A model generated the notes under the pieces. That model saw nothing but the letters and a program-made list of their open reading frames with translations. It ran no database searches and was not told the DNA's origin. Of a stretch of 55,570 nucleotides of DNA, positions 1 to 55,570 are shown piece by piece. The stretch comes from Terriglobales bacterium. GTDB lineage: Bacteria; Acidobacteriota; Terriglobia; Terriglobales; Acidobacteriaceae. Position 1 is the stretch's first letter. Each line of letters starts with the position of its first letter. Made by a program: the position numbers and the translations under genes. The stretch spans positions 1-55,570 of the forward strand of contig DASSIZ010000064.1 of NCBI GenBank assembly GCA_035691485.1, written 5' to 3'.

Positions 1-267
1 GAACCGCAAGAGCGGATTGATTACGAGGTCGCGAACTGGTTCACCTCCACTTACGAATCGTCGGTGTTTCGCCATTCCTTGACGGCGCAGCGTGTGCGCC
101 CGGACGAGCGGGTAACACTGCGTAATCGCGACCTTACGGTTATCAGTGCAAATGGTGGGGAGCTTCAGCAGGTCAACTCCGCCGCCGAGGCGCGCCGGAT
201 CATGTCGCAAAGGGTCGGACTCGATCTTCCGGCCGACATCGTTCTTCCCGAATCCATCTTCGAGTGA
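1..267 (+). CDS. arylamine N-acetyltransferase, C-terminal fragment
   Basis: The reading frame is open from the first base, so the gene starts outside the window; 88 C-terminal residues remain. The sequence ANWFTSTYESSVF, then a run of strands with LRNRDLTV, and a closing MSQRVGLDLPAD, match the C-terminal beta-barrel and lid of NAT enzymes, which move acetyl from acetyl-CoA to arylamines. The Cys-His-Asp triad would lie upstream and cannot be checked. A GTG at base 64 would only give an implausible short protein. The family assignment rests on motif recall. Confidence 0.72.
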   Translation, partial: EPQERIDYEVANWFTSTYESSVFRHSLTAQRVRPDERVTLRNRDLTVISANGGELQQVNSAAEARRIMSQRVGLDLPADIVLPESIFE

Positions 268-306
268 AACTCGCCTGCTGCTGAAGCGGCCCATGAAACA
301 TTAACC

Positions 307-345
307 GGCGCGCACCGCGAAGCATCCCCAAGCGTGGTGCGCGCC
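307..345. repeat. 10-bp perfect inverted repeat between NAT and the dehydrogenase
   Basis: GGCGCGCACC (307-316) and GGTGCGCGCC (336-345) pair perfectly around a 19-base loop. No T-run follows on the plus strand, so it is not a classical intrinsic terminator. It may be a REP-like element or a 3'-end stabiliser for the NAT transcript. The rest of 268-451 shows only the Shine-Dalgarno of the next gene. Confidence 0.55.
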
Positions 346-451
346 ACAAAGCATTCGTGAAGCAACTCGCGGCAGACATTCCGCCGTCCCGCCGCGCGTT
401 TTCCGGCCGCCATTTCCCGATCGCAGCCGAGGTCCTGAAAGGAGAGCAAGC

Positions 452-1327
452 ATGAAGGCAGCATTTCTGGGCTTGGGCAGCATGGGACGAGGCATGGCGC
501 GCAACCTGCTGAAGGCCGGCCATGAAGTGGTGGTTTTCAATCGCACCCGCTCCAAGGCGGATGAACTCGGGAAAGAGGGAGCGAAGGTCGCCCCGAGTCC
601 CGCCGCCATCGGCGCCGACATTGCCATCACGATGGTCGCCGACGATGCCGCCCTGGAGCAGATCGCCTTCGGTCCGGAAGGGCTGGTTGCCAATCTACCC
701 AAAGGCGCAATCCATATTTCCATGAGCACGATTAGCGCGGCGCTGTCGAAGCGGCTGACGCAAATGCATCGCGAGCACGGCCAGGTCCTGGTTGCAGCGC
801 CGGTCTTTGGGCGGCCTGAAGCCGCCGAAGCGGCCAAGCTGTTCATCGTGGCCGCCGGTCCAGCCGCGGCGGTCGAGCGCTGCCGTCCACTCTTTGACGC
901 CATGGGTCAGAAAACTTTTACCGTCGGCGAAGAGCCGGTAATGGCGAACGTTACCAAGCTCGCCGGAAATTTCATGATTGCATCGGTGATCGAGTGCCTG
1001 GGGGAAGCGTTCTCGCTCGGGCGCAAGTACGGCCTCGCCGCTGATAGCATGCTCGACGTCTTCACCAACTCGCTGTTTGCCGCACCGGTCTACCGGACTT
1101 ACGGCGGCATCATTGCGCAGCAGAAGTGGGAGCCGGCTGGATTTCGCCTGCGGCTTGGGTTGAAAGATGTCCGCCTGGCACTGGCTGCCGCCGATGCAGA
1201 AGCCGTTCCCATGCCGGTTGCCAGCTTCATTCACGACAGCTTTCTCTCCGCCGTGGCTCGCGGCATGGGCGAGCAGGACTGGGCTGCGCTGGCCAGGCTT
1301 GCTGCCGAACGAGCAGGACTGGATTGA
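452..1327 (+). CDS. NAD(P)-dependent beta-hydroxyacid dehydrogenase (3-hydroxyisobutyrate dehydrogenase family)
   Basis: 291 residues, usual length for the family. The N-terminal Rossmann motif is GLGSMG at residues 7-12, followed by NRT near residue 31, typical of NADP-preferring members. A substrate-loop variant APVFGRPEAAEAAKL lies around residue 115, and VTKLAGN carries the family's catalytic lysine (K169). The all-helical C-terminal domain follows. GAAAGGAGAG just upstream of the ATG supports the start. Family members reduce or oxidise 3-hydroxyisobutyrate, tartronate or succinic semialdehyde. The loop AAPVFGRP departs from the usual APVSGG, so the substrate cannot be predicted. It stands alone and converges on the MFS gene. 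Confidence 0.88.
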   Translation: MKAAFLGLGSMGRGMARNLLKAGHEVVVFNRTRSKADELGKEGAKVAPSPAAIGADIAITMVADDAALEQIAFGPEGLVANLPKGAIHISMSTISAALSKRLTQMHREHGQVLVAAPVFGRPEAAEAAKLFIVAAGPAAAVERCRPLFDAMGQKTFTVGEEPVMANVTKLAGNFMIASVIECLGEAFSLGRKYGLAADSMLDVFTNSLFAAPVYRTYGGIIAQQKWEPAGFRLRLGLKDVRLALAAADAEAVPMPVASFIHDSFLSAVARGMGEQDWAALARLAAERAGLD

Positions 1328-1390
1328 CTAGCTGGTAGCTCGTGCCGATAGCTGGTGGTTAGAAACCGCCACCCCCAGCTACCAGCTACC
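1328..1390. repeat. degenerate heptamer repeat, inverted, between convergent genes
   Basis: TAGCTGG-like units (tagctgg, tagctcg, tagctgg, tggttag) fill the left half. Their complement (ccagcta ccagcta) fills the right half, so the spacer can fold into an imperfect hairpin. It sits exactly between two convergent stop codons and could act as a bidirectional terminator. It belongs to the window-wide heptamer class described in the findings. Confidence 0.6.
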
Positions 1391-2726
1391 TTTGTGAAAT
1401 TCCCCGCACCGTCATTTCCTGCGCAGGATCGCCGCCGGCGATTGTTTGCGCGATGATGAGTTGCCGTGCTTCCGCGCGCCATCCCGGCAACCGCGCTGCG
1501 AACAGCGCCGAGCCGGCAATGCAGGCAATGCCGCCGAGCGCCACCGTGATCGGCGCGCCCAGATGGTCGGCGAGGGCCCCGGCGAAGAACGACCCGAACG
1601 GCGCCATGCCCATGAACATCATCGAGTACAGCGCCATCACGCGCCCGCGCAAGTGGTCGGGCACCATGGACTGGATCAGCGTGTTCGACGATGCCATCTG
1701 CACCATCATGGTGAAACCCACCGGCAGCAACAGCAACAGGGAGAGCCACAGCGAGCGCGACAACGCGAACAGGATCAAGCTGAATCCGAATCCGACCGAA
1801 CAGACTGCTACCCACTTGCCCAATCCCTTCAAGCCTTGTTTTGCGGCCAGCGTTAATGCGCCGAGCAGGGCGCCGACTCCGGTTGCGCCCATTAACAGCC
1901 CTAACCCGCGGGCGCCTACATGGAGGATGCGGTCGGCGAAAATCGGCATCAGCACGGCGTAGGGCATGCCCACCAGGCTGACCAATCCGAGCAGCAACAG
2001 CAGCGCCTTGATCGGTCCGGTCTGGCGAACGTACTGGAATCCCTCGATGATGTTCTCCAGCGTCGATGCCGTGCGCGCCGCCCGTTCATGAGCGCGGACC
2101 TTCATCAGCAATAAGCCGACGATTACCGCGATGTAGCTCACCGCGTTGGCAAAAAAGCACCATCCCTCGCCGACCGCCGCCACCAGGATGCCGGCCACCG
2201 CCGGGCCCACGATGCGTGCGCCGTTGAACATCGAGGAATTCAGCGCGATCGCGTTCATCAGGTCTTCGCGGCCCACCATGTCCACCAGGAATGCCTGCCG
2301 CCCCGGGATGTCGAACGCGTTCACCACGCCCAGCAGCGCCGCCAGCACGAAAATGTGCCATACCTGCACTCGATGGCTGAGCGTCAGCCATGCCAGGATA
2401 AAGGCCAGCAGCATCGACGCCGTTTGCGTCGCGATGATCAAGCGGTGGCGGTTGTGGCGGTCCACGATCGTGCCGCCGATAGGCGCAACCAGGAATACTG
2501 GGAGCTGTGACGCAAATCCCACCGAGCCCAGCAGCAGAGACGATCCCGTCATTCGGTAGACCAGCCAGGACTGTGCAACGGACTGCATCCAGGTCCCGAT
2601 CAGGGAGATCAGTTGGCCGCTGAAGAAGAGCTGAAAATTGCGGTGCCGCAGTGATCGCAGCGCCTGCCACACTCGTCCGTGCGAGTTGGCCTGGTTCGAA
2701 TCGGCGCTGGAGTTCTCCTGCGGCAT
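1386..2726 (-). CDS. MFS transporter of the EntS/enterobactin-exporter-like family
   Basis: 446 residues from the chosen ATG. The N-terminus (NFQLFFSGQLISLIGTWMQ, then SWLVYRMTGSS) is the signature of the MFS_3/EntS-like group, and GGTIVDRHNRHRLI is the loop 2-3 MFS motif. About twelve hydrophobic segments follow. The protein is predicted to be an inner-membrane proton-driven exporter of a small molecule; substrate unknown. An upstream in-frame ATG at 2846 would add 40 residues without family character and would run across the divergent lptCA start at 2806, so 2726 was preferred. It leaves a 79-bp divergent spacer with lptCA. Confidence 0.87.
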   Translation of the reverse strand: MPQENSSADSNQANSHGRVWQALRSLRHRNFQLFFSGQLISLIGTWMQSVAQSWLVYRMTGSSLLLGSVGFASQLPVFLVAPIGGTIVDRHNRHRLIIATQTASMLLAFILAWLTLSHRVQVWHIFVLAALLGVVNAFDIPGRQAFLVDMVGREDLMNAIALNSSMFNGARIVGPAVAGILVAAVGEGWCFFANAVSYIAVIVGLLLMKVRAHERAARTASTLENIIEGFQYVRQTGPIKALLLLLGLVSLVGMPYAVLMPIFADRILHVGARGLGLLMGATGVGALLGALTLAAKQGLKGLGKWVAVCSVGFGFSLILFALSRSLWLSLLLLLPVGFTMMVQMASSNTLIQSMVPDHLRGRVMALYSMMFMGMAPFGSFFAGALADHLGAPITVALGGIACIAGSALFAARLPGWRAEARQLIIAQTIAGGDPAQEMTVRGISQR

Positions 2727-2805
2727 GCTTCTTGGATGCTTTCGAAAACAGAATACCAGCACATCCGGTGCCGCTGGCTCCGCGCCGGGTAATACAATCG
2801 AAATC

Positions 2806-5088
2806 ATGCCCGTCAACATTTCTCGCCTCAGGGTGTGGTTTGCCACGGCTGCGATTCTGCTCGCCGTGGTGGTGGCGGGGTTCTACTTCTACGGGCGGAT
2901 GCGCGTACGGCATGCCATCCAGGACATTCCGAAAAAGCTCGGCGTTGACATCCAGCAGAGCACGCAGGGGTTTTCTCTCTCGAAATCCGAGGCTGGGCGC
3001 ACCCTGTTCACCATCCATGCTTCGCGCGCCGTGCAGTTCAAGGAAACCGGAAAAGCGGAGTTGCGGGATGTCAGCATCATCGTCTATGGCCGCGAGTCCA
3101 ACCGCTATGACCAGATTTATGGCTCCGACTTCGAGTACGACCCGCAATCCGGAGAGGTGACCGCCAAGGGCGACGTCCACTTCGACCTCGAGGGCAACGC
3201 CGAAGGGCCTCTCAATCCCGATCAGGCGGCCCCGGCGGAGCTGAAGAACCCCATTCACCTCAAGACCAGCGGCCTGTTGTTCAACGCGAAAACCGGTTTA
3301 GCAAGCACCAAGGAGCGGATTGAATTCCGCGTGCCGCAGGCAAACGGTTTCGCCGTAGGCGCCAGTTACGACTCCAAAGCCGCCACCTTCACGCTGGTAT
3401 CGGACATCGTGGTCCATTCCTCCGAACCCGGCGCGATGCAGTTCACCGCCCGGCATGCCGTCATTACCAAGGGCCCGAACCGCGCCGTGTTTGAGGGTGT
3501 GCTGGTGGCGGGCGAAGCCGACAGCTTTGCTGCCAACCAACTTACGGTGTACCTGCGCGACGACAACACGATCGAGCATTTGCTGGCCACCGGCGACGTG
3601 CGCGCCGCCAGCCAGGGGAAGTCTTCCACTGAATTACATTCGCCGCGTGCCGATGCCTGGATCACCGCAACCAACAACCTGAAATCGGCGGTCTTTTCCG
3701 GCGGCGTGCAGTTCAGCAGTGCTGGTGACCAGCCGATGCAGGGAACCGCCGGGAAAGTCACCGTCAACTTCGTGTCGAAAAACCAGGCCGACAAACTCGT
3801 TGCAACGGACGGCGTAAAGCTGCTGCAGCAGCCCGGCAAATCCGCCACCGCGCGGCCGGTCGAAATCTCGGCCTCAGCGATCGATTTTCGGTTGAAGAAC
3901 GGTCGCGAACTCGACCAGGCGGTGACCTCTGGTCCGGCGCAGGTGACCGTGTTCGCGGTCGCGGGTGCTGGGGGTCAGGACGCCGCCCAGACCGTCGCCA
4001 CTGCCGGACGTTTCGAAGCCACCTTCAACCGGCAAAATCGCCTCGATCGTTTGCAAGGAACGCCGGAGGCCAAAGTGGTTTCTTCCGCGTCTGGTCAACC
4101 GGACAAAACCAGCACCAGCGATCGCCTCGATGTCGCTTTCAACCCCGCCGGCGGGATCGCGACCCTCATCCAGGAGGGCCATTTTCATTACACCGAGCCC
4201 GCCGCGCCCGGAGGCGCCGAGCGCGCCGCTTGGGCCGAGCACGCACGCTACACGCCACGAGACGAAATGTTGAGCCTTATCGGCTCGCCGCGCGTGGTTG
4301 ATGGCGGCCTGACCACCACCGCCGAAAACATTAGCATCGACCGCCACTCCGGCGATGCCATCGCCACCGGCGATGTCAAAAGCACTTACAGCGAACTGAA
4401 GCCCAAGCCCGGCGGCGCTCTGCTCGCCTCCTCCGACCCCATCCATGCCACTGCGCCCACCATGCGTGCCACGCGCAACGGCGGCACTGCGGTTTATTCC
4501 GGCGGCGCCAGGTTGTGGCAGGGCTCCAGTATCGTGCAGGCGGCGGTCATCGAGTTCAACCGCGACTCCCGCCAGCTGATCGCCCGATCCTCCACCCCCG
4601 GCGCGACTGCCGGTGCCGTGTCCACCACTTTCATCCAGCAGGACAATAAAGGGAAAGTCACTCCCGTCAGCATTCGCTCGGCGCTGCTGACCTATGCCGA
4701 CAACGAACGGCGCGCTCGTTTTGAAGGAGGAGTGGTGGTGCGAGGTGCGGACAGTACCATGACAGCCGATCAAGCCGAGGTTTACCTGTTGCCCCGCGAC
4801 CAGGGTCCCAGCTCTGCCAACCAGCCCGGACCCAGTCAAATCGAAAAAATCGTGGCCGCTGGCCATATCAACATCCAGGAACCCAATCGCCGGGCCACCG
4901 GAACCAAACTGGTATATACCGCTGCGGACGGCAAATTTGTTCTGACTGGCGGGCCTCCCAGCATTTTTGATGCCGAACGGGGCAAAATCACCGGCGATTC
5001 GTTGACTTTCTTCAGTCGCGATGATAGGGTCGTGGTCGAGAGCGGCGGCTCCTCACCGACCGTAACTCGAACACGGATAACGAAATAG
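2806..5088 (+). CDS. lptC: LptC-LptA fusion: LPS-export periplasmic bridge protein
   Basis: 760 residues from ATG 2806. A single membrane anchor spans residues 10-29. An LptC domain follows (residues about 35-190, with the pattern of derepressed beta strands and YGSDFEYDPQSGEVTAKG), and then repeated OstA/LptA-type jelly-roll strands to the C-terminus (phrases such as ATGDVKSTYSELK and AAGHINIQEPNRRATG). In the known pathway LptC docks on LptBFG and LptA forms the bridge to the outer membrane. Here both seem to be in one chain; there is no separate lptA before lptB. The stop TAG is directly followed by the lptB ATG. A start at 2638 would overlap the divergent MFS gene and add non-family sequence. 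Confidence 0.85.
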   Translation: MPVNISRLRVWFATAAILLAVVVAGFYFYGRMRVRHAIQDIPKKLGVDIQQSTQGFSLSKSEAGRTLFTIHASRAVQFKETGKAELRDVSIIVYGRESNRYDQIYGSDFEYDPQSGEVTAKGDVHFDLEGNAEGPLNPDQAAPAELKNPIHLKTSGLLFNAKTGLASTKERIEFRVPQANGFAVGASYDSKAATFTLVSDIVVHSSEPGAMQFTARHAVITKGPNRAVFEGVLVAGEADSFAANQLTVYLRDDNTIEHLLATGDVRAASQGKSSTELHSPRADAWITATNNLKSAVFSGGVQFSSAGDQPMQGTAGKVTVNFVSKNQADKLVATDGVKLLQQPGKSATARPVEISASAIDFRLKNGRELDQAVTSGPAQVTVFAVAGAGGQDAAQTVATAGRFEATFNRQNRLDRLQGTPEAKVVSSASGQPDKTSTSDRLDVAFNPAGGIATLIQEGHFHYTEPAAPGGAERAAWAEHARYTPRDEMLSLIGSPRVVDGGLTTTAENISIDRHSGDAIATGDVKSTYSELKPKPGGALLASSDPIHATAPTMRATRNGGTAVYSGGARLWQGSSIVQAAVIEFNRDSRQLIARSSTPGATAGAVSTTFIQQDNKGKVTPVSIRSALLTYADNERRARFEGGVVVRGADSTMTADQAEVYLLPRDQGPSSANQPGPSQIEKIVAAGHINIQEPNRRATGTKLVYTAADGKFVLTGGPPSIFDAERGKITGDSLTFFSRDDRVVVESGGSSPTVTRTRITK

Positions 5089-5817
5089 ATGCAGACCCTG
5101 GCGACAGAAGAGATAGGTAAATCTTATCGTGGACGCCGGGTCGTAAACGCCGTAAGCCTCAACGTCAATCAAGCCGAAGTCGTCGGTTTGCTGGGTCCAA
5201 ACGGCGCCGGCAAGACCACCACCTTTTACATGATTGTCGGCCTCATTCCGCCCGAATCGGGAAGGATTCTGATGGACGGCGAGGACATTACCGCCACCCC
5301 GATGTACTTGCGCGCGCGCAACTTCGGCATCAGCTACCTGCCCCAGGAGCCCTCGGTTTTTCGCAAGCTGACCGTAGAGGAGAACATCCTGGCGGTGTTG
5401 GAGGCCCAGCCGCTGTCCTGGCACGAGCGTCGCGAGCGCATGGAGAGGCTGATCGGCCAGCTTGGGTTAGGACATATCCGCAAAAACAGGGGGTATGCGC
5501 TCTCCGGCGGGGAACGCCGCCGGGTGGAAATCGCCCGCGCCCTTTGCATTCAGCCCAAGTTTATCTTGTTGGACGAGCCCTTTTCGGGAATCGATCCAAT
5601 TGCAGTCTTGGACCTGCAGAGGATTATCTCCGATCTGAAGGCAAGCGGCATCGGGGTACTGATCACCGACCATAACGTTCGCGAAACCCTGTCTGTGACT
5701 GACCGGGCCTACATCATCACCGAAGGCCGCATTTCTTTCGTCGGCACTCCCGAGCAGCTCGGCAGCAACCCGGAAGTCAAGCGCGTCTATTTAGGGGAGA
5801 GTTTCTCGTTGGTCTAG
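5089..5817 (+). CDS. lptB: LPS export ABC transporter ATPase LptB
   Basis: 242 residues, standard length. Walker [10 protein letters not shown] is at 36-44, the ABC signature [15 protein letters not shown] around 140-154, Walker [14 protein letters not shown] around 161-173, and the H-loop in DHNVRET. The phrase [12 protein letters not shown] and the C-terminal LGESF are typical of LptB and separate it from LivF/LivG. It works in the cytoplasm, energising LptFG (not in this window). It begins on the base after the lptCA stop, so the two are almost certainly co-translated. Confidence 0.96.
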
Positions 5818-5943
5818 TACTTTTTCTTACAACAGTAACTTGCCTCCGGGCAATTTCGGAGAGACACTTTGAGTGTGGCGTGCGGGTTAGCAATTCGATA
5901 GCCAAATCGGCAAGCCACTAAACGTCAAGCGAGTTAGGGACCC

Positions 5944-7800
5944 ATGGTACTGCTTTCGCCAAAGCTCAATCTGAGGGTTTCCCAGAAGCAGATCCTGACA
6001 CCAGGTTTGGTGCAGATGGTCAGCGTTCTGGCACTCAACAAGCTTGAGCTGAAGGACATGATCAACGCGGAAATGGTGGAAAACCCCGTCCTGGAGGAAT
6101 TGGACGGCACCGTTCCGCTGCTCGATGAAGTGGCCGGCAAGGAGGAGGAGCGCGACCGTCTCGCCGCCGCCGAGGCCGATCCCGCCGCCGCCGTCGAGAA
6201 GAAAGATCCTTTCGACGAGATTGATTTCGGCTCTTTTTTCCAGGATTACCTCGATCCCGGCTATCGCAGCCCGGAAGGCGAAGCGGTCGAGAAACCTTCC
6301 TTTGAAAACTTCCTCTCCAAGGCGACCACGCTCACCGACCACCTGATGTGGCAGTTGGGCGCGATGAGTTTCAGCCCGGGAGTTCGCGAGGCTGCCGAGT
6401 TGATCATCGGGAACCTGAGCGAAGACGGATATCTGACCGCCAGCGAAGAAGAGTTGATGCAGGCCGCGCTGCCGCCGGTCCACGGCGTCCATCCTAATCC
6501 CATCGTTCCCGATCCGGAGCCGGAGCCCGAAGCTGCTGCTGAGTCCGACCTCATGCTCGCCGCGGTCGATGACGCTGACGCGCTCGGCGCCGATATGCAG
6601 GGAATTCCTGCCTGGCTGGGCGAAGGCGCGCAGCCGGCTCCGGAATTATCCCAAGCCGATACAGCCATCGCCGAGGCGGATGTGGACCTGGCAGAGCCCA
6701 AGGTGGCGGTAGCTGAGCCAGAAGCGGCCGCACCCATTGAGGAACCGATTTCCGCCGCAGTGGTGGCTGAGCAAGGCGAACACGCGGCCGAACCACAGAC
6801 GGGTTTGCACGTCGTGCCGTCGAGCGGTGTCAAGCCGCTGTTCACCCGCGACGAGTTGAAAGAAGCGCTTTCCCTGGTCCAGCAGATGGACCCGGTCGGC
6901 GTTGCCGCGCGCGACTTGCGCGAATGCCTGCTGGCGCAACTGAATTTCCTGCAGCAGACGCACAAGCAAGTTGCCAATGGAAATGGCACCGGCGAAGCGT
7001 TGGCCGACGCGATCGTGATTGTCAGGGATCATTTGCGCGCGGTGCAGAACAAGCAGCTGAAGGAGATTGCCAAGGCGATCGGCCGGCCGCTGGAGGCCGT
7101 GCAAACCGCCCTTGACCTGGTCAAGACCCTCGATCCCCGTCCGGGTCTGCGCTACAACAAGGAATCACCGCGGCTGATCGAGCCCGATGTTGCCTTCATC
7201 AAGCATGGCGATGAGTACCTCGCCGTGCTCAACGACGACGATGTCCCGCAGCTCCGTCTCAATACGACATACAAGAAGCTGCTCAGCCGCGAAGCCGCCG
7301 AAAAAGATGTTCGCAATTACGTTAAAGAGCGGTATAAGTCCGCCATCCAGCTGATCAAGAACATTGAGCAACGGAAGCAGACTATCTTGAAAGTCTGCTA
7401 CGCGATCCTGGGGCGGCAAAGAGATTTCCTGGACCACGGCATCGACCAGTTGAAGCCGATGATGATCAAGGAAGTGGCGGAAGAAATCGGCGTGCATCCC
7501 TCCACCGTAAGCCGCGCGGTCGCCAACAAGTACGCGCACACCCCGCAAGGCGTGTTTGAGCTGCGCTATTTCTTCAGCGAGAGCGTGAATGGGCCGGAGG
7601 GCGGCAATACCTCGCTGCTCATCCTCAAGCGCCGGGTCAAGAAGCTGATTGAGGAAGAAGATTCCACCAGGCCGTTGACGGACGAGCAGATCACCCGCAT
7701 CCTCCAGTCGCAGGGTATCCAGGTCACTCGCCGTACGGTCGCGAAATACCGGGAGGACATGCGCATCCCGAGTACCCACCAGCGGAGAGTGAAGAACTGA
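5944..7800 (+). CDS. rpoN: RNA polymerase sigma-54 factor RpoN with an acidic insertion
   Basis: 618 residues, well above the roughly 480 usual. Region I, which contacts activators, covers residues 1-50 (LNLRVSQKQILTPGLVQMV). The core-binding domain is split: it breaks off near residue 177 (EELMQAALPPV) and resumes near 299 (FTRDELKEALSLVQ). Between lies about 120 residues of Ala/Pro/Glu-rich low-complexity sequence. The HTH region IGVHPSTVSRAVANKY follows, and the RpoN box reads TRRTVAKYRE, one residue from the consensus ARRTVAKYRE. It directs transcription from -24/-12 promoters. AGGGA lies upstream of the ATG. It follows lptB and precedes hpf, the classical order. Confidence 0.96.
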   Translation: MVLLSPKLNLRVSQKQILTPGLVQMVSVLALNKLELKDMINAEMVENPVLEELDGTVPLLDEVAGKEEERDRLAAAEADPAAAVEKKDPFDEIDFGSFFQDYLDPGYRSPEGEAVEKPSFENFLSKATTLTDHLMWQLGAMSFSPGVREAAELIIGNLSEDGYLTASEEELMQAALPPVHGVHPNPIVPDPEPEPEAAAESDLMLAAVDDADALGADMQGIPAWLGEGAQPAPELSQADTAIAEADVDLAEPKVAVAEPEAAAPIEEPISAAVVAEQGEHAAEPQTGLHVVPSSGVKPLFTRDELKEALSLVQQMDPVGVAARDLRECLLAQLNFLQQTHKQVANGNGTGEALADAIVIVRDHLRAVQNKQLKEIAKAIGRPLEAVQTALDLVKTLDPRPGLRYNKESPRLIEPDVAFIKHGDEYLAVLNDDDVPQLRLNTTYKKLLSREAAEKDVRNYVKERYKSAIQLIKNIEQRKQTILKVCYAILGRQRDFLDHGIDQLKPMMIKEVAEEIGVHPSTVSRAVANKYAHTPQGVFELRYFFSESVNGPEGGNTSLLILKRRVKKLIEEEDSTRPLTDEQITRILQSQGIQVTRRTVAKYREDMRIPSTHQRRVKN

Positions 7801-7925
7801 TTGGCGTCGTTCCCCGCGCGATGGGGGACAGCGTTTTATCCGTACAGGAAGTTGAACGCACCAGGATGGTCACCGGGACGTTCGGAACACGGACGGCGGA
7901 CATCCTGGCGTAAAGGGGGCGTTCG

Positions 7926-8528
7926 ATGAACGTGGAATATACCGGCCGGCAGTATGAAGTCACTCCCAAGGTCCGCAAGCAGGTCGAACACGGTCTCTCC
8001 AAACTCACTAAAATCCTGGGTGACAATTTTGAGTCCAAGGTAATTCTTGCCGTCGAAAAACACCGTTGCAAGGCTGAAATCACGGTCACGGTGCGCAGCA
8101 ATCCTATAGTCGGCGCAGCCGAGGCGGGCGACATGGTGGCTGCCGTCGGCGAAGCCCTCGACCGCATTGAGCGCCAGGCCATCAAGCACCGCACCCGCTG
8201 GCGCTCCATCAAGCAGAAGGCGCGCAAGAAGCAGCCCGCCAGCACTGCCGAGGTCCAAGGGGAGGGATATCGGATGGCGGTCGGCGCTACCGCTTCAACT
8301 GCCGTCCCGGTGGTCGTCCACGCCTTTCCGGTCTCCACTCGCGCCCTGGAAGCCCATGTCGTGCCTTCCACCGATTCGGTTGCGATTCGTCCCATGACGG
8401 TGGAGGAAGCGGTGAAAGAAGCCCAGTTCCGCGATCGCGACGTTTTTGTATTCCGCGACCTCAAGGGCAAAGTCAAAGTCCTGCATCGCACCCGCGACGG
8501 CAAAATGGAGTTGATCGAAGCGCCCTGA
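7926..8528 (+). CDS. hpf: ribosome hibernation promoting factor, long form
   Basis: 200 residues, the length of long HPF, which makes 100S dimers unaided. The N-terminal S30AE domain (residues 1-105) starts MNVEYTGRQYEVTPKVRKQVE. A variable linker follows, and a C-terminal dimerisation domain ends RDVFVFRDLKGKVKVLHRT. The start ATG follows AAAGGGGG. It binds the decoding centre of idle ribosomes in stationary phase. Position after rpoN is conserved across many Gram-negative lineages. An intrinsic terminator ends the transcript 30 bases downstream. Confidence 0.94.
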   Translation: MNVEYTGRQYEVTPKVRKQVEHGLSKLTKILGDNFESKVILAVEKHRCKAEITVTVRSNPIVGAAEAGDMVAAVGEALDRIERQAIKHRTRWRSIKQKARKKQPASTAEVQGEGYRMAVGATASTAVPVVVHAFPVSTRALEAHVVPSTDSVAIRPMTVEEAVKEAQFRDRDVFVFRDLKGKVKVLHRTRDGKMELIEAP

Positions 8529-8558
8529 CCTGGGCCTTGAAATTCATATTTTCGACGA

Positions 8559-8585
8559 GAGGGGCACTGCACGTGCCCCTTTTTC
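8559..8585 (+). terminator. intrinsic terminator after hpf
   Basis: GGGGCAC (8561-8567), a five-base loop, GTGCCCC (8573-8579), then TTTTT. Flanking CGACGA and TCGTCG can extend the pairing. This is the clearest rho-independent terminator in the window and closes the lptCA-lptB-rpoN-hpf transcript. Confidence 0.88.
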
Positions 8586-8619
8586 GTCGGGCGATCAGGT
8601 GATCTGGCGACCAGGTAGG

Positions 8620-8976
8620 TTACAGACCGAACACTTCCCCTTGGGTGTGGCTTGCGAGCACGTCGGTGAGCCGTGTTAAGCTCAAAAGTTCCTTCACCCG
8701 CGGAGTCAGTTTGACGAGCTTGAATTCACAGCCCACGCGCTTGGAAGAAAGATACAGCCCCATAATCGTGCCCAGCGCGCTGCTGTCAAGGTAGTTCACC
8801 TCGGACATGTCGATGACTAGGAGCTTGGTAGTCGGCATCAGCTCTCGTACGGTCCTCTGAAACTGTTCGCAGGTGTCCGAGACTAACCGGCCAGAGCAGC
8901 GAAGCGTGACTTGGTTGGGGGTCTTGTCCGTTTCGAGCTTCAACACGGACTTACTGACGTTAGCACTGGTCGACAT
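8620..8976 (-). CDS. STAS-domain anti-sigma factor antagonist
   Basis: 118 residues from ATG 8976, which has AAAGGAGAAG upstream on the minus strand. One STAS domain fills the protein. VIDMSEVNYLDSSALG at about 54-69 carries the conserved phospho-acceptor serine (Ser65 or Ser66). Such proteins bind an anti-sigma kinase when unphosphorylated and so release a sigma factor; no partner kinase or sigma gene is nearby. It is oriented against hpf and rapZ and occupies the place where ptsN sits in many genomes. An extension to 9168 has no family character. Confidence 0.88.
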   Translation of the reverse strand: MSTSANVSKSVLKLETDKTPNQVTLRCSGRLVSDTCEQFQRTVRELMPTTKLLVIDMSEVNYLDSSALGTIMGLYLSSKRVGCEFKLVKLTPRVKELLSLTRLTDVLASHTQGEVFGL

Positions 8977-9352
8977 GGGCTTCTCCTTTCCAGCTTCAGC
9001 CTGAGGCATACAGCGGTCGGGATAATTGTCCACATTGACCGGTGAAGCACAAGCGCCGAATGTGCAGAGTGCAGAAGCAATTCCGAATTGGGTCAAATTT
9101 AAGAGTGATGGGATGGATGACTGGCGCCGACGAACCGTAACTGGCGATAACTCGCCTTCACGTAGCAAGCTTCAGTGCGGCATTTGCGAGGCTGCTGCGG
9201 CAACGGAGGTTTCGTTACAGGCTCTAAGACAAATAACAAGTAAGAAGTCAGAGCTAAGAGCAACTGGGAGTCTTCTACTTGTTGGTCGTTTTGACTTCTG
9301 ACTTTTGACTTCTTACTTCTGACTTCGCAAGGTTCTGGTTTACGATGATTTC
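8977..9352. other. 376-bp divergent intergenic region between the STAS gene and rapZ
   Basis: No convincing gene. It must hold promoters for both flanking genes, but I could not assign -35/-10 boxes with confidence. The half next to the STAS gene carries only its ribosome-binding site. The half next to rapZ is occupied by the heptamer repeat at 9229-9330. Confidence 0.6.
9229..9330. repeat. degenerate heptamer repeat (GACTTCT type) with inverted arm
   Basis: The right part reads in seven-base steps: gacttct, gactttt, gacttct, tacttct, gacttcg (about 9293-9328). The left part (9236-9256) holds the complementary series aagtaagaagtca. The two arms can pair into a long imperfect hairpin just upstream of the rapZ start. 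Confidence 0.65.
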
Positions 9353-10279
9353 GTGCCCTCATCCCACTCCAGGAACGGTCGCCGCGTTACCCCCGCCCAC
9401 AAAAGTACTCGCAGGCGCGGAAACGGCCGCCGTCCGGAACTGGTCATCATCAGCGGCATGAGCGGTTCCGGGAAGGCCTCGGTGCTCAAGGTCTTCGAGG
9501 ACCTTGGCTACTACGCCGTTGACAATCTTCCCATGGACTTGCTGGCGCGCTTCGCCGAGCTGGCGCGCTCCTCGGATGTCGAGCGCACCGCGCTGGTAGT
9601 GGACGTGCGCGAAGGCGCCAAACTTGACCGCCTGCCCGTCATGCTCAAGCAGATTAAGCGGCAATTGCAAACCACCGTTCTTTTTCTCGAAGCGAAAGAC
9701 GAAATCCTGCTGCGCCGTTTCAGCGAAACTCGGCGCCCACATCCCCTGGGCACCGCCGCGCCCGTGAAGTCATCCATCACTGCCGAGCGCCGCCGCCTCC
9801 GGCCTATCTCCGCCGTTGCCGACATCATCGTGGACACTTCCAAGTTCAATGTTCACGAGCTGCGCGACCACATCATTCGACGTTTCCAACGCGAGCGCAC
9901 CGACAAGAACATCCTGGTCTCCTGTGTCAGCTTCGGGTACCGGCACGGCGTGCCCGAGGACGCCGACCTCGTCTTCGATGTCCGCTTTCTTCCCAACCCA
10001 CACTTCGTGCCCGAGTTCCGGCCCTATACCGGGCGTCATCCCAAGGTCGCGAAATACATTCGCTCCTTCCCGCAGACGAAGGAGTTCATCAATCGCATCT
10101 CCGATTTGCTGGTGTACCTGCTGCCGCACTACGTCAAGGAAGGGAAGAGCTACCTGACCATTGGCTTCGGCTGCACTGGGGGCCAGCATCGCTCCGTGAT
10201 GATCGCGGAAGATGTCGCCAAGCGCCTCCGCAAATCCGGCTACCAGGTCAAGGCCCTGCACCGCGACAGCCCACGCTAG
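9353..10279 (+). CDS. rapZ: RNase adapter / nucleotide-binding protein RapZ
   Basis: 308 residues with a GTG start; no in-frame ATG lies nearby. The P-loop GMSGSGKAS is at 35-43, and GYYAVDNLP follows as in all RapZ proteins. The C-terminal domain has FGYRHGVPEDADLVFDVRFLPNP and GCTGGQHRSV, the metabolite- and RNA-binding core. In E. coli RapZ presents the sRNA GlmZ to RNase E and senses glucosamine-6-phosphate; the role in this lineage is inferred. The Walker A residue after lysine is Ala instead of Ser/Thr, which may weaken nucleotide hydrolysis. About 20 residues (RPHPLGTAAPVKSS region) are somewhat unusual. Confidence 0.93.
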   Translation: MPSSHSRNGRRVTPAHKSTRRRGNGRRPELVIISGMSGSGKASVLKVFEDLGYYAVDNLPMDLLARFAELARSSDVERTALVVDVREGAKLDRLPVMLKQIKRQLQTTVLFLEAKDEILLRRFSETRRPHPLGTAAPVKSSITAERRRLRPISAVADIIVDTSKFNVHELRDHIIRRFQRERTDKNILVSCVSFGYRHGVPEDADLVFDVRFLPNPHFVPEFRPYTGRHPKVAKYIRSFPQTKEFINRISDLLVYLLPHYVKEGKSYLTIGFGCTGGQHRSVMIAEDVAKRLRKSGYQVKALHRDSPR

Positions 10280-10292
10280 AAACGGAGCTGTT

Positions 10293-10315
10293 GGAGCGCG
10301 CACGCCCTCGTGCGC
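10293..10315. repeat. GGAGCGCGC-type hairpin repeat, copy 1
   Basis: GCGCACG and CGTGCGC pair around a CCCT loop, within GGAGCGCGCACGCCCTCG. A diverged copy with the same frame words (GGAGCGCGC, GCCCTCG, CGC) is at 14236-14257. It lies just after rapZ, without a T-run. It is probably a dispersed REP-like element. Confidence 0.5.
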
Positions 10316-10397
10316 GAACTCACCGACATCACCCTCGAACCAATGTAGAATAACGACTTGTTCCCTCCACTCCACAGCCTTGCACCGCGGGGCGTCG

Positions 10398-12254
10398 ATG
10401 CGTAACGCCTGGCGTCTGCTGCGCTACGTCCGCCCTTACGCCCTGCAGTTGTTGGTCTCCGTCGTTCTGCTGGCGTTCGTTGGGCTTCTGGACGCCTTCC
10501 GCGTCTTGCTGGTCGGGCCCATTTTCGACCGGGTCCTGCACCCCGCCTCCAATTCCAATCAGATCCAACTGTTCACTGTCCCCTGGTCGCACCGCCACAT
10601 CTACCTGCAGCAGCTTGTTCCTGAGCACTTTCACAATGCCTGGACCATCGTCGCTTTCGCGCTCGTCGCCTCCACCATTCTCAAAGGCTTGTTCGACTAC
10701 GCCGGCACCTACCTGGTGAACTATGCCGGGTTCGGTCTCATTACCGACCTGCGGGACGAGCTCTATAACGCCCTGCTCCGCCGCTCGGTCGCATTCTTTC
10801 ACCGTTTTACGACCGGAACGCTGCTCTCTACCCTGATTAACGACATCGAACGCGTCCAGGTTGCGATGTCGGCCATCCTGGCCGAGTTTTTGCAGCAGTT
10901 CTTCACCCTGGTCTTTACCGCCTTCGTGGTGGTGCTGCTCGGCGGAAGACTTGCCTGGGTCCTGCTGCTGTTCATTCCTTTCATCGTTCTCTCGGTCCAT
11001 CGCATCGGACGCCGCGTGCGCAGCACGACCCGCCGCGGCCAGGATAAACTCGCTGAAATCCATAACATCCTGCACGAAACCATCACCGGCAACCGCATCG
11101 TGAAGGCGTTCGGCATGGAAGTGTGGGAGGCGATTCGCTTTCGTGGCGCCGCCAAGCGCCTGTTCCGCGCCAACCTGCGCTCGGTGCGCGCCGCCGCGCT
11201 CAGCTCTCCGCTGATGGACACCATCGGCGCCATCGCGATTGCCTTGCTTCTGCTCATGGGCCGCGACCGCATCAAGACCGGCGTCTTCACCGCCGGTAGT
11301 TTTCTGGCCTTCATCGTTGCCGTCTTCAAGCTCTACGATCCGGTCCGCAAGTTCGCTCTTTTCTATAACAACTTCCAGCAGGCGATCGGCGCCTCATCGG
11401 CGATCTTCACCTTCATCGACGCCGAGGACGACGTCCAGGAGCGGCCCAAGCCGGTTCTGTTGCCGAAATTCGGCGATGCCATTCGCTTCGAGCACGTCAG
11501 CTTCGCCTACCAGGACCGGGAAGGCTCGTCGCGCGAGGTGTTGCGGGACATCAATCTCGAAGTCAAAGCCGGCGAAGTGGTCGCCATCGTCGGATCCAGC
11601 GGCGCCGGCAAGACCACCATGGTCCACCTGATCCCGCGCTTCTTTGACGTCACCGGCGGACGCCTCACCATTGATGGCCGCGACGTACGCGACCTCAGCC
11701 TGCTCTCGCTGCGCTCCCAGATCGGCATCGTCACCCAGGACACCATCCTGTTCAACGATTCCGTGCGCAACAACATCGCCTATGGCCGGCCCGATGTTCC
11801 CATGGCGCTGGTGAACGCCGCCGCCGAGGCCGCTCTCGCCGATTCCTTCATTCGACGTCTGCCCGCCGGCTACGACACCACCATCGGAGAGCGTGGTATT
11901 CGTCTCTCCGGCGGTGAGCGGCAGCGCATTGCCATCGCCCGCGCCCTGCTGAAGAACGCCCCCATCCTCATCCTTGATGAGGCCACCTCCGCGCTCGATA
12001 CGGAAAGCGAAGCCCTGGTCGCCTCCGCACTCCAGAACCTTATGTCCGGACGCACCACCGTCGTGATCGCGCACCGGCTCTCGACGGTGCGTCGCGCCGA
12101 CCGTATCGTGGTTTTGGAAAACGGCGTCATCAGCGACATCGGTTCCCACGAACACTTGATGGCACGCCTGGGAACCTACCGCAGGTTGTATGATTTGCAG
12201 TTCGTTGACCTCGAGCCGCCGAAGGTCGCGGCGGGATCGGCGGGAGAGAAATAA
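10398..12254 (+). CDS. msbA: ABC transporter, MsbA-type lipid exporter (TMD-NBD half transporter)
   Basis: 618 residues. An N-terminal six-helix exporter domain covers about 1-320 (IFDRVLHP, FFHRFTTGTLLSTLINDIERVQ are MsbA-like). The ATPase domain has Walker A GSSGAGKTT near 398-406, signature LSGGERQRIAIARAL near 505 and Walker B ILILDEATSALD near 524. It forms a homodimer in the inner membrane, flipping lipid A core or phospholipid. Context with lptCAB supports the lipid A role, but other lipid or drug exporters share this architecture. ATG 10398 was chosen because MRNAWRLLRYVRPY is the typical beginning; the frame stays open further upstream. Confidence 0.87.
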   Translation: MRNAWRLLRYVRPYALQLLVSVVLLAFVGLLDAFRVLLVGPIFDRVLHPASNSNQIQLFTVPWSHRHIYLQQLVPEHFHNAWTIVAFALVASTILKGLFDYAGTYLVNYAGFGLITDLRDELYNALLRRSVAFFHRFTTGTLLSTLINDIERVQVAMSAILAEFLQQFFTLVFTAFVVVLLGGRLAWVLLLFIPFIVLSVHRIGRRVRSTTRRGQDKLAEIHNILHETITGNRIVKAFGMEVWEAIRFRGAAKRLFRANLRSVRAAALSSPLMDTIGAIAIALLLLMGRDRIKTGVFTAGSFLAFIVAVFKLYDPVRKFALFYNNFQQAIGASSAIFTFIDAEDDVQERPKPVLLPKFGDAIRFEHVSFAYQDREGSSREVLRDINLEVKAGEVVAIVGSSGAGKTTMVHLIPRFFDVTGGRLTIDGRDVRDLSLLSLRSQIGIVTQDTILFNDSVRNNIAYGRPDVPMALVNAAAEAALADSFIRRLPAGYDTTIGERGIRLSGGERQRIAIARALLKNAPILILDEATSALDTESEALVASALQNLMSGRTTVVIAHRLSTVRRADRIVVLENGVISDIGSHEHLMARLGTYRRLYDLQFVDLEPPKVAAGSAGEK

Positions 12255-12344
12255 TTTGTAATTGGCGTTTGTAATTTGCAATTTTGTTGAGAGTGCAACC
12301 GGTCTACCGGCCAATTACCAATTACAAATTACCAATTACAAATC
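12255..12344. repeat. degenerate heptamer repeat (CCAATTA type), large inverted pair
   Basis: Left arm: gtaattg, gcgttt, gtaattt, gcaattt. Right arm: ccaatta, ccaatta, caaatta, ccaatta, caaatc. The arms are complementary and can fold together. The right arm ends on the base before the yicC ATG, so the repeat takes the place of a Shine-Dalgarno. Confidence 0.7.
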
Positions 12345-13232
12345 ATGTCGATTCGCTCCATGACCGGGTACGCGCAGGTGAAAGGTCAGGTCCACGACCG
12401 CCTGGGCTTCACCTTGTCGCTGAAATCCGTGAATCACCGCTTTCTGGACCTGCACCTGCGCATGCCGGCGGAAACCGATGCGCTGGAGATGCAGCTGCGC
12501 CGCGCCCTTAAAACCAAGCTCGCGCGCGGCCACGTCGAGCTCACGCTCTCTATTGATCGCGCCGAGTCCCAGGGCATTACCGTTAATCGCGAGCTGGTCG
12601 GAGGCTACATCAGCGCTTTTCGTAAGGTCGCCGGCGAATTCGGGCTGACCGCTGAACCTGACCTCAACGGCATCTTCAAGATGCCCGGCGCGCTCGATGG
12701 CGCCGGCGGAGATTTTGACGAGGAGACCGCCCAAGCCGTTCTCGCCACGCTCGACGATGCGGTCAAGCGTCTCGACGCCATGCGCGCCGAGGAGGGCAAA
12801 GGCATCGACCGCCAGCTCCGCGAACACATGCAGCGTCTTTTGGAGGCTACGCACGAAATCGGCAAGCACCGTGCCGCCGTGTCACGCGCCTACCTGGAAA
12901 AGGTCCAACTGCGCATGCAGGAACTCATTGGCGCTCACGCCGACCGCGACCGCATCCTCCAGGAGGCTGCACTGCTGGCCGAGCGCAGCGACATCCGCGA
13001 AGAACTGGTTCGCATGGAAACGCACGTTCAGCATTTCATCGGATTGCTCGACCAGGGCGGCGAGGTCGGCAAGAAGCTTGATTTTCTCCTGCAGGAGATG
13101 GGCCGCGAGGCGAACACGCTAATGTCCAAAACCTCCGGGCTTGCCGGCGAAGCGCTGCGCATCACCGAGGTCGGCCTGGGCATGAAAGCCGAAATCGAAA
13201 AATCCCGCGAACAGGTGCAGAACGTCGAATGA
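12345..13232 (+). CDS. yicC: YicC family endoribonuclease
   Basis: 295 residues, typical length. It opens IRSMTGYAQ as nearly all YicC proteins do. The middle has KSVNHRFLDLHLRMP, and the C-terminal DUF1732 part has RSDIREELVRMETHVQHF and KKLDFLLQEMGREANTLMSK. Family members are hexameric RNases that act on small RNAs in E. coli. It precedes gmk by 28 bases, the usual yicC-gmk-rpoZ order. The upstream region is a heptamer repeat and no ribosome-binding site is visible. Confidence 0.92.
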   Translation: MSIRSMTGYAQVKGQVHDRLGFTLSLKSVNHRFLDLHLRMPAETDALEMQLRRALKTKLARGHVELTLSIDRAESQGITVNRELVGGYISAFRKVAGEFGLTAEPDLNGIFKMPGALDGAGGDFDEETAQAVLATLDDAVKRLDAMRAEEGKGIDRQLREHMQRLLEATHEIGKHRAAVSRAYLEKVQLRMQELIGAHADRDRILQEAALLAERSDIREELVRMETHVQHFIGLLDQGGEVGKKLDFLLQEMGREANTLMSKTSGLAGEALRITEVGLGMKAEIEKSREQVQNVE

Positions 13233-13260
13233 GGGGTGCGAACCCATACCGGGAGGCGCA

Positions 13261-13965
13261 GTGAGCGGCATCCTCTTCATCATCTCGGCGCCCTCCGGAT
13301 CCGGCAAAACTACGCTCACCAACGAACTGCTTCGGCTGGTCCCCGACCTGGAATTCTCCATCTCCTACACCACCCGCAAGCCGCGCGGCAGCGAGCAGCA
13401 TGGCCGCGAGTACTACTTCGTCTCCACCCAGGAATTCGAGGAGATGATCAACCGCGGTGAGTTTCTCGAGTACGCCTGCGTCTTCGGCCATTACTACGGC
13501 ACCGCCAAGCGCTTCCTCGAAGAGGCCAGCAAGACCAACCGCGATCTCGTGCTCGACATCGACGTTCAGGGCGCGGCGCAGGTGAAGGAGAAGTTGCCGC
13601 AGGCGGTCAGCATCTTCATTCTGCCGCCTTCCCGGCAGGTCCTGGAGTTCCGACTGCGTAACCGGAGCCATGTGGAACATATGGATTCTGAAGAGGTTAT
13701 CAACCGCCGCCTGGAAGGTGCACGGAAAGAAATTGAGAATTTCAGGAACTATGATTATATTCTTGTAAACGACCGCCTGGAACAGTCCATCGCCCAGTTG
13801 AAGGCAATCGTGGCGGCTGAGCGTCTCCAACGCTCCGGAACCAAGCCTTCGGCCGAAAATGCCGGTGTGCTGGCCTTAGCTGAACAATGTCTGCAGGCCA
13901 ATGTGTTTTCGCGCGCCGAGCAGATTCTGGCATCGTTCGAGACCGCTGGCATGGATATGAGGTGA
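13261..13965 (+). CDS. gmk: guanylate kinase
   Basis: 234 residues from GTG 13261, which has GGGAGG at a good distance. The P-loop SAPSGSGKTT is at 9-18, YTTRKPRGSE carries the GMP-binding arginines, and DIDVQGAAQVKE is the conserved core. It converts GMP to GDP with ATP. The C-terminus after residue about 200 extends roughly 30 residues past the E. coli enzyme and is unusual (EQCLQANVFSRAEQIL). rpoZ starts five bases downstream of the stop. Confidence 0.95.
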   Translation: MSGILFIISAPSGSGKTTLTNELLRLVPDLEFSISYTTRKPRGSEQHGREYYFVSTQEFEEMINRGEFLEYACVFGHYYGTAKRFLEEASKTNRDLVLDIDVQGAAQVKEKLPQAVSIFILPPSRQVLEFRLRNRSHVEHMDSEEVINRRLEGARKEIENFRNYDYILVNDRLEQSIAQLKAIVAAERLQRSGTKPSAENAGVLALAEQCLQANVFSRAEQILASFETAGMDMR

Positions 13966-13970
13966 AGGGA

Positions 13971-14210
13971 ATGAAGTTGATGGAAGGCTTCGACAGCAAC
14001 TACCGCTACATTCTGGTCGCCGCACGACGCGCGCGCCAGATTCAATCCGGCGCGCGTCCCATCATCAGCACACAGTCGCGCAAGCCCTGCCGCATTGCCC
14101 AGGATGAGATCCGCGCGGGCAAGGTCAAGTGGTTTATCCCCGAGGTACCCAAGTCCCCGGTCGCTGTCGCCGAAGAGTTCTTCGACAAAACTTCACCGTC
14201 GGAACCATAA
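13971..14210 (+). CDS. rpoZ: DNA-directed RNA polymerase omega subunit
   Basis: 79 residues from ATG 13971; ATG 13980 (MEGFDSNYRY) is an alternative with better spacing to GAAGGG. The central helix segment YRYILVAARRARQIQSG matches the omega core that clamps beta-prime, followed by the short acidic tail. It promotes assembly of RNA polymerase. Placement directly after gmk is typical. Confidence 0.88.
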   Translation: MKLMEGFDSNYRYILVAARRARQIQSGARPIISTQSRKPCRIAQDEIRAGKVKWFIPEVPKSPVAVAEEFFDKTSPSEP

Positions 14211-14235
14211 GCGCCTGGTGCTGAAGTAAGAAGAT

Positions 14236-14257
14236 GGAGCGCGCTTGCCCTCGCGCC
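14236..14257. repeat. GGAGCGCGC-type repeat, copy 2
   Basis: GGAGCGCGCTTGCCCTCGCG shares the block order of the element at 10293-10315, with a degraded stem. Both copies are followed by a similar caccg-cat stretch. The two copies are about 3.9 kb apart in intergenic DNA. Confidence 0.45.
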
Positions 14258-14310
14258 CATCACCGCATCGACTTTGCTGTTTGGGCATCAAAACATCAGT
14301 GCTACGGTGA

Positions 14311-14352
14311 GTCAGCTTTGCTGACAGCCGATAGCCGAAAGCTGATTGCCTG
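14311..14352. repeat. heptamer repeat (CAGCCGA type) before coaBC
   Basis: Seven-base steps cagccga, tagccga, aagctga, ttgcctg end at the coaBC start codon. A TCAGC-TTT-GCTGA mini-hairpin precedes them. No Shine-Dalgarno is visible between repeat and ATG. Confidence 0.6.
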
Positions 14353-15582
14353 ATGAGAATCGCCCTCGGTGTTAGCGGCGGTATCGCGGCTTACAAGGCG
14401 GCGGAGATCCTTCGCCTGCTGCAGGACCGCGGCCTTCAAGTACAGGTCGTCATGACTGGCGCCGCACAGCAGTTCGTGCGCCCTCTCACCTTCGCCGCCC
14501 TGTCCGGGGAAAAAGTCATCACCGAAATGTTTGCCGGCGGTTCCGGCGAGCCCAACCTCGAGTCTGCCATCGAACATATTGCGGTCGCGGAGCGCATTGA
14601 GGCGCTGCTCGTCGCCCCCGCCACCGCTGACATTCTCGCCAAGTTCGCCAACGGTATTGCCGACGACTTTCTTTCCACCCTTTTCCTTGCCACCACCGCG
14701 CCCGTGATCGTTGCCCCGGCCATGAACGTGAACATGTGGAACAACCCGGCTACGCAGGCCAATCTCGAGAAGCTGCGCAGCCGCGGCGTGCGCGTCGTCG
14801 AACCCGGCAGCGGCTATCTTGCTTGCGGCATGGTGGGCCCGGGACGACTGGCGGAAAACGAAGCTATTGTCGCCGCCACCCTGGAGCTGCTCGGCATCTC
14901 GAATGATTTCGCCGGGCAAAACGTCCTGATTACCGCCGGTCCGACTCGCGAAGCGATTGATCCCGTGCGCTACATCAGCAACCGTTCCAGCGGCAAGATG
15001 GGTTATGCCCTGGCCGAGGCCGCCCGGCGACGTGGCGCTCGTGTCGTACTGGTTTCGGGGCCGACAGCGATCAAACTCCCCGATGGCGTCACGATTGTCC
15101 GCGTGGAGAGCGCCTCCGAAATGCACGATGCCGTCCTGGCACACGCGGATGAAGCCAACATCATCATCAAGGCGGCTGCTGTCGCCGACTACCGCCCGGC
15201 GACTCCCTCGGTGCAGAAGCTCAAGCGCCACGATTTTCTCCGCGAGGGGCTGCAGGGTTATGCGCAGATCGATCTCGAGCCCACCCCTGACATCGCCGCC
15301 GAACTTGGCGCGCGCAAGAAAGACCAGATCATTGTCGGCTTTGCCGCCGAGACCCAGAATGTGCTGGAGAACGCGCGCAAGAAGCTGGTCGCTAAAGCAC
15401 TGGACGCCATCGTCGCCAACGACGTTTCCCAACCCGGCATCGGCATGGACTCCGACCGCAACGCTGTGACCATCATCACCGCCTCCGAGGTCGTGGACGT
15501 CCCCGAAGCCGACAAGAGCGAAGTGGCGCAAAAGATTCTCGACGTCATCCACCGCCTGCGGCTGGCGCAGGTGTCATCCTGA
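14353..15582 (+). CDS. coaBC: bifunctional phosphopantothenoylcysteine decarboxylase / phosphopantothenate-cysteine ligase
   Basis: 409 residues. The CoaC half has GVSGGIAAYKAAE for FMN binding at the N-terminus, APATADILAKFANGIADD, APAMNVNMW, and the active-site cysteine in ACGMVGPGRLAE. The CoaB half starts near residue 190 with LITAGPTREAIDPVRYISNRSSGKMG and contains the CTP/ligase region IIKAAAVADYRP. Together they carry out two consecutive steps from 4'-phosphopantothenate to 4'-phosphopantetheine. The last codons lie within a dispersed TGTCATCCTGAGCGAG repeat (15572-15587), which supplies the stop codon. Confidence 0.96.
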   Translation: MRIALGVSGGIAAYKAAEILRLLQDRGLQVQVVMTGAAQQFVRPLTFAALSGEKVITEMFAGGSGEPNLESAIEHIAVAERIEALLVAPATADILAKFANGIADDFLSTLFLATTAPVIVAPAMNVNMWNNPATQANLEKLRSRGVRVVEPGSGYLACGMVGPGRLAENEAIVAATLELLGISNDFAGQNVLITAGPTREAIDPVRYISNRSSGKMGYALAEAARRRGARVVLVSGPTAIKLPDGVTIVRVESASEMHDAVLAHADEANIIIKAAAVADYRPATPSVQKLKRHDFLREGLQGYAQIDLEPTPDIAAELGARKKDQIIVGFAAETQNVLENARKKLVAKALDAIVANDVSQPGIGMDSDRNAVTIITASEVVDVPEADKSEVAQKILDVIHRLRLAQVSS

Positions 15583-15650
15583 GCGAGAATGCGTCAACCC
15601 ACTGCTGAAAGGCGTTTCCAACGCGAATTTTTACGGTAATCTGAAGCTTC

Positions 15651-16433
15651 ATGCCCCCCAGCTTCTCGCCCGATCAAAAACGTGCTCTTGCCGCCCGTGT
15701 GAACTACTATCGCGATCTCGGCATCCATGATCTTTACCGCCGCCAGTCGGATGTGGCACACCCGCCCGCGCGTGTGCAGCCAATTGAAAGCGAAGCCGGC
15801 GCCATCATCACCTCGGCCGAACCCACGCTGAATTTGCCTTTAACCGACCCCGCCGCGGCGCTGCGCATGATCCGCGAGGAACTCGGCGAAGATTGCACAC
15901 GCTGCAAGCTTCACAAGCTCGGCCGCAAGCAGATTGTGTTCGGTGTCGGAAACCCGCGGGCTGAATTGATGTTCATCGGCGAAGGCCCCGGCGCCGACGA
16001 GGACCAGCAGGGTGAGCCATTCGTCGGCCGCGCCGGCCAGTTGCTCAACAAGATGATCGAAGCCATGGGCCTGAAGCGCGAAGATGTTTACATCGCCAAC
16101 GTCGTAAAGTGCCGTCCGCCAGGGAACCGCACCCCCGAGCGCGACGAGTGCGAAACCTGCATGCCGTTCCTCATGCGCCAGGTGGAGGCCATCAGTCCCA
16201 GGGTGATTGTCGCTCTGGGCGCGGTGGCGGCAAAGAACCTGCTGCAGATCAATGATTCAATGGCCAACATGCGCTCGCGTTCCTACGACTTCCGGGGCGC
16301 GAAATTGTTCGTGACCTATCATCCCGCCTATCTTTTACGCGATCCGCGTCAGAAGACCGAAGCCTGGAAGGACCTGCAGCGGGTGATGAAGTACATGGGC
16401 CTGAAAGTTCCGCCCAAGCCGCAGTCCCAATAA
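15651..16433 (+). CDS. family 4 uracil-DNA glycosylase, iron-sulfur type
   Basis: 260 residues. Four cysteines C82, C85, C154 and C170 have the CxxC...C-x15-C spacing of the [4Fe-4S] cluster in family 4 [23 protein letters not shown] is the catalytic and uracil-binding motif, and HPAYLLR is the second conserved motif. It removes uracil from DNA after cytosine deamination. The N-terminal 75 residues are a less conserved extension. It begins 68 bases after coaBC. Confidence 0.93.
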
Positions 16434-16452
16434 AAGCCCGAGCGCAGCGAGG

Positions 16453-16501
16453 CCGGCACGACTTGTCAGCCAAAGGCGCCAGCCTTGGGTTATCGTGCCG
16501 G
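16453..16501. repeat. two-level hairpin element downstream of the UDG gene
   Basis: CCGGCACGA (16453-16461) pairs perfectly with TCGTGCCGG (16493-16501). Inside, CCAAAGG pairs with CCTTGG around GCGCCAG-like bases. No T-run follows. The compact layered fold suggests a dispersed structured repeat or a 3'-UTR element, not a plain terminator. Confidence 0.55.
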
Positions 16502-16575
16502 TATTCGATCGAGCCCGACCTGAGGCGCAGCCGAAGGAGAGGCCGACACGCCGTTCGCGAGGCCGCCAGCCCGAG

Positions 16576-16610
16576 CAAACCGAAAACCGACAACCGAAAA
16601 CCGCGCAACC
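16576..16610. repeat. heptamer repeat (AAACCGA type) before priA
   Basis: Consecutive units aaaccga, aaaccga, caaccga, aaaccgc, gcaacct are in seven-base register. It lies 24 bases before the priA ATG. The rest of 16502-16633 shows nothing else recognisable. Confidence 0.65.
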
Positions 16611-16633
16611 TCCGCTAAACTCAATCCCACGCC

Positions 16634-19147
16634 ATGCCTTCCTTCTGCGACGTCGCGCTGCCTGTGCCGCTGGAGGCGAACTTCACCTACCGGCTGAACG
16701 GCGCCGTGCCCGTCATCGGCGGGCGCGTCATCGTTCCTTTCCGCGAGCAGCGCCTGCCGGGCATCGTCGTCGCCCTCCATGACACGCCGCCCAAGGTCAC
16801 CGCCAAGAACGTTCTCACCGTTCTTGATTCCTCACCGGTTCTCGATCAACAGCTTCTGAAACTCGGCCGATGGATCGCCGACTACTATGTCGCGCCGCTG
16901 GGCGAAGTCTTTCGTACCATGCTCCCGCTCGGCGCCGAATTCCGCCGCGCCCGCGGCTATCGCCTTGCCGAGCGAGGAATGGAGGTCTTGCACAACGCCG
17001 CCACAAAGGGAGTCCCGCAGCGACGAGAGTTCATAGCCCCGCACCTGAGTGCCGGGGAAGATGCAAATCTTCCGCCCGAGTCCCGCAGGGACGGTACCGA
17101 CACGGAGATCCAAATTGCCGTCCTCAACCATCTTCTCGACCGCGACGTCGTGCGCGAGGAATCCCTCCGTTCCGCCACTCGCGCCTCGCGCGACACCCTG
17201 AACGCGCTGGTCCGCAAGAAATGGATCGAACGCGTGGACTTGTCCGCGGTTCGCGATGCGGTACGCACCGTGCGCATCGCGGTGCTGAACGAATCCCGGG
17301 AACCCCGCTGCGCCGAGGCCACTAAGGGCCGCGCCCTCAATGCCAACCAGAACGCGCTGCTCCACGCAATAGGGGCTGCCGGCGGGAAAATCGCCGTCGA
17401 ACAACTCCACGAACTTCCCATTCCGCGTACCACGCTGGCGTCGTTGGTCAAGCGTGGCCTGGTCATGATCGAAAACCAGCCGGCGGAATTCCGCGTTTCG
17501 ACGTTGAAGGGGCATGGCATCGACTTCATCTTCAACGCCAAGCAGAAGTCTGCGCTCGAGCACATCAACGCCGCTGCTTCCACGAAGAAGTTTTCTGTAG
17601 CCTTGCTGCATGGTGTAACCGGCTCCGGCAAAACGGCGGTCTACCTCGCTGCCATGCAGCAGGTCCTGAAATCGGGCCGCGCGGCGATCCTTTTGGTTCC
17701 CGAGATCGGCCTTACGCCCGCCGCCGCCGCGCACTTGCACCAGGTCTTCGGCGAAGAGGTCGCCATTCTGCATTCCGGGTTGAGCGACGCCGAGCGCGCC
17801 GAGCAGTGGCACCGCATTCGGCGCGGCGATGCGCGCATCGTTGTCGGCACGCGCTCCGCCGTCTTCGCGCCGGTCGGCGATCTCGCCCTCATCGTCGTGG
17901 ACGAAGAGCACGACAGCTCCTACAAGCAAGAGGAAACGCCACGCTATCATGCCCGCGACGTGGCCATCATGCGCGCCAAGATGGCCGGCGCCGCCATCGT
18001 GCTCGGCTCCGCTACGCCGTCGCTGGAGTCCTACTACAACGCTCGCGAGGGCAAGTACGCGCTCGTCGAACTGCCGGACCGCGTCGAGCGCCGCCCCATG
18101 CCGGAAATCGAGATCCTCGACATGCGCGAGGAATTCCGCGAGACCGGCCGCGACCAACTCATCTCGCGCAAGCTCGCGTCCGAGATCGGCCAGCGCCTGA
18201 GTCGCAATGAACAGGTCATGCTGCTGCTCAATCGCCGCGGCTACTCGGCCTTCGTACTCTGCCGCGCCTGCGGCGATACGCTGCAGTGCAAAAACTGCGC
18301 CATCGCCATGACTCACCACAAGCGCCGCCGCGTGCTCGAGTGTCACTACTGCGGCTACACGCGCGGCGTGCCGCAGACCTGTCCCAAGTGCGGCAGCGAG
18401 TACGTGCAGTTTTTCGGTTCCGGATCGGAAAAGCTCGAAGAGCAGCTCCACGGCATGTTCCCGCAGGCGCGCATCGCACGCCTCGACCGCGACACCGTGC
18501 GCGGGCGCGACGACTTCGAGCGCGTCCTTTCCGCCCTCGATGCCGGTGAACTCGACATCGTCGTCGGCACGCAGATGATCGCCAAGGGCCACGACATTCA
18601 CGGCGTCACCCTGGTCGGCGTGGTCGGCGCCGACGCCGCGCTCGCCTTTCCCGATTTCCGCGCCGCCGAGCGCACCTTCCAGTTGCTGGCGCAAGTTGCC
18701 GGACGCGCCGGCCGCGGCAGCGCTCCCGGCAAGGTCATTCTCCAAACCTACTTTCCCGATCACTACGCGGTCCAGTTCGCCGCGCAGCATGACTACCTGG
18801 CCTTTTATGACAAGGAAGTCCGCTACCGGAACTGGATGCGCTATCCGCCGTTCAGCGCGCTCGCCAACGTGCTGGTGCGCAGCAATCGCTTGGAAGACGC
18901 GCTGAAGTGGGCGGGCATGCTGGGGAACTGGCTGGAGAAGACGCCGCCCGAGGGAATTCGCGCGCTCGGTCCGGCCGCGGCGCCGCTCTCACGTTTGAAA
19001 ACGGAATACCGCTATCACTTCGTGCTGAAATCCTCGAGCCGCGCCAGGATGAACGCTTTGCTGCGGTCGATGCTGGCGCACGCCGTGTCGCAAAAAATCC
19101 CGCGCACCAACGTCATCGTTGACGTTGATGCGTTGTCATTGCTTTAG
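16634..19147 (+). CDS. priA: primosomal replication restart helicase PriA
   Basis: 837 residues, longer than the E. coli enzyme (732). It opens with the 3'BD domain (FCDVALPVPLEANFTYRL). Helicase motif I GVTGSGKTAVY is near 326, and motif II DEEHDSSYKQ near 421. The zinc module has four CxxC pairs between about 542 and 587 (CRACGDTLQCKNC, CHYCG, CPKCG). Motifs V-VI (GTQMIAKGHD, QVAGRAGRG) complete it. PriA reloads the replisome at stalled forks. Residues about 124-156 (17003-17102) look like an in-frame REP-like insertion. Confidence 0.95.
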   Translation: MPSFCDVALPVPLEANFTYRLNGAVPVIGGRVIVPFREQRLPGIVVALHDTPPKVTAKNVLTVLDSSPVLDQQLLKLGRWIADYYVAPLGEVFRTMLPLGAEFRRARGYRLAERGMEVLHNAATKGVPQRREFIAPHLSAGEDANLPPESRRDGTDTEIQIAVLNHLLDRDVVREESLRSATRASRDTLNALVRKKWIERVDLSAVRDAVRTVRIAVLNESREPRCAEATKGRALNANQNALLHAIGAAGGKIAVEQLHELPIPRTTLASLVKRGLVMIENQPAEFRVSTLKGHGIDFIFNAKQKSALEHINAAASTKKFSVALLHGVTGSGKTAVYLAAMQQVLKSGRAAILLVPEIGLTPAAAAHLHQVFGEEVAILHSGLSDAERAEQWHRIRRGDARIVVGTRSAVFAPVGDLALIVVDEEHDSSYKQEETPRYHARDVAIMRAKMAGAAIVLGSATPSLESYYNAREGKYALVELPDRVERRPMPEIEILDMREEFRETGRDQLISRKLASEIGQRLSRNEQVMLLLNRRGYSAFVLCRACGDTLQCKNCAIAMTHHKRRRVLECHYCGYTRGVPQTCPKCGSEYVQFFGSGSEKLEEQLHGMFPQARIARLDRDTVRGRDDFERVLSALDAGELDIVVGTQMIAKGHDIHGVTLVGVVGADAALAFPDFRAAERTFQLLAQVAGRAGRGSAPGKVILQTYFPDHYAVQFAAQHDYLAFYDKEVRYRNWMRYPPFSALANVLVRSNRLEDALKWAGMLGNWLEKTPPEGIRALGPAAAPLSRLKTEYRYHFVLKSSSRARMNALLRSMLAHAVSQKIPRTNVIVDVDALSLL

Positions 19148-19165
19148 CATTTGTCGGAAGGCTGA

Positions 19166-20158
19166 TTACCGAAACGCCGCTCCCTTCAGCGGCTCCGGTA
19201 CGAAGGTCAGGATCAGCATCGCCAGCGCCATCAGCGCCAGCAATTTTCGATTGGCGCGCAGTCCCGGCCAGGCCGGTACTACCGGGTGGCGAACTCCGCT
19301 GAGGGTCAGCAGCAGCGCCCACACGAACCATCCTGCCCAGAGAAAGAATCCCATGGGCAGCAGAATGCCCACCGTGAGCCGCGACACGTGTTTGTGCAGG
19401 CGGGGCGAGAGCGCGTACACCATGTGGCCGCCATCCAGTTGACCGCCGGGCAACAGGTTCAACGCGGTGGCAAACATTCCCACCCAGGCGGCGATCGCGG
19501 TGGGATGCAGGTACGCCATCGGCAGCGGAATCTTTCCCGGGCCCACGCCCAGCATTCCCAGCAGCCGGTGCGCCAGGTGGAAGACGAGCGGATAGCCGAC
19601 GACGATGTCGGAGCTGGGCATACCCGGCGGCAGCGGCTTGGAAAGGCCGAGCGCCGCCACCAGGGTAATGAAAGCGACAACGAATCCGGCAATCGGTCCG
19701 GCAACGCCGATATCGAACAGCGCCTCGCGGGAACGGATAGGCGACTTGATGCGGATGAACGCGCCCAGGGTCCCGATCAACGTCGGTGCCGGAATGAAGA
19801 AGGGCAGCGTGGCGTTTACGCCGTAACGCATGCAATAGAGATAATGGCCCATCTCATGCGACAGCAGGATCAGCAGCAGCGTGCCCGCGAACGGCACACC
19901 GAGCAACAATCGTGATGGCTCGGTAACCACCCAGCGAAGCGGGAACAAGGGCAGCGTGCTGTCATCGAGGGAGAACGCCGGCAGATCGTGGAGGAAGTTG
20001 AATTCCAGCCGCGCGCCGACCACCAGCGTGGTGAAGATGGTCGCCAGCAGCAGCAGTCCGTGCAGCCAATACCGCCGCCGCGGGCGCTCCTGCACCATGA
20101 ACACTTCGAGGGGCCGAAGGTCGTAGGTCGAAGAGGCTGGAGGAATCGGGTCAGACAT
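19166..20158 (-). CDS. M50 family site-2 membrane metalloprotease
   Basis: 330 residues with several membrane segments. HEMGH at 101-105 provides the zinc-binding histidines and catalytic glutamate, and NLLPGGQLDGGH near 245 provides the third zinc ligand. There is no PDZ domain visible, unlike RseP, so it is nearer the SREBP-type S2P-like group. It would cleave transmembrane substrates inside the inner membrane; substrates unknown. The segment before its ATG is a heptamer repeat. It lies downstream of the HU gene on the same strand and converges on priA. Confidence 0.9.
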   Translation of the reverse strand: MSDPIPPASSTYDLRPLEVFMVQERPRRRYWLHGLLLLATIFTTLVVGARLEFNFLHDLPAFSLDDSTLPLFPLRWVVTEPSRLLLGVPFAGTLLLILLSHEMGHYLYCMRYGVNATLPFFIPAPTLIGTLGAFIRIKSPIRSREALFDIGVAGPIAGFVVAFITLVAALGLSKPLPPGMPSSDIVVGYPLVFHLAHRLLGMLGVGPGKIPLPMAYLHPTAIAAWVGMFATALNLLPGGQLDGGHMVYALSPRLHKHVSRLTVGILLPMGFFLWAGWFVWALLLTLSGVRHPVVPAWPGLRANRKLLALMALAMLILTFVPEPLKGAAFR

Positions 20159-20165
20159 CAGCTTC

Positions 20166-20246
20166 GGGTTTCTGGTTTCTAGTGTGCAATTAAATACGCA
20201 AGCGGTTCCGGCTCTCTAGAAACTAGAAACCAGAAACTAGGAACTA
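20166..20246. repeat. heptamer repeat (GAAACTA type), inverted pair
   Basis: Left arm: tttctgg, tttctag (20170-20183). Right arm: gaaacta, gaaacca, gaaacta, ggaacta (about 20218-20246). The arms are reverse complements, with a 30-base centre. The element sits between the HU stop and the M50 start on the minus strand. Confidence 0.7.
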
Positions 20247-20247
20247 G

Positions 20248-20517
20248 TCAGTCAATCGACTGCAGTTCCTTGCCGGGCTTGAAGCGCACCGCCTTGCCGG
20301 GAGGAATGTTGACCTCGGCGCCGGTACGCGGGTTGCGGCCAATGCCGGTCTTGCGGGGACGCACGTTGAAGACGCCGAAGCCGCGCAGTTCAATGCGGTC
20401 GCCCTGCGACAACGCCTTTTTCATGCTGTCAAAGACGGTTTCCACCGCCAGTTCCGCCTTGGTCTTAGTGATACCCGTCTTGTTGACCACTTCGTTGATG
20501 ATATCGAGCTTAATCAC
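20248..20517 (-). CDS. HU/IHF family DNA-binding protein
   Basis: 89 residues, with a GTG start preceded by GGAG. The body is a textbook HU fold: helices KLDIINEVVNKTGITKTKAE, then the arm GFGVFNVRPRKTGIGRNPRTGAE with the tip RNPRTG, and a C-terminal KPGKEL. It bends DNA and organises the nucleoid as a dimer. Whether it is HU or a site-specific IHF-type protein cannot be told from sequence alone. Confidence 0.93.
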   Translation of the reverse strand: MIKLDIINEVVNKTGITKTKAELAVETVFDSMKKALSQGDRIELRGFGVFNVRPRKTGIGRNPRTGAEVNIPPGKAVRFKPGKELQSID

Positions 20518-20876
20518 CGCGCGCTCCAGAATTGCGTTAAGCTGTTGATGCTAAAGACACAAGCGCCGAAAGTCAATGAATACTGAAGTGCCCCGACCCG
20601 GGGGGGCCCGTGGCGGGGCGGAAACCCCGGGTCCGGGTGCCGTGTCCCGGCCTCGCGAATCGATTCTCCACAGATTTCGGCGTCTTCCACAGATTCTTCA
20701 CACCACAAGCCCAACCCCGACTTGTCGGCCGGGGTAATTCTTGCGAATCTTCTTGGAACCAATCGCGAATCCCAAGAGCCCCAGGCAAGCGAAACTGAAT
20801 CCAATGAGGTGCTGTCCGCATGTCCTCTGCAACGTCGATCGCAACTCACGACCCGGAACTGACCATCAGGAGAAGC
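20518..20876. other. 359-bp divergent region between HU and dcd
   Basis: No gene seen. A very GC-rich stretch (20592-20655) holds GACCCGG (20595-20601) and CCGGGTC (20627-20633), with an inner GGGGCGGAAACCCC, so it can fold strongly. Next to it are two near-direct copies of YTCCACAGATT (20665-20676 and 20684-20695), whose first part resembles a DnaA box with one or two mismatches. It must contain promoters of HU and dcd, but none was convincing. Confidence 0.5.
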
Positions 20877-21440
20877 ATGGCTGGCATCAAGAGCGATCGC
20901 TGGATCCGCCGCATGGCGCAGGAACGCGACATGATTAATCCCTTTGCCGAGAAGCAGGTCGCCAGCGGCGTTATCTCCTATGGCCTTTCCAGTTACGGCT
21001 ATGACCTGCGTGTGGCCGATGAGTTCAAGATCTTCACCAACATCAACGCGGTCATGGTGGATCCCAAGAACTTCGACGAGCGCTCATTCGTGGCGGTGCA
21101 GTCGGAATGCGCCATCATTCCGCCGAACTCGTTTGCGCTGGCGCGCTCGGTGGAGTACTTCAAGATTCCCCGCGACGTGCTCACGATTTGCGTGGGAAAG
21201 AGCACGTACGCGCGCTGCGGAATCATCGTGAACGTGACTCCCTTTGAGCCCGAGTGGGAAGGCTTCGTGACGCTGGAGATCTCCAATACCACGCCGCTGC
21301 CGGCGAAAATCTACGCCAACGAAGGCCTGTGCCAGATCCTGTTTTTCCAGTCCGACGAGCCTTGCGAGACCAGCTATGCCGATCGCAAAGGCAAGTACCA
21401 GGCGCAGAAGGGCATCGTGCTTCCTACCGTGAGGAAATAG
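20877..21440 (+). CDS. dcd: dCTP deaminase
   Basis: 187 residues from ATG 20877, which has AGGAGA upstream; a longer frame back to 20820 adds nothing conserved. Family motifs are complete: [33 protein letters not shown] and [19 protein letters not shown], with the catalytic glutamate in TLEIS. It deaminates dCTP to dUTP for dTTP synthesis. Whether it is the bifunctional DCD-DUT form cannot be told with certainty. Confidence 0.95.
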
Positions 21441-21640
21441 GTTACCTGGAACCGCCCAATAGCACGCAAGTCACTGCCTCATTTGATCTTGCGCCCTAAG
21501 TCGTCGTTGAGGGGGAGGGGTAAACACCGCTGCCGCAAGTTATTACTCCTGCCGATTGTGAAAGTACCGATGCTCAGGCCCCGAGCCGATTGCGGAATGG
21601 CAGTCATCCAATGCGCTTTACAAGTAGCGGAGGGACAGCC

Positions 21641-22270
21641 ATGGACCGAGTGAACGAGGAGGTGCTGGACTTGCTGTTTCGGAAGGGGCGAACGCACACC
21701 TCCTGGCTTCCGAAACCGGTGCCGGAGAAGCTGCTGCACGAGTTGTACGACGCGGTGAAATTCGGGCCGACAAGCGCGAACAGCAGCCCGGCGCGATTTG
21801 TTTTCCTGCGGTCGCAAGCGGCGAAGGAAAGGCTGCGGCCGGCGCTGGCGGCGGGTAACGTGGAGAAGACGATGACCGCGCCGGTGACCGTGATCATCGC
21901 CTACGACTTACGGTTTTACGAGAAGCTGGGGAAACTGTTCCCGCATAGTCCGGGCATGCGCGACGTCTTCGCGAAAAACCCGCAGCTGATCGAGACCACC
22001 GCCCAGCGCAACTCATCTTTGCAGGGAGCTTACCTGATCATCGCGGCGCGCGCCCTCGGTCTCGACTGCGGTCCCATGTCGGGGTTCGATAACGCGAAGC
22101 TGGACGAAGAGTTCTTCGCCGCCGGCAAGTGCGAGGACTGCGGGCAGGAATTTTTCCCCGCCGGTCATGTGAAATCAAACTTCTTGTGCAACCTGGGTTA
22201 CGGCGATCCTTCGAAGTTGTTCCCGCGCAGCCCGCGGCTGGAGTTCCAGGAAGCCTGCACCATCCTGTGA
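21641..22270 (+). CDS. RutE/HadB-like nitroreductase family protein (putative malonic semialdehyde reductase)
   Basis: 209 residues from ATG 21641 with GGAGGG upstream. [46 protein letters not shown] is typical of the RutE group (FMN-binding Arg and Ser residues near the N-terminus), and [24 protein letters not shown] of the flavin/dimer core. RutE reduces malonic semialdehyde in pyrimidine catabolism, but no other rut gene is near. A CEDC pair near residue 165 is an unusual short insertion. Confidence 0.85.
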
Positions 22271-22382
22271 AGGCCGCAATTTCGGCGGGGTGAAGGTGCA
22301 GCGCCGGCGAGGTCGCCGGGGGCCCACGATTTATTTCTGACGATCGACGAAGGAGGCGAAAAGGACGCCTGCCGAAGTTGAA

Positions 22383-22772
22383 CTAGCGCCGTTCCTCACT
22401 GGCCTTGAACATGTACTTGATGGCGGCTTTGTAGATCAGGACGTTGGGCTGGCCGTTGCGGACAATCTTGATGCAGCTCTTGTCGTACCACTCGATGATG
22501 CCGTGCATGGAGTCGCCGTCCTGGAGCACGATCACCATCGGCGTCTTGGACTGCATTTGCTTCTGATAATAAAAGTTTTCGGCGTGAGTCTGCTCCGCGG
22601 GGGGAATTTTCTTGCCGCCCGAAATGCGCTCAGGGCGCTCGGGACGGTCGCGACGGTCGCCGTCGGAGCGGTTTTCATTGCGGCTCAGTGTCGGCCGGAT
22701 CAGCTTGCGGTTGGCGAAACCCTCAGCGGGTTCCATCGCTCTTCCGACTGCGGCGGAATCCATTTCCTTCAT
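22383..22772 (-). CDS. Hfq-like (Sm-fold) RNA-binding protein, divergent paralogue
   Basis: 129 residues from ATG 22772, which has GGGGAG nine bases upstream. The last 65 residues form an Sm domain: [20 protein letters not shown], then [15 protein letters not shown] as Sm1, and [12 protein letters not shown] in place of the canonical Hfq Sm2 (YKHAIS). The N-terminal 60 residues are basic and disordered, rich in Arg, Asp and Glu ([16 protein letters not shown]). A canonical hfq lies at 48397, so this is a second Sm protein. It probably binds RNA as a ring; partners are unknown. Confidence 0.82.
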
Positions 22773-22930
22773 ACGATTCGGCTCCCCGACGGCCAAAGCA
22801 GCGACTGCTGCAGGGGCCGGATTTGCCCCGGCGCGGCTCTCCCGGCAATACGCCACACAGTAAAAATCGTCGTGAGGCGGGAGTTATTGCGTAATAAACA
22901 GGGATGAACTTGGCCCCTAACCTATCACAG

Positions 22931-22985
22931 GCAGGCCCCAGGCTCAAGGCGCAAGGCAGAAGGCGCAACCAGGCGCAAGGTGCGA
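22931..22985. repeat. heptamer repeat (AAGGCGC type)
   Basis: Units aggctca, aggcgca, aggcaga, aggcgca, (acc)aggcgca, aggtgcg repeat in seven-base steps. It lies between the holB stop and the start of the Hfq-like gene upstream region. It seems not to form an inverted pair. Confidence 0.65.
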
Positions 22986-23012
22986 GCGCAGGGCTTAACC
23001 GCTGGTTCCTGC

Positions 23013-24104
23013 CTACTTTTCCAAGGAGGCGACCATGGCATCCAGGGAGAGCGAGCGGAGAAGGTTGCGGCGCATGCCGGATTCGACCTCGCCGATCCGC
23101 TGCGCGGCGGCCGCGATCCAGGGGAAATCGATGGCTGCGGCCAAGCGCTTGAGTTCGGCGGCGATATCGGTGTTGCGCACCAGCTCGGGCGTGCCGGACT
23201 TCACGAACAGCAAGTCTTCAAGCAGGGAATAAAGGGTGCGGAGAAGGTGATCGGTCTTGTCGCGGCCTTCGGCGCCGGCGCGGTAGGTTTCGGTGACGCG
23301 GAACAGAGTACTGTGGTCGTCGGCGTTAACCGCCGAGGTGAGCAGCAGCAGGGCGTCCTGGCGCGCGGCGATGTAAGCGGCGAGGTCGAAGGAGCGGGCG
23401 CGTCCGACAGCGCCTTCGGACAGCCTGGCGACCAGCGCCCGCTGCGGCGGCTTCCACTCAGGGTGGAAAGAGGCGAGGTCGCGCTCGATTTCCGCAGCGT
23501 CGAGCGGGGCGAGTTGGAAGGTGACGCAGCGCGAGCGGATGGTGGGCAAAAGCTGGCCGGGGTTTTCCGCGAGCAGGAACAGCGTGGCGAAATCGGGCGG
23601 TTCTTCCAGGACCTTGAGCAGCGAATTGGCGGCCTCTTTCATGAAGGCAGCGCGGGTGAAAATAGAAACGCGGCGGCGTCCTTCGGCCGGGCGGAAATAG
23701 ATTTCGTGGATGACGTGGCGGACCTGGTCCACCTTGATCATCATCTGCGGTGGGTCCGGCGGGATGATGAGCACGTCGGGATGAGTCTGGACGAAGATGC
23801 GCGTGTCCTTCTTGTCGGTCTCGCGGAGAGTTTCGCGGGCTTCGACGGCGGCGGTACAGCGGGCTTCAAGGTCGTCGGCCTCAGCGATGCGGAGGCAGTT
23901 CTTGCAGGCGCCGCAGAAGTCCGCGAGTTCGCCGGGGGGAGGCGACAGGCAGTTCATCGCCTTGGCGAGCATCTGCGCGAGAGTGTACTTGCCGGAGCCT
24001 TCGGGCCCGGCAAGGATCACGGCATGAGGAAAGCGATCGCGGGCCAGCATGCCGCGGAGGCGGTCAAGCACGTCGCGATTGCCGTGAAAGGAGGAGAAGG
24101 GCAT
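23013..24104 (-). CDS. holB: DNA polymerase III delta' subunit
   Basis: 363 residues from ATG 24104 (MPFSSFHGNRDVLDRL); a TTG at 24134 would add ten residues encoded by the neighbouring repeat. Walker A variant GPEGSGKYT is at 33-41. Zinc-module cysteines are C52, C64, C67 and C70 (CGACKNC). SRC after a NSLLKVLEEPP segment is the clamp-loader arginine-finger motif. It is the stator of the clamp loader. tmk lies immediately upstream on the same strand, the usual tmk-holB pairing. Confidence 0.92.
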   Translation of the reverse strand: MPFSSFHGNRDVLDRLRGMLARDRFPHAVILAGPEGSGKYTLAQMLAKAMNCLSPPPGELADFCGACKNCLRIAEADDLEARCTAAVEARETLRETDKKDTRIFVQTHPDVLIIPPDPPQMMIKVDQVRHVIHEIYFRPAEGRRRVSIFTRAAFMKEAANSLLKVLEEPPDFATLFLLAENPGQLLPTIRSRCVTFQLAPLDAAEIERDLASFHPEWKPPQRALVARLSEGAVGRARSFDLAAYIAARQDALLLLTSAVNADDHSTLFRVTETYRAGAEGRDKTDHLLRTLYSLLEDLLFVKSGTPELVRNTDIAAELKRLAAAIDFPWIAAAAQRIGEVESGMRRNLLRSLSLDAMVASLEK

Positions 24105-24118
24105 GCGCAAGACGATAA

Positions 24119-24165
24119 AGGTTTCACCTTTCAAGTTTCAAGTTTCACGTTGTGCGGTTGAACGT
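24119..24165. repeat. heptamer repeat (TTTCAAG type) with hairpin
   Basis: tttcacc, tttcaag, tttcaag, tttcacg step by seven. TTTCACGTT then pairs with AACGTGAAA around a GTGCGGTTG-like loop. It fills most of the 96-base spacer between tmk and holB. Confidence 0.65.
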
Positions 24166-24200
24166 GAAAGGTCAATCCATTGCGAACGGCGGACCTGGAA

Positions 24201-24899
24201 CTAGGCGCTTTTGGCGGCGCCCAGGAAGCGTTGGCGGACGGCGTCCACGATGTCGCGATGCACGAGGTCAAGCTGGCGGCGGGCATCGACCATGAACACG
24301 CGGTTCGGCTCGCGCCTGGCGATGGCGAGATAAGCGTTGTGGACGCGGGTGAAGAAGGCCTGGTTTTCCTGCTCGAAGCGGTTCTCGTCGGCATCGCCAC
24401 CCTGCGTCGTGGCCACCCTGGCGAGGTTACGGCGGCGCGCGCGGGCGACGCTGGAGGCGACCTCGGAATCCATGAGCACAGTCAAGTCCGGCTGAAGATT
24501 GCCGCAGGTTACCCGGTGAAGGGTGAGGACGACTTCGCTGCCGAGTTCTCGTCCGCCGCCCTGGTAGGCTTCGGAAGAATCGGTGAAGCGGTCGCAGAGC
24601 ACCCACTTTCCGGATTGAATGGCGGGAAGAATGAGTTCATACACGTGCTGCGAGCGGGAGGCGAACAACAGCGCAAGTTCGGCCCTGGGAAAAAGGCCGG
24701 AGGTGGCGGAGTCAAGCACGATGGAACGGATGCGCTCGCCGATGGTGGTGCCGCCGGGCTCGCGGGTTTCGATGACCTCGACGCCTTCGGCGCGCAGGAC
24801 CTCGGCGAGACGGTGAAGCTGCGTGCTCTTACCGCAACCGTCAAGCCCTTCGAAGGTGATGAACCGGCCTCGCGCGCGGGCGCTCACGGGCGACATCAT
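24201..24899 (-). CDS. tmk: thymidylate kinase
   Basis: 232 residues, with tandem ATG codons at the start (24899 or 24896). The P-loop is FEGLDGCGKSTQ, the dTMP site TREPGGTTIGERIR, the DRF motif CDRFTDSSEAYQG, and the LID region carries several arginines (ARARRRNLARV). It phosphorylates dTMP to dTDP. A stretch of about 15 residues after the LID (TTQGGDADENRFEQEN) contains the conserved RFE motif. Confidence 0.95.
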   Translation of the reverse strand: MMSPVSARARGRFITFEGLDGCGKSTQLHRLAEVLRAEGVEVIETREPGGTTIGERIRSIVLDSATSGLFPRAELALLFASRSQHVYELILPAIQSGKWVLCDRFTDSSEAYQGGGRELGSEVVLTLHRVTCGNLQPDLTVLMDSEVASSVARARRRNLARVATTQGGDADENRFEQENQAFFTRVHNAYLAIARREPNRVFMVDARRQLDLVHRDIVDAVRQRFLGAAKSA

Positions 24900-25014
24900 A
24901 TCATCGGGGCTGCTACACTCTTGCGGCGTGGGGGTCTCGGGAATTTGTCATTTGCAATTGAAAATCGGAAATTTCCCTCACGATCTTCCGCGATTTGATC
25001 CTAATCGGGGTGAC

Positions 25015-26970
25015 ATGCGCATCGTGCGTCTTCAATTGTTTGCTCTCGTCGTTCTTGTTCTTACACTTTCCCTGGAAACAACAGCACAGAGGCGGGCGGA
25101 TGCGGCGACGCCCAACCCGCCGGGCACCATCCGAGTGGCGGTGGACGCGAGCCAGGCGGCGCAAAAGCTGTTTCACTCGCGGATGACGATGGCAGTGACC
25201 CCGGGTCCGCTGACGCTGCTGTATCCGAAGTGGATTCCCGGGGAGCACATGCCGAGCGGTCCGATCCAGGACAACGTGGGCCTGAGGTTCACCGCCGGGG
25301 GGCAGACGCTGACGTGGCGACGCGACGACGTAGACATCTTCGCGTATCACCTGACGATACCGGCAGGGGTGAAACAACTGGAGATCGCCATGGACTACAC
25401 CTCGCCGACGGCGGGCGAGGGCGCATTCTCGTCGGCGGCGAGCGCGACCGATAAGCTGACGGTGATCAGCTGGAACCAGCTGTTGCTGTATCCGGCGGGG
25501 TTCACCAGCGACCAACTCATGTACCAGGCGTCGTTGAAATTGCCGACGGGGTGGAAGTACGGGACGGCACTGCCACAATCCGAGACACCGCCGCGAGCGG
25601 CCGGGCCACAAGGGGAAGCGATCTCCTTTCAGCCCGTGGCGTTGACCACGCTGGTGGATTCCCCGGTGATCAGCGGGGAATACTTCCGCGCGATTCCGCT
25701 GTCACCGGCCGGAGAAGCGCGTCCGGCGGAGCTGGATGTGGCCGCCGACAGCGCCGCAGCAATCGACATCAGCGGCGACGTGCAGGCCAAGATGCGCAAC
25801 CTGGTGGTGGAAGCGGGGACACTGTTCGGGGCGCGGCACTACCGGGATTATCACTTCCTGTTGTCGTTGAGCGATCACGTGGCGCACTTCGGGCTGGAAC
25901 ATCATGAGTCGAATGACAGCCGGACGTCGGAGCGGGCGTTGATCGACGATAACCTGCGGCGGGTGGCATTTGGCGATCTGCTGGCGCATGAGTACACGCA
26001 CTCGTGGAACGGGAAGTACCGGCGGCCGGCGGGGCTGAGCACGCCTGACTACGCGCAGCCCATGAAAGACGATCTGCTGTGGGTGTACGAGGGATTGACG
26101 CAGTATTTCGGGAAGCTGCTGGCGGCGCGCAGCGGCATCTGGTCGGCGGACGATTTCCGTGACAACGTGGCAATACTGGCGGCGGAGGAGGCGCATCGTG
26201 TGGGACGTCAGTGGCGGCCGCTGTCGGACACGGCGGTGGCGGCGCAGGTGCTTTACGAGTCTCCATCGCAGTGGTCGAATTGGCGGCGCGGAGTCGATTT
26301 CTACGATGAAAGCGTGCTCATCTGGATGGAAGTAGACACGACCATCCGGCGACTGACGAACAACCAGAAATCGATCGATGATTTCGCCAAAATATTTTAT
26401 GGGCCGCCGGACAATCCTCTGAACGTGGCGCCGCACGTTATGCCTTACACGCTGGACGACGTGGTATCCGCGCTCAACCAGGTCGTATCGAACGACTGGC
26501 GCAAGTTATTGCTGGAGCGAGTGGACTACGTGGGGCCGAACTTGTCGATGGCCGGCCTGGAGGCGAGCGGGTGGCGATTGGTGTATACCGACACGCCCAA
26601 CGACCTGCAGCGCACGCAGGAGTCGATCGGGCACGGCGCCGACTTCCGCTATTCGTTGGGAATCATGCTGAACCGAAACGGGCGCGTGGGCGATTCGGTC
26701 TTCCTCAGCCCGGCTTACCAGGCAGGCATCATGCCGGGAATGACGGTGGTGGCGGTGAATGGACGCAAGTATTCCGACGAGGTGCTGCATGACGCGATCA
26801 AGGCGGCGAAGAATGGTTCAGCGCCGATTAACCTGCTGGTGGAGAACTCGGAATACTACAAGACGTGTGCGGTGAATTATCACGACGGCGACCGCTACCC
26901 GCACCTGGTGCGGGACACGTCGAAAACGGATTTGCTGGGAGACATGATCAAGCCGCGGGGGAACAAGTAG
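25015..26970 (+). CDS. M61 family aminopeptidase with PDZ domain, secreted
   Basis: 651 residues from ATG 25015, with GGGG upstream. A Sec signal peptide ends near residue 27 (LVLTLSLETTAQ). The N-terminal beta domain has WIPGEHMPSGPI, typical of M61. The zinc site is HEYTH at 325-329, and E359 in VYEGLTQYFG is the third ligand. A PDZ domain near 560-640 (LGIMLNRNG...AGIMPGMTVVAVNG) closes the protein. M61 enzymes are glycyl aminopeptidases or related periplasmic peptidases. Here it stands alone, divergent from tmk. Confidence 0.92.
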   Translation: MRIVRLQLFALVVLVLTLSLETTAQRRADAATPNPPGTIRVAVDASQAAQKLFHSRMTMAVTPGPLTLLYPKWIPGEHMPSGPIQDNVGLRFTAGGQTLTWRRDDVDIFAYHLTIPAGVKQLEIAMDYTSPTAGEGAFSSAASATDKLTVISWNQLLLYPAGFTSDQLMYQASLKLPTGWKYGTALPQSETPPRAAGPQGEAISFQPVALTTLVDSPVISGEYFRAIPLSPAGEARPAELDVAADSAAAIDISGDVQAKMRNLVVEAGTLFGARHYRDYHFLLSLSDHVAHFGLEHHESNDSRTSERALIDDNLRRVAFGDLLAHEYTHSWNGKYRRPAGLSTPDYAQPMKDDLLWVYEGLTQYFGKLLAARSGIWSADDFRDNVAILAAEEAHRVGRQWRPLSDTAVAAQVLYESPSQWSNWRRGVDFYDESVLIWMEVDTTIRRLTNNQKSIDDFAKIFYGPPDNPLNVAPHVMPYTLDDVVSALNQVVSNDWRKLLLERVDYVGPNLSMAGLEASGWRLVYTDTPNDLQRTQESIGHGADFRYSLGIMLNRNGRVGDSVFLSPAYQAGIMPGMTVVAVNGRKYSDEVLHDAIKAAKNGSAPINLLVENSEYYKTCAVNYHDGDRYPHLVRDTSKTDLLGDMIKPRGNK

Positions 26971-27000
26971 CTAGGAGCTAGTAGTTAGCGGTTAGGAGTC
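26971..27000. repeat. heptamer repeat (TAGCTAG type)
   Basis: tagctag, gagctag, tagttag, cggttag follow one another in seven-base steps directly after the M61 stop codon, between convergent genes. Confidence 0.6.
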
Positions 27001-27015
27001 GTTGGTGGATCGCTA

Positions 27016-27762
27016 CTAATCCTCTTCGACGCCTTCGAACAAATCCGTTTCGGGGGAGATAACGCTGGGGGTGGAGCGGGCGGCGAGGTGAAAGTGCTCC
27101 TCATGGGCGCGCCTGGCGACGTTGCTTTCGAAGAGGGAAAACAGCGGGGCCTGACTGCTGTGGGCCTTGAAAGCAGAGATTTTCCTGGCCAGGCGATCGG
27201 GCCCAATCGTGATGGTGGTGGTAACGGGAGCAGGGGCGATCGGCTGGCGACCGGGTAGCGTGAACAGCGCAGTACCGTAATAAAGCTTCTGTGCCTGATG
27301 CAGTGTAATGCCGTTGGTGAGTTGTTCCTCGAAACGGTTGCTCCGGCCTGCCCATTCAAAAGCCATGGTCGTAAATATGCCGGCCATCGAATGATCAGGG
27401 TGGGCGGTCACCGCACCTTCGGGACCGTAGGTCAGGATTACCTGTGGCCGCATGGTCCGTATGCGAAGCACCAGGTCTTCCACGACGCGGTAGAAGTCGG
27501 TGCGGTCAAGGGCGCCATCCGGGTAGTCGAGGACCTCACAACCAGTCACGTTGAGAATGCGGCAGGAGGCAGCGAACTCAAGTCGGCGCTGGGCGGCGAG
27601 GTCCGCGTCGGAGCGGGTATTGCCACGGTGGGTGGCGGCCTGGCCCGGGGTCAGGCAAATGACGTGGGTTTCGACGCCGCGCTCGCGGTAGAGCAGCAGG
27701 GAGCCACCGAAGCTTCCAGCCTCATCATCAGGATGAGCAGTGACACACAATAATCGGCGCAT
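27016..27762 (-). CDS. PIG-L (LmbE-like) zinc-dependent deacetylase
   Basis: 248 residues. AHPDDE at 9-14 and HPDH near 118 are the zinc-binding and catalytic motifs of N-acetylglucosamine deacetylases such as MshB, BshB and LmbE. The substrate is not evident: no bacillithiol or mycothiol genes are near. It converges on the M61 gene and diverges from the secreted protein at 27835. Confidence 0.92.
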   Translation of the reverse strand: MRRLLCVTAHPDDEAGSFGGSLLLYRERGVETHVICLTPGQAATHRGNTRSDADLAAQRRLEFAASCRILNVTGCEVLDYPDGALDRTDFYRVVEDLVLRIRTMRPQVILTYGPEGAVTAHPDHSMAGIFTTMAFEWAGRSNRFEEQLTNGITLHQAQKLYYGTALFTLPGRQPIAPAPVTTTITIGPDRLARKISAFKAHSSQAPLFSLFESNVARRAHEEHFHLAARSTPSVISPETDLFEGVEED

Positions 27763-27834
27763 GGAACCGGCACGCAGGGGCGTTTTTTCGCATCACAGAA
27801 AAGCAGCCGCTCCGCTCGGCACCTTAGATGTGGC

Positions 27835-28491
27835 GTGCCGTTGGCAGTTGCACAGAAAGCGGCTTACCTGGAAAAAGTCGTGCTGCGCAGCCCTGAATTA
27901 CGCTTCAGCGCGCTGGCCGGGATGGTGTTGTGCCTGGCCGTGGCCGGCGGCGCCTCCGGACCAAGCACACCCGCAAGCCCCGTTGTCTTCGTATATCGCG
28001 CGCGGATTCCGTTGGGCAGCGAGACATTCGCGGTGCAGCCGTGGAGGTCGGTGCTGACGGTGATGGCTTCGGCCGAGAACCCGCATTTCGAAGGCTGGCG
28101 TCGCGAGACCCACGCCGACAAGGAACTGCTGCTGGACGCGAGCGGGCGGCCGGTCCGGTTTTTCCCCAGGCACATCGATTTCCGCATCAGCGTGGGCACA
28201 AGGACGCACGTATCGGACATTGAACCGTTCCCGATACAAGCCGGCCTGGCGCTGAACGATTACCTGCTCGGCCTGCGCTTCCGGTTGAAGATCTTCCACG
28301 GGCTGCAGCAGACGGTGGTCGAGCCCGACGAAGTGGCGCTGATCGGTGTTCCCTCCGACGTTCCCTATGACGAGCGCATCTACCGCGCCTCATTCCAGCT
28401 GCCCCGGGTGCCGATAGAAGACCGCATCGTGCTGGAAGTGCTGACGCCGCAAGGAGAACGGCTGTGCAAGTTCCACCTTGATCTAGGCTAG
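27835..28491 (+). CDS. secreted or membrane-anchored hypothetical protein
   Basis: 218 residues from GTG 27835; no Shine-Dalgarno is obvious. A hydrophobic segment at about 24-43 (FSALAGMVLCLAVAGGASG) would act as a signal or anchor. The remainder is beta-rich with no motif I recognise. The pattern FVYRARIPLGSETFAVQPWRSV and the C-terminal LEVLTPQGERLCKF suggest an Ig-like or adhesin-type fold, but this is a guess. It converges on the ABC operon with 29 bases between. Confidence 0.7.
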   Translation: MPLAVAQKAAYLEKVVLRSPELRFSALAGMVLCLAVAGGASGPSTPASPVVFVYRARIPLGSETFAVQPWRSVLTVMASAENPHFEGWRRETHADKELLLDASGRPVRFFPRHIDFRISVGTRTHVSDIEPFPIQAGLALNDYLLGLRFRLKIFHGLQQTVVEPDEVALIGVPSDVPYDERIYRASFQLPRVPIEDRIVLEVLTPQGERLCKFHLDLG

Positions 28492-28520
28492 CTGACAACG
28501 TCCGATTACCCTGAAGCAGA

Positions 28521-29449
28521 TCAGATTGGTTCCCGGTACTGGCGCAAGCGGGCCGCTGCGGCGAGGAATGCTACAGCGATTGCCAGACCGATCCATAGAC
28601 CCGGGCTGATCAGGAACTGACCGGGAGTGAAGTGCATCAGCGGATCCATTGAAAGGATGCCGGTCAAGATATTATCGCCTCCCCCACCCCCACCGAGCAT
28701 GCGTTCCTGAAGCAGTGTGAAGAAATGCGAAGTATTGAAGGCAATCCTCTCGACGGCTCCAATCGCGACCAGCGGCAACGCGGCCCATAAGAATGGGGCG
28801 CGCCGTGCCCACGCTGACACCAGCAGCAGCCAGGCGTAGAGTGGCGCGTACCAGAGTCCATGAGCCGTCAGGAAGTGGTAGAACAGCATCGGCCACGTCT
28901 GGAACAGCGAGGCATGGCTCCACAGAACCGAGACACTCAGACCGCTCCCCGCCAAAACTGCCGTGCTCACGAGCAGCATGATCCACTGCATGACAACCGT
29001 GGTCGCGAAGGAGACCAGCGGGAGGATCACGACTGGGGTGATCGCCTTCGAGATCACTGCCGTGAGATCGGAAACCGGCATCGACTTCCAAAACAGGATG
29101 CTGCGATCGCGCCGTTCTCCGTAAAGCGCGTCGAGGGAGTAGAACACCCCGACGACAAGCGTGGTCAGCATTAACAGGCCGGCGGCGATCAGGTACGGCT
29201 GCGCGATCAACTTGTGCTGCTCCATGGGGCCGAGGGCTGCCGCGGCGCGCATCCTGGACGGCAGAAAAAACATGCTGATCAGGAAGCCGAGCAGAAAAAC
29301 CGCGGCGACGGCCGGCGGCGCGACGTAGATCGAACGGTTTTCCCACAATTCGCGTCGCACCGACCAGTACAAGGGCCGGGTGGCGGAGATGACCACGGGC
29401 GCGACTTGCTGCGAGTCGAAGGACTCGGGCACGGCACTGGATTCGGTAT

Positions 29450-29453
<4 letters not shown>
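28521..29453 (-). CDS. ABC-2 type transporter permease
   Basis: 310 residues from ATG 29453, which overlaps the ATPase stop by four bases (ATGA), implying coupled translation. Six or more hydrophobic segments are visible, including AAVFLLGFLISMFF and a last segment near the C-terminus. The block YGERRDRSILFWKSMPVSDL is typical of the YtrC/YtrF and ABC-2 groups that accompany YtrA-type regulators. Substrate unknown; such transporters often export peptides or respond to cell-wall stress. Confidence 0.88.
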
Positions 29454-30325
<872 letters not shown>

Positions 30326-30329
30326 AGCT

Positions 30330-30764
30330 TCAGCGCTCCTTCGCCGGCGGATTCGGTTTGAGCGGGCCGGATGCGTCGGTCTGCGAAGCCGACGCATCCG
30401 ATGACGGCTCAGGGTTTGCGCCGTCGAGCAGTTGTTCCGCTTTCAGGCCGAGCCGCTGAATGGTGGCGAAGATCCTTGGCCATTCTTCGCCAAGAAACCT
30501 CTGCCGCTCGCCCGCCAGCAACAGATTGCGCGCGCCGGCATTGATGAACATGCCGCGTCCGCGCCTGGTTTCCACCAACCCCTCGTCCACCAACTGCTGA
30601 TAGCCTTTCAGGACGGTGAGGGGGTTGACCCGGTATTCGGCAGCGACAGTGCGCACGGAAGGCAGCGGATCGCCTTCCATGAGCACTCCGTCCAGGATCA
30701 TGGCGACGACACGGTCGCGGAGCTGGCGGTAGATCGGCTGACTGTCGTTCCACTCGCGGTCCAT
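30330..30764 (-). CDS. GntR family transcriptional regulator, YtrA subfamily
   Basis: 144 residues from ATG 30764 with GGAAGAG upstream. The winged helix at about 10-78 has IYRQLRDRVVAMILDG and the recognition region PLPSVRTVAAEYRVNPLTV. The C-terminal part is short (about 65 residues), as in YtrA proteins, which lack a large effector domain. These regulators usually repress their own ABC operon and bind a palindrome at its promoter; a perfect candidate is at 31429-31448. The coding tail contains a perfect 11-bp hairpin. Confidence 0.92.
   Translation of the reverse strand: MDREWNDSQPIYRQLRDRVVAMILDGVLMEGDPLPSVRTVAAEYRVNPLTVLKGYQQLVDEGLVETRRGRGMFINAGARNLLLAGERQRFLGEEWPRIFATIQRLGLKAEQLLDGANPEPSSDASASQTDASGPLKPNPPAKER
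30369..30399 (-). repeat. perfect 11-bp inverted repeat in the 3' end of the gntR gene
   Basis: GGATGCGTCGG (30369-30379) and CCGACGCATCC (30389-30399) are exact reverse complements around nine bases. It encodes the Ser/Ala/Asp-rich tail of the regulator. In the mRNA it makes a hairpin about 45 bases before the ATPase start and may set the relative expression of regulator and transporter. Confidence 0.7.
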
Positions 30765-30782
30765 CAGCTCTTCCAGGTCATC

Positions 30783-31361
30783 TCAGTTGCCAGAGGTACT
30801 GCTCCCAAAATTTGTCCGCTGCAGGTCGAAACGCGCGCGGGTCGGTTTTTCGCCGGGTCCCATCCAGGTCCATTCCTCGATGTGGTGGTTGGCGTCAATG
30901 AAGGTGAACACGGCATGATGCATATGTCCGTACTGATTGGGGCCGGCGAGATCCAGAAAATCAAATTCCAGCGTCTTGCCGTCCGGCGAAACCTTGCCGA
31001 CCATGCGCGGGCGGTTGCCGGCGTCACAGTAATGAGTCAGGAGAAGGCGGTCCCCGTCCAGATAAAACATGGTGAGAGGATGGTCGGGTCTTCCGGAGAC
31101 CGATATCTCGTGCACGAGCGCATTGCCCATGGAAGTCACGCGCAGCGAAAACTGCGCGAACTTGCCTTCTACAGTGGGTTCCTGCGGGAAAGTTGTCAAT
31201 TGGCCCACCCACGAACCCGCCACTGTTTTCAGCTTGTCGAAAGACTTTTGCGCGTCGGACGGAGCGGGTTTGGCGACGGAGGTGTGCGCGTCAGACTGAG
31301 CGAAAGTCATGGTGCAAAGCGACAACAGGATAAGAGACAGCAAGAAGCGAAGGGAATTCAT
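30783..31361 (-). CDS. secreted lipocalin/DUF1579-like protein, first gene of the YtrA-ABC operon
   Basis: 192 residues from ATG 31361 with GGGAGAAG upstream. A clear signal peptide covers residues 1-22 (LLSLILLSLCTMTFAQ). The mature part has the alternating strands of a small beta-barrel: GSWVGQLTTFP, GNALVHEIS, HPLTMFYLDGDRLLLTHYCDAGNRP and MHHAVFTFID. The family is recognised in general terms only. gntR begins 18 bases after its stop, so it is the first cistron and could be what the ABC transporter acts with or on. Confidence 0.8.
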   Translation of the reverse strand: MNSLRFLLSLILLSLCTMTFAQSDAHTSVAKPAPSDAQKSFDKLKTVAGSWVGQLTTFPQEPTVEGKFAQFSLRVTSMGNALVHEISVSGRPDHPLTMFYLDGDRLLLTHYCDAGNRPRMVGKVSPDGKTLEFDFLDLAGPNQYGHMHHAVFTFIDANHHIEEWTWMGPGEKPTRARFDLQRTNFGSSTSGN

Positions 31362-31428
31362 GTTTCTTCTCCCAGCAGGGCTCGCATAATCGGTAAGTCG
31401 CTGAAGAAGCGGAGCCAATCTGCTATAC

Positions 31429-31463
31429 TGTTATAGTTAACTATAACACTAGGATGATGTCAA
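31429..31463 (-). promoter_or_regulatory. operator palindrome and -35 box of the YtrA-ABC operon
   Basis: TGTTATAGTTAACTATAACA (31429-31448) is a perfect 20-bp palindrome. On the minus strand it is preceded by TTGACA (31463-31458), nine bases before the palindrome, so the -10 region would lie inside the operator. It is about 70 bases upstream of the first gene's ATG. Position and symmetry fit repression by the operon's own GntR/YtrA protein. The exact -10 box is not certain. Confidence 0.72.
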
Positions 31464-31516
31464 GCACAATCTCCGGGAGTCGGCAATAGCAGTCCACTCA
31501 GCATGATTTCTCCTGG

Positions 31517-32203
31517 TTAGTTGTCTTGTTTCTCGATCGAGCCGGCTTGTTCCGACAGCATGAATTCCAACACTTCCTGCGGATGCTGGGACATCCAAAC
31601 CGGCGCGAAGGACTGCCGGTGCAGTGGAGACGGTCCGAACTTGCGCAGGCTGGCTACGTGCTTTGGGCTGCGGTAACCCTTGTTGGAGGCGAGATCGTAG
31701 GCGGGAAAGACGGGCGCCCAGCGGGAGACGAGCTCGTCGCGATGGACCTTGGCAATGATGGAAGCGGCGGCGATGGAGGCGGAGAGCGCGTCGCCGTGGA
31801 TGATCTTGGTCTGCGGGCAGTCGTATTGCACGCGGACGGCGTCGAGCAGCAGGTGGTCGGGACGAGGATCCAGTTGCGAAATGGCTTCTACCATGGCCAG
31901 CAGCGAAGCGTGGTAGATGTTGATCTGGTCGATGCGGGCGGCATCCACGGCAGCGACCGACCAGGCGATGCTGTGCTCCTTGATGCGCTGGGCGAGCACT
32001 TCGCGGCGAGGGGCGGGCAAGAGCTTGGAGTCACGCAGGCCGCGGATGCGGTAGCCGGGATCGAGGATGACCGCGCCGGCGACCACCGGGCCGAAGAAGG
32101 CGCCGCGGCCGACCTCGTCCACGCCGGCGACAAGCCTGGCGCCAACGGTCCATGCCTGCTTTTCAAATTTCAGGGTGCACTTCAGGCGTTTGAGCAGGCG
32201 CAT
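31517..32203 (-). CDS. rnhB: ribonuclease HII
   Basis: 228 residues from ATG 32203; a GTG at 32254 in the same frame would add 17 residues, and no start has a good ribosome-binding site. The catalytic aspartate and glutamate are in GVDEVGRGAFFGPVVAGAV, the third acid in LLLDAV, and GDALSASIAAASIIAKVHRD is the conserved type II motif. It removes RNA:DNA hybrids and embedded ribonucleotides. Position after rplS is common. Confidence 0.93.
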   Translation of the reverse strand: MRLLKRLKCTLKFEKQAWTVGARLVAGVDEVGRGAFFGPVVAGAVILDPGYRIRGLRDSKLLPAPRREVLAQRIKEHSIAWSVAAVDAARIDQINIYHASLLAMVEAISQLDPRPDHLLLDAVRVQYDCPQTKIIHGDALSASIAAASIIAKVHRDELVSRWAPVFPAYDLASNKGYRSPKHVASLRKFGPSPLHRQSFAPVWMSQHPQEVLEFMLSEQAGSIEKQDN

Positions 32204-32267
32204 CTTTGCCGTAGAGGCGGAGATCTGGTCGGCGGGTTTCAGCAGGCGGGGCACAGAAACGAAACTA

Positions 32268-32330
32268 AACCACGGATCATCACGGATGTCTACGGATCAG
32301 AAGCTTGGGTTCTTCCTGATCCGCGTGAAT
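32268..32330. repeat. CACGGAT-type decamer repeat with hairpin
   Basis: cacggatcat, cacggatgtc, tacggatcag step by ten bases. GATCAG then pairs with CTGATC, and CCGCGTGAAT follows. Similar CACGGAT arrays are frequent in intergenic DNA of several phyla. It fills the spacer between rplS and rnhB. Confidence 0.55.
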
Positions 32331-32353
32331 GCGCAGCGATCGGTGGCGGAAAA

Positions 32354-32701
32354 TTATTCGGCTTCGCGCAGGCGGGCAGCTTTGCCGCGACGGGCGCGCA
32401 GGAAATACAGCTTGGAGCGGCGCACGCGCGACGAGCGCAGCACCTCAATCTTATCGATGACCTTGGAGTTGAGCGGGAAAATGCGCTCGACGCCGTGACC
32501 GAAGCTGATCTTGCGGACAGTGAAGCTGGGATGGGCGCCGCGGCTACGCGAAATGACCACGCCTTCAAAGGCCTGCAAACGCTCTTTGTCGCCTTCCTTG
32601 ATTTTAACGTGAACGCGGATGGTGTCGCCGGGAGCGAAGGCCGGCAGGTCGGTGCGCTGCGCCTTGGCAATCAGCTTCTGCAATACAGGTGAGGTGGACA
32701 T
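32354..32701 (-). CDS. rplS: 50S ribosomal protein L19
   Basis: 115 residues, with AAGGAAAA before the ATG. The body is canonical: [47 protein letters not shown], and the basic tail [19 protein letters not shown]19 lies at the interface of the two ribosomal subunits. It follows trmD in the conserved rpsP-rimM-trmD-rplS order. Confidence 0.97.
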
Positions 32702-32799
32702 GACACTTTTCCTTCGTAGAATCGAATTTTAAATATAGCAGGCACAAGGGAATGAGGCTAGTACGGGCGCCCTTGAGCGGGGGATTAGTCATTCAGGAA

Positions 32800-32875
32800 T
32801 CGGGTAATTTGGTAATTTGCAAGCCCATCACGCCGAGTCTAGCTCCTTGAACCTTGCGCCTTCAGCCCTTCGAGA
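32800..32875. repeat. heptamer-like repeat between trmD and rplS
   Basis: gggtaat/ttggtaat/ttgc (32800-32821) is followed by ccttgaa, ccttgcg, ccttcag, cccttcg (32844-32872). The second series runs through the trmD stop codon into its last codons, so the repeat defines the C-terminus of TrmD. Confidence 0.55.
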
Positions 32876-33696
32876 ATCTTGCGGTCTTCCTTGCTGAGTT
32901 CGGCCTGGTCGAGCAATTCGGGGCGGTTGCGCAAGGTTTTCTCCAGGGCCTTGGTTCGCCGCCAGCGGCGGATGGCTTCGTGGTCGCCGGAGGCCAGCGG
33001 CTCGGGAACCGCCATGCCGCGAAAATCGGCAGGGCGAGTGTAGTGCGGGTAGTCGAGCAGGCCGCCGGCGCTGATGGTGGAATCGGGAATGCGCTTGCCC
33101 TCGGCATCGAGGGGCAGGCGAAAGCTGACTTGTTCCGTGCCGAACGATTCAGTCCGCGCGGAGGCTTCGTTGCCCAGGGCGCCCGGAATGAGGCGAGTGA
33201 TGGCGTCAACGATGAGCGCGGCCGGAAGCTCTCCACCGCTGAGGATGAAATCGCCTACGGAAATTTCGCGGTCGGCGAGGAATTCGCTGACACGCTCGTC
33301 AACGCCTTCGTAGCGACCGCAGATGAGGAAGAGGCGGTCGAGTTGCGACATCTCGGCGGCGATGCGCTGGTTGAAGAGCTCGCCCTGAGCGGAGAGCAGC
33401 ACGACGGACTCGCGCGGGACGGGGACACTGGTCGAAGAGCCGTGCCACACACGTTCCGCCCGCGGTGAGACGCGCAGGAAATCGAGGCAGTCGAAGATCG
33501 GTTCCGGCTTGAGGACCATGCCCTCACCGCCGCCGAAGGGCCGGTCGTCCACGCTGCGGTGCTTGTCCTTGGTGAAGGTGCGCAAGTCGTGGATGTTGAT
33601 CTCCACCAGGCCGGACTCGCGCGCCCGCCGCACGATGCCATAGTCGAGCGGGCCGCGGAAGAAGTCCGGGAAGATGGTGATGAGGTCGAAAATCAT
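32839..33696 (-). CDS. trmD: tRNA (guanine37-N1)-methyltransferase TrmD
   Basis: 285 residues from ATG 33696; a TTG at 33702 is the only other near start. The N-terminus FDLITIFPDFFRGPLDYGIVRRA and the block DDRPFGGGEGMVLKPEP are diagnostic. The trefoil-knot SAM site includes LICGRYEGVDERV and DFILSGGELPA. It makes m1G37, preventing frameshifting. The C-terminus ends in a repeat-derived stretch (AQGSRS) and is slightly longer than the E. coli protein. Confidence 0.95.
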   Translation of the reverse strand: MIFDLITIFPDFFRGPLDYGIVRRARESGLVEINIHDLRTFTKDKHRSVDDRPFGGGEGMVLKPEPIFDCLDFLRVSPRAERVWHGSSTSVPVPRESVVLLSAQGELFNQRIAAEMSQLDRLFLICGRYEGVDERVSEFLADREISVGDFILSGGELPAALIVDAITRLIPGALGNEASARTESFGTEQVSFRLPLDAEGKRIPDSTISAGGLLDYPHYTRPADFRGMAVPEPLASGDHEAIRRWRRTKALEKTLRNRPELLDQAELSKEDRKILEGLKAQGSRS

Positions 33697-33740
33697 AAGC
33701 AACTTTTGGCCATTAGCGATTAGAAATTATCTTTCCCTCA

Positions 33741-33796
33741 GGGGCTGAAGCCCTCACTAATGCGACGGCTCCGGGCGGCACGGCTGAAGCCGTGCC
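33741..33796. repeat. REP-like hairpins (GGCTGAAGCC core)
   Basis: GGCACGGCTGAAGCCGTGCC (33777-33796) is a hairpin with an 8-bp stem that abuts the rimM stop. GGGGCTGAAGCCC (33741-33753) repeats the core with a shorter stem. A third copy with one change in the loop is at 36675-36694. Confidence 0.7.
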
Positions 33797-34384
33797 CTAC
33801 CCATTTGTTTTTTTCTGCGCGTTTTTTTCTTCCTGCGATAGCGGAGCGTCCAGGTCGAGCATGCCCTCGGGCAGCTCCATCTCGATTCGCCGGGCCTCCG
33901 GCGCAAGCTTACGGAGATATTCCTGCGCCAGGGGGATCAAGAACTCGCGCTGGTCCTGACGAACGACGAGAAGCGGCGCTTCACCGGCCCCGAACTGAAC
34001 GTCAGCAACGGCGCCGATAAGACGCGCTTGCCCGCCCACTGCGGCGCCGCTGACGAAGACTTCGCAGCCAACGAGGTCGCCGACATAGGCCGAGCCCGCT
34101 TCGAGCGCCGTGCGCTCGGCACGGGGAACCTGAATTTCGCAGCCGACCAGCGCCTCGGCATCGTCGATGGAATCGACACCCTTGAACTTGAGCACCAGCC
34201 GCTGCTTGTGCGGCCAGAAGGCCTCGACCTGCAGTTCCCGCCGCGCGCCGCTGTCGTCGAGAGCAAAGACGTGCGTGCGCTCGGCGAAGCGTTCAGGAAA
34301 ATCGGTGAGAATATCGGCGGCGACTTCGCCAAGCCGGCCTTGCGGCTTGATGAGGCGGGCGATGGTGATGAACTCGTCCGCTAT
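33797..34384 (-). CDS. rimM: 16S rRNA processing protein RimM, apparent AUA start
   Basis: 195 residues if translation begins at ATA 34384. The N-terminal domain is clear (EFITIARLIKPQGRLGEVAA, LTDFPERFAERTHVF), followed by VEAFWPHKQRLVLKFKGVDSIDDAEALVGCEI and a PRC-barrel with IPLAQEYLRKLAPEARRIEMELPEGML. I checked every in-frame codon back to the preceding stop at 34514-34516; there is no ATG, GTG or TTG. The first standard codon is GTG 34195, inside the fold. ATA overlaps the khpA stop (ATAG), where an ATG would be expected. RimM assists maturation of the 30S head and binds S19. Confidence 0.88.
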   Translation of the reverse strand: MADEFITIARLIKPQGRLGEVAADILTDFPERFAERTHVFALDDSGARRELQVEAFWPHKQRLVLKFKGVDSIDDAEALVGCEIQVPRAERTALEAGSAYVGDLVGCEVFVSGAAVGGQARLIGAVADVQFGAGEAPLLVVRQDQREFLIPLAQEYLRKLAPEARRIEMELPEGMLDLDAPLSQEEKNAQKKTNG

Positions 34385-34659
34385 TCCAGGATCTCCAGCT
34401 CGAAACGGCGGTCCAGTTTGCTGCCGGCGGCGCCCAGGATGTTGCGAAAAGCGCGCGCCGTGCGGCCCTGTTTGCCGATCACTTTGCCGAGGTCGCCGGG
34501 GGCGACGCGCAGCTCAAGCACGGTGGCGCCGTCTTCATCGAAGGATTCGACGGAGACCTCGCCGGGAGTATCCACGAGCGACTTGGCGATTTCCTCGATC
34601 AGCGCACGCAGATCGGGTGCGGGCTGCTCAGTGCCGGCGGTGGATGGATCGCTCGCCAT
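34381..34659 (-). CDS. khpA: KH-domain RNA-binding protein KhpA
   Basis: 92 residues from ATG 34659; GTG 34665 is the other possibility. A single type II KH domain contains LRVAPGDLGKVIGKQGRTARAFRNIL, with the GxxG loop as GKQG. The N-terminal helix LRALIEEIAKSLVDTP is standard. KhpA works with KhpB in post-transcriptional control in Firmicutes and is conserved between rpsP and rimM. Its stop codon overlaps the presumed start of rimM, suggesting coupled translation. Confidence 0.92.
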   Translation of the reverse strand: MASDPSTAGTEQPAPDLRALIEEIAKSLVDTPGEVSVESFDEDGATVLELRVAPGDLGKVIGKQGRTARAFRNILGAAGSKLDRRFELEILE

Positions 34660-34689
34660 AATCACTAACTCAGTAGCTCAGTACATCGA

Positions 34690-34941
34690 TCACGCTGCCG
34701 GGGAAGTCGCGGCGGCGGGGTACTTGGCGACCAAACGGGCGACCGTCTCCGACATCTTGGCGCCCTTGCTGACCCAGTGGTCAATGCGTTCACGCTTAAG
34801 ATTGACGCTGGCCGGAGCGGTCCGCGGGTTGTAAGTGCCGACCACTTCCACCGAGCGCCCATTGCGCGCCCGCTCTTTCTCGATCACCACCACGCGATAG
34901 TAAGGTTGCTTACGCGCGCCCACGCGCGCCAGTCGGATCAT
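34690..34941 (-). CDS. rpsP: 30S ribosomal protein S16
   Basis: 83 residues from ATG 34941 (MIRLARVGARKQPYYRVVV); a GTG six bases earlier is nearer to AAAGGA and may be the true start. The central ERARNGRSVEVVGTYNPR and DHWVSKGAKMSETV are family hallmarks. It stabilises the 5' domain of the 30S subunit. It heads the rpsP-khpA-rimM-trmD-rplS-rnhB run. Confidence 0.96.
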   Translation of the reverse strand: MIRLARVGARKQPYYRVVVIEKERARNGRSVEVVGTYNPRTAPASVNLKRERIDHWVSKGAKMSETVARLVAKYPAAATSPAA

Positions 34942-35054
34942 TAACACAGAGAAACATCCTTTCCTGCTGGTTGGGTTCCTGCGGATTACCGAAGGAGCAA
35001 GACAAACCCTTATTATTGCGGAAGGTGTGAGGATTGGCAACGATAAACAGAAAC

Positions 35055-35082
35055 CGGGCTCAAGGCGCGCGGCGCAAGGCGG
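35055..35082. repeat. heptamer repeat at the 3' end of the peroxiredoxin gene
   Basis: ctcaagg, cgcgcgg, cgcaagg, cgg are in seven-base register. The series begins in the spacer and continues into the last codons of the gene ending at 35060 (SALRRAP). Confidence 0.5.
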
Positions 35083-35737
35083 ACAAAACATCTGCCGGTT
35101 CGATTCGGATCGTATAGTCCGGATCCGCGGCGGCAAAAACTACTTCATGATCCCGCAAAACGAAGGTGGCGGGCAGGGGCAATTCCCAGCTTGGCTCACC
35201 GTTGATGAACGGCAGGTTGACGAAGGTCTTGCTGTACATCTCCTGCTGGTAATCGGGAACTCGATACGCCAGTCCGAATTGCCGGGCGACCGCGTTGCCG
35301 GCATCGCTGAGCAGGGGAAAGGCAAGCTTGTGCTGGTCGCGCATGAGGTAGGACTGGTGCACGGTTTGCGGCGAGATGGCGACCACGGCCGCTCCGGCGG
35401 CGAGCACCTGGGGCAGGGCTTCATTCCAGGCTTCCGCAGTGGCAACACAGAACGGGCACCAACGCCCGCGCAGAAAGACGATGACCAGGGGACCGGAGCC
35501 GGAGGCGAAGAGTTTGCCGTCGTGGTCCGGCAGTTCGAAGCCGGGAGCTGCGGACCCGACCGGCAGGATGCGGTCCGCGATTCCGGAGGCGCGCAGTTCG
35601 TCCACGGAGCGGCGATTGACGGCGAGCGAAGCGGCAGGAACGTATTTCTCCATCAGTTCGCGGCGCTCGTCGAGCGCTGCTTTCAGGGTCGCGTGACCGA
35701 GTCCGGATTGGGCTTCTTCAAGGCTGCGCCACTTCAT
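35060..35737 (-). CDS. peroxiredoxin-like AhpC/TSA family protein
   Basis: 225 residues from ATG 35737, which overlaps the preceding gene's stop by four bases. The thioredoxin-fold domain begins near residue 60 (GSAAPGFELPDHDG). The active site is GRWCPFC with C94 and C97, resembling a thioredoxin CxxC more than the usual peroxiredoxin TxxC. An N-terminal helical extension of 60 residues (KWRSLEEAQSGLGHATLKAAL) marks the peroxiredoxin-like subgroup. It probably reduces peroxides or disulfides. It shares a transcript with the DUF169 gene. Confidence 0.88.
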   Translation of the reverse strand: MKWRSLEEAQSGLGHATLKAALDERRELMEKYVPAASLAVNRRSVDELRASGIADRILPVGSAAPGFELPDHDGKLFASGSGPLVIVFLRGRWCPFCVATAEAWNEALPQVLAAGAAVVAISPQTVHQSYLMRDQHKLAFPLLSDAGNAVARQFGLAYRVPDYQQEMYSKTFVNLPFINGEPSWELPLPATFVLRDHEVVFAAADPDYTIRIEPADVLSALRRAP

Positions 35738-36549
35738 GGCTTGTTGGCGTCGCGGTCTTCGAGTTTTTTCATCAGTTCCCGGTAGGTCGGAGGCATGTGC
35801 ACGGTTTCGCGCATGGCGACGGTGATGGGGAAACGGATGCCGCCCTTGTGCGTGCCTTCCAGGCCTTCCATGATCTCTTCCGACCAGGCGAAAGGAAAGG
35901 CGAACACCATCTCGGTGTCCTGGGCCATGCCGAAGACGCGGTCCCCGGTGCAGGGGAGGATGACCTTGGGCTCGTTGGTGGTCATGGTCTGGATGACGAT
36001 TTCGGCGCAATCGAGGCGGCCCCCCGAAGTGCTTGCGACGCGACCGCCGCGCTTGTACAGGGTGGCGTGAACCAGGCGCAGCACCTGCGCGCTGTTGGCG
36101 TAGATGGCGATGACATGGGGCTCGAATTTCGCCCGGTTCAGGGGCGCGACGCAGAGGTGCTCGTAGTCGCCGGGCTGGAATTTCCACGCGCTCGCTTCGA
36201 GGTTGGTGGCCGCCTGTTCGTCCTTGCAATACATCCCAACCGCCGCGAAGCCTTTCAGGTACTCGTCATTGGGTTTGCGAAACCCGAAGGCGATAGCAGC
36301 GAGCGGGCAGATGACGTCTTTCTTGCCGACGGCGATGCCCCAGCCATAGCGGCGCGCGACGCCAATGGACTGGCAGACGATCCATTGCTCACCGAGGTCG
36401 CGGCTGGGGACCTTGATGTCCGGCGGAAGTTCTTCGCCGGGCTTGATCATGCGAATGGCGAGCGGAAAGGTGTCGGGACGGACGTAGCGGGAGATGGCAT
36501 CGTCCAGTTTCTTCAGGGTTGCAGCGGGAGCGGCGGTATTAGTAGGCAT
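35734..36549 (-). CDS. DUF169 family protein
   Basis: 271 residues from ATG 36549; a start at 36615 would add an unlikely peptide and no Shine-Dalgarno is strong at either site. Features match DUF169: IKVPSRDLGEQWIVCQSIGVARRYGW, EYEHLCVAPL-like and VILPCTGDRVFGMAQDTEMVFAFP. Six cysteines are spread through it, some possibly binding a metal or cofactor. The function of the family is unknown. The ATGA overlap with a peroxiredoxin-like gene suggests a joint redox role. Confidence 0.83.
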   Translation of the reverse strand: MPTNTAAPAATLKKLDDAISRYVRPDTFPLAIRMIKPGEELPPDIKVPSRDLGEQWIVCQSIGVARRYGWGIAVGKKDVICPLAAIAFGFRKPNDEYLKGFAAVGMYCKDEQAATNLEASAWKFQPGDYEHLCVAPLNRAKFEPHVIAIYANSAQVLRLVHATLYKRGGRVASTSGGRLDCAEIVIQTMTTNEPKVILPCTGDRVFGMAQDTEMVFAFPFAWSEEIMEGLEGTHKGGIRFPITVAMRETVHMPPTYRELMKKLEDRDANKP

Positions 36550-36640
36550 GACGGCACCGTTGTCGATGAAATGAGCGGGCCAGTATGAATCAGCGGCGGG
36601 GCAGGCGCAAGGCAACAGCAGATTTCTCGCGGGCCAAGGC

Positions 36641-36694
36641 TTGCTCGGAATGACAATATTAAGAGGGCTTGTACGGCACGGCTAAAGCCGTGCC
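36641..36694. repeat. two dispersed repeats between the DUF169 gene and ffh
   Basis: 36641-36655 is the reverse complement of TGTCATTCCGAGCAA, a diverged copy of the TGTCATCCTGAGCGAG element at 15572. 36675-36694 is GGCACGGCTAAAGCCGTGCC, the second REP hairpin. Both are oriented within the minus-strand transcript. Nothing else is seen in 36550-36733. Confidence 0.65.
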
Positions 36695-36733
36695 CCTTCC
36701 CAAGTATCGCCGCCAGAGCGCTCCAACCTCGAT

Positions 36734-38092
36734 TCACATTCCCGGGAACTTCATGCCGGCCAGCTTGCGGCCAAAGCTGGCCTTGCCCATGTCCTTAAAC
36801 ATTTTTCGCATCTGGGCATACTGGCGCAAAAGCTGGTTTACTTCCTGCACCGAGGTGCCGCTGCCGCGTGCGATGCGCTTGCGGCGGCTGCCGTTGATGA
36901 CGTCGTGGTGCTCGCGCTCGTGCGGGGTCATGGAGTTGATGATGGCTTCGACGCGCGTGATCTGGCCCTCGTCAACATTGTCCACGGCCTTCTGCATGTT
37001 GGCGAAGGGACCGACCGAGGGCAGCATCTTCATGATGCTGGAGATGGAACCCATCTTCTTGACCTGGCGAAGCTGGTCGCGGAAATCTTCCAGGGAGAAG
37101 CCATCGCCGCCGAGAGCTTTCTTGGTGAAGTCCTCGGCCTTCTTGCGGTCCAGGGTCTGCTCGGCTTTTTCGATGAGCGAGAGGATATCGCCCATGCCGA
37201 GAATGCGGCCGACGATGCGGTCGGGATGAAAGGGCTCGAGGGCATCGAATTTTTCGCCCACGCCGATGAACTTGATCGGTTGCCCGGTGACCTTGCGGAT
37301 AGAAAGCGCAGCGCCGCCGCGGGCGTCGCCATCCATCTTGGTAAGCACAACGCCGGTGAGGGTGAGCTTCTTGTGGAATTCGTCGGCGGACTTGACCGCG
37401 TCCTGGCCGGTCATGGCGTCGGCAACGAACAGGATCTCCTGCGGGTTGAGCAGCTTCTTTAGCGACTGCATTTCTTCCATGAGCTGCTCGTCGATGTGCA
37501 GGCGGCCGGCGGTGTCGACGATGAGTATGTCGCTGCCGGTCACGACGGCTTCCTTGCGCGCTTCCTTGGCCAGGCGCTCCACGGTGGCGGTGTTGGCTTC
37601 CTCGACCTGGCCTTCGTAGAGGTTGGCGCCCACTTGCTTGGCCACGACCTTCAACTGCTCGCGGGCGGCGGGACGATAGACGTCAACCGAGACCAGCAGC
37701 GGACGATGGCCGCCCTTCTTGAGCCAGTGCGCCAGCTTGCCCGAGGTGGTGGTCTTGCCGGAACCTTGCAGGCCGGCCATCAGGATGACGCTGGGCGGTT
37801 GCGAGGCGAACTTCACTTTGGCGGTATCGTGGCCGAGGAGCTCGACGAGTTCGTCTCGAACGATCTTGATGACCTGCTCGGCGGGAGAAAGCGCGGTCAT
37901 GACCTCCTGGCCGACCGCCTTGGCCTGGATGTGGTCGATCAATTCCTTGACGACTTTGAAGTTGACGTCAGCTTCCAGCAGGGCCAAGCGGATTTCTCGC
38001 AGCGCCTCCTGGATGTTCTCTTCGGTGAGCTTGCCTTGGCCGCGCAGGTTTTTGAAGGCGCGCTGCAGCTTGTCGGTAAGGTTCTCAAACAT
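36734..38092 (-). CDS. ffh: signal recognition particle GTPase Ffh
   Basis: 452 residues. The N domain leads into the G domain: G1 GLQGSGKTTTSGKLA near 105-119, G3 DTAGRLHIDEQLM, and G4/G5 TKMDGDARGG and GVGEKFDALEPF. The methionine-rich M domain (MGSISSIMKMLPSV, RKRIARGSGTSVQEVNQLL) binds 4.5S RNA and signal sequences, ending GMKFPGM. It targets membrane proteins with FtsY. It is separated from rpsP by two redox-type genes. Confidence 0.97.
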   Translation of the reverse strand: MFENLTDKLQRAFKNLRGQGKLTEENIQEALREIRLALLEADVNFKVVKELIDHIQAKAVGQEVMTALSPAEQVIKIVRDELVELLGHDTAKVKFASQPPSVILMAGLQGSGKTTTSGKLAHWLKKGGHRPLLVSVDVYRPAAREQLKVVAKQVGANLYEGQVEEANTATVERLAKEARKEAVVTGSDILIVDTAGRLHIDEQLMEEMQSLKKLLNPQEILFVADAMTGQDAVKSADEFHKKLTLTGVVLTKMDGDARGGAALSIRKVTGQPIKFIGVGEKFDALEPFHPDRIVGRILGMGDILSLIEKAEQTLDRKKAEDFTKKALGGDGFSLEDFRDQLRQVKKMGSISSIMKMLPSVGPFANMQKAVDNVDEGQITRVEAIINSMTPHEREHHDVINGSRRKRIARGSGTSVQEVNQLLRQYAQMRKMFKDMGKASFGRKLAGMKFPGM

Positions 38093-38177
38093 ATCTGAGC
38101 TTTGATTCTATCAAGGAGTGGAAAGTAGCTTCTCCAGAACAGGCTACACGAGTCATAGACCCAACACGTGGGGTAAC

Positions 38178-39050
38178 ATGACCGAGCGCCCCATGCTGAT
38201 TTCGAGACAGCCCGGCCTCTACCGGTTCGGCATCTTCGAAGCCGACTGCGCGACCGGCGAACTGCGCAAGGCCGGCGCCCGCGTACGCCTCCAAGACCAG
38301 CCCTTTGCCGTACTCATGGTCCTGCTGGAACGGCCCGGCGAACTGGTGACACGCGAAGATCTGCGCCAGAAATTGTGGAGCGGCGACACCTTCGTGGATT
38401 TCGATCACAGTCTCAACACCGCCATCACCAAGTTGCGCGAGGCGCTGGGCGATGCGGCGACCAATCCTCGATTTATCGAGACCCTGGCGCGCCGCGGCTA
38501 TCGTTTCATCGCCCCTGTCCAGCGGTTCGACAACAAACTTGCCAGTGTCCCTGCAAGCCCGACGGAACCCGCCGCGGCATCCAGCGAAGGTGGGTCGGGC
38601 TTTGCGATTCTTACTCGTCCTGCCGACGTTCCTCCCGTTCCGCGGGGATATGTGAGAGCGCTGTTCGCGCTCATCCAGATCATGTACCTGGTGTTTTATG
38701 TCGTCGCGCTTACGCGCTTGCACGCCGTGGATCGAGCCCTCGACCAGGCATTCGGACAATCCCCCTGGCTCCTCGTCGTGGTGGTGGTTACGGCGGTGAT
38801 TGGCGTGCCCATTCGCCTGTTCCTGTTGAGCGCGGCGGCATTCAATGTCTGGCAGGTCAGCCGGAAGTTTACGCGCCTTTTTCCCGTGGTCATTGTGCTG
38901 GATGGGATATGGGCGCTCGCGCCGTTCTTGCTGGTGTCCAAGATTGGCTGGGGCGGCGCACTAGCAGCAACCGCGGCGCTGCTCTACGTGCCTTTTTCCC
39001 AACGGACCTTGCTGCTGATGGGCGAGCGCGCGTCGACATCCGGGAATTGA
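38178..39050 (+). CDS. winged-helix (ToxR/CadC-like) regulator with four membrane segments
   Basis: 290 residues from ATG 38178; the frame stays open back to 38118. An OmpR-type winged helix spans about 15-112 (FGIFEADCATGELRKAG, FDHSLNTAITKLREALGD, ETLARRGYRF). A linker rich in Ala, Ser and Pro follows, then four hydrophobic segments at about 158-178, 196-222, 233-253 and 259-281. It looks like a one-component membrane-tethered regulator in which membrane helices replace the usual periplasmic or TPR sensor. The signal is unknown. Its last 67 bases overlap the antisense gtrA end. Confidence 0.85.
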   Translation: MTERPMLISRQPGLYRFGIFEADCATGELRKAGARVRLQDQPFAVLMVLLERPGELVTREDLRQKLWSGDTFVDFDHSLNTAITKLREALGDAATNPRFIETLARRGYRFIAPVQRFDNKLASVPASPTEPAAASSEGGSGFAILTRPADVPPVPRGYVRALFALIQIMYLVFYVVALTRLHAVDRALDQAFGQSPWLLVVVVVTAVIGVPIRLFLLSAAAFNVWQVSRKFTRLFPVVIVLDGIWALAPFLLVSKIGWGGALAATAALLYVPFSQRTLLLMGERASTSGN

Positions 39051-39463
39051 GCTTTCGGGACCAGGAACACCCAGCGGTCGCTGACCAGGAAATTCGCCGC
39101 ATAACAAGCGGATATGCTGATCAGGTTGGCGGGCAGGACGGGAAGCCCCGCTTGCCCGACCAGCCACCACATCAGCAGCAGGTTTCCGACAATCGAAATG
39201 GCGGCATTGGCCAGGCAAAATCGCAGCAGCCGAACCAGTATCTCTGCCGGCCCCGTGCCTTGCGCGCGATCGGCCCAAGTGAAGCGCTCATGCCAGATGA
39301 AATTGTGAAGCACGGCGCATGCCACCGCCAGGGCGGTCGCCGGCAGGTACGGGAGACGCAGTCGGATAAAGAGGGACAGCGCGCCCAGTTGCACCCCAAT
39401 CCCAATGGCTCCGACAAAAGAAAACTTCAGCCAGCGTACGTGCTGTGGTGTCGAAGCGTTCAA
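38984..39463 (-). CDS. GtrA family membrane protein
   Basis: 159 residues with a TTG start that overlaps the upstream stop by four bases (TTGA). Four membrane helices are visible. Signatures include LKFSFVGAIGIGVQLGAL and a second repeat ANAAISIVGNLLLMWWLVGQ, and the FIWHERFTW loop, all typical of GtrA, which flips or anchors polyprenyl-linked sugars. The cytoplasmic tail overlaps the opposite gene. It is coupled to a CDP-alcohol phosphotransferase, suggesting a lipid- or glycan-linked pathway. Confidence 0.88.
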   Translation of the reverse strand: MNASTPQHVRWLKFSFVGAIGIGVQLGALSLFIRLRLPYLPATALAVACAVLHNFIWHERFTWADRAQGTGPAEILVRLLRFCLANAAISIVGNLLLMWWLVGQAGLPVLPANLISISACYAANFLVSDRWVFLVPKAQFPDVDARSPISSKVRWEKGT

Positions 39464-40146
39464 GGCATTCGCTCCTCGCGATAAAGGCGCAGAGAGTGTG
39501 TGATGCTCGACACCACTAGCATGACCGTCATCGCGGCGATGGCCACCGTACCGCCCACGTCGAAAAGCCGGAACTGAATGCCGTGCAGCTTCACCACCGG
39601 CCGGTACAGCAGCGCAATGTTTCCGATCACCAGCAGAATCCGGATTTCAGTCGGTCCCAGCTTGCCGTAGGAGAGGCGAAAAGTTCCCAACGTGTAGGAG
39701 GCAAGGTAGACCTCAATGGACAGCATCAGAAACGCGACCAGCATGCCGGCGGCGATGGCGGGGTGAACGTAGCCGGAAAGTGCCATGCCGCCCATGAGGA
39801 AAAAGGCGGCGAAGGTGTCGATGATGTGGTCCACGTAGAAGCCGTAGCGTGGCCGCTGCCGGCCGCGAACACGCGCGAGAGTGCCGTCCATGCTATCGCC
39901 GAGCCAGTTCACCGCCAGGCAGAGGATCACAACCAGCAGCGCTCGGCGGTCCCAGCGCGCGGCGGCGTAGAAAACTCCTGCCAGCGCCTGACCGGCAAAG
40001 CCGAGCGCAGTGAGGTGATCGGAATTGATCCACTGCGGAGTGCGCTCCGCCATCCAGATCAGGGCACGCTTTTCCAGGGAGGCGGACACGCTGTCCTGAA
40101 TTCGCGTGGCAGGGACAAATGGTAAGCAATCGTTTCGCGTGACCAT
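39460..40146 (-). CDS. CDP-alcohol phosphatidyltransferase family protein
   Basis: 228 residues from ATG 40146, which has a strong AGGAGG. The catalytic motif has D84, D87, G88, A91, R92, G102, D106 and D110, close to the canonical DxxDGxxARx8GxxxDxxxD with one extra residue in the spacer. Several membrane helices follow. It transfers a phospho-alcohol from a CDP-linked donor to a lipid or inositol acceptor; the substrate is not predictable. gtrA is translationally coupled downstream. Confidence 0.92.
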   Translation of the reverse strand: MVTRNDCLPFVPATRIQDSVSASLEKRALIWMAERTPQWINSDHLTALGFAGQALAGVFYAAARWDRRALLVVILCLAVNWLGDSMDGTLARVRGRQRPRYGFYVDHIIDTFAAFFLMGGMALSGYVHPAIAAGMLVAFLMLSIEVYLASYTLGTFRLSYGKLGPTEIRILLVIGNIALLYRPVVKLHGIQFRLFDVGGTVAIAAMTVMLVVSSITHSLRLYREERMP

Positions 40147-40331
40147 GGCTGGCCTCCTATGGTGAGAAAGATGCCAGACCGCCGGCCCCAAATCCAATGC
40201 ACCGGAGGTAAAACGTCACGCAACCGGAGGTCACTGTCCAAGTATCAGAGAAGGCGATATTTACGCAAGAAAGACACCACAGAACTCTTAGAGTTCGCTG
40301 TGCAGCACACGCGAGGGCACAGCGTGCCCTT

Positions 40332-41846
40332 TCAAATCGATGCTCGGACCCAGCCATACTGGGTATTGCTGGGCTCTGCCATGCCGGAGGCTTTGTACAT
40401 TTTGCGCAGACGCTGCAGGTAATCGGCCGGCAGCGGGTTGATTTTTTCGTTGGGATCGATGCCGTAGACGCGCGCCGCGTTCAGGCCGAAGATGGCGCGT
40501 TTCACCTCCGGAGTAAGCGGCTGGTAGCCGAAGCGCTTTTGCAGATCCGGGGGCATTTCCAGGCGGCGGAAGGCTTCGATCTGCCACTGTGGCGAGCCCC
40601 ACCAGATGGAATCAGTTCCCCAGAGCACGTGGTCGGAGCCGAAGGCGTCGATAATCATGCCCATCACATAGGAGGCGAGCAGCGGACTGGTGGAGACCAT
40701 GAGGGCGAAGGTGCTGCCCATTTCCATGTAGATATTCTTGATCTCGGGGTTCTTCTTCTTCCAGGCGCAGATATCGGAGGTCCAAGGAATGTAGGTCTCG
40801 GTGCGGAACTCGCCTTTGGCGGCGGCAAGCGCGTCCTGCGGTCCCCGGAAGCCGGAGTGGTAGACCAGGAAATTCAGGTTGGGAAAATCCTTGGCGGCCT
40901 TGGGCACGTCCATCGGGCTCCACCATTCGGGATCGCCGGGGAAGGGCAGCCCCTTGTGGATGCAGATGTTCTTCACGCGCTGCTTCACGGCTTTTTCCAA
41001 GGCGGGGTAAGCGGTCTTCTCGTCATCCAGGCGCCAGCCTGCCTTCCCCTTGGCGCGAGCAACGCCGGTGTAGCCCTTCCAGGCGTTAATCTTCAGCTTC
41101 GATAACTGCGCGTCCATGAGGTCGAGATTCTCGTTGCCGAGGTCGGGCGAAAAATATCCGTGGCTGATGACGCGCGGCGAACTGGTCAGTTGGTTAATCC
41201 AGGTCTTGCTCTTGAAGATGACTTCCGGCGTGAGGACGTCGGTCTCTTCCGACGATCCCGGCAGAGCGCTGAGCGCGACCACGTCGGTGTCGCTGTCGAG
41301 AAACACCTCCTTGATGTAACTCTCGATGTAGGCATCTTCGATATGCGCAGTTCGATCTTTTAATGCGGGATTGATTTTGCGCGCCATGTTGCGCATGCCG
41401 ACCACCGCGTTCAGGAATTCCTGATCGGCGTGGGGCGCCTGCTCGGGCATGGCGACGTGGTGAGTCTGGATGTCAAAGATGAAAGTCTTGAGCTTGTTTG
41501 CGTCGACTGCGGCGGACTCGAACAATTCTTCGGCTTCGACGGTGAACATGCGTCCGAAAACGGTGTTCATGGCCGCGAAGGCCAACGCCATGCCGCACGA
41601 GGATTTCAGGAAACTTCTGCGGTCCGTGCCGAGCCGCCGCGCCTGGCGTTCGGCCCCGGCGATGATTTCCCGCTCCAGCCGCTTCTGCTCGGGAGTCTGC
41701 GGAATGGGCGTGTACTCTTCGTTGGAGATCACCTGCGTCGGCACCGGCAGGCAGCGGTCGAGCCAGGCGTCGAGTTCCGACTTGCGAACCCAACCGTTGT
41801 GAATAGCAGGTTTGGGAGGCTTCAGCGCTGTTTTCGGATTGGGCAT
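40332..41846 (-). CDS. amidohydrolase family protein with internal Tat-like motif
   Basis: 504 residues from ATG 41846 with GGTGAGGAA upstream. RRSFLK at 76-81 followed by a hydrophobic stretch (SSCGMALAFAAM) looks like a Tat signal, but it lies behind 75 polar residues. The catalytic part is amidohydrolase_2-like: FIFDIQTHHVAMP gives the first metal histidines, then a DAFGSDHVLWGTDSIWWGSPQWQ segment and NAARVYGID at the C-terminus. These enzymes include decarboxylases and hydrolases of aromatic acids. An upstream ATG at 42020 was rejected. Confidence 0.86.
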   Translation of the reverse strand: MPNPKTALKPPKPAIHNGWVRKSELDAWLDRCLPVPTQVISNEEYTPIPQTPEQKRLEREIIAGAERQARRLGTDRRSFLKSSCGMALAFAAMNTVFGRMFTVEAEELFESAAVDANKLKTFIFDIQTHHVAMPEQAPHADQEFLNAVVGMRNMARKINPALKDRTAHIEDAYIESYIKEVFLDSDTDVVALSALPGSSEETDVLTPEVIFKSKTWINQLTSSPRVISHGYFSPDLGNENLDLMDAQLSKLKINAWKGYTGVARAKGKAGWRLDDEKTAYPALEKAVKQRVKNICIHKGLPFPGDPEWWSPMDVPKAAKDFPNLNFLVYHSGFRGPQDALAAAKGEFRTETYIPWTSDICAWKKKNPEIKNIYMEMGSTFALMVSTSPLLASYVMGMIIDAFGSDHVLWGTDSIWWGSPQWQIEAFRRLEMPPDLQKRFGYQPLTPEVKRAIFGLNAARVYGIDPNEKINPLPADYLQRLRKMYKASGMAEPSNTQYGWVRASI

Positions 41847-42009
41847 TTCCTCACCCCAGTGAAGAAACGCAGAATACGCCTGTGGGATGGGAAGGACAAA
41901 CGTTCGAATGACAGCCGCAGCATCGGCCGCAATCGGGTCGCGTTCCCAAACCCGGATTTTCCCTTCCCAAAGCCGAAATTTTCCTTGCCGCCGAATCACC
42001 CTAGAGACT

Positions 42010-42294
42010 GTGACGGGCATTGGCTTGCGATGCCAGGCGAGTTACTGTGTCGACGTGCTGCCTTATCCCAATGCGCTGACCAACCAGGTCAAAGCGGCGT
42101 TCTGCCAGCACGAGCGAACCATGGTTCGCAAGAAACCGGCGTGCTGGACTTGCTCCTGGTGCGAGAAGGGGACCGACGTGATGGTCACCAGCTGCACGGA
42201 AGCGCGGCGCTGCCTGTTGACGCAACTGCACAGCAACGGGAACGGCCAAGGCAAGAAGCCGGAGACGTTCGGGACGATGTCCCACGCCGCCTGA
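42010..42294 (+). CDS. small cysteine-rich hypothetical protein
   Basis: 94 residues from GTG 42010 (other starts: GTG 42055, ATG 42121). Nearly all codons end in C or G, which is what real genes here show, and the reverse-strand frame is less biased. CWTCSWCEKG plus further cysteines (seven to eight in total) suggest a metal-binding knuckle. No family recognised. It ends one base from the stop of the convergent deacetylase gene. Start and reality are uncertain. Confidence 0.42.
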   Translation: MTGIGLRCQASYCVDVLPYPNALTNQVKAAFCQHERTMVRKKPACWTCSWCEKGTDVMVTSCTEARRCLLTQLHSNGNGQGKKPETFGTMSHAA

Positions 42295-42295
42295 C

Positions 42296-43303
42296 TCAAC
42301 TGCCGAATACTTCCTTGGCCGCCGCCACCGTATTGCTGTGGATGGTGATGGTGTCGTTCAGGTCCAGCGCGTAGCCCCCGGCGAGAGTGACCATTACCGG
42401 GATGCCGCGCGTTTTGGCCATGCGGAAGACGAACTGGTCGCGCTTTTTCAGACCCCCAACGCTAAGTTGCAATCCGCCGAGCTGATCGTACTGGTAAGGG
42501 TCAGCGCCGGCGACGTAGCTGATCAATTGCGGCTCGAAGCGGCGCAGCGCGGAGCTGACGGCGTTATCGAGCCAGCCCAGATAAGGCTCGTCCCCGATGC
42601 CGTCGGGCAAGTTCACGTCAATCGATGAAGGCGGCTTCCACGTGGGGTAATTGTTCTCCTGGTGGAGCGAGATGGTGAAGACGTCGGCGCCGTCGGCGGG
42701 GAGTTCGCGAATGGAACCGTGCTCGGTAGTGCGCAAAGTTGGAGCGCCGGCCGACGGCAGCGGCTGCGCCGCCAGCTCCAGCGCCCGCTTCCTCCCGAAG
42801 ATAACGGCCGTGCCGTTGCCTTGGTGGACATCGCAATCGATGACCAGGGCGCGCTCGATTTTTTTGTCTTTTTGAAGGCGGCGAATGGCGACGGCAATGT
42901 CGTTGATCATGCAGAAGCCCTCACCATGATCGGGAAAGGCGTGGTGAAAGCCGCCACCAAGGTTGATGCCGATGCCGTCCTGGAGCGCACATCGACCCGC
43001 CAGAATGGATCCCCCGGCGGCGAGCCAGAAGGCGTCAACCAGTTCTTCGGAAAAAGGGATTTCCATCTGCAATTCTTCGCGGGCGGTGAGCGTGCCGGTC
43101 TGCAGCTTGTAAACGTAATCGGCGCCGTGAACGAGGAGAATGTCGCGGTCCTCGGCTGGGTGAGGCGCGATGAAGTCGGCGGGTTCGGCAAGTCCGCTCT
43201 CGAGCAGGCGCTGATGCACGAGGCGGTACTTGCCTGCGGGAAATACGTGTTCCCCAATGGGCAAGTAATAGGCATCGCTATAAACGATCTTGAAGGGCAG
43301 CAT
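42296..43303 (-). CDS. histone deacetylase/AcuC/AphA family zinc hydrolase
   Basis: 335 residues. Family motifs: GGGFHHAFPDHGEGFCMIND carries the catalytic histidine pair, DCDVHQGNG the zinc aspartate and histidine, and AGADPYQYDQLGG the third zinc ligand. LAGGYA closes the active site. Bacterial members deacetylate acetyl-CoA synthetase lysines (AcuC) or acetylpolyamines. The N-terminus YSDAYYLPIGEHVFPAGKYRLV is of the class IV-like group. Substrate not assigned. Confidence 0.93.
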   Translation of the reverse strand: MLPFKIVYSDAYYLPIGEHVFPAGKYRLVHQRLLESGLAEPADFIAPHPAEDRDILLVHGADYVYKLQTGTLTAREELQMEIPFSEELVDAFWLAAGGSILAGRCALQDGIGINLGGGFHHAFPDHGEGFCMINDIAVAIRRLQKDKKIERALVIDCDVHQGNGTAVIFGRKRALELAAQPLPSAGAPTLRTTEHGSIRELPADGADVFTISLHQENNYPTWKPPSSIDVNLPDGIGDEPYLGWLDNAVSSALRRFEPQLISYVAGADPYQYDQLGGLQLSVGGLKKRDQFVFRMAKTRGIPVMVTLAGGYALDLNDTITIHSNTVAAAKEVFGS

Positions 43304-43503
43304 CGGGAACAGTGCAGCTTAGTCCCCTGCGCGATTCCCACTCAAGCCAAAAGACGGACTGCAGTGGGGTACCCACTTCCGTACAGCCGCGAGCAGCAGG
43401 GAATAGCCAGAGTTGCTGCCGGACGGAGTTGCCGGCCAGCAGTTTCCCATAGAGGTTGCCTGGCATCCAACTCAACGCTGCGAAATACCAAAGGGGAACC
43501 AAT

Positions 43504-43758
43504 ATGGGCCTTATCGACAAGCTCCGGAAAGCCGAGGAGCACGGTCGGGGGGCGGCCCACCGGGGTCTCGAAAAAGCGCGGGAAACTTGGGATGACGCCG
43601 AAGCGCGGCTTCGCCGCAAGATGCGGCTTCATCCGAGGGGAAGTGCAGAGAACGCGCCGGTCCCGAAGCCGGACTCTGCTGTGCCACCGGCCGCTACTTC
43701 CGAACCAGTGGCGAGTGCAACCTCATCCAACCGCGCGTCCGAACAAGACGCCGCCTAG
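43504..43758 (+). CDS. small charged hypothetical protein
   Basis: 84 residues from ATG 43504 with AAGGGG upstream. The first half is a highly charged helix (MGLIDKLRKAEEHGRG, LEKARETWDDAEARLRRKM), and the second half is a Pro/Ala/Ser-rich disordered tail. I recall similar short proteins in Acidobacteria but no function. It diverges from the deacetylase gene over a 200-base spacer in which nothing clear was seen. Confidence 0.7.
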   Translation: MGLIDKLRKAEEHGRGAAHRGLEKARETWDDAEARLRRKMRLHPRGSAENAPVPKPDSAVPPAATSEPVASATSSNRASEQDAA

Positions 43759-43778
43759 CTTAAAGGGTCAGCGGTTAA

Positions 43779-43806
43779 TTGTTGGTGGTCTGCACATTAG
43801 TATATT
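43779..43806 (+). promoter_or_regulatory. candidate promoter upstream of the SH3 lipoprotein gene
   Basis: TTGTTG (43779-43784), 16 bases, TATATT (43801-43806). It lies about 200 bases before the start at 44004. A perfect 10-bp inverted repeat TTGCCCTGCG/CGCAGGGCAA (43843-43852 and 43864-43873) follows in the presumed leader. Only the pattern supports it. Confidence 0.32.
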
Positions 43807-44003
43807 TTTTGCCGACTACCATCGACTCGACCGTTGGCCCTTTTGCCCTGCGTTCCAATCTTGCGCAGGGCAACAATAGCGTTCAGAATCGCCGAGGCCC
43901 AAAATTATTCCCTTCCGCCTCTACCTTTGCCAATCTTCCGAGCGCAAGAGCGATGGTCGAACCTTACAGAGACGATGCCCCGGCTGCGATATAGTCGAAC
44001 CAG

Positions 44004-45068
44004 TTGAACGTGGTCCCGAGATTCCAAATCCGGCGCGTGGCGAGCGTTCTCGGCGCCATCCTGCTCATGGCCTTATTGTCTCTGCCGGCATGCAAGCGAG
44101 GCGGAGGCAAGCAGGCGGAGATCGCTTACGTGTCGGTACCGCAGGCGAACCTGCGCGACCGCATCGCAGCCGTGTACAGCAAGGCCGGGGTGGTACACAA
44201 CGCGGAGCGGGTCGAGGTGCTGGAGAAGAGCCGCCGGTTTCTCAAAGTGAAGACCGAGCGCGGCGAGATTGGCTGGATCGAAGAGCGCTACGTGGTAGAC
44301 GCCAGCGTCTATGACGGGTTTCAGAAGCTCGCCCGGGAAAATGCGAAGTACCCGGTGCAGGCACATGGGACCACGCGCGTGACCCTCAACATGCACCTCA
44401 CCGCTGGACGCGACTCCGAGCACTTGTTCCAGATGCCGGACGGAGCCAAGGTTGAAGTGCTGAAGCGCGAAACGGCGGAAAAGCCGCAAACCAGGGTCAA
44501 TCCTTCCCAGCCCAAGATAGAAAAGCCGGGAGCCAAGAAGGCGGCGGCGAAGTCGGAGGAGACACCGGTATCTCGTGAAGACTGGCTGCTGGTGCGCGAC
44601 CCGGCCGGGCATACGGGTTGGGTACTGTCGCGCATGGTGGATCTGGACGTGCCGCTAGAGATCGCACAGTATTCCGAAGGGCAGAGAATAGTCGCCTACT
44701 TTGTGCTCAACCAGGTTGCGGACGGGGAGAAGAAGGTTTCCCAGTACCTGGTGCTGCTGACGGAAAACAAGGACGGCCTGGCGTGGGACTTCGACCAGGC
44801 GCGGATTTTCACCTGGAACGTGAAACGCCACCGCTATGAAACCGCGTATCGCGAGCGCAAACTGGTGGGCGTCTTTCCGGTAACCGTGGGCACCGCGGAC
44901 TTCGGAAAAGAGGGCGTGCTGCCTGCCTTTACGTTGCGAGTGAAAGACGACGACGGCAAAACCACGGAGCGGAAGTACAAGCTGAACGGCCCGATTGTTC
45001 GCCGAGTGCTCTCACCGGAGGAAGAACAGGCGAAGGCGCAAGCCAAGCCGGCGCGCCGGCGCAAATAA
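44004..45068 (+). CDS. SH3-domain lipoprotein
   Basis: 354 residues from TTG 44004; GTG 44010 is the alternative. A signal of about 28 residues ends in LSLPAC, a lipobox, so the cysteine near residue 30 is likely lipidated. Two SH3b-like domains follow: one around 40-100 (VPQANLRDRIAAVYSKAGVVHNAERVEVLEKSRRFLKVKT, GWIEERYV), and one split by a Lys/Pro/Ala linker around 120-215. The C-terminal 130 residues form a conserved beta domain of unknown role. It may sense or bind cell wall. Confidence 0.8.
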   Translation: MNVVPRFQIRRVASVLGAILLMALLSLPACKRGGGKQAEIAYVSVPQANLRDRIAAVYSKAGVVHNAERVEVLEKSRRFLKVKTERGEIGWIEERYVVDASVYDGFQKLARENAKYPVQAHGTTRVTLNMHLTAGRDSEHLFQMPDGAKVEVLKRETAEKPQTRVNPSQPKIEKPGAKKAAAKSEETPVSREDWLLVRDPAGHTGWVLSRMVDLDVPLEIAQYSEGQRIVAYFVLNQVADGEKKVSQYLVLLTENKDGLAWDFDQARIFTWNVKRHRYETAYRERKLVGVFPVTVGTADFGKEGVLPAFTLRVKDDDGKTTERKYKLNGPIVRRVLSPEEEQAKAQAKPARRRK

Positions 45069-45125
45069 GCAAGTCCTCCCACCAACCCATGCGGCGGGTG
45101 GTCCCCAAGGCCTTTGCGGCATTGA

Positions 45126-45144
45126 CCCGTGTCGGGGAGTTTTT
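45126..45144 (+). terminator. weak candidate terminator after the SH3 lipoprotein gene
   Basis: CCCG-TGT-CGGG followed by GAGTTTTT. The stem has only four base pairs, though CCCC/GGGG further out may help. It lies about 60 bases after the stop and before the next gene. Confidence 0.3.
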
Positions 45145-45199
45145 CAGAGCGGGCATCGGCTGGTTCCGGTGAGGAATCCAACTTCCGGGAGTTCGTAAT

Positions 45200-45436
45200 A
45201 TGGCCGAAAAAGTCAAAAAGTTGAACCTGCCGCGGGATTACAAGAAATATCTCTATTTCATCGACGGCAACGGCAACATCTGCCAGAAACCAAAATCGGG
45301 AGAAGGCGACTCCCAGGTGCTGGTGGAAAACGCGGTGGAACGCGACAACCGCTTCCTCTATTTCATCGACAAAGATGGGGACGTAGCCCGCTCGGAGCGC
45401 GGCGCCAAGGGCAGCAAGAGCAAGAAAGTCGCCTGA
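45200..45436 (+). CDS. small protein with internal duplication, coupled to the PRTase-kinase gene
   Basis: 78 residues, with GGGAG upstream of the ATG. Two similar units are visible: YLYFIDGNGNICQKP (about 18-32) and FLYFIDKDGDVARSE (about 53-67). The DGNG/DKDG spacing hints at a metal or phosphate loop but no family is recognised. The tail is Lys/Ser-rich. Its TGA shares a base with the ATG of the next gene (TGATG), so translation is almost certainly coupled and the products probably act together. Confidence 0.78.
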   Translation: MAEKVKKLNLPRDYKKYLYFIDGNGNICQKPKSGEGDSQVLVENAVERDNRFLYFIDKDGDVARSERGAKGSKSKKVA

Positions 45437-47181
45437 TGGCCTCAAGAAATTCGTGCAACATGTGGGTGTTCCGCGAAGGGCGGAGCACCGCCAGCGGGAA
45501 AACTTCGCTTGCGGAATTGCAGGCCTCGCTTCCCGCCCATGCTTCACCCTCTCATGACCGGCTGGTGGACGCGCTGCTGCGCGCAGGAGAATTGGAATGC
45601 GCGCTGGCCGACGCCGACGCTGCCGATGCGCCGCTGGCCGCCAGCATTAACAGCAGCGTCGCGGCTGCGCTGGTGGGATTGCCCGGCAGCCTTGCAGGGC
45701 TGCGCGCCGCGAGGAAGACACTCGAACGAATTTCGGTTCCTGATGTCATTACAGTCTCGCCGCCGGAAGGCTTCGCCTATTACGCGGTCCATCCGCTCGA
45801 TTTTGCCGATCTTGCCGACAGCGCTCCGCTCCCGGAGAGTCAAGCGGCGCTGATTGGAATCCGCAGCATCGGAACCACGTTGAGCGCCGTGGTGGCGGCG
45901 GCGCTGCAGCGGCGAGGTGCGCGGGCGGAAAGGATCACGGTTCGTCCGGTGGGGCATCCGTATGATCGGCGAACCACGTTTTCACCGGACCAACTGCGCT
46001 GGATCGGGGCGCGTCGCGCCGCCGCGGCGGAATTTCTGGTTGTGGATGAAGGGCCGGGAATCAGCGGGTCGTCGTTCTTGTCGGTGGGCGACGCGCTGCT
46101 GGCGGCAGGCATAGCGCGCGAACGAATCACTTTCCTGTGCAGCCGCTACGCCGACCCTGAGTCACTGGCCGCCCGTGATGGCGCGTCACGCTGGCGGTCA
46201 TTTCATTCGAAGGTGGTTGAATCCACCCGGCGCACGCCCGCCGACCGCGGACCGTACATGGGCGGCGGGGAGTGGCGGCAGCGGTTTTATGGCGAGGAGT
46301 CGCACTGGCCGTCGTCATGGACCCAGATGGAGCGGCTGAAGTTCCTCTCTCGCGATGAACGGCGGATGTTCAAGTTCCACGGCATTGGCCGCTTCGGCAG
46401 CACTGTTGCAGATCGGGCGCGACGACTCGGCGAAGCCGGGTTTGGTCCGCGGCTGGTGGCCCATAGTTGCGGGTTCAGCGAATTGGAGATGGTGGAGGGC
46501 CGCCCGATGAATGCGGCGCGGGTTTCGGCCGCCGTGCTGGAGCGCGTGGCAGATTATTGCGCGCTGCGCGCGGTCGAGTTCGAAAGTGCCCGGACGCAGC
46601 CATCGCAGCTCGACGCCATGGTTCGCTTCAATGTTGGTGAGGAATTCGGCAGCCGCATGGCGAGCGGAGTGCCGCCGCTCCCTACCGAGCGGCTGGTGAT
46701 TGCCGACGGCCGCATGCTGCCGCACGAGTGGATCAGCACGCCCGCTGGGGCGTTAATCAAGACCGATGGCGCAACTCACGGTGATGATCATTTTTTCCCT
46801 GGGCCGGTGGACATCGCTTGGGATCTTGCCGGCGCGATCGTGGAGTGGGGAATGACGTCGGCGGCGGCCCACTTCATGCTGGCGCACTACCGGAAACGCA
46901 GCGGCGACGATGTTAGCTCACGGGTGGAAGCGTACCTGCTCGCCTACAGTGTTTTTCGCATGGCGTATTGCGCGATGGCGGCGTTTTCGATGCGCGGTTC
47001 GCAGGAGGAAACCAGGTTGCGGTACGCGACGGCGCATTATCGCAACCTGGTGGAAGCGGAGCTCAAGGCGCCAGGCTTGAGGCCACAGGCTTCAGGAGAG
47101 CGGAATCCGCAGTGGAGGCAGAGGACCGGCAAGGTCGAGAGCGCCCTGGCACTGGGCGATGGTGGAGCGAATCCCCGCTAG
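45436..47181 (+). CDS. phosphoribosyltransferase-like and kinase-like fusion protein
   Basis: 581 residues. The middle part has PRTase features: GIRSIGTTLSAVVAAALQRRG (PPi-loop region, about 137-157), TVRPVGHPYDRR, and the PRPP motif VVDEGPGISGSS at 202-213. The second half has kinase-like traits: KFHGIGRFGSTV near 315, a hinge-like ELEMVEGRPM near 352, and THGDDHFFPGPVDIAWDLAG near 446-466, resembling the metal-binding segment of aminoglycoside-phosphotransferase folds. So it may first attach or remove a ribose phosphate and then phosphorylate. The last 30 residues come after a heptamer repeat and lie antisense to DUF309 coding sequence, and may be an accidental extension. Confidence 0.72.
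   Translation: MASRNSCNMWVFREGRSTASGKTSLAELQASLPAHASPSHDRLVDALLRAGELECALADADAADAPLAASINSSVAAALVGLPGSLAGLRAARKTLERISVPDVITVSPPEGFAYYAVHPLDFADLADSAPLPESQAALIGIRSIGTTLSAVVAAALQRRGARAERITVRPVGHPYDRRTTFSPDQLRWIGARRAAAAEFLVVDEGPGISGSSFLSVGDALLAAGIARERITFLCSRYADPESLAARDGASRWRSFHSKVVESTRRTPADRGPYMGGGEWRQRFYGEESHWPSSWTQMERLKFLSRDERRMFKFHGIGRFGSTVADRARRLGEAGFGPRLVAHSCGFSELEMVEGRPMNAARVSAAVLERVADYCALRAVEFESARTQPSQLDAMVRFNVGEEFGSRMASGVPPLPTERLVIADGRMLPHEWISTPAGALIKTDGATHGDDHFFPGPVDIAWDLAGAIVEWGMTSAAAHFMLAHYRKRSGDDVSSRVEAYLLAYSVFRMAYCAMAAFSMRGSQEETRLRYATAHYRNLVEAELKAPGLRPQASGERNPQWRQRTGKVESALALGDGGANPR
47065..47102. repeat. heptamer repeat within the 3' part of the fusion gene
   Basis: aaggcgc, caggctt, gaggcca, caggctt, cagg run in seven-base register. 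It lies between the last conserved part of the fusion protein and the DUF309 stop, i.e. where a spacer would be expected. Confidence 0.55.
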
Positions 47182-47430
47182 ATCCACGCCCGCGTAGGAT
47201 TCCGGATAATCGGAGAGATTGCGCAGCGCGCGGGCGAGCAGCGAGCGCGCACCGCGGAGATTTCCGCGGCCGTGGTGATGCAGCGCGACCGCCACCTGGA
47301 TCATCCCCTGCAGGAATTTTTTCTCATCCGCGGGCGCAGCGCGCCACACGTCTTCCCAGACTTCGTGCGCGTCGAAATACTCGCGCGAGTTGAACAACTC
47401 CAGACCGCGCTGGAATTCCTGCAGGTTCAT
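47092..47430 (-). CDS. DUF309 family protein
   Basis: 112 residues. LFNSREYFDAHEVWEDVWRAAP and KKFLQGMIQVAVALHHHGRGN, then ARSLLARALRNLSDYP, are the DUF309 hallmarks, with conserved histidine and glutamate residues in HEVWE. Function unknown; a hydrolase-like helical bundle is often suggested. The start overlaps the preceding stop by four bases, and the last 90 bases overlap the opposite fusion gene. Confidence 0.9.
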   Translation of the reverse strand: MNLQEFQRGLELFNSREYFDAHEVWEDVWRAAPADEKKFLQGMIQVAVALHHHGRGNLRGARSLLARALRNLSDYPESYAGVDLAGIRSTIAQCQGALDLAGPLPPLRIPLS

Positions 47431-48179
47431 TTGCCAAACATGGGGTAATGGCTGGCTGCGCCCATGAAGAACAGCATGAAGAACGACACCACGAAGTTCA
47501 AGCGCGAGGCGAGAAATGCCAGGCGCGCCTGTTTTGCCAAGGCAGGGGGCATGGCGCCGCCGGGATTCTCGGAAGTCCAGCGGATGATCTTCTTCTGCAT
47601 GCGCCAGACCACGCCCCAGACGTTCAACATCATGAACCATCCGATGCCGCCGCCAATGCCGATAGAGAGCAGACGATTGCTCTCCCAGCCATCGTTGTTG
47701 ATCGCCAGGTAGAGGTAAGCCGCGGCGAAGACGGCGACACCGCAGATGAGGCCGAATACGGCGCCTTTGCGCAAGACTTCGGCTGGCGACATCAGCGCGC
47801 CCATTTCGATGGCGAAAGCCACCGTCCAGATCAGGAAGAAACTCCAAATGGCGGTGCCGGGCGAAGCATTGCCGTTGCGCGCATCGGTGGTGACGATGTT
47901 CATCCAGTAGGAAATTCCTGCCAGCACGGTGACCACCGAGGCCCAGCGGAACCACCACAGCGCGCGCGTCATCAGCGGGGGAACCACGCGGGAGCGGGTT
48001 GGACCGTCCAATTCCTTGAGCAAGGGAACACTCACCAGGTTGAAAAAATAGAGGAGCCCGATCCAGGTGATGCCGGCCAGGAAATGGATCCAGCGAACCA
48101 GCATCAGGACGTTGGCGGCACTCCCTTCGGGCAGTGAAACGTGGACCTGGAAGACGGCGATGGCAGGCGCGATGGGCAC
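47427..48179 (-). CDS. PuuD-like (urate oxidase N-terminal type) membrane protein
   Basis: 250 residues from GTG 48179, which has AGGAGG at the right distance; the open frame continues to 48470 without conserved features. Seven or so helices are seen. LVRWIHFLAGITWIGLLYFFNLVSVPLL and RALWWFRWASVVTVLAGISYWM match the urate_ox_N domain. PuuD oxidises urate with a C-terminal cytochrome c, which is absent here, so urate oxidation is unproven. DUF309 is translationally coupled downstream. Confidence 0.75.
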   Translation of the reverse strand: MPIAPAIAVFQVHVSLPEGSAANVLMLVRWIHFLAGITWIGLLYFFNLVSVPLLKELDGPTRSRVVPPLMTRALWWFRWASVVTVLAGISYWMNIVTTDARNGNASPGTAIWSFFLIWTVAFAIEMGALMSPAEVLRKGAVFGLICGVAVFAAAYLYLAINNDGWESNRLLSIGIGGGIGWFMMLNVWGVVWRMQKKIIRWTSENPGGAMPPALAKQARLAFLASRLNFVVSFFMLFFMGAASHYPMFGK

Positions 48180-48396
48180 GAATCCTCCTGCGAGTAGCGG
48201 GCGCGGAGCGCCGGGGCACGAACTCGGATCTTCTGCCCGCGACGGGAGCACGGGAATTCTAGCAGAGCAAAAATAATGTTCCGGAGGTTGAAAAGCGACG
48301 CAGGCCGCCGTATCGTAGGGGCGCTGTTTGGGTCTGGTGGGAGCCTCGGCCCCGTGTTGGGGGCGTGTCGGTTCTTTGACAAAAGGAGATCGGCAG

Positions 48397-48711
48397 ATGG
48401 ACAAGCCGGCGCAGAACATCCAGGATTCCTTTCTCAACACCGCCCGCAAAGACAAAGCGACGATCACCATCTATTTGCTCAGCGGGGTGAAGCTGACGGG
48501 ACGCATCCGGTCGTTTGACAAGTATTCGGTCGTGCTCGAAACCAACAACCAGGAGCAGCTCATCTTCAAGCATGCGATTTCGACGGTGGTGATGGGCAAG
48601 AGCGCGCACCCAATCGAGCGGCATGAATTGCGGCCAATGCCGGGTGAAACCAAGCCGGCCCCAGCACATCCCGGCGAGCAGGTCACCACGCCGTCCGGCA
48701 CGGAAGGGTAA
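48397..48711 (+). CDS. hfq: RNA chaperone Hfq
   Basis: 104 residues from ATG 48397 with AAAAGGAGA upstream. Canonical Hfq: [31 protein letters not shown] is the N-helix and Sm1, [10 protein letters not shown] the middle strands, and FKHAISTV the Sm2. A 35-residue Pro-rich tail follows. It forms a hexamer that pairs sRNAs with mRNAs. hflX follows nine bases later, as in many bacteria. Confidence 0.96.
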
Positions 48712-48719
48712 CTGCTTCC

Positions 48720-50147
48720 TTGCGCGGCCCCGATAACAAACGCAGTCTGGAACGGCTTCGGGGCCGCCGTGCGCCTCACGAAACTCGCAGTCGCGATGCA
48801 GCGGAGCGCGTCTTCCTGGTGGGGCTCGATTACCGGGTAAAAGCACATATAAGCTCGAAGCGCGAGGACGGAGCCGTTCCTCCATCGGCGCGAGCGGCGC
48901 GGGACGCGTCCCTGGTTCCGGCGGAAGCGAAATCGGCGCGCCCGCCGCAGTTCAGCGCGGAAGAATCGCTGGCGGAACTGAAGGAGCTGGCGACCAGCGC
49001 AGGCGCCGAGGTGGTCGGGGAATTTCTGCAGCACAAAGACAAGCCTGACCCGGCGACGCTGATCGGGCGCGGCAAGCTGGAAGAGATTGCCGGTGCGGCG
49101 GCCATGTCGGGCGCCGACCTGATCATCTTCGACCACGACCTCTCCCCGTCGCAGCAGCGCAACATCGAAAACGAAGTGAAGCCGCGAGTCATTGACCGCA
49201 CCCAGCTCATCCTCGACATCTTCGCCCGGCATGCACGCACGCGAGAAGGGCAGCAGCAGGTGGAGCTGGCGCAGCTCCAGTACTTGCTGCCGCGGCTGGG
49301 CGGGCGCGGTGTCGAGATGTCGCAGTTGGGCGGCGGCATCGGCACGCGCGGTCCCGGTGAAACGCAGCTGGAAACCGACCGGCGCAAGATCTTCCGCCGC
49401 ATCCGGCACATCCAGCAGCAGCTGGACAACGTGCGCAGGATTCGCGCGCAACAGCGTCAGAGGCGGGAATCGGTTCCGGTCGCGACGGTGGCGCTGGTCG
49501 GCTACACCAATGCCGGCAAGTCAACGCTGTTTAACGCGCTGACGCAGGCGGGGGTGTTGGAGTCGTCCAAGATGTTCGCCACCCTGGATCCGACCATCCG
49601 CGGGGTGACGCTGCCCTCGAAGCGCAAGGTGCTGCTGTCGGACACGGTGGGATTCATCCGCAACCTGCCGCACACGCTGGTGTCCGCTTTTCGCGCCACG
49701 CTGGAAGAAGTGCAGCGCGCATCGCTGGTGCTGCAGGTGTCGGATGCCAGCAGCCCGCTTGGGCAGGAGCAGGCGGCGCAGGTGGAGAAGGTGCTGCGCG
49801 AATTGGTGGCGGACAAGAAGCCGCGGCTGCAGGTGGTCAACAAGATCGACGTGCTGCCGGAGGGGGAACGCGAGCGCCTGCGCGGCGACGCGCACACCGT
49901 TTACGTCTCGGCGCTGCGCAGGCACGGCTTGGATGGGCTGCTGGAGCGCATCGACCAGCTGCTGGAGGAAGACCCCGTCCAACAGGTACGTTTGCGGGTG
50001 CCACAATCGGAGGGCAAGGCGCTGGCCATGCTGGAAGCGCGCGCGCGCATCTGTTCCCGGCGCTATCGGGACGGCATGGTGGACATGGAGGCGCAGGCGC
50101 CGGAGAGTGTGGTCAGGAAGGTGGGGAGATTTGTGGTAAATCGGTGA
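48720..50147 (+). CDS. hflX: ribosome-splitting GTPase HflX
   Basis: 475 residues with a TTG start; the first 30 residues are weakly conserved, so the start is uncertain. The HflX domain has [12 protein letters not shown] and [19 protein letters not shown], then [28 protein letters not shown]. The G domain has GYTNAGKST at 261-269, [13 protein letters not shown] and [10 protein letters not shown]. It splits stalled 70S ribosomes under heat stress. It is the partner of hfq in a two-gene unit. Confidence 0.94.
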
Positions 50148-50200
50148 TTGGCGTCGGTGATCGGCGATCGGTAGTGGGTGATCGGTACTCGGGGGTTAGC
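50143..50200. repeat. heptamer repeat (GGTGATC type)
   Basis: ggtgatt, ggcgtc, ggtgatc, ggcgatc, ggtagt, gggtgatc, ggtactc: units of six to eight bases around a seven-base mean. The first unit overlaps the hflX stop codon region. Confidence 0.6.
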
Positions 50201-50268
50201 CTATGACGCGATCCGGAGCTCATTCAACGGGGTTGGAACCGAACGAATCACCGACCACGAGAAGTAAA

Positions 50269-50317
50269 ATGGGCCCGTTGCCAAGGAGCGGTGACGTGTC
50301 CTTACCAACAGGCCCAT
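50269..50317. ncRNA. long hairpin in the atp leader, possible structured RNA
   Basis: Arms of 19 bases (50269-50287 and 50299-50317) pair at 16 positions, ATGGGCC/GGCCCAT outermost, then GTTG/CAAC and AAGGA/TCCTT innermost, around an 11-base loop. Three mismatches lie inside. No T-run follows, so it is not a plain terminator. It could be a leader structure or an independent RNA; no known family recognised. Confidence 0.45.
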
Positions 50318-50491
50318 TCGATCCTGAATCGGATCGGAGGTGATACTTATATGTTAACCCTCTGGGTGCCGAAGTCAAGGTAAACCGCAAGATTTTGCAC
50401 CTAGTCCGGCCCGCTGCCCGGTCCCGGTGCAGCACGGGAAACGCCACCCAGAGAACGCGTTGAAGTCCGTTCAAAATCAATCGAATGCGCG

Positions 50492-50520
50492 TTGACAGCG
50501 ACTCTGACCGAGTGTTAGTT
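50492..50520 (+). promoter_or_regulatory. candidate promoter of the atp operon
   Basis: TTGACA (50492-50497), 17 bases, TTAGTT (50515-50520), 48 bases before the ATG at 50569. The -35 box is perfect and the -10 poor. Position fits, but it is unsupported beyond pattern. Confidence 0.38.
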
Positions 50521-50568
50521 TTGTCAGTTCACGAAGCCATCATTCGCTAGCCCAGTTTACCCATCGAA

Positions 50569-51045
50569 ATGGATGAGACGCTCCGACAATTAGGCGGATT
50601 ACTGCTCGGATCGATTCCGACCATTCTGCTGTTTTTGGTCACCTTCTTTTCCTACCGCCTGATCGTTCACGGCAGGCTGGAGCAGGTATTGCACGAGCGC
50701 TACCAACGCACGGAAGGCGCGATTGAGAAGGCGCGTGCCGACGTTGCTTCCGCCGAAGCCAAGACCAGCGAGTACGAGCAGCGGCTCCGGGAAGCACGCA
50801 TGGCGATTTTCAGAGCGCAGGAAGCGCGGCGGCAAAAGGCGCTGGCGGCGCGAGCAACCGCCATGGCCGAAGCGCGCGAACGCGCCCGCCAACAGGTGGC
50901 ACAGGCGCGGAGTCACGTCAGTCAAGAACTGGAAGCGGCCAAGCGGCAACTGCTCCCAGAAAGCGACCGGCTGGCGGGCGAGGTAATCCGTGCCATCCTG
51001 AAGCCTGTGGCGGTGGCGCAATCTCCGGCCGGCGGTGGGCAATGA
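50569..51045 (+). CDS. F1Fo ATP synthase subunit b' (first b-type subunit)
   Basis: 158 residues. One membrane helix near 9-33 (GGLLLGSIPTILLFLVTFFSYRLIV) is followed by a long charged coiled coil rich in Ala, Glu and Arg. This is the b topology: the peripheral stalk links Fo to delta. No signal peptide is visible. The stop overlaps the ATG of the second b-type gene by four bases (ATGA), suggesting they are made together as a b/b' heterodimer. Confidence 0.88.
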   Translation: MDETLRQLGGLLLGSIPTILLFLVTFFSYRLIVHGRLEQVLHERYQRTEGAIEKARADVASAEAKTSEYEQRLREARMAIFRAQEARRQKALAARATAMAEARERARQQVAQARSHVSQELEAAKRQLLPESDRLAGEVIRAILKPVAVAQSPAGGGQ

Positions 51046-51821
51046 AGGCCGCCAGAGTGCCGCGTTTCATCCCGCTTGCGCTGTTCGGTGTTCTGCTGCT
51101 CACAGGCGCCGCGGTGGCTCAGGAAAAATCTCCGGGGCCGAAAGTGCCGCCGCCGAAATCGGCCGAGCCGGTCAAGCCTGCCGGCGAGCAACATCGCAGG
51201 GCCGAACCCCAGGCCGAGACTCCCGGCCAGGAGTTGGCGGAGGCCTCCGAGGCGGCCGCAGGCGAAGAGAATGCAGAGTTCAAGCAGTCGGCGTCGGTGA
51301 AGTTGCTTGCCAGAATTACCGGGCTCAGCCTTCACGCTGCTTATTGGCTTGCCATTGCACTGAACTTCGCGGTCATTGCGGGCGCGGTCCTGTGGTTCGT
51401 GAGGTCCAAGCTTCCGGGGTTGTTCCGCTCGCGCACCGAAGCCATCCGAAAAACGATGGAGGAGGCGCAGCGCGCCAGCGCCGACGCCGCCCGGCGTTTG
51501 GGCGAGATCGAAAGCCGCCTGGCCAAGCTGGACAACGAAGTTGCCGAGATGCGAGCGCAGGCCGACGCTGAAGCGGTGGCGGAAGAGCAGCGCATCAAGG
51601 CGGCCGCCGAGGAAGACGCCCGCAAAGTCGTGGAATCAGCTGCGCAAGAGGTTGGGGCCGCCTTCCGCGTGGCACAGCGCGAGTTGAAGGCCTATGCCGC
51701 GGAACTGGCGATTTCGCTTGCCGAAAAGCGCATCCAGGTTGACGCCGCCACCGACCGCGCCCTGGTCGAAAGCTTTGTCGGGCAGCTGGGGAAAAACGGC
51801 GCTGGCAAGGAGGGCAAGTAG
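51042..51821 (+). CDS. atpF: F1Fo ATP synthase subunit b with N-terminal signal-like extension
   Basis: 259 residues, about 100 longer than ordinary b. Residues 1-27 look like a signal peptide (LALFGVLLLTGAAVAQ). A Pro/Glu/Ala-rich segment of about 60 residues follows, then the true membrane helix at about 98-122 (YWLAIALNFAVIAGAVLWFV), and the coiled-coil stalk. The topology suggests a periplasmic N-terminal domain. It overlaps b' and is followed directly by atpH (stop TAG, then ATG). Confidence 0.88.
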   Translation: MKAARVPRFIPLALFGVLLLTGAAVAQEKSPGPKVPPPKSAEPVKPAGEQHRRAEPQAETPGQELAEASEAAAGEENAEFKQSASVKLLARITGLSLHAAYWLAIALNFAVIAGAVLWFVRSKLPGLFRSRTEAIRKTMEEAQRASADAARRLGEIESRLAKLDNEVAEMRAQADAEAVAEEQRIKAAAEEDARKVVESAAQEVGAAFRVAQRELKAYAAELAISLAEKRIQVDAATDRALVESFVGQLGKNGAGKEGK

Positions 51822-52361
51822 ATGGCGGTGATCACCAGCCGCTACGCGCGTGCTTTTGCCGACGCGGTGGACAACATGCACGCCACGGCGGCAACCATGA
51901 TCGCGGAATTGTACGGGCTGGTTGCGATCGTCAAGAGCAATCCGACCTTGCAGCGCATCTGGCGGACCCCGTCCATTCCCGCCCAGCAGAAGCGCAGATT
52001 GCTGGACGCCATCGTGGCGCGGGAACAGGTGTCGAAGCCGGTGAGGAATTTTGTCGCGGTGCTGATTGACCATGGCCGGATCGAACAGTTGGCGGAGATC
52101 GCGCGCGAGGTGGAGAGCGAGTTAGATGCGCGATTGGGTTTTGCGGAGGCGGAAGTCACCAGCGCGCGCGAGCTGGCGGAGCAGGAAAAACGCGCGCTCG
52201 AGGGCCGCGTCGCCGAGATGACGGGCAAGAAAGTCCGCGCCCATTACGCGATTGACCGCCATATTCTTGGCGGCGCCATTGTCCGGCTCGGCAGCACGAT
52301 CTATGACGGTTCGATAAAAGGCCAGTTGCAGAGAATGAAGGGGCAGTTGACGGAAGGCTCT

Positions 52362-52364
<3 letters not shown>
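51822..52364 (+). CDS. atpH: F1Fo ATP synthase subunit delta
   Basis: 180 residues. SRYARAFADAV at the start is the delta hallmark, VRNFVAVLIDHGRIEQL lies in the middle and HILGGAIVRLGSTIYDGSIKGQLQRM at the end. Delta clamps the b stalk to the top of F1. It starts on the base after the atpF stop. A 134-base gap with heptamer repeats separates it from atpA. Confidence 0.95.
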
Positions 52365-54040
<1,676 letters not shown>

Positions 54041-54091
54041 TTGTGTAATCGAGTCATTGACGAATTGCACAAGTTGACCTTGGAGGTCCGG

Positions 54092-54268
54092 ATGGACTTG
54101 CAGGAGATCGAGACTTTAATCGAGGACACCAAGCGTCTGGCCCGCGCCGGCGACAAGGTGGCGCAGGCGACCGCTCTGGGAGTGCTGGAAATAGCGCGCC
54201 AGCTGGCGATCCTGAACGCAACGCTGGCGCAGCAGCCCGCGCCGGCAAAGGCAAAAGCACGGAAGTAG
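54092..54268 (+). CDS. small hypothetical protein between atpA and atpG
   Basis: 58 residues from ATG 54092, preceded by GGAGGT six bases away; a frame from TTG 54041 has no such site. It is a single predicted helix (DLQEIETLIEDTKRLARAGDKVAQATALGVLEIARQLAILNATL) with a Lys/Ala tail. No family recognised. Its strong ribosome-binding site inside the operon, 51 bases after atpA and 19 before atpG, argues that it is made. It might assist F1 assembly, which is pure conjecture. Confidence 0.62.
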   Translation: MDLQEIETLIEDTKRLARAGDKVAQATALGVLEIARQLAILNATLAQQPAPAKAKARK

Positions 54269-54287
54269 CCGGAAACGGCAGCAAGTC

Positions 54288-55325
54288 ATGGCCAACATAC
54301 TCGACATTCGGCGGCGAATACGCAGCGTGCGCAACACGCGCCAGATCACCAAGGCGATGAAGATGATCTCGGCGGCGCGGCTGCGGCGGGCCCAGGACCG
54401 CGCCCTATCGGCACGTCCCTACGCACAGATGCTGACCAATGTCCTGAAATCGCTGGTGTCGCGCGCGGAAATCTACGATCCGGAAAGCGGCCAGCCGCGC
54501 CATCCGCTGCTCGCCGAGCGTCCGGAAAAGAACAGCCTGGTGATCGTGGTGACCGCCGATCGCGGACTGGCGGGCGCGTTCAACGCCAACATCATCAAAG
54601 CCGCGATGCGCTTCCTGGCAGCCGGCGGAGAGAAAAATGTCGACATCGAAGCCGTCGGCCGCAAGGGGCGCGACTTCCTGCGCCGCCGCTACCCAACCGC
54701 CACTGCGGAACAGGCAGAGCGCGCCGGCAGAGTGCAAATTGTCGCGGAGCACATCGGCGTGCTCGGGAAGCTGAGTTTCGAGTACGTACGCGATCTTGCC
54801 GAGAGCGTGATTGACCGCTACACGAAACAGGAAATTGACGCAGTTTACGTGATCTACAACGAGTTCAAGTCGGTAATCGCGCAGCGGCTGGTGGTCGAGA
54901 AGGTGCTGCCGATCGGCGAGATCGGGCAGCAGGCGGTTGCGCAAGCGGAAGAGGCAAGCAAGGAAGAGCGCGAGGCGCGCGCCGAGGCAGCCCGCTCGGC
55001 CGGGGTTTCGATCGGCGAGGCGGACACCAGCGAGATGGACCGTCGCGCCGCCGCCTTCGCCACCGCACAGGTGGATTACATCTACGAGCAGCCGCCGGAA
55101 GAACTGTTTCGCGACCTGTTGCCGAAGTATGTGGCGGTACAGATCTGGCGGGCCATGCTGGAGTCCACCGCGGCGGAGCACGCCGCCCGCATGACCGCGA
55201 TGGACTCGGCCTCCAGCAATGCCGACGAAATGATCGACAAGCTGACGCTGGCGATGAACCGCGCGCGCCAAGCCAAGATCACGAAGGAAATTATCGAGAT
55301 CGTTAGCGGCGCAGCGGCGCAATAG
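54288..55325 (+). CDS. atpG: F1Fo ATP synthase subunit gamma with an insertion
   Basis: 345 residues, against about 290 for E. coli. The N-terminal helix RRIRSVRNTRQITKAMKMISAARLRRAQ and the C-terminal MIDKLTLAMNRARQAKITKEIIEIVSG form the rotor coiled coil, and VVTADRGLAGAFNANI is standard. An extra charged segment of about 50 residues (KEEREARAEAARS, DTSEMDRRAAAFA) lies near 220-270. It is the rotating shaft inside F1. Some lineages use such inserts to block reverse rotation, which is inference here. Confidence 0.96.
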   Translation: MANILDIRRRIRSVRNTRQITKAMKMISAARLRRAQDRALSARPYAQMLTNVLKSLVSRAEIYDPESGQPRHPLLAERPEKNSLVIVVTADRGLAGAFNANIIKAAMRFLAAGGEKNVDIEAVGRKGRDFLRRRYPTATAEQAERAGRVQIVAEHIGVLGKLSFEYVRDLAESVIDRYTKQEIDAVYVIYNEFKSVIAQRLVVEKVLPIGEIGQQAVAQAEEASKEEREARAEAARSAGVSIGEADTSEMDRRAAAFATAQVDYIYEQPPEELFRDLLPKYVAVQIWRAMLESTAAEHAARMTAMDSASSNADEMIDKLTLAMNRARQAKITKEIIEIVSGAAAQ

Positions 55326-55330
55326 CGCCG

Positions 55331-55408
55331 TCATTGGCCATTGGCACTTGGCCAGCGGCCAGTACAGGATTTGAGCAGATTCAGGCCAAAGGCGAAAGGC
55401 CAGAGCTT
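55331..55408. repeat. heptamer repeats between atpG and atpD
   Basis: attggcc, attggca, cttggcc, agcggcc (55333-55361), then caggcca, aaggcga, aaggcca (55382-55402) close to the atpD ATG. The atpD start has no obvious Shine-Dalgarno. Confidence 0.65.
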
Positions 55409-55411
55409 CTT

Positions 55412-55570
55412 ATGGCAGAAAATATCGGAAAAGTCATTCAAGTTGCCGGACCGGCGGTGGACGTGCAGTTCAGCGAATCCGCCTTGCCACCGATCTACGA
55501 ATCGTTGCGCGTGGTCAGCGAAGGGTTCAACGTCCCCTCTCCCATTGACGTCATCCTCGAGGTGGAGCAG
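55412..55570 (+). CDS. atpD: F1Fo ATP synthase subunit beta, N-terminal fragment
   Basis: 53 residues before the window ends. MAENIGKVIQVAGPAVDVQF and the following VILEVEQ are the beta-barrel of subunit beta; the catalytic P-loop lies beyond the end. It completes the usual alpha-gamma-beta order, and atpC is expected next. Confidence 0.95.
   Translation, partial: MAENIGKVIQVAGPAVDVQFSESALPPIYESLRVVSEGFNVPSPIDVILEVEQ

Follow-up and report, generated by a model that had tools for sequence, protein, structure and literature searches.

A 55,570-nucleotide stretch of DNA from a Terriglobales bacterium (the window) carries a short gene that runs into a much longer one, raising the questions of what the longer gene encodes and whether the shorter one takes part in the same activity. 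The first-pass annotation had read the two as a coupled pair, a PRTase-kinase fusion preceded by a small protein. The 78-aa and 581-aa ORFs are present at the positions it gave, with a one-base overlap in which the small-protein TGA (45434-45436) and the fusion ATG (45436-45438) share base 45436, and both are genuine, since homologs of the fusion and of the small protein exclude chance ORFs. The features of the locus are as follows.

44004..45068, + strand: SH3_3-domain protein in the upstream flank, marking the syntenic site, with no pathway claim
45200..45436, + strand: small protein, 78 aa, with two YFID-x-[ND]-G units (ORF; companion seen only in Acidobacteriota)
45436..47181, + strand: PRTase/kinase-fold fusion protein, 581 aa (ORF, homologs)
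45448..45762, + strand: N-terminal region of the fusion, mainly helical, residues 5-109 (predicted structure)
45763..46224, + strand: predicted type I PRTase-fold domain, residues 110-263 (N-half model, VIA)
46039..46074, + strand: PRPP-loop-like segment VVDEGPGISGSS, residues 202-213 (alignment)
46216..47082, + strand: predicted choline-kinase/APH-fold domain, residues 261-549 (Foldseek, VIA)
46702..46731, + strand: catalytic-loop position ADGRMLPHEW, residues 423-432 (model and alignment)
46759..46824, + strand: K442-x-D444...H448...W462-D463 segment, all five residues invariant in 76/76 sequences

The small protein had been described as containing YFID-D-DG twice; the two units stand, and the exact motif does not, the units reading YFIDGNGN and YFIDKDGD. 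No Pfam, NCBIfam or PADLOC model matches the fusion over its cut-off, searches of the same three collections with the small protein gave no accepted match, and neither did a PDB sequence search with the fusion. Matches to eIF_4EBP for the fusion (0.17 in Pfam, 0.11 in the PDB) and to Ntox33 (0.012) and SSSPR-51 (0.097) for the small protein are below cut-off or weak and were dismissed. Anti-phage defence was likewise set aside, as neither window protein matches a PADLOC model at E<=1.

Predicted folds of the fusion protein

Conservation was read from a set of 76 sequences. A scan of a genome collection gave 349 stretches with a relative of the fusion, the best 80 of which were analysed, and the set (A2) comprises the window protein and 75 of those 80, leaving out L069, L078, L083, L099 and L115 as too long, split or partial. 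A further set, A4, holds 74 of the 76 A2 rows, L059 and L065 being left out.

AlphaFold2 models the whole fusion with a pLDDT of 92.3 and a pTM of 0.91, and the N-half folded alone reaches a pLDDT of 93.7. By VIA, residues 110-263 match type I PRTases, the best being a PyrR (Z 12.9, rmsd 2.8 over 131); the titles of 46 of the 50 rows listed name a PRTase, PyrR or PRPP synthetase, and those of the other four name no such function. Other searches are weaker. Foldseek of the N-half has no match at E<=0.001; a dioxygenase fills its first rows (E 0.0037, TM 0.24), and the top-ranked PRTase, a UPRT, has E 0.022. Searching the PDB with an N-half profile brings up no PRTase at E<=5. Pfam Pribosyltran is matched neither by the fusion at E<=5, a setting at which the HMMER filters drop most weak matches, nor by the 76 members at E<=1. 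Given this weakness of the profile and Foldseek results, support for the PRTase assignment comes from the VIA alignment together with the conserved residues. In the alignment, G141, R143, G146, R170 and R178 are invariant in all 76 sequences, as are D204, E205, G206, P207, G208, S210, G211 and S212 within VVDEGPGISGSS. The canonical type I PRTase loop is of the DD..TGGT type; here the acidic pair and the phosphate loop are present after the third strand, with Glu as the second acid and a variant loop. Such invariance is what a working PRPP site would be expected to show.

Residues 261-549 resemble choline kinases and APH enzymes by VIA (best Z 18.7, rmsd 3.7 over 253), Foldseek finds LicA at E 1.9e-7, and a fusion-family profile finds LicA at the WDLA segment (E 0.032). 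The predicted order of strand 420-422, loop 423-431, strand 432-434, strand 440-442 and D444 is that of a kinase catalytic segment, within which the canonical HxDxxxxN loop is replaced. The catalytic Asp position (R426, five residues before E431) is R in 67, H in 6 and K in 3 of the 76 sequences. Canonical kinases carry Asn directly before the second strand of this segment; the corresponding E431 is E in 73, D in 2 and K in 1. D444, at the metal-binding Asp position after strand 8, is Asp in 76/76, and D424, W432, K442, H448, W462 and D463 are equally invariant; residue 313 is K or R in 74/76. The Sinorhizobium meliloti 1021 protein shows the same pattern (DNRLHRWEW, KTDALDH). Since direct profile alignment gave no match (hhalign probability 0.1 between the kinase-fold half and a small set of canonical APH proteins taken from relatives), the equivalence of the loop is drawn from predicted strand order and spacing and from the LicA match at WDLA. 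Pfam models touch two of the 76 members, one with APH (E 0.005) and one with Choline_kinase (E 0.31). The invariant residues of this half and the K/R at position 313 indicate a site under strong selection; the model supports the kinase fold, and ordinary phosphotransfer appears doubtful because the HxDxxxxN loop is replaced.

Both fold guesses of the first-pass annotation, PRTase and kinase, therefore hold by predicted structure. Its suggestion of a phosphorylated metabolite is not supported as far as ordinary phosphorylation goes, since the catalytic loop is replaced, with R, H or K at the Asp position in every sequence. The segment by which it had marked that half, THGDDHFFPGPVDIAW (fusion residues 447-462), does lie in a kinase fold, and it follows the metal-binding Asp instead of forming the catalytic loop.

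Distribution of the fusion and its small companion

A search of 100 genomes, the window genome included, found a match to the fusion in 32 and a two-domain gene in 29, a few copies among the 29 being cut at contig ends or matched in two pieces. Left out of the 29 are G032 and G087, which hold a distant protein of ~1000 aa only, and G054, whose match is a fragment interrupted by an internal TGA. The fusion match in G056 contains one internal TGA. Homologs outside the window genome are 35-51% identical, and most span nearly the full length. A tree of the 76 sequences spans nine phyla (Acidobacteriota, Myxococcota, Chloroflexota, Pseudomonadota, Gemmatimonadota, Nitrospirota, Planctomycetota, Thermodesulfobacteriota and Fibrobacterota), and members occur in S. 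meliloti 1021 pSymB, Azospirillum, Methylobacterium, Microvirga and Sorangium, among others. The pSymB homolog occupies 253338-255086 on the minus strand of NC_003078.1 and has a TIGR04290 methyltransferase gene as a neighbour. Plasmid records with a match number 89, of which 66 come from Sinorhizobium and the remainder from Roseomonas, Azospirillum, Rhizobium, Ensifer and Ciceribacter; none of the phage records searched matched.

The small protein, sought in the 100 genomes and in the flanks of the best 80 of the 349 loci, shares 49-76% identity with 19 aligned homologs. Of the 100 genomes, 17 encode it; 15 of these carry the fusion (association p 3e-8), each with the small protein directly upstream, and the other 14 of the 29 fusion genomes lack it. 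Among the best 80 of the 349 loci it is present in 18, all titled Acidobacteriota, and directly upstream in 16, the exceptions being L049 and L056, where it stands apart from the fusion on the opposite strand. In the window genome its family profile has no match at E<=10 beyond the known copy, and a strict DNA pattern matched 8 of 61 genomes, each time within an already known small-protein gene.

Close relatives give a mixed answer to whether the pair is conserved around the window, a point on which the first-pass annotation had staked its reading. Three genomes of the same genus (G001-G003) keep the SH3 and DUF309-like neighbours and lack both members of the pair, with ~120-145 bp between the flank matches in G001 and G003 and another ORF in G002; nine more genomes from the window's family and five from another one have the pair. 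The small protein also persists where the fusion is missing: G049 keeps the order SH3-small protein-DegT with neither fusion nor cassette marker (see below), and G043 has it in another context. It does not always precede the fusion: 15 of the 29 fusion genomes have it directly upstream, and among the best 80 of the 349 loci it stands beside the fusion only in those from Acidobacteriota. The proposed carrier or cofactor role is poorly supported for the same reason, the protein being missing from 14 of the 29 fusion genomes and kept without the fusion in two. It is associated with the fusion, yet neither general nor strictly dependent on it, and is probably accessory.

A saccharide cassette and its phosphatases

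The surroundings of the gene in other phyla point to a pathway. Within flanks of up to 8 kb, the best 80 of the 349 loci show TIGR04290 in 18, TIGR04295 in 8, one or both in 25, and a histidine phosphatase in 14; NCBIfam at E<=1e-30 confirms all 40 candidates (18 TIGR04290, 8 TIGR04295 and 14 TIGR03848 phosphatases). The other 55 of these 80 loci show neither TIGR04290 nor TIGR04295, many flanks stopping at contig ends. A response-regulator gene flanks 11 of the same 80, one representative having been checked by Pfam. With four plasmid regions added, among which one S. meliloti site is represented by two strains, the resulting 84 loci carry in their flanks glycosyltransferases (39), a GH-like protein (25), the TIGR04290 methyltransferase (22), a histidine phosphatase (18), a nucleotidyltransferase (18), epimerases (15), an acetyltransferase (13), a PIG-L deacetylase (10), the TIGR04295 radical-SAM protein, a B12-radical-SAM enzyme (9), and INO1, the myo-inositol-phosphate synthase (5). 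These genes were collected by clustering and marker searches, and were named by scanning representatives with Pfam and NCBIfam and by consulting record annotation; the name GH-like is weak, as its Pfam E of 0.0009 is below cut-off and the S. meliloti protein has no Pfam match. Plasmid records annotate the GH-like protein as 'beta-xylosidase'.

In Azospirillum brasilense, INO1, histidine phosphatase, TIGR04290, beta-xylosidase and then the fusion gene form a same-strand run. A comparable run in Roseomonas mucosa comprises INO1, histidine phosphatase, two glycosyltransferases and UDP-glucuronic acid decarboxylase ahead of the fusion gene, and in S. meliloti the fusion is surrounded by most of the same cassette genes. 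Two hypothetical genes follow the fusion gene in Roseomonas mucosa.

In the window's lineage the fusion lies between the SH3-domain gene and the DUF309-like gene, and the cassette is elsewhere: in the window genome the fusion (C64), TIGR04295 (C74) and TIGR04290 (C117) are unlinked. Co-occurrence is nevertheless strong across the 100 genomes, with Fisher p values whose independence is overstated by shared ancestry: TIGR04295 is found in 26/29 genomes with the fusion and 1/71 without (p 1.4e-19), GH-like in 26/29 and 2/71 (p 1.8e-18), and TIGR04290 in 25/29 and 2/71 (p 3.1e-17). These counts take TIGR04290 over its cut-off, GH-like at E<1e-50 and TIGR04295 at E<=1e-60, with G073, below cut-off, included. 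At least one of the three markers is present in all 29 fusion genomes and all three in 22, and at these thresholds the only fusion-less genomes with any marker are G004 and G046 (2/71). Within the 60 genomes of the window's own family, TIGR04295 occurs in 15/15 with the fusion versus 1/45 without. Relaxing TIGR04290 to E<=1e-40 gives 26/29 versus 6/71, adding G072 with the fusion and G075, G079, G088 and G095 without, and relaxing GH-like to E<=1e-20 adds one genome without the fusion, G087. INO1, taken as a comparison, shows no association (29/29 versus 63/71, p 0.10) and, being in 92 of the 100 genomes, is uninformative; 14 control genomes have no TIGR04290 or TIGR04295 match. The linkage in other phyla is independent support for the cassette association, and membership of the fusion in the cassette pathway is well supported.

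Phosphatases accompany the family in two forms. Proteins of ~1000 aa at L031, L032 and L033 contain the PRTase/kinase-fold core in the same domain order (hhalign probability 99.6% against the fusion over 390 columns) followed by a C-terminal HAD phosphatase, with Pfam Hydrolase_3 over cut-off. Below cut-off, the L032 protein also touches two PRTase models of Pfam, UPRTase (E 0.0022) and Pribosyltran (E 0.0073). L032 and L033 adjoin a flippase-like gene and condensation-domain-like ORFs, named by eye. The HAD fusion and the histidine phosphatase in 14 of the best 80 of the 349 loci favour, for those lineages, phosphoribosyl transfer followed by dephosphorylation, a sequence of steps that we infer. 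TIGR03848, at E<=1e-25, occurs in 2 of the 100 genomes, neither with the fusion, and is absent from all 29 fusion genomes, the window's included, so that the dephosphorylation step is unsupported there.

Candidate roles and relation to known systems

We give about even chances to the fusion being an enzyme of two domains that acts in an uncharacterised pathway of saccharide assembly, where it would most likely carry out a PRPP-dependent step towards an (oligo)saccharide. The PRTase half would use PRPP or a similar ribose-phosphate donor to phosphoribosylate a saccharide or cyclitol intermediate, and an MSMEG_4193/CobC-like histidine phosphatase encoded nearby, or the fused HAD domain, would remove the 5-phosphate and leave a ribosyl group. 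The kinase-fold half may bind the acceptor or a nucleotide and could perform non-standard chemistry. In the window's lineage the gene would serve the same pathway away from the cassette. Against this reading, G046 and G004 carry cassette markers without the fusion. The product may be a small metabolite, as envisaged by the first-pass annotation, but the context points to saccharide assembly. A bolder version, which we hold only tentatively and would not expect to prevail, makes the fusion a new enzyme class in which a PRTase and a rebuilt kinase-fold site, the latter for example holding or activating a cyclitol or sugar acceptor, install a ribofuranosyl group on a previously unknown pseudo-oligosaccharide of soil- and plant-associated bacteria in at least nine phyla; its phosphatase step would be supplied in three ways, by the fused HAD, by the nearby histidine phosphatase or by an unlinked general enzyme.

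The alternatives divide over what the two halves do. An active bifunctional enzyme, in which the PRTase half phosphoribosylates and the kinase half phosphorylates substrate or product through displaced residues (e.g., D424 as base, E431 and D444 for the metal), would account for the invariance of D424, K442, D444 and H448, the near-constant K/R at 313, the closeness to choline kinases in Foldseek and VIA, and the members that touch the APH and Choline_kinase models; it is made unlikely by the R/H/K at the Asp position in 76/76 and the Glu at the Asn position in 73. The altered kinase loop would instead suit a non-catalytic sensor or regulator whose halves bind PRPP or a nucleotide and control saccharide production in the manner of PyrR, as would the PyrR proteins heading the VIA list, the lack of linkage to the cassette in the window genome and the response-regulator gene at 11 of the best 80 of the 349 loci; yet the PRPP-loop-like residues are invariant, the gene sits amid biosynthetic genes in several phyla and phosphatases are fused or near in several lineages, and we regard such a role as distinctly unlikely. 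An essential part for the small protein, as carrier, cofactor or activator of the fusion, seems improbable: the one-base overlap in the window, its co-occurrence with the fusion in 15 of 17 genomes and the joint loss of both genes at the same site in G001-G003 speak for it, but it is absent from 14 of 29 fusion genomes, confined among the best 80 of the 349 loci to 18 from Acidobacteriota, two of which (L049 and L056) have it separate from the fusion and on the opposite strand, and kept without the fusion in G043 and in G049, which has no cassette marker. PRTases do occur in tellurium/Ter modules, the one point in favour of placing the fusion in a nucleoside-like metabolite module of that kind, as the first-pass annotation had entertained; we consider this very hard to credit, as no Pfam PRTase, TRSP or PELOTA model (the Ter-type models being included in Pfam) matches at E<=5, and the recognisable neighbours are saccharide genes, with no Ter gene in the three annotated plasmid neighbourhoods, whose gene tables are incomplete.

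Literature searches on TIGR04290, on TIGR04295 with phosphoribosyltransferase and on the cassette gene sets did not find the cassette or its product, and searches on the pSymB homolog (by guessed locus tags) and on pseudokinase, PRTase and choline kinase fusions found no paper. Two articles with both 'phosphoribosyltransferase' and 'nucleoside-like metabolite' in the text appear unrelated (PMC7824862, PMC5512222). Through this analysis an unannotated protein family gains a probable pathway in a cassette identifiable by two NCBIfam names only, and PRPP chemistry is flagged as a likely step in it. The family also offers for study a kinase fold whose catalytic loop is consistently replaced, and its occurrence in a laboratory strain amenable to genetics makes the pathway product testable. 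The small neighbour gene, being lineage-specific, should not be taken for part of the core system.

Compared with type I PRTases (PyrR, UPRT, HGPRT, APRT), the fusion shares the predicted fold and an acidic pair that precedes a Gly/Ser loop of phosphate type, but it has no Pfam or PDB sequence match, carries a DEGPGxSGSS motif and is joined to a kinase fold. With choline kinase, LicA and APH it shares the fold (Z 18.7), a WDLA-type helix and the position of the metal Asp, whereas it has DxRMxPHE in place of HxDxxxxN and an extra HGDDHFF-type segment after the metal Asp. The ~1000-aa proteins of L031-L033 have the same two domains in the same order and differ by the added C-terminal HAD phosphatase. 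CobT/CobC and the butirosin enzymes BtrL/BtrP transfer a phosphoribosyl group and then remove the 5-phosphate; the analogy is of shared logic only, the enzymes and substrates being different. The fusion lies near the TIGR04290/TIGR04295 cassette in several phyla and co-occurs with it in Acidobacteriota, although the window protein itself has no NCBIfam or Pfam match above cut-off, and we rate it as a variant of known folds within an uncharacterised pathway.

Saccharide cassette in the window genome and a fusion-gene fragment in G054

In the window's own genome (G000), the GH-like gene of the saccharide cassette appears to be split between the end of contig C74 and the start of contig C117 (regions L177 and L178), which suggests that the two contigs adjoin and that the cassette forms a single block. 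In genome G054, L030 (G054:C379:60372-60764) is a fusion-gene fragment that contains an internal TGA and is apparently a decayed copy; a search of this genome for the three cassette markers found none of them.

Genes neighboring the fusion gene

47092-48219, minus strand: 375-aa ORF in the window
L136 (G063:C36:16175-16855): canonical APH-family kinase, motif HGDLTFDN

The 375-aa ORF seems to extend beyond a real gene. Its C-terminal third, which we take to be DUF309-like, is conserved as a separate match, and its N-terminal part overlaps, in a different frame, the ORF at 47427-48470. Elsewhere, genes resembling malto-oligosyltrehalose enzymes (named by eye) flank the fusion gene at L047, L107, and L111, of which two are Rubellimicrobium loci and one is from Acidobacteriota; these genes hint at a stress-protectant role. 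In genome G063, the fusion gene has the canonical kinase gene ~1 kb downstream, and an ordinary kinase is thus available at this locus.

A distant three-domain family

L031:5404-8370: PRTase/kinase-fold/HAD protein
L032:4619-7702: PRTase/kinase-fold/HAD protein
L033:4257-7190: PRTase/kinase-fold/HAD protein

These ~1000-aa proteins form a distant second family combining PRTase, kinase-fold, and HAD domains. Four of the genes flanking L032 and L033 are conserved between the two loci, at 58-70% identity. Named by eye, two of them encode alpha/beta hydrolases (Pfam confirmed one), and the others a condensation-domain protein and a flippase.
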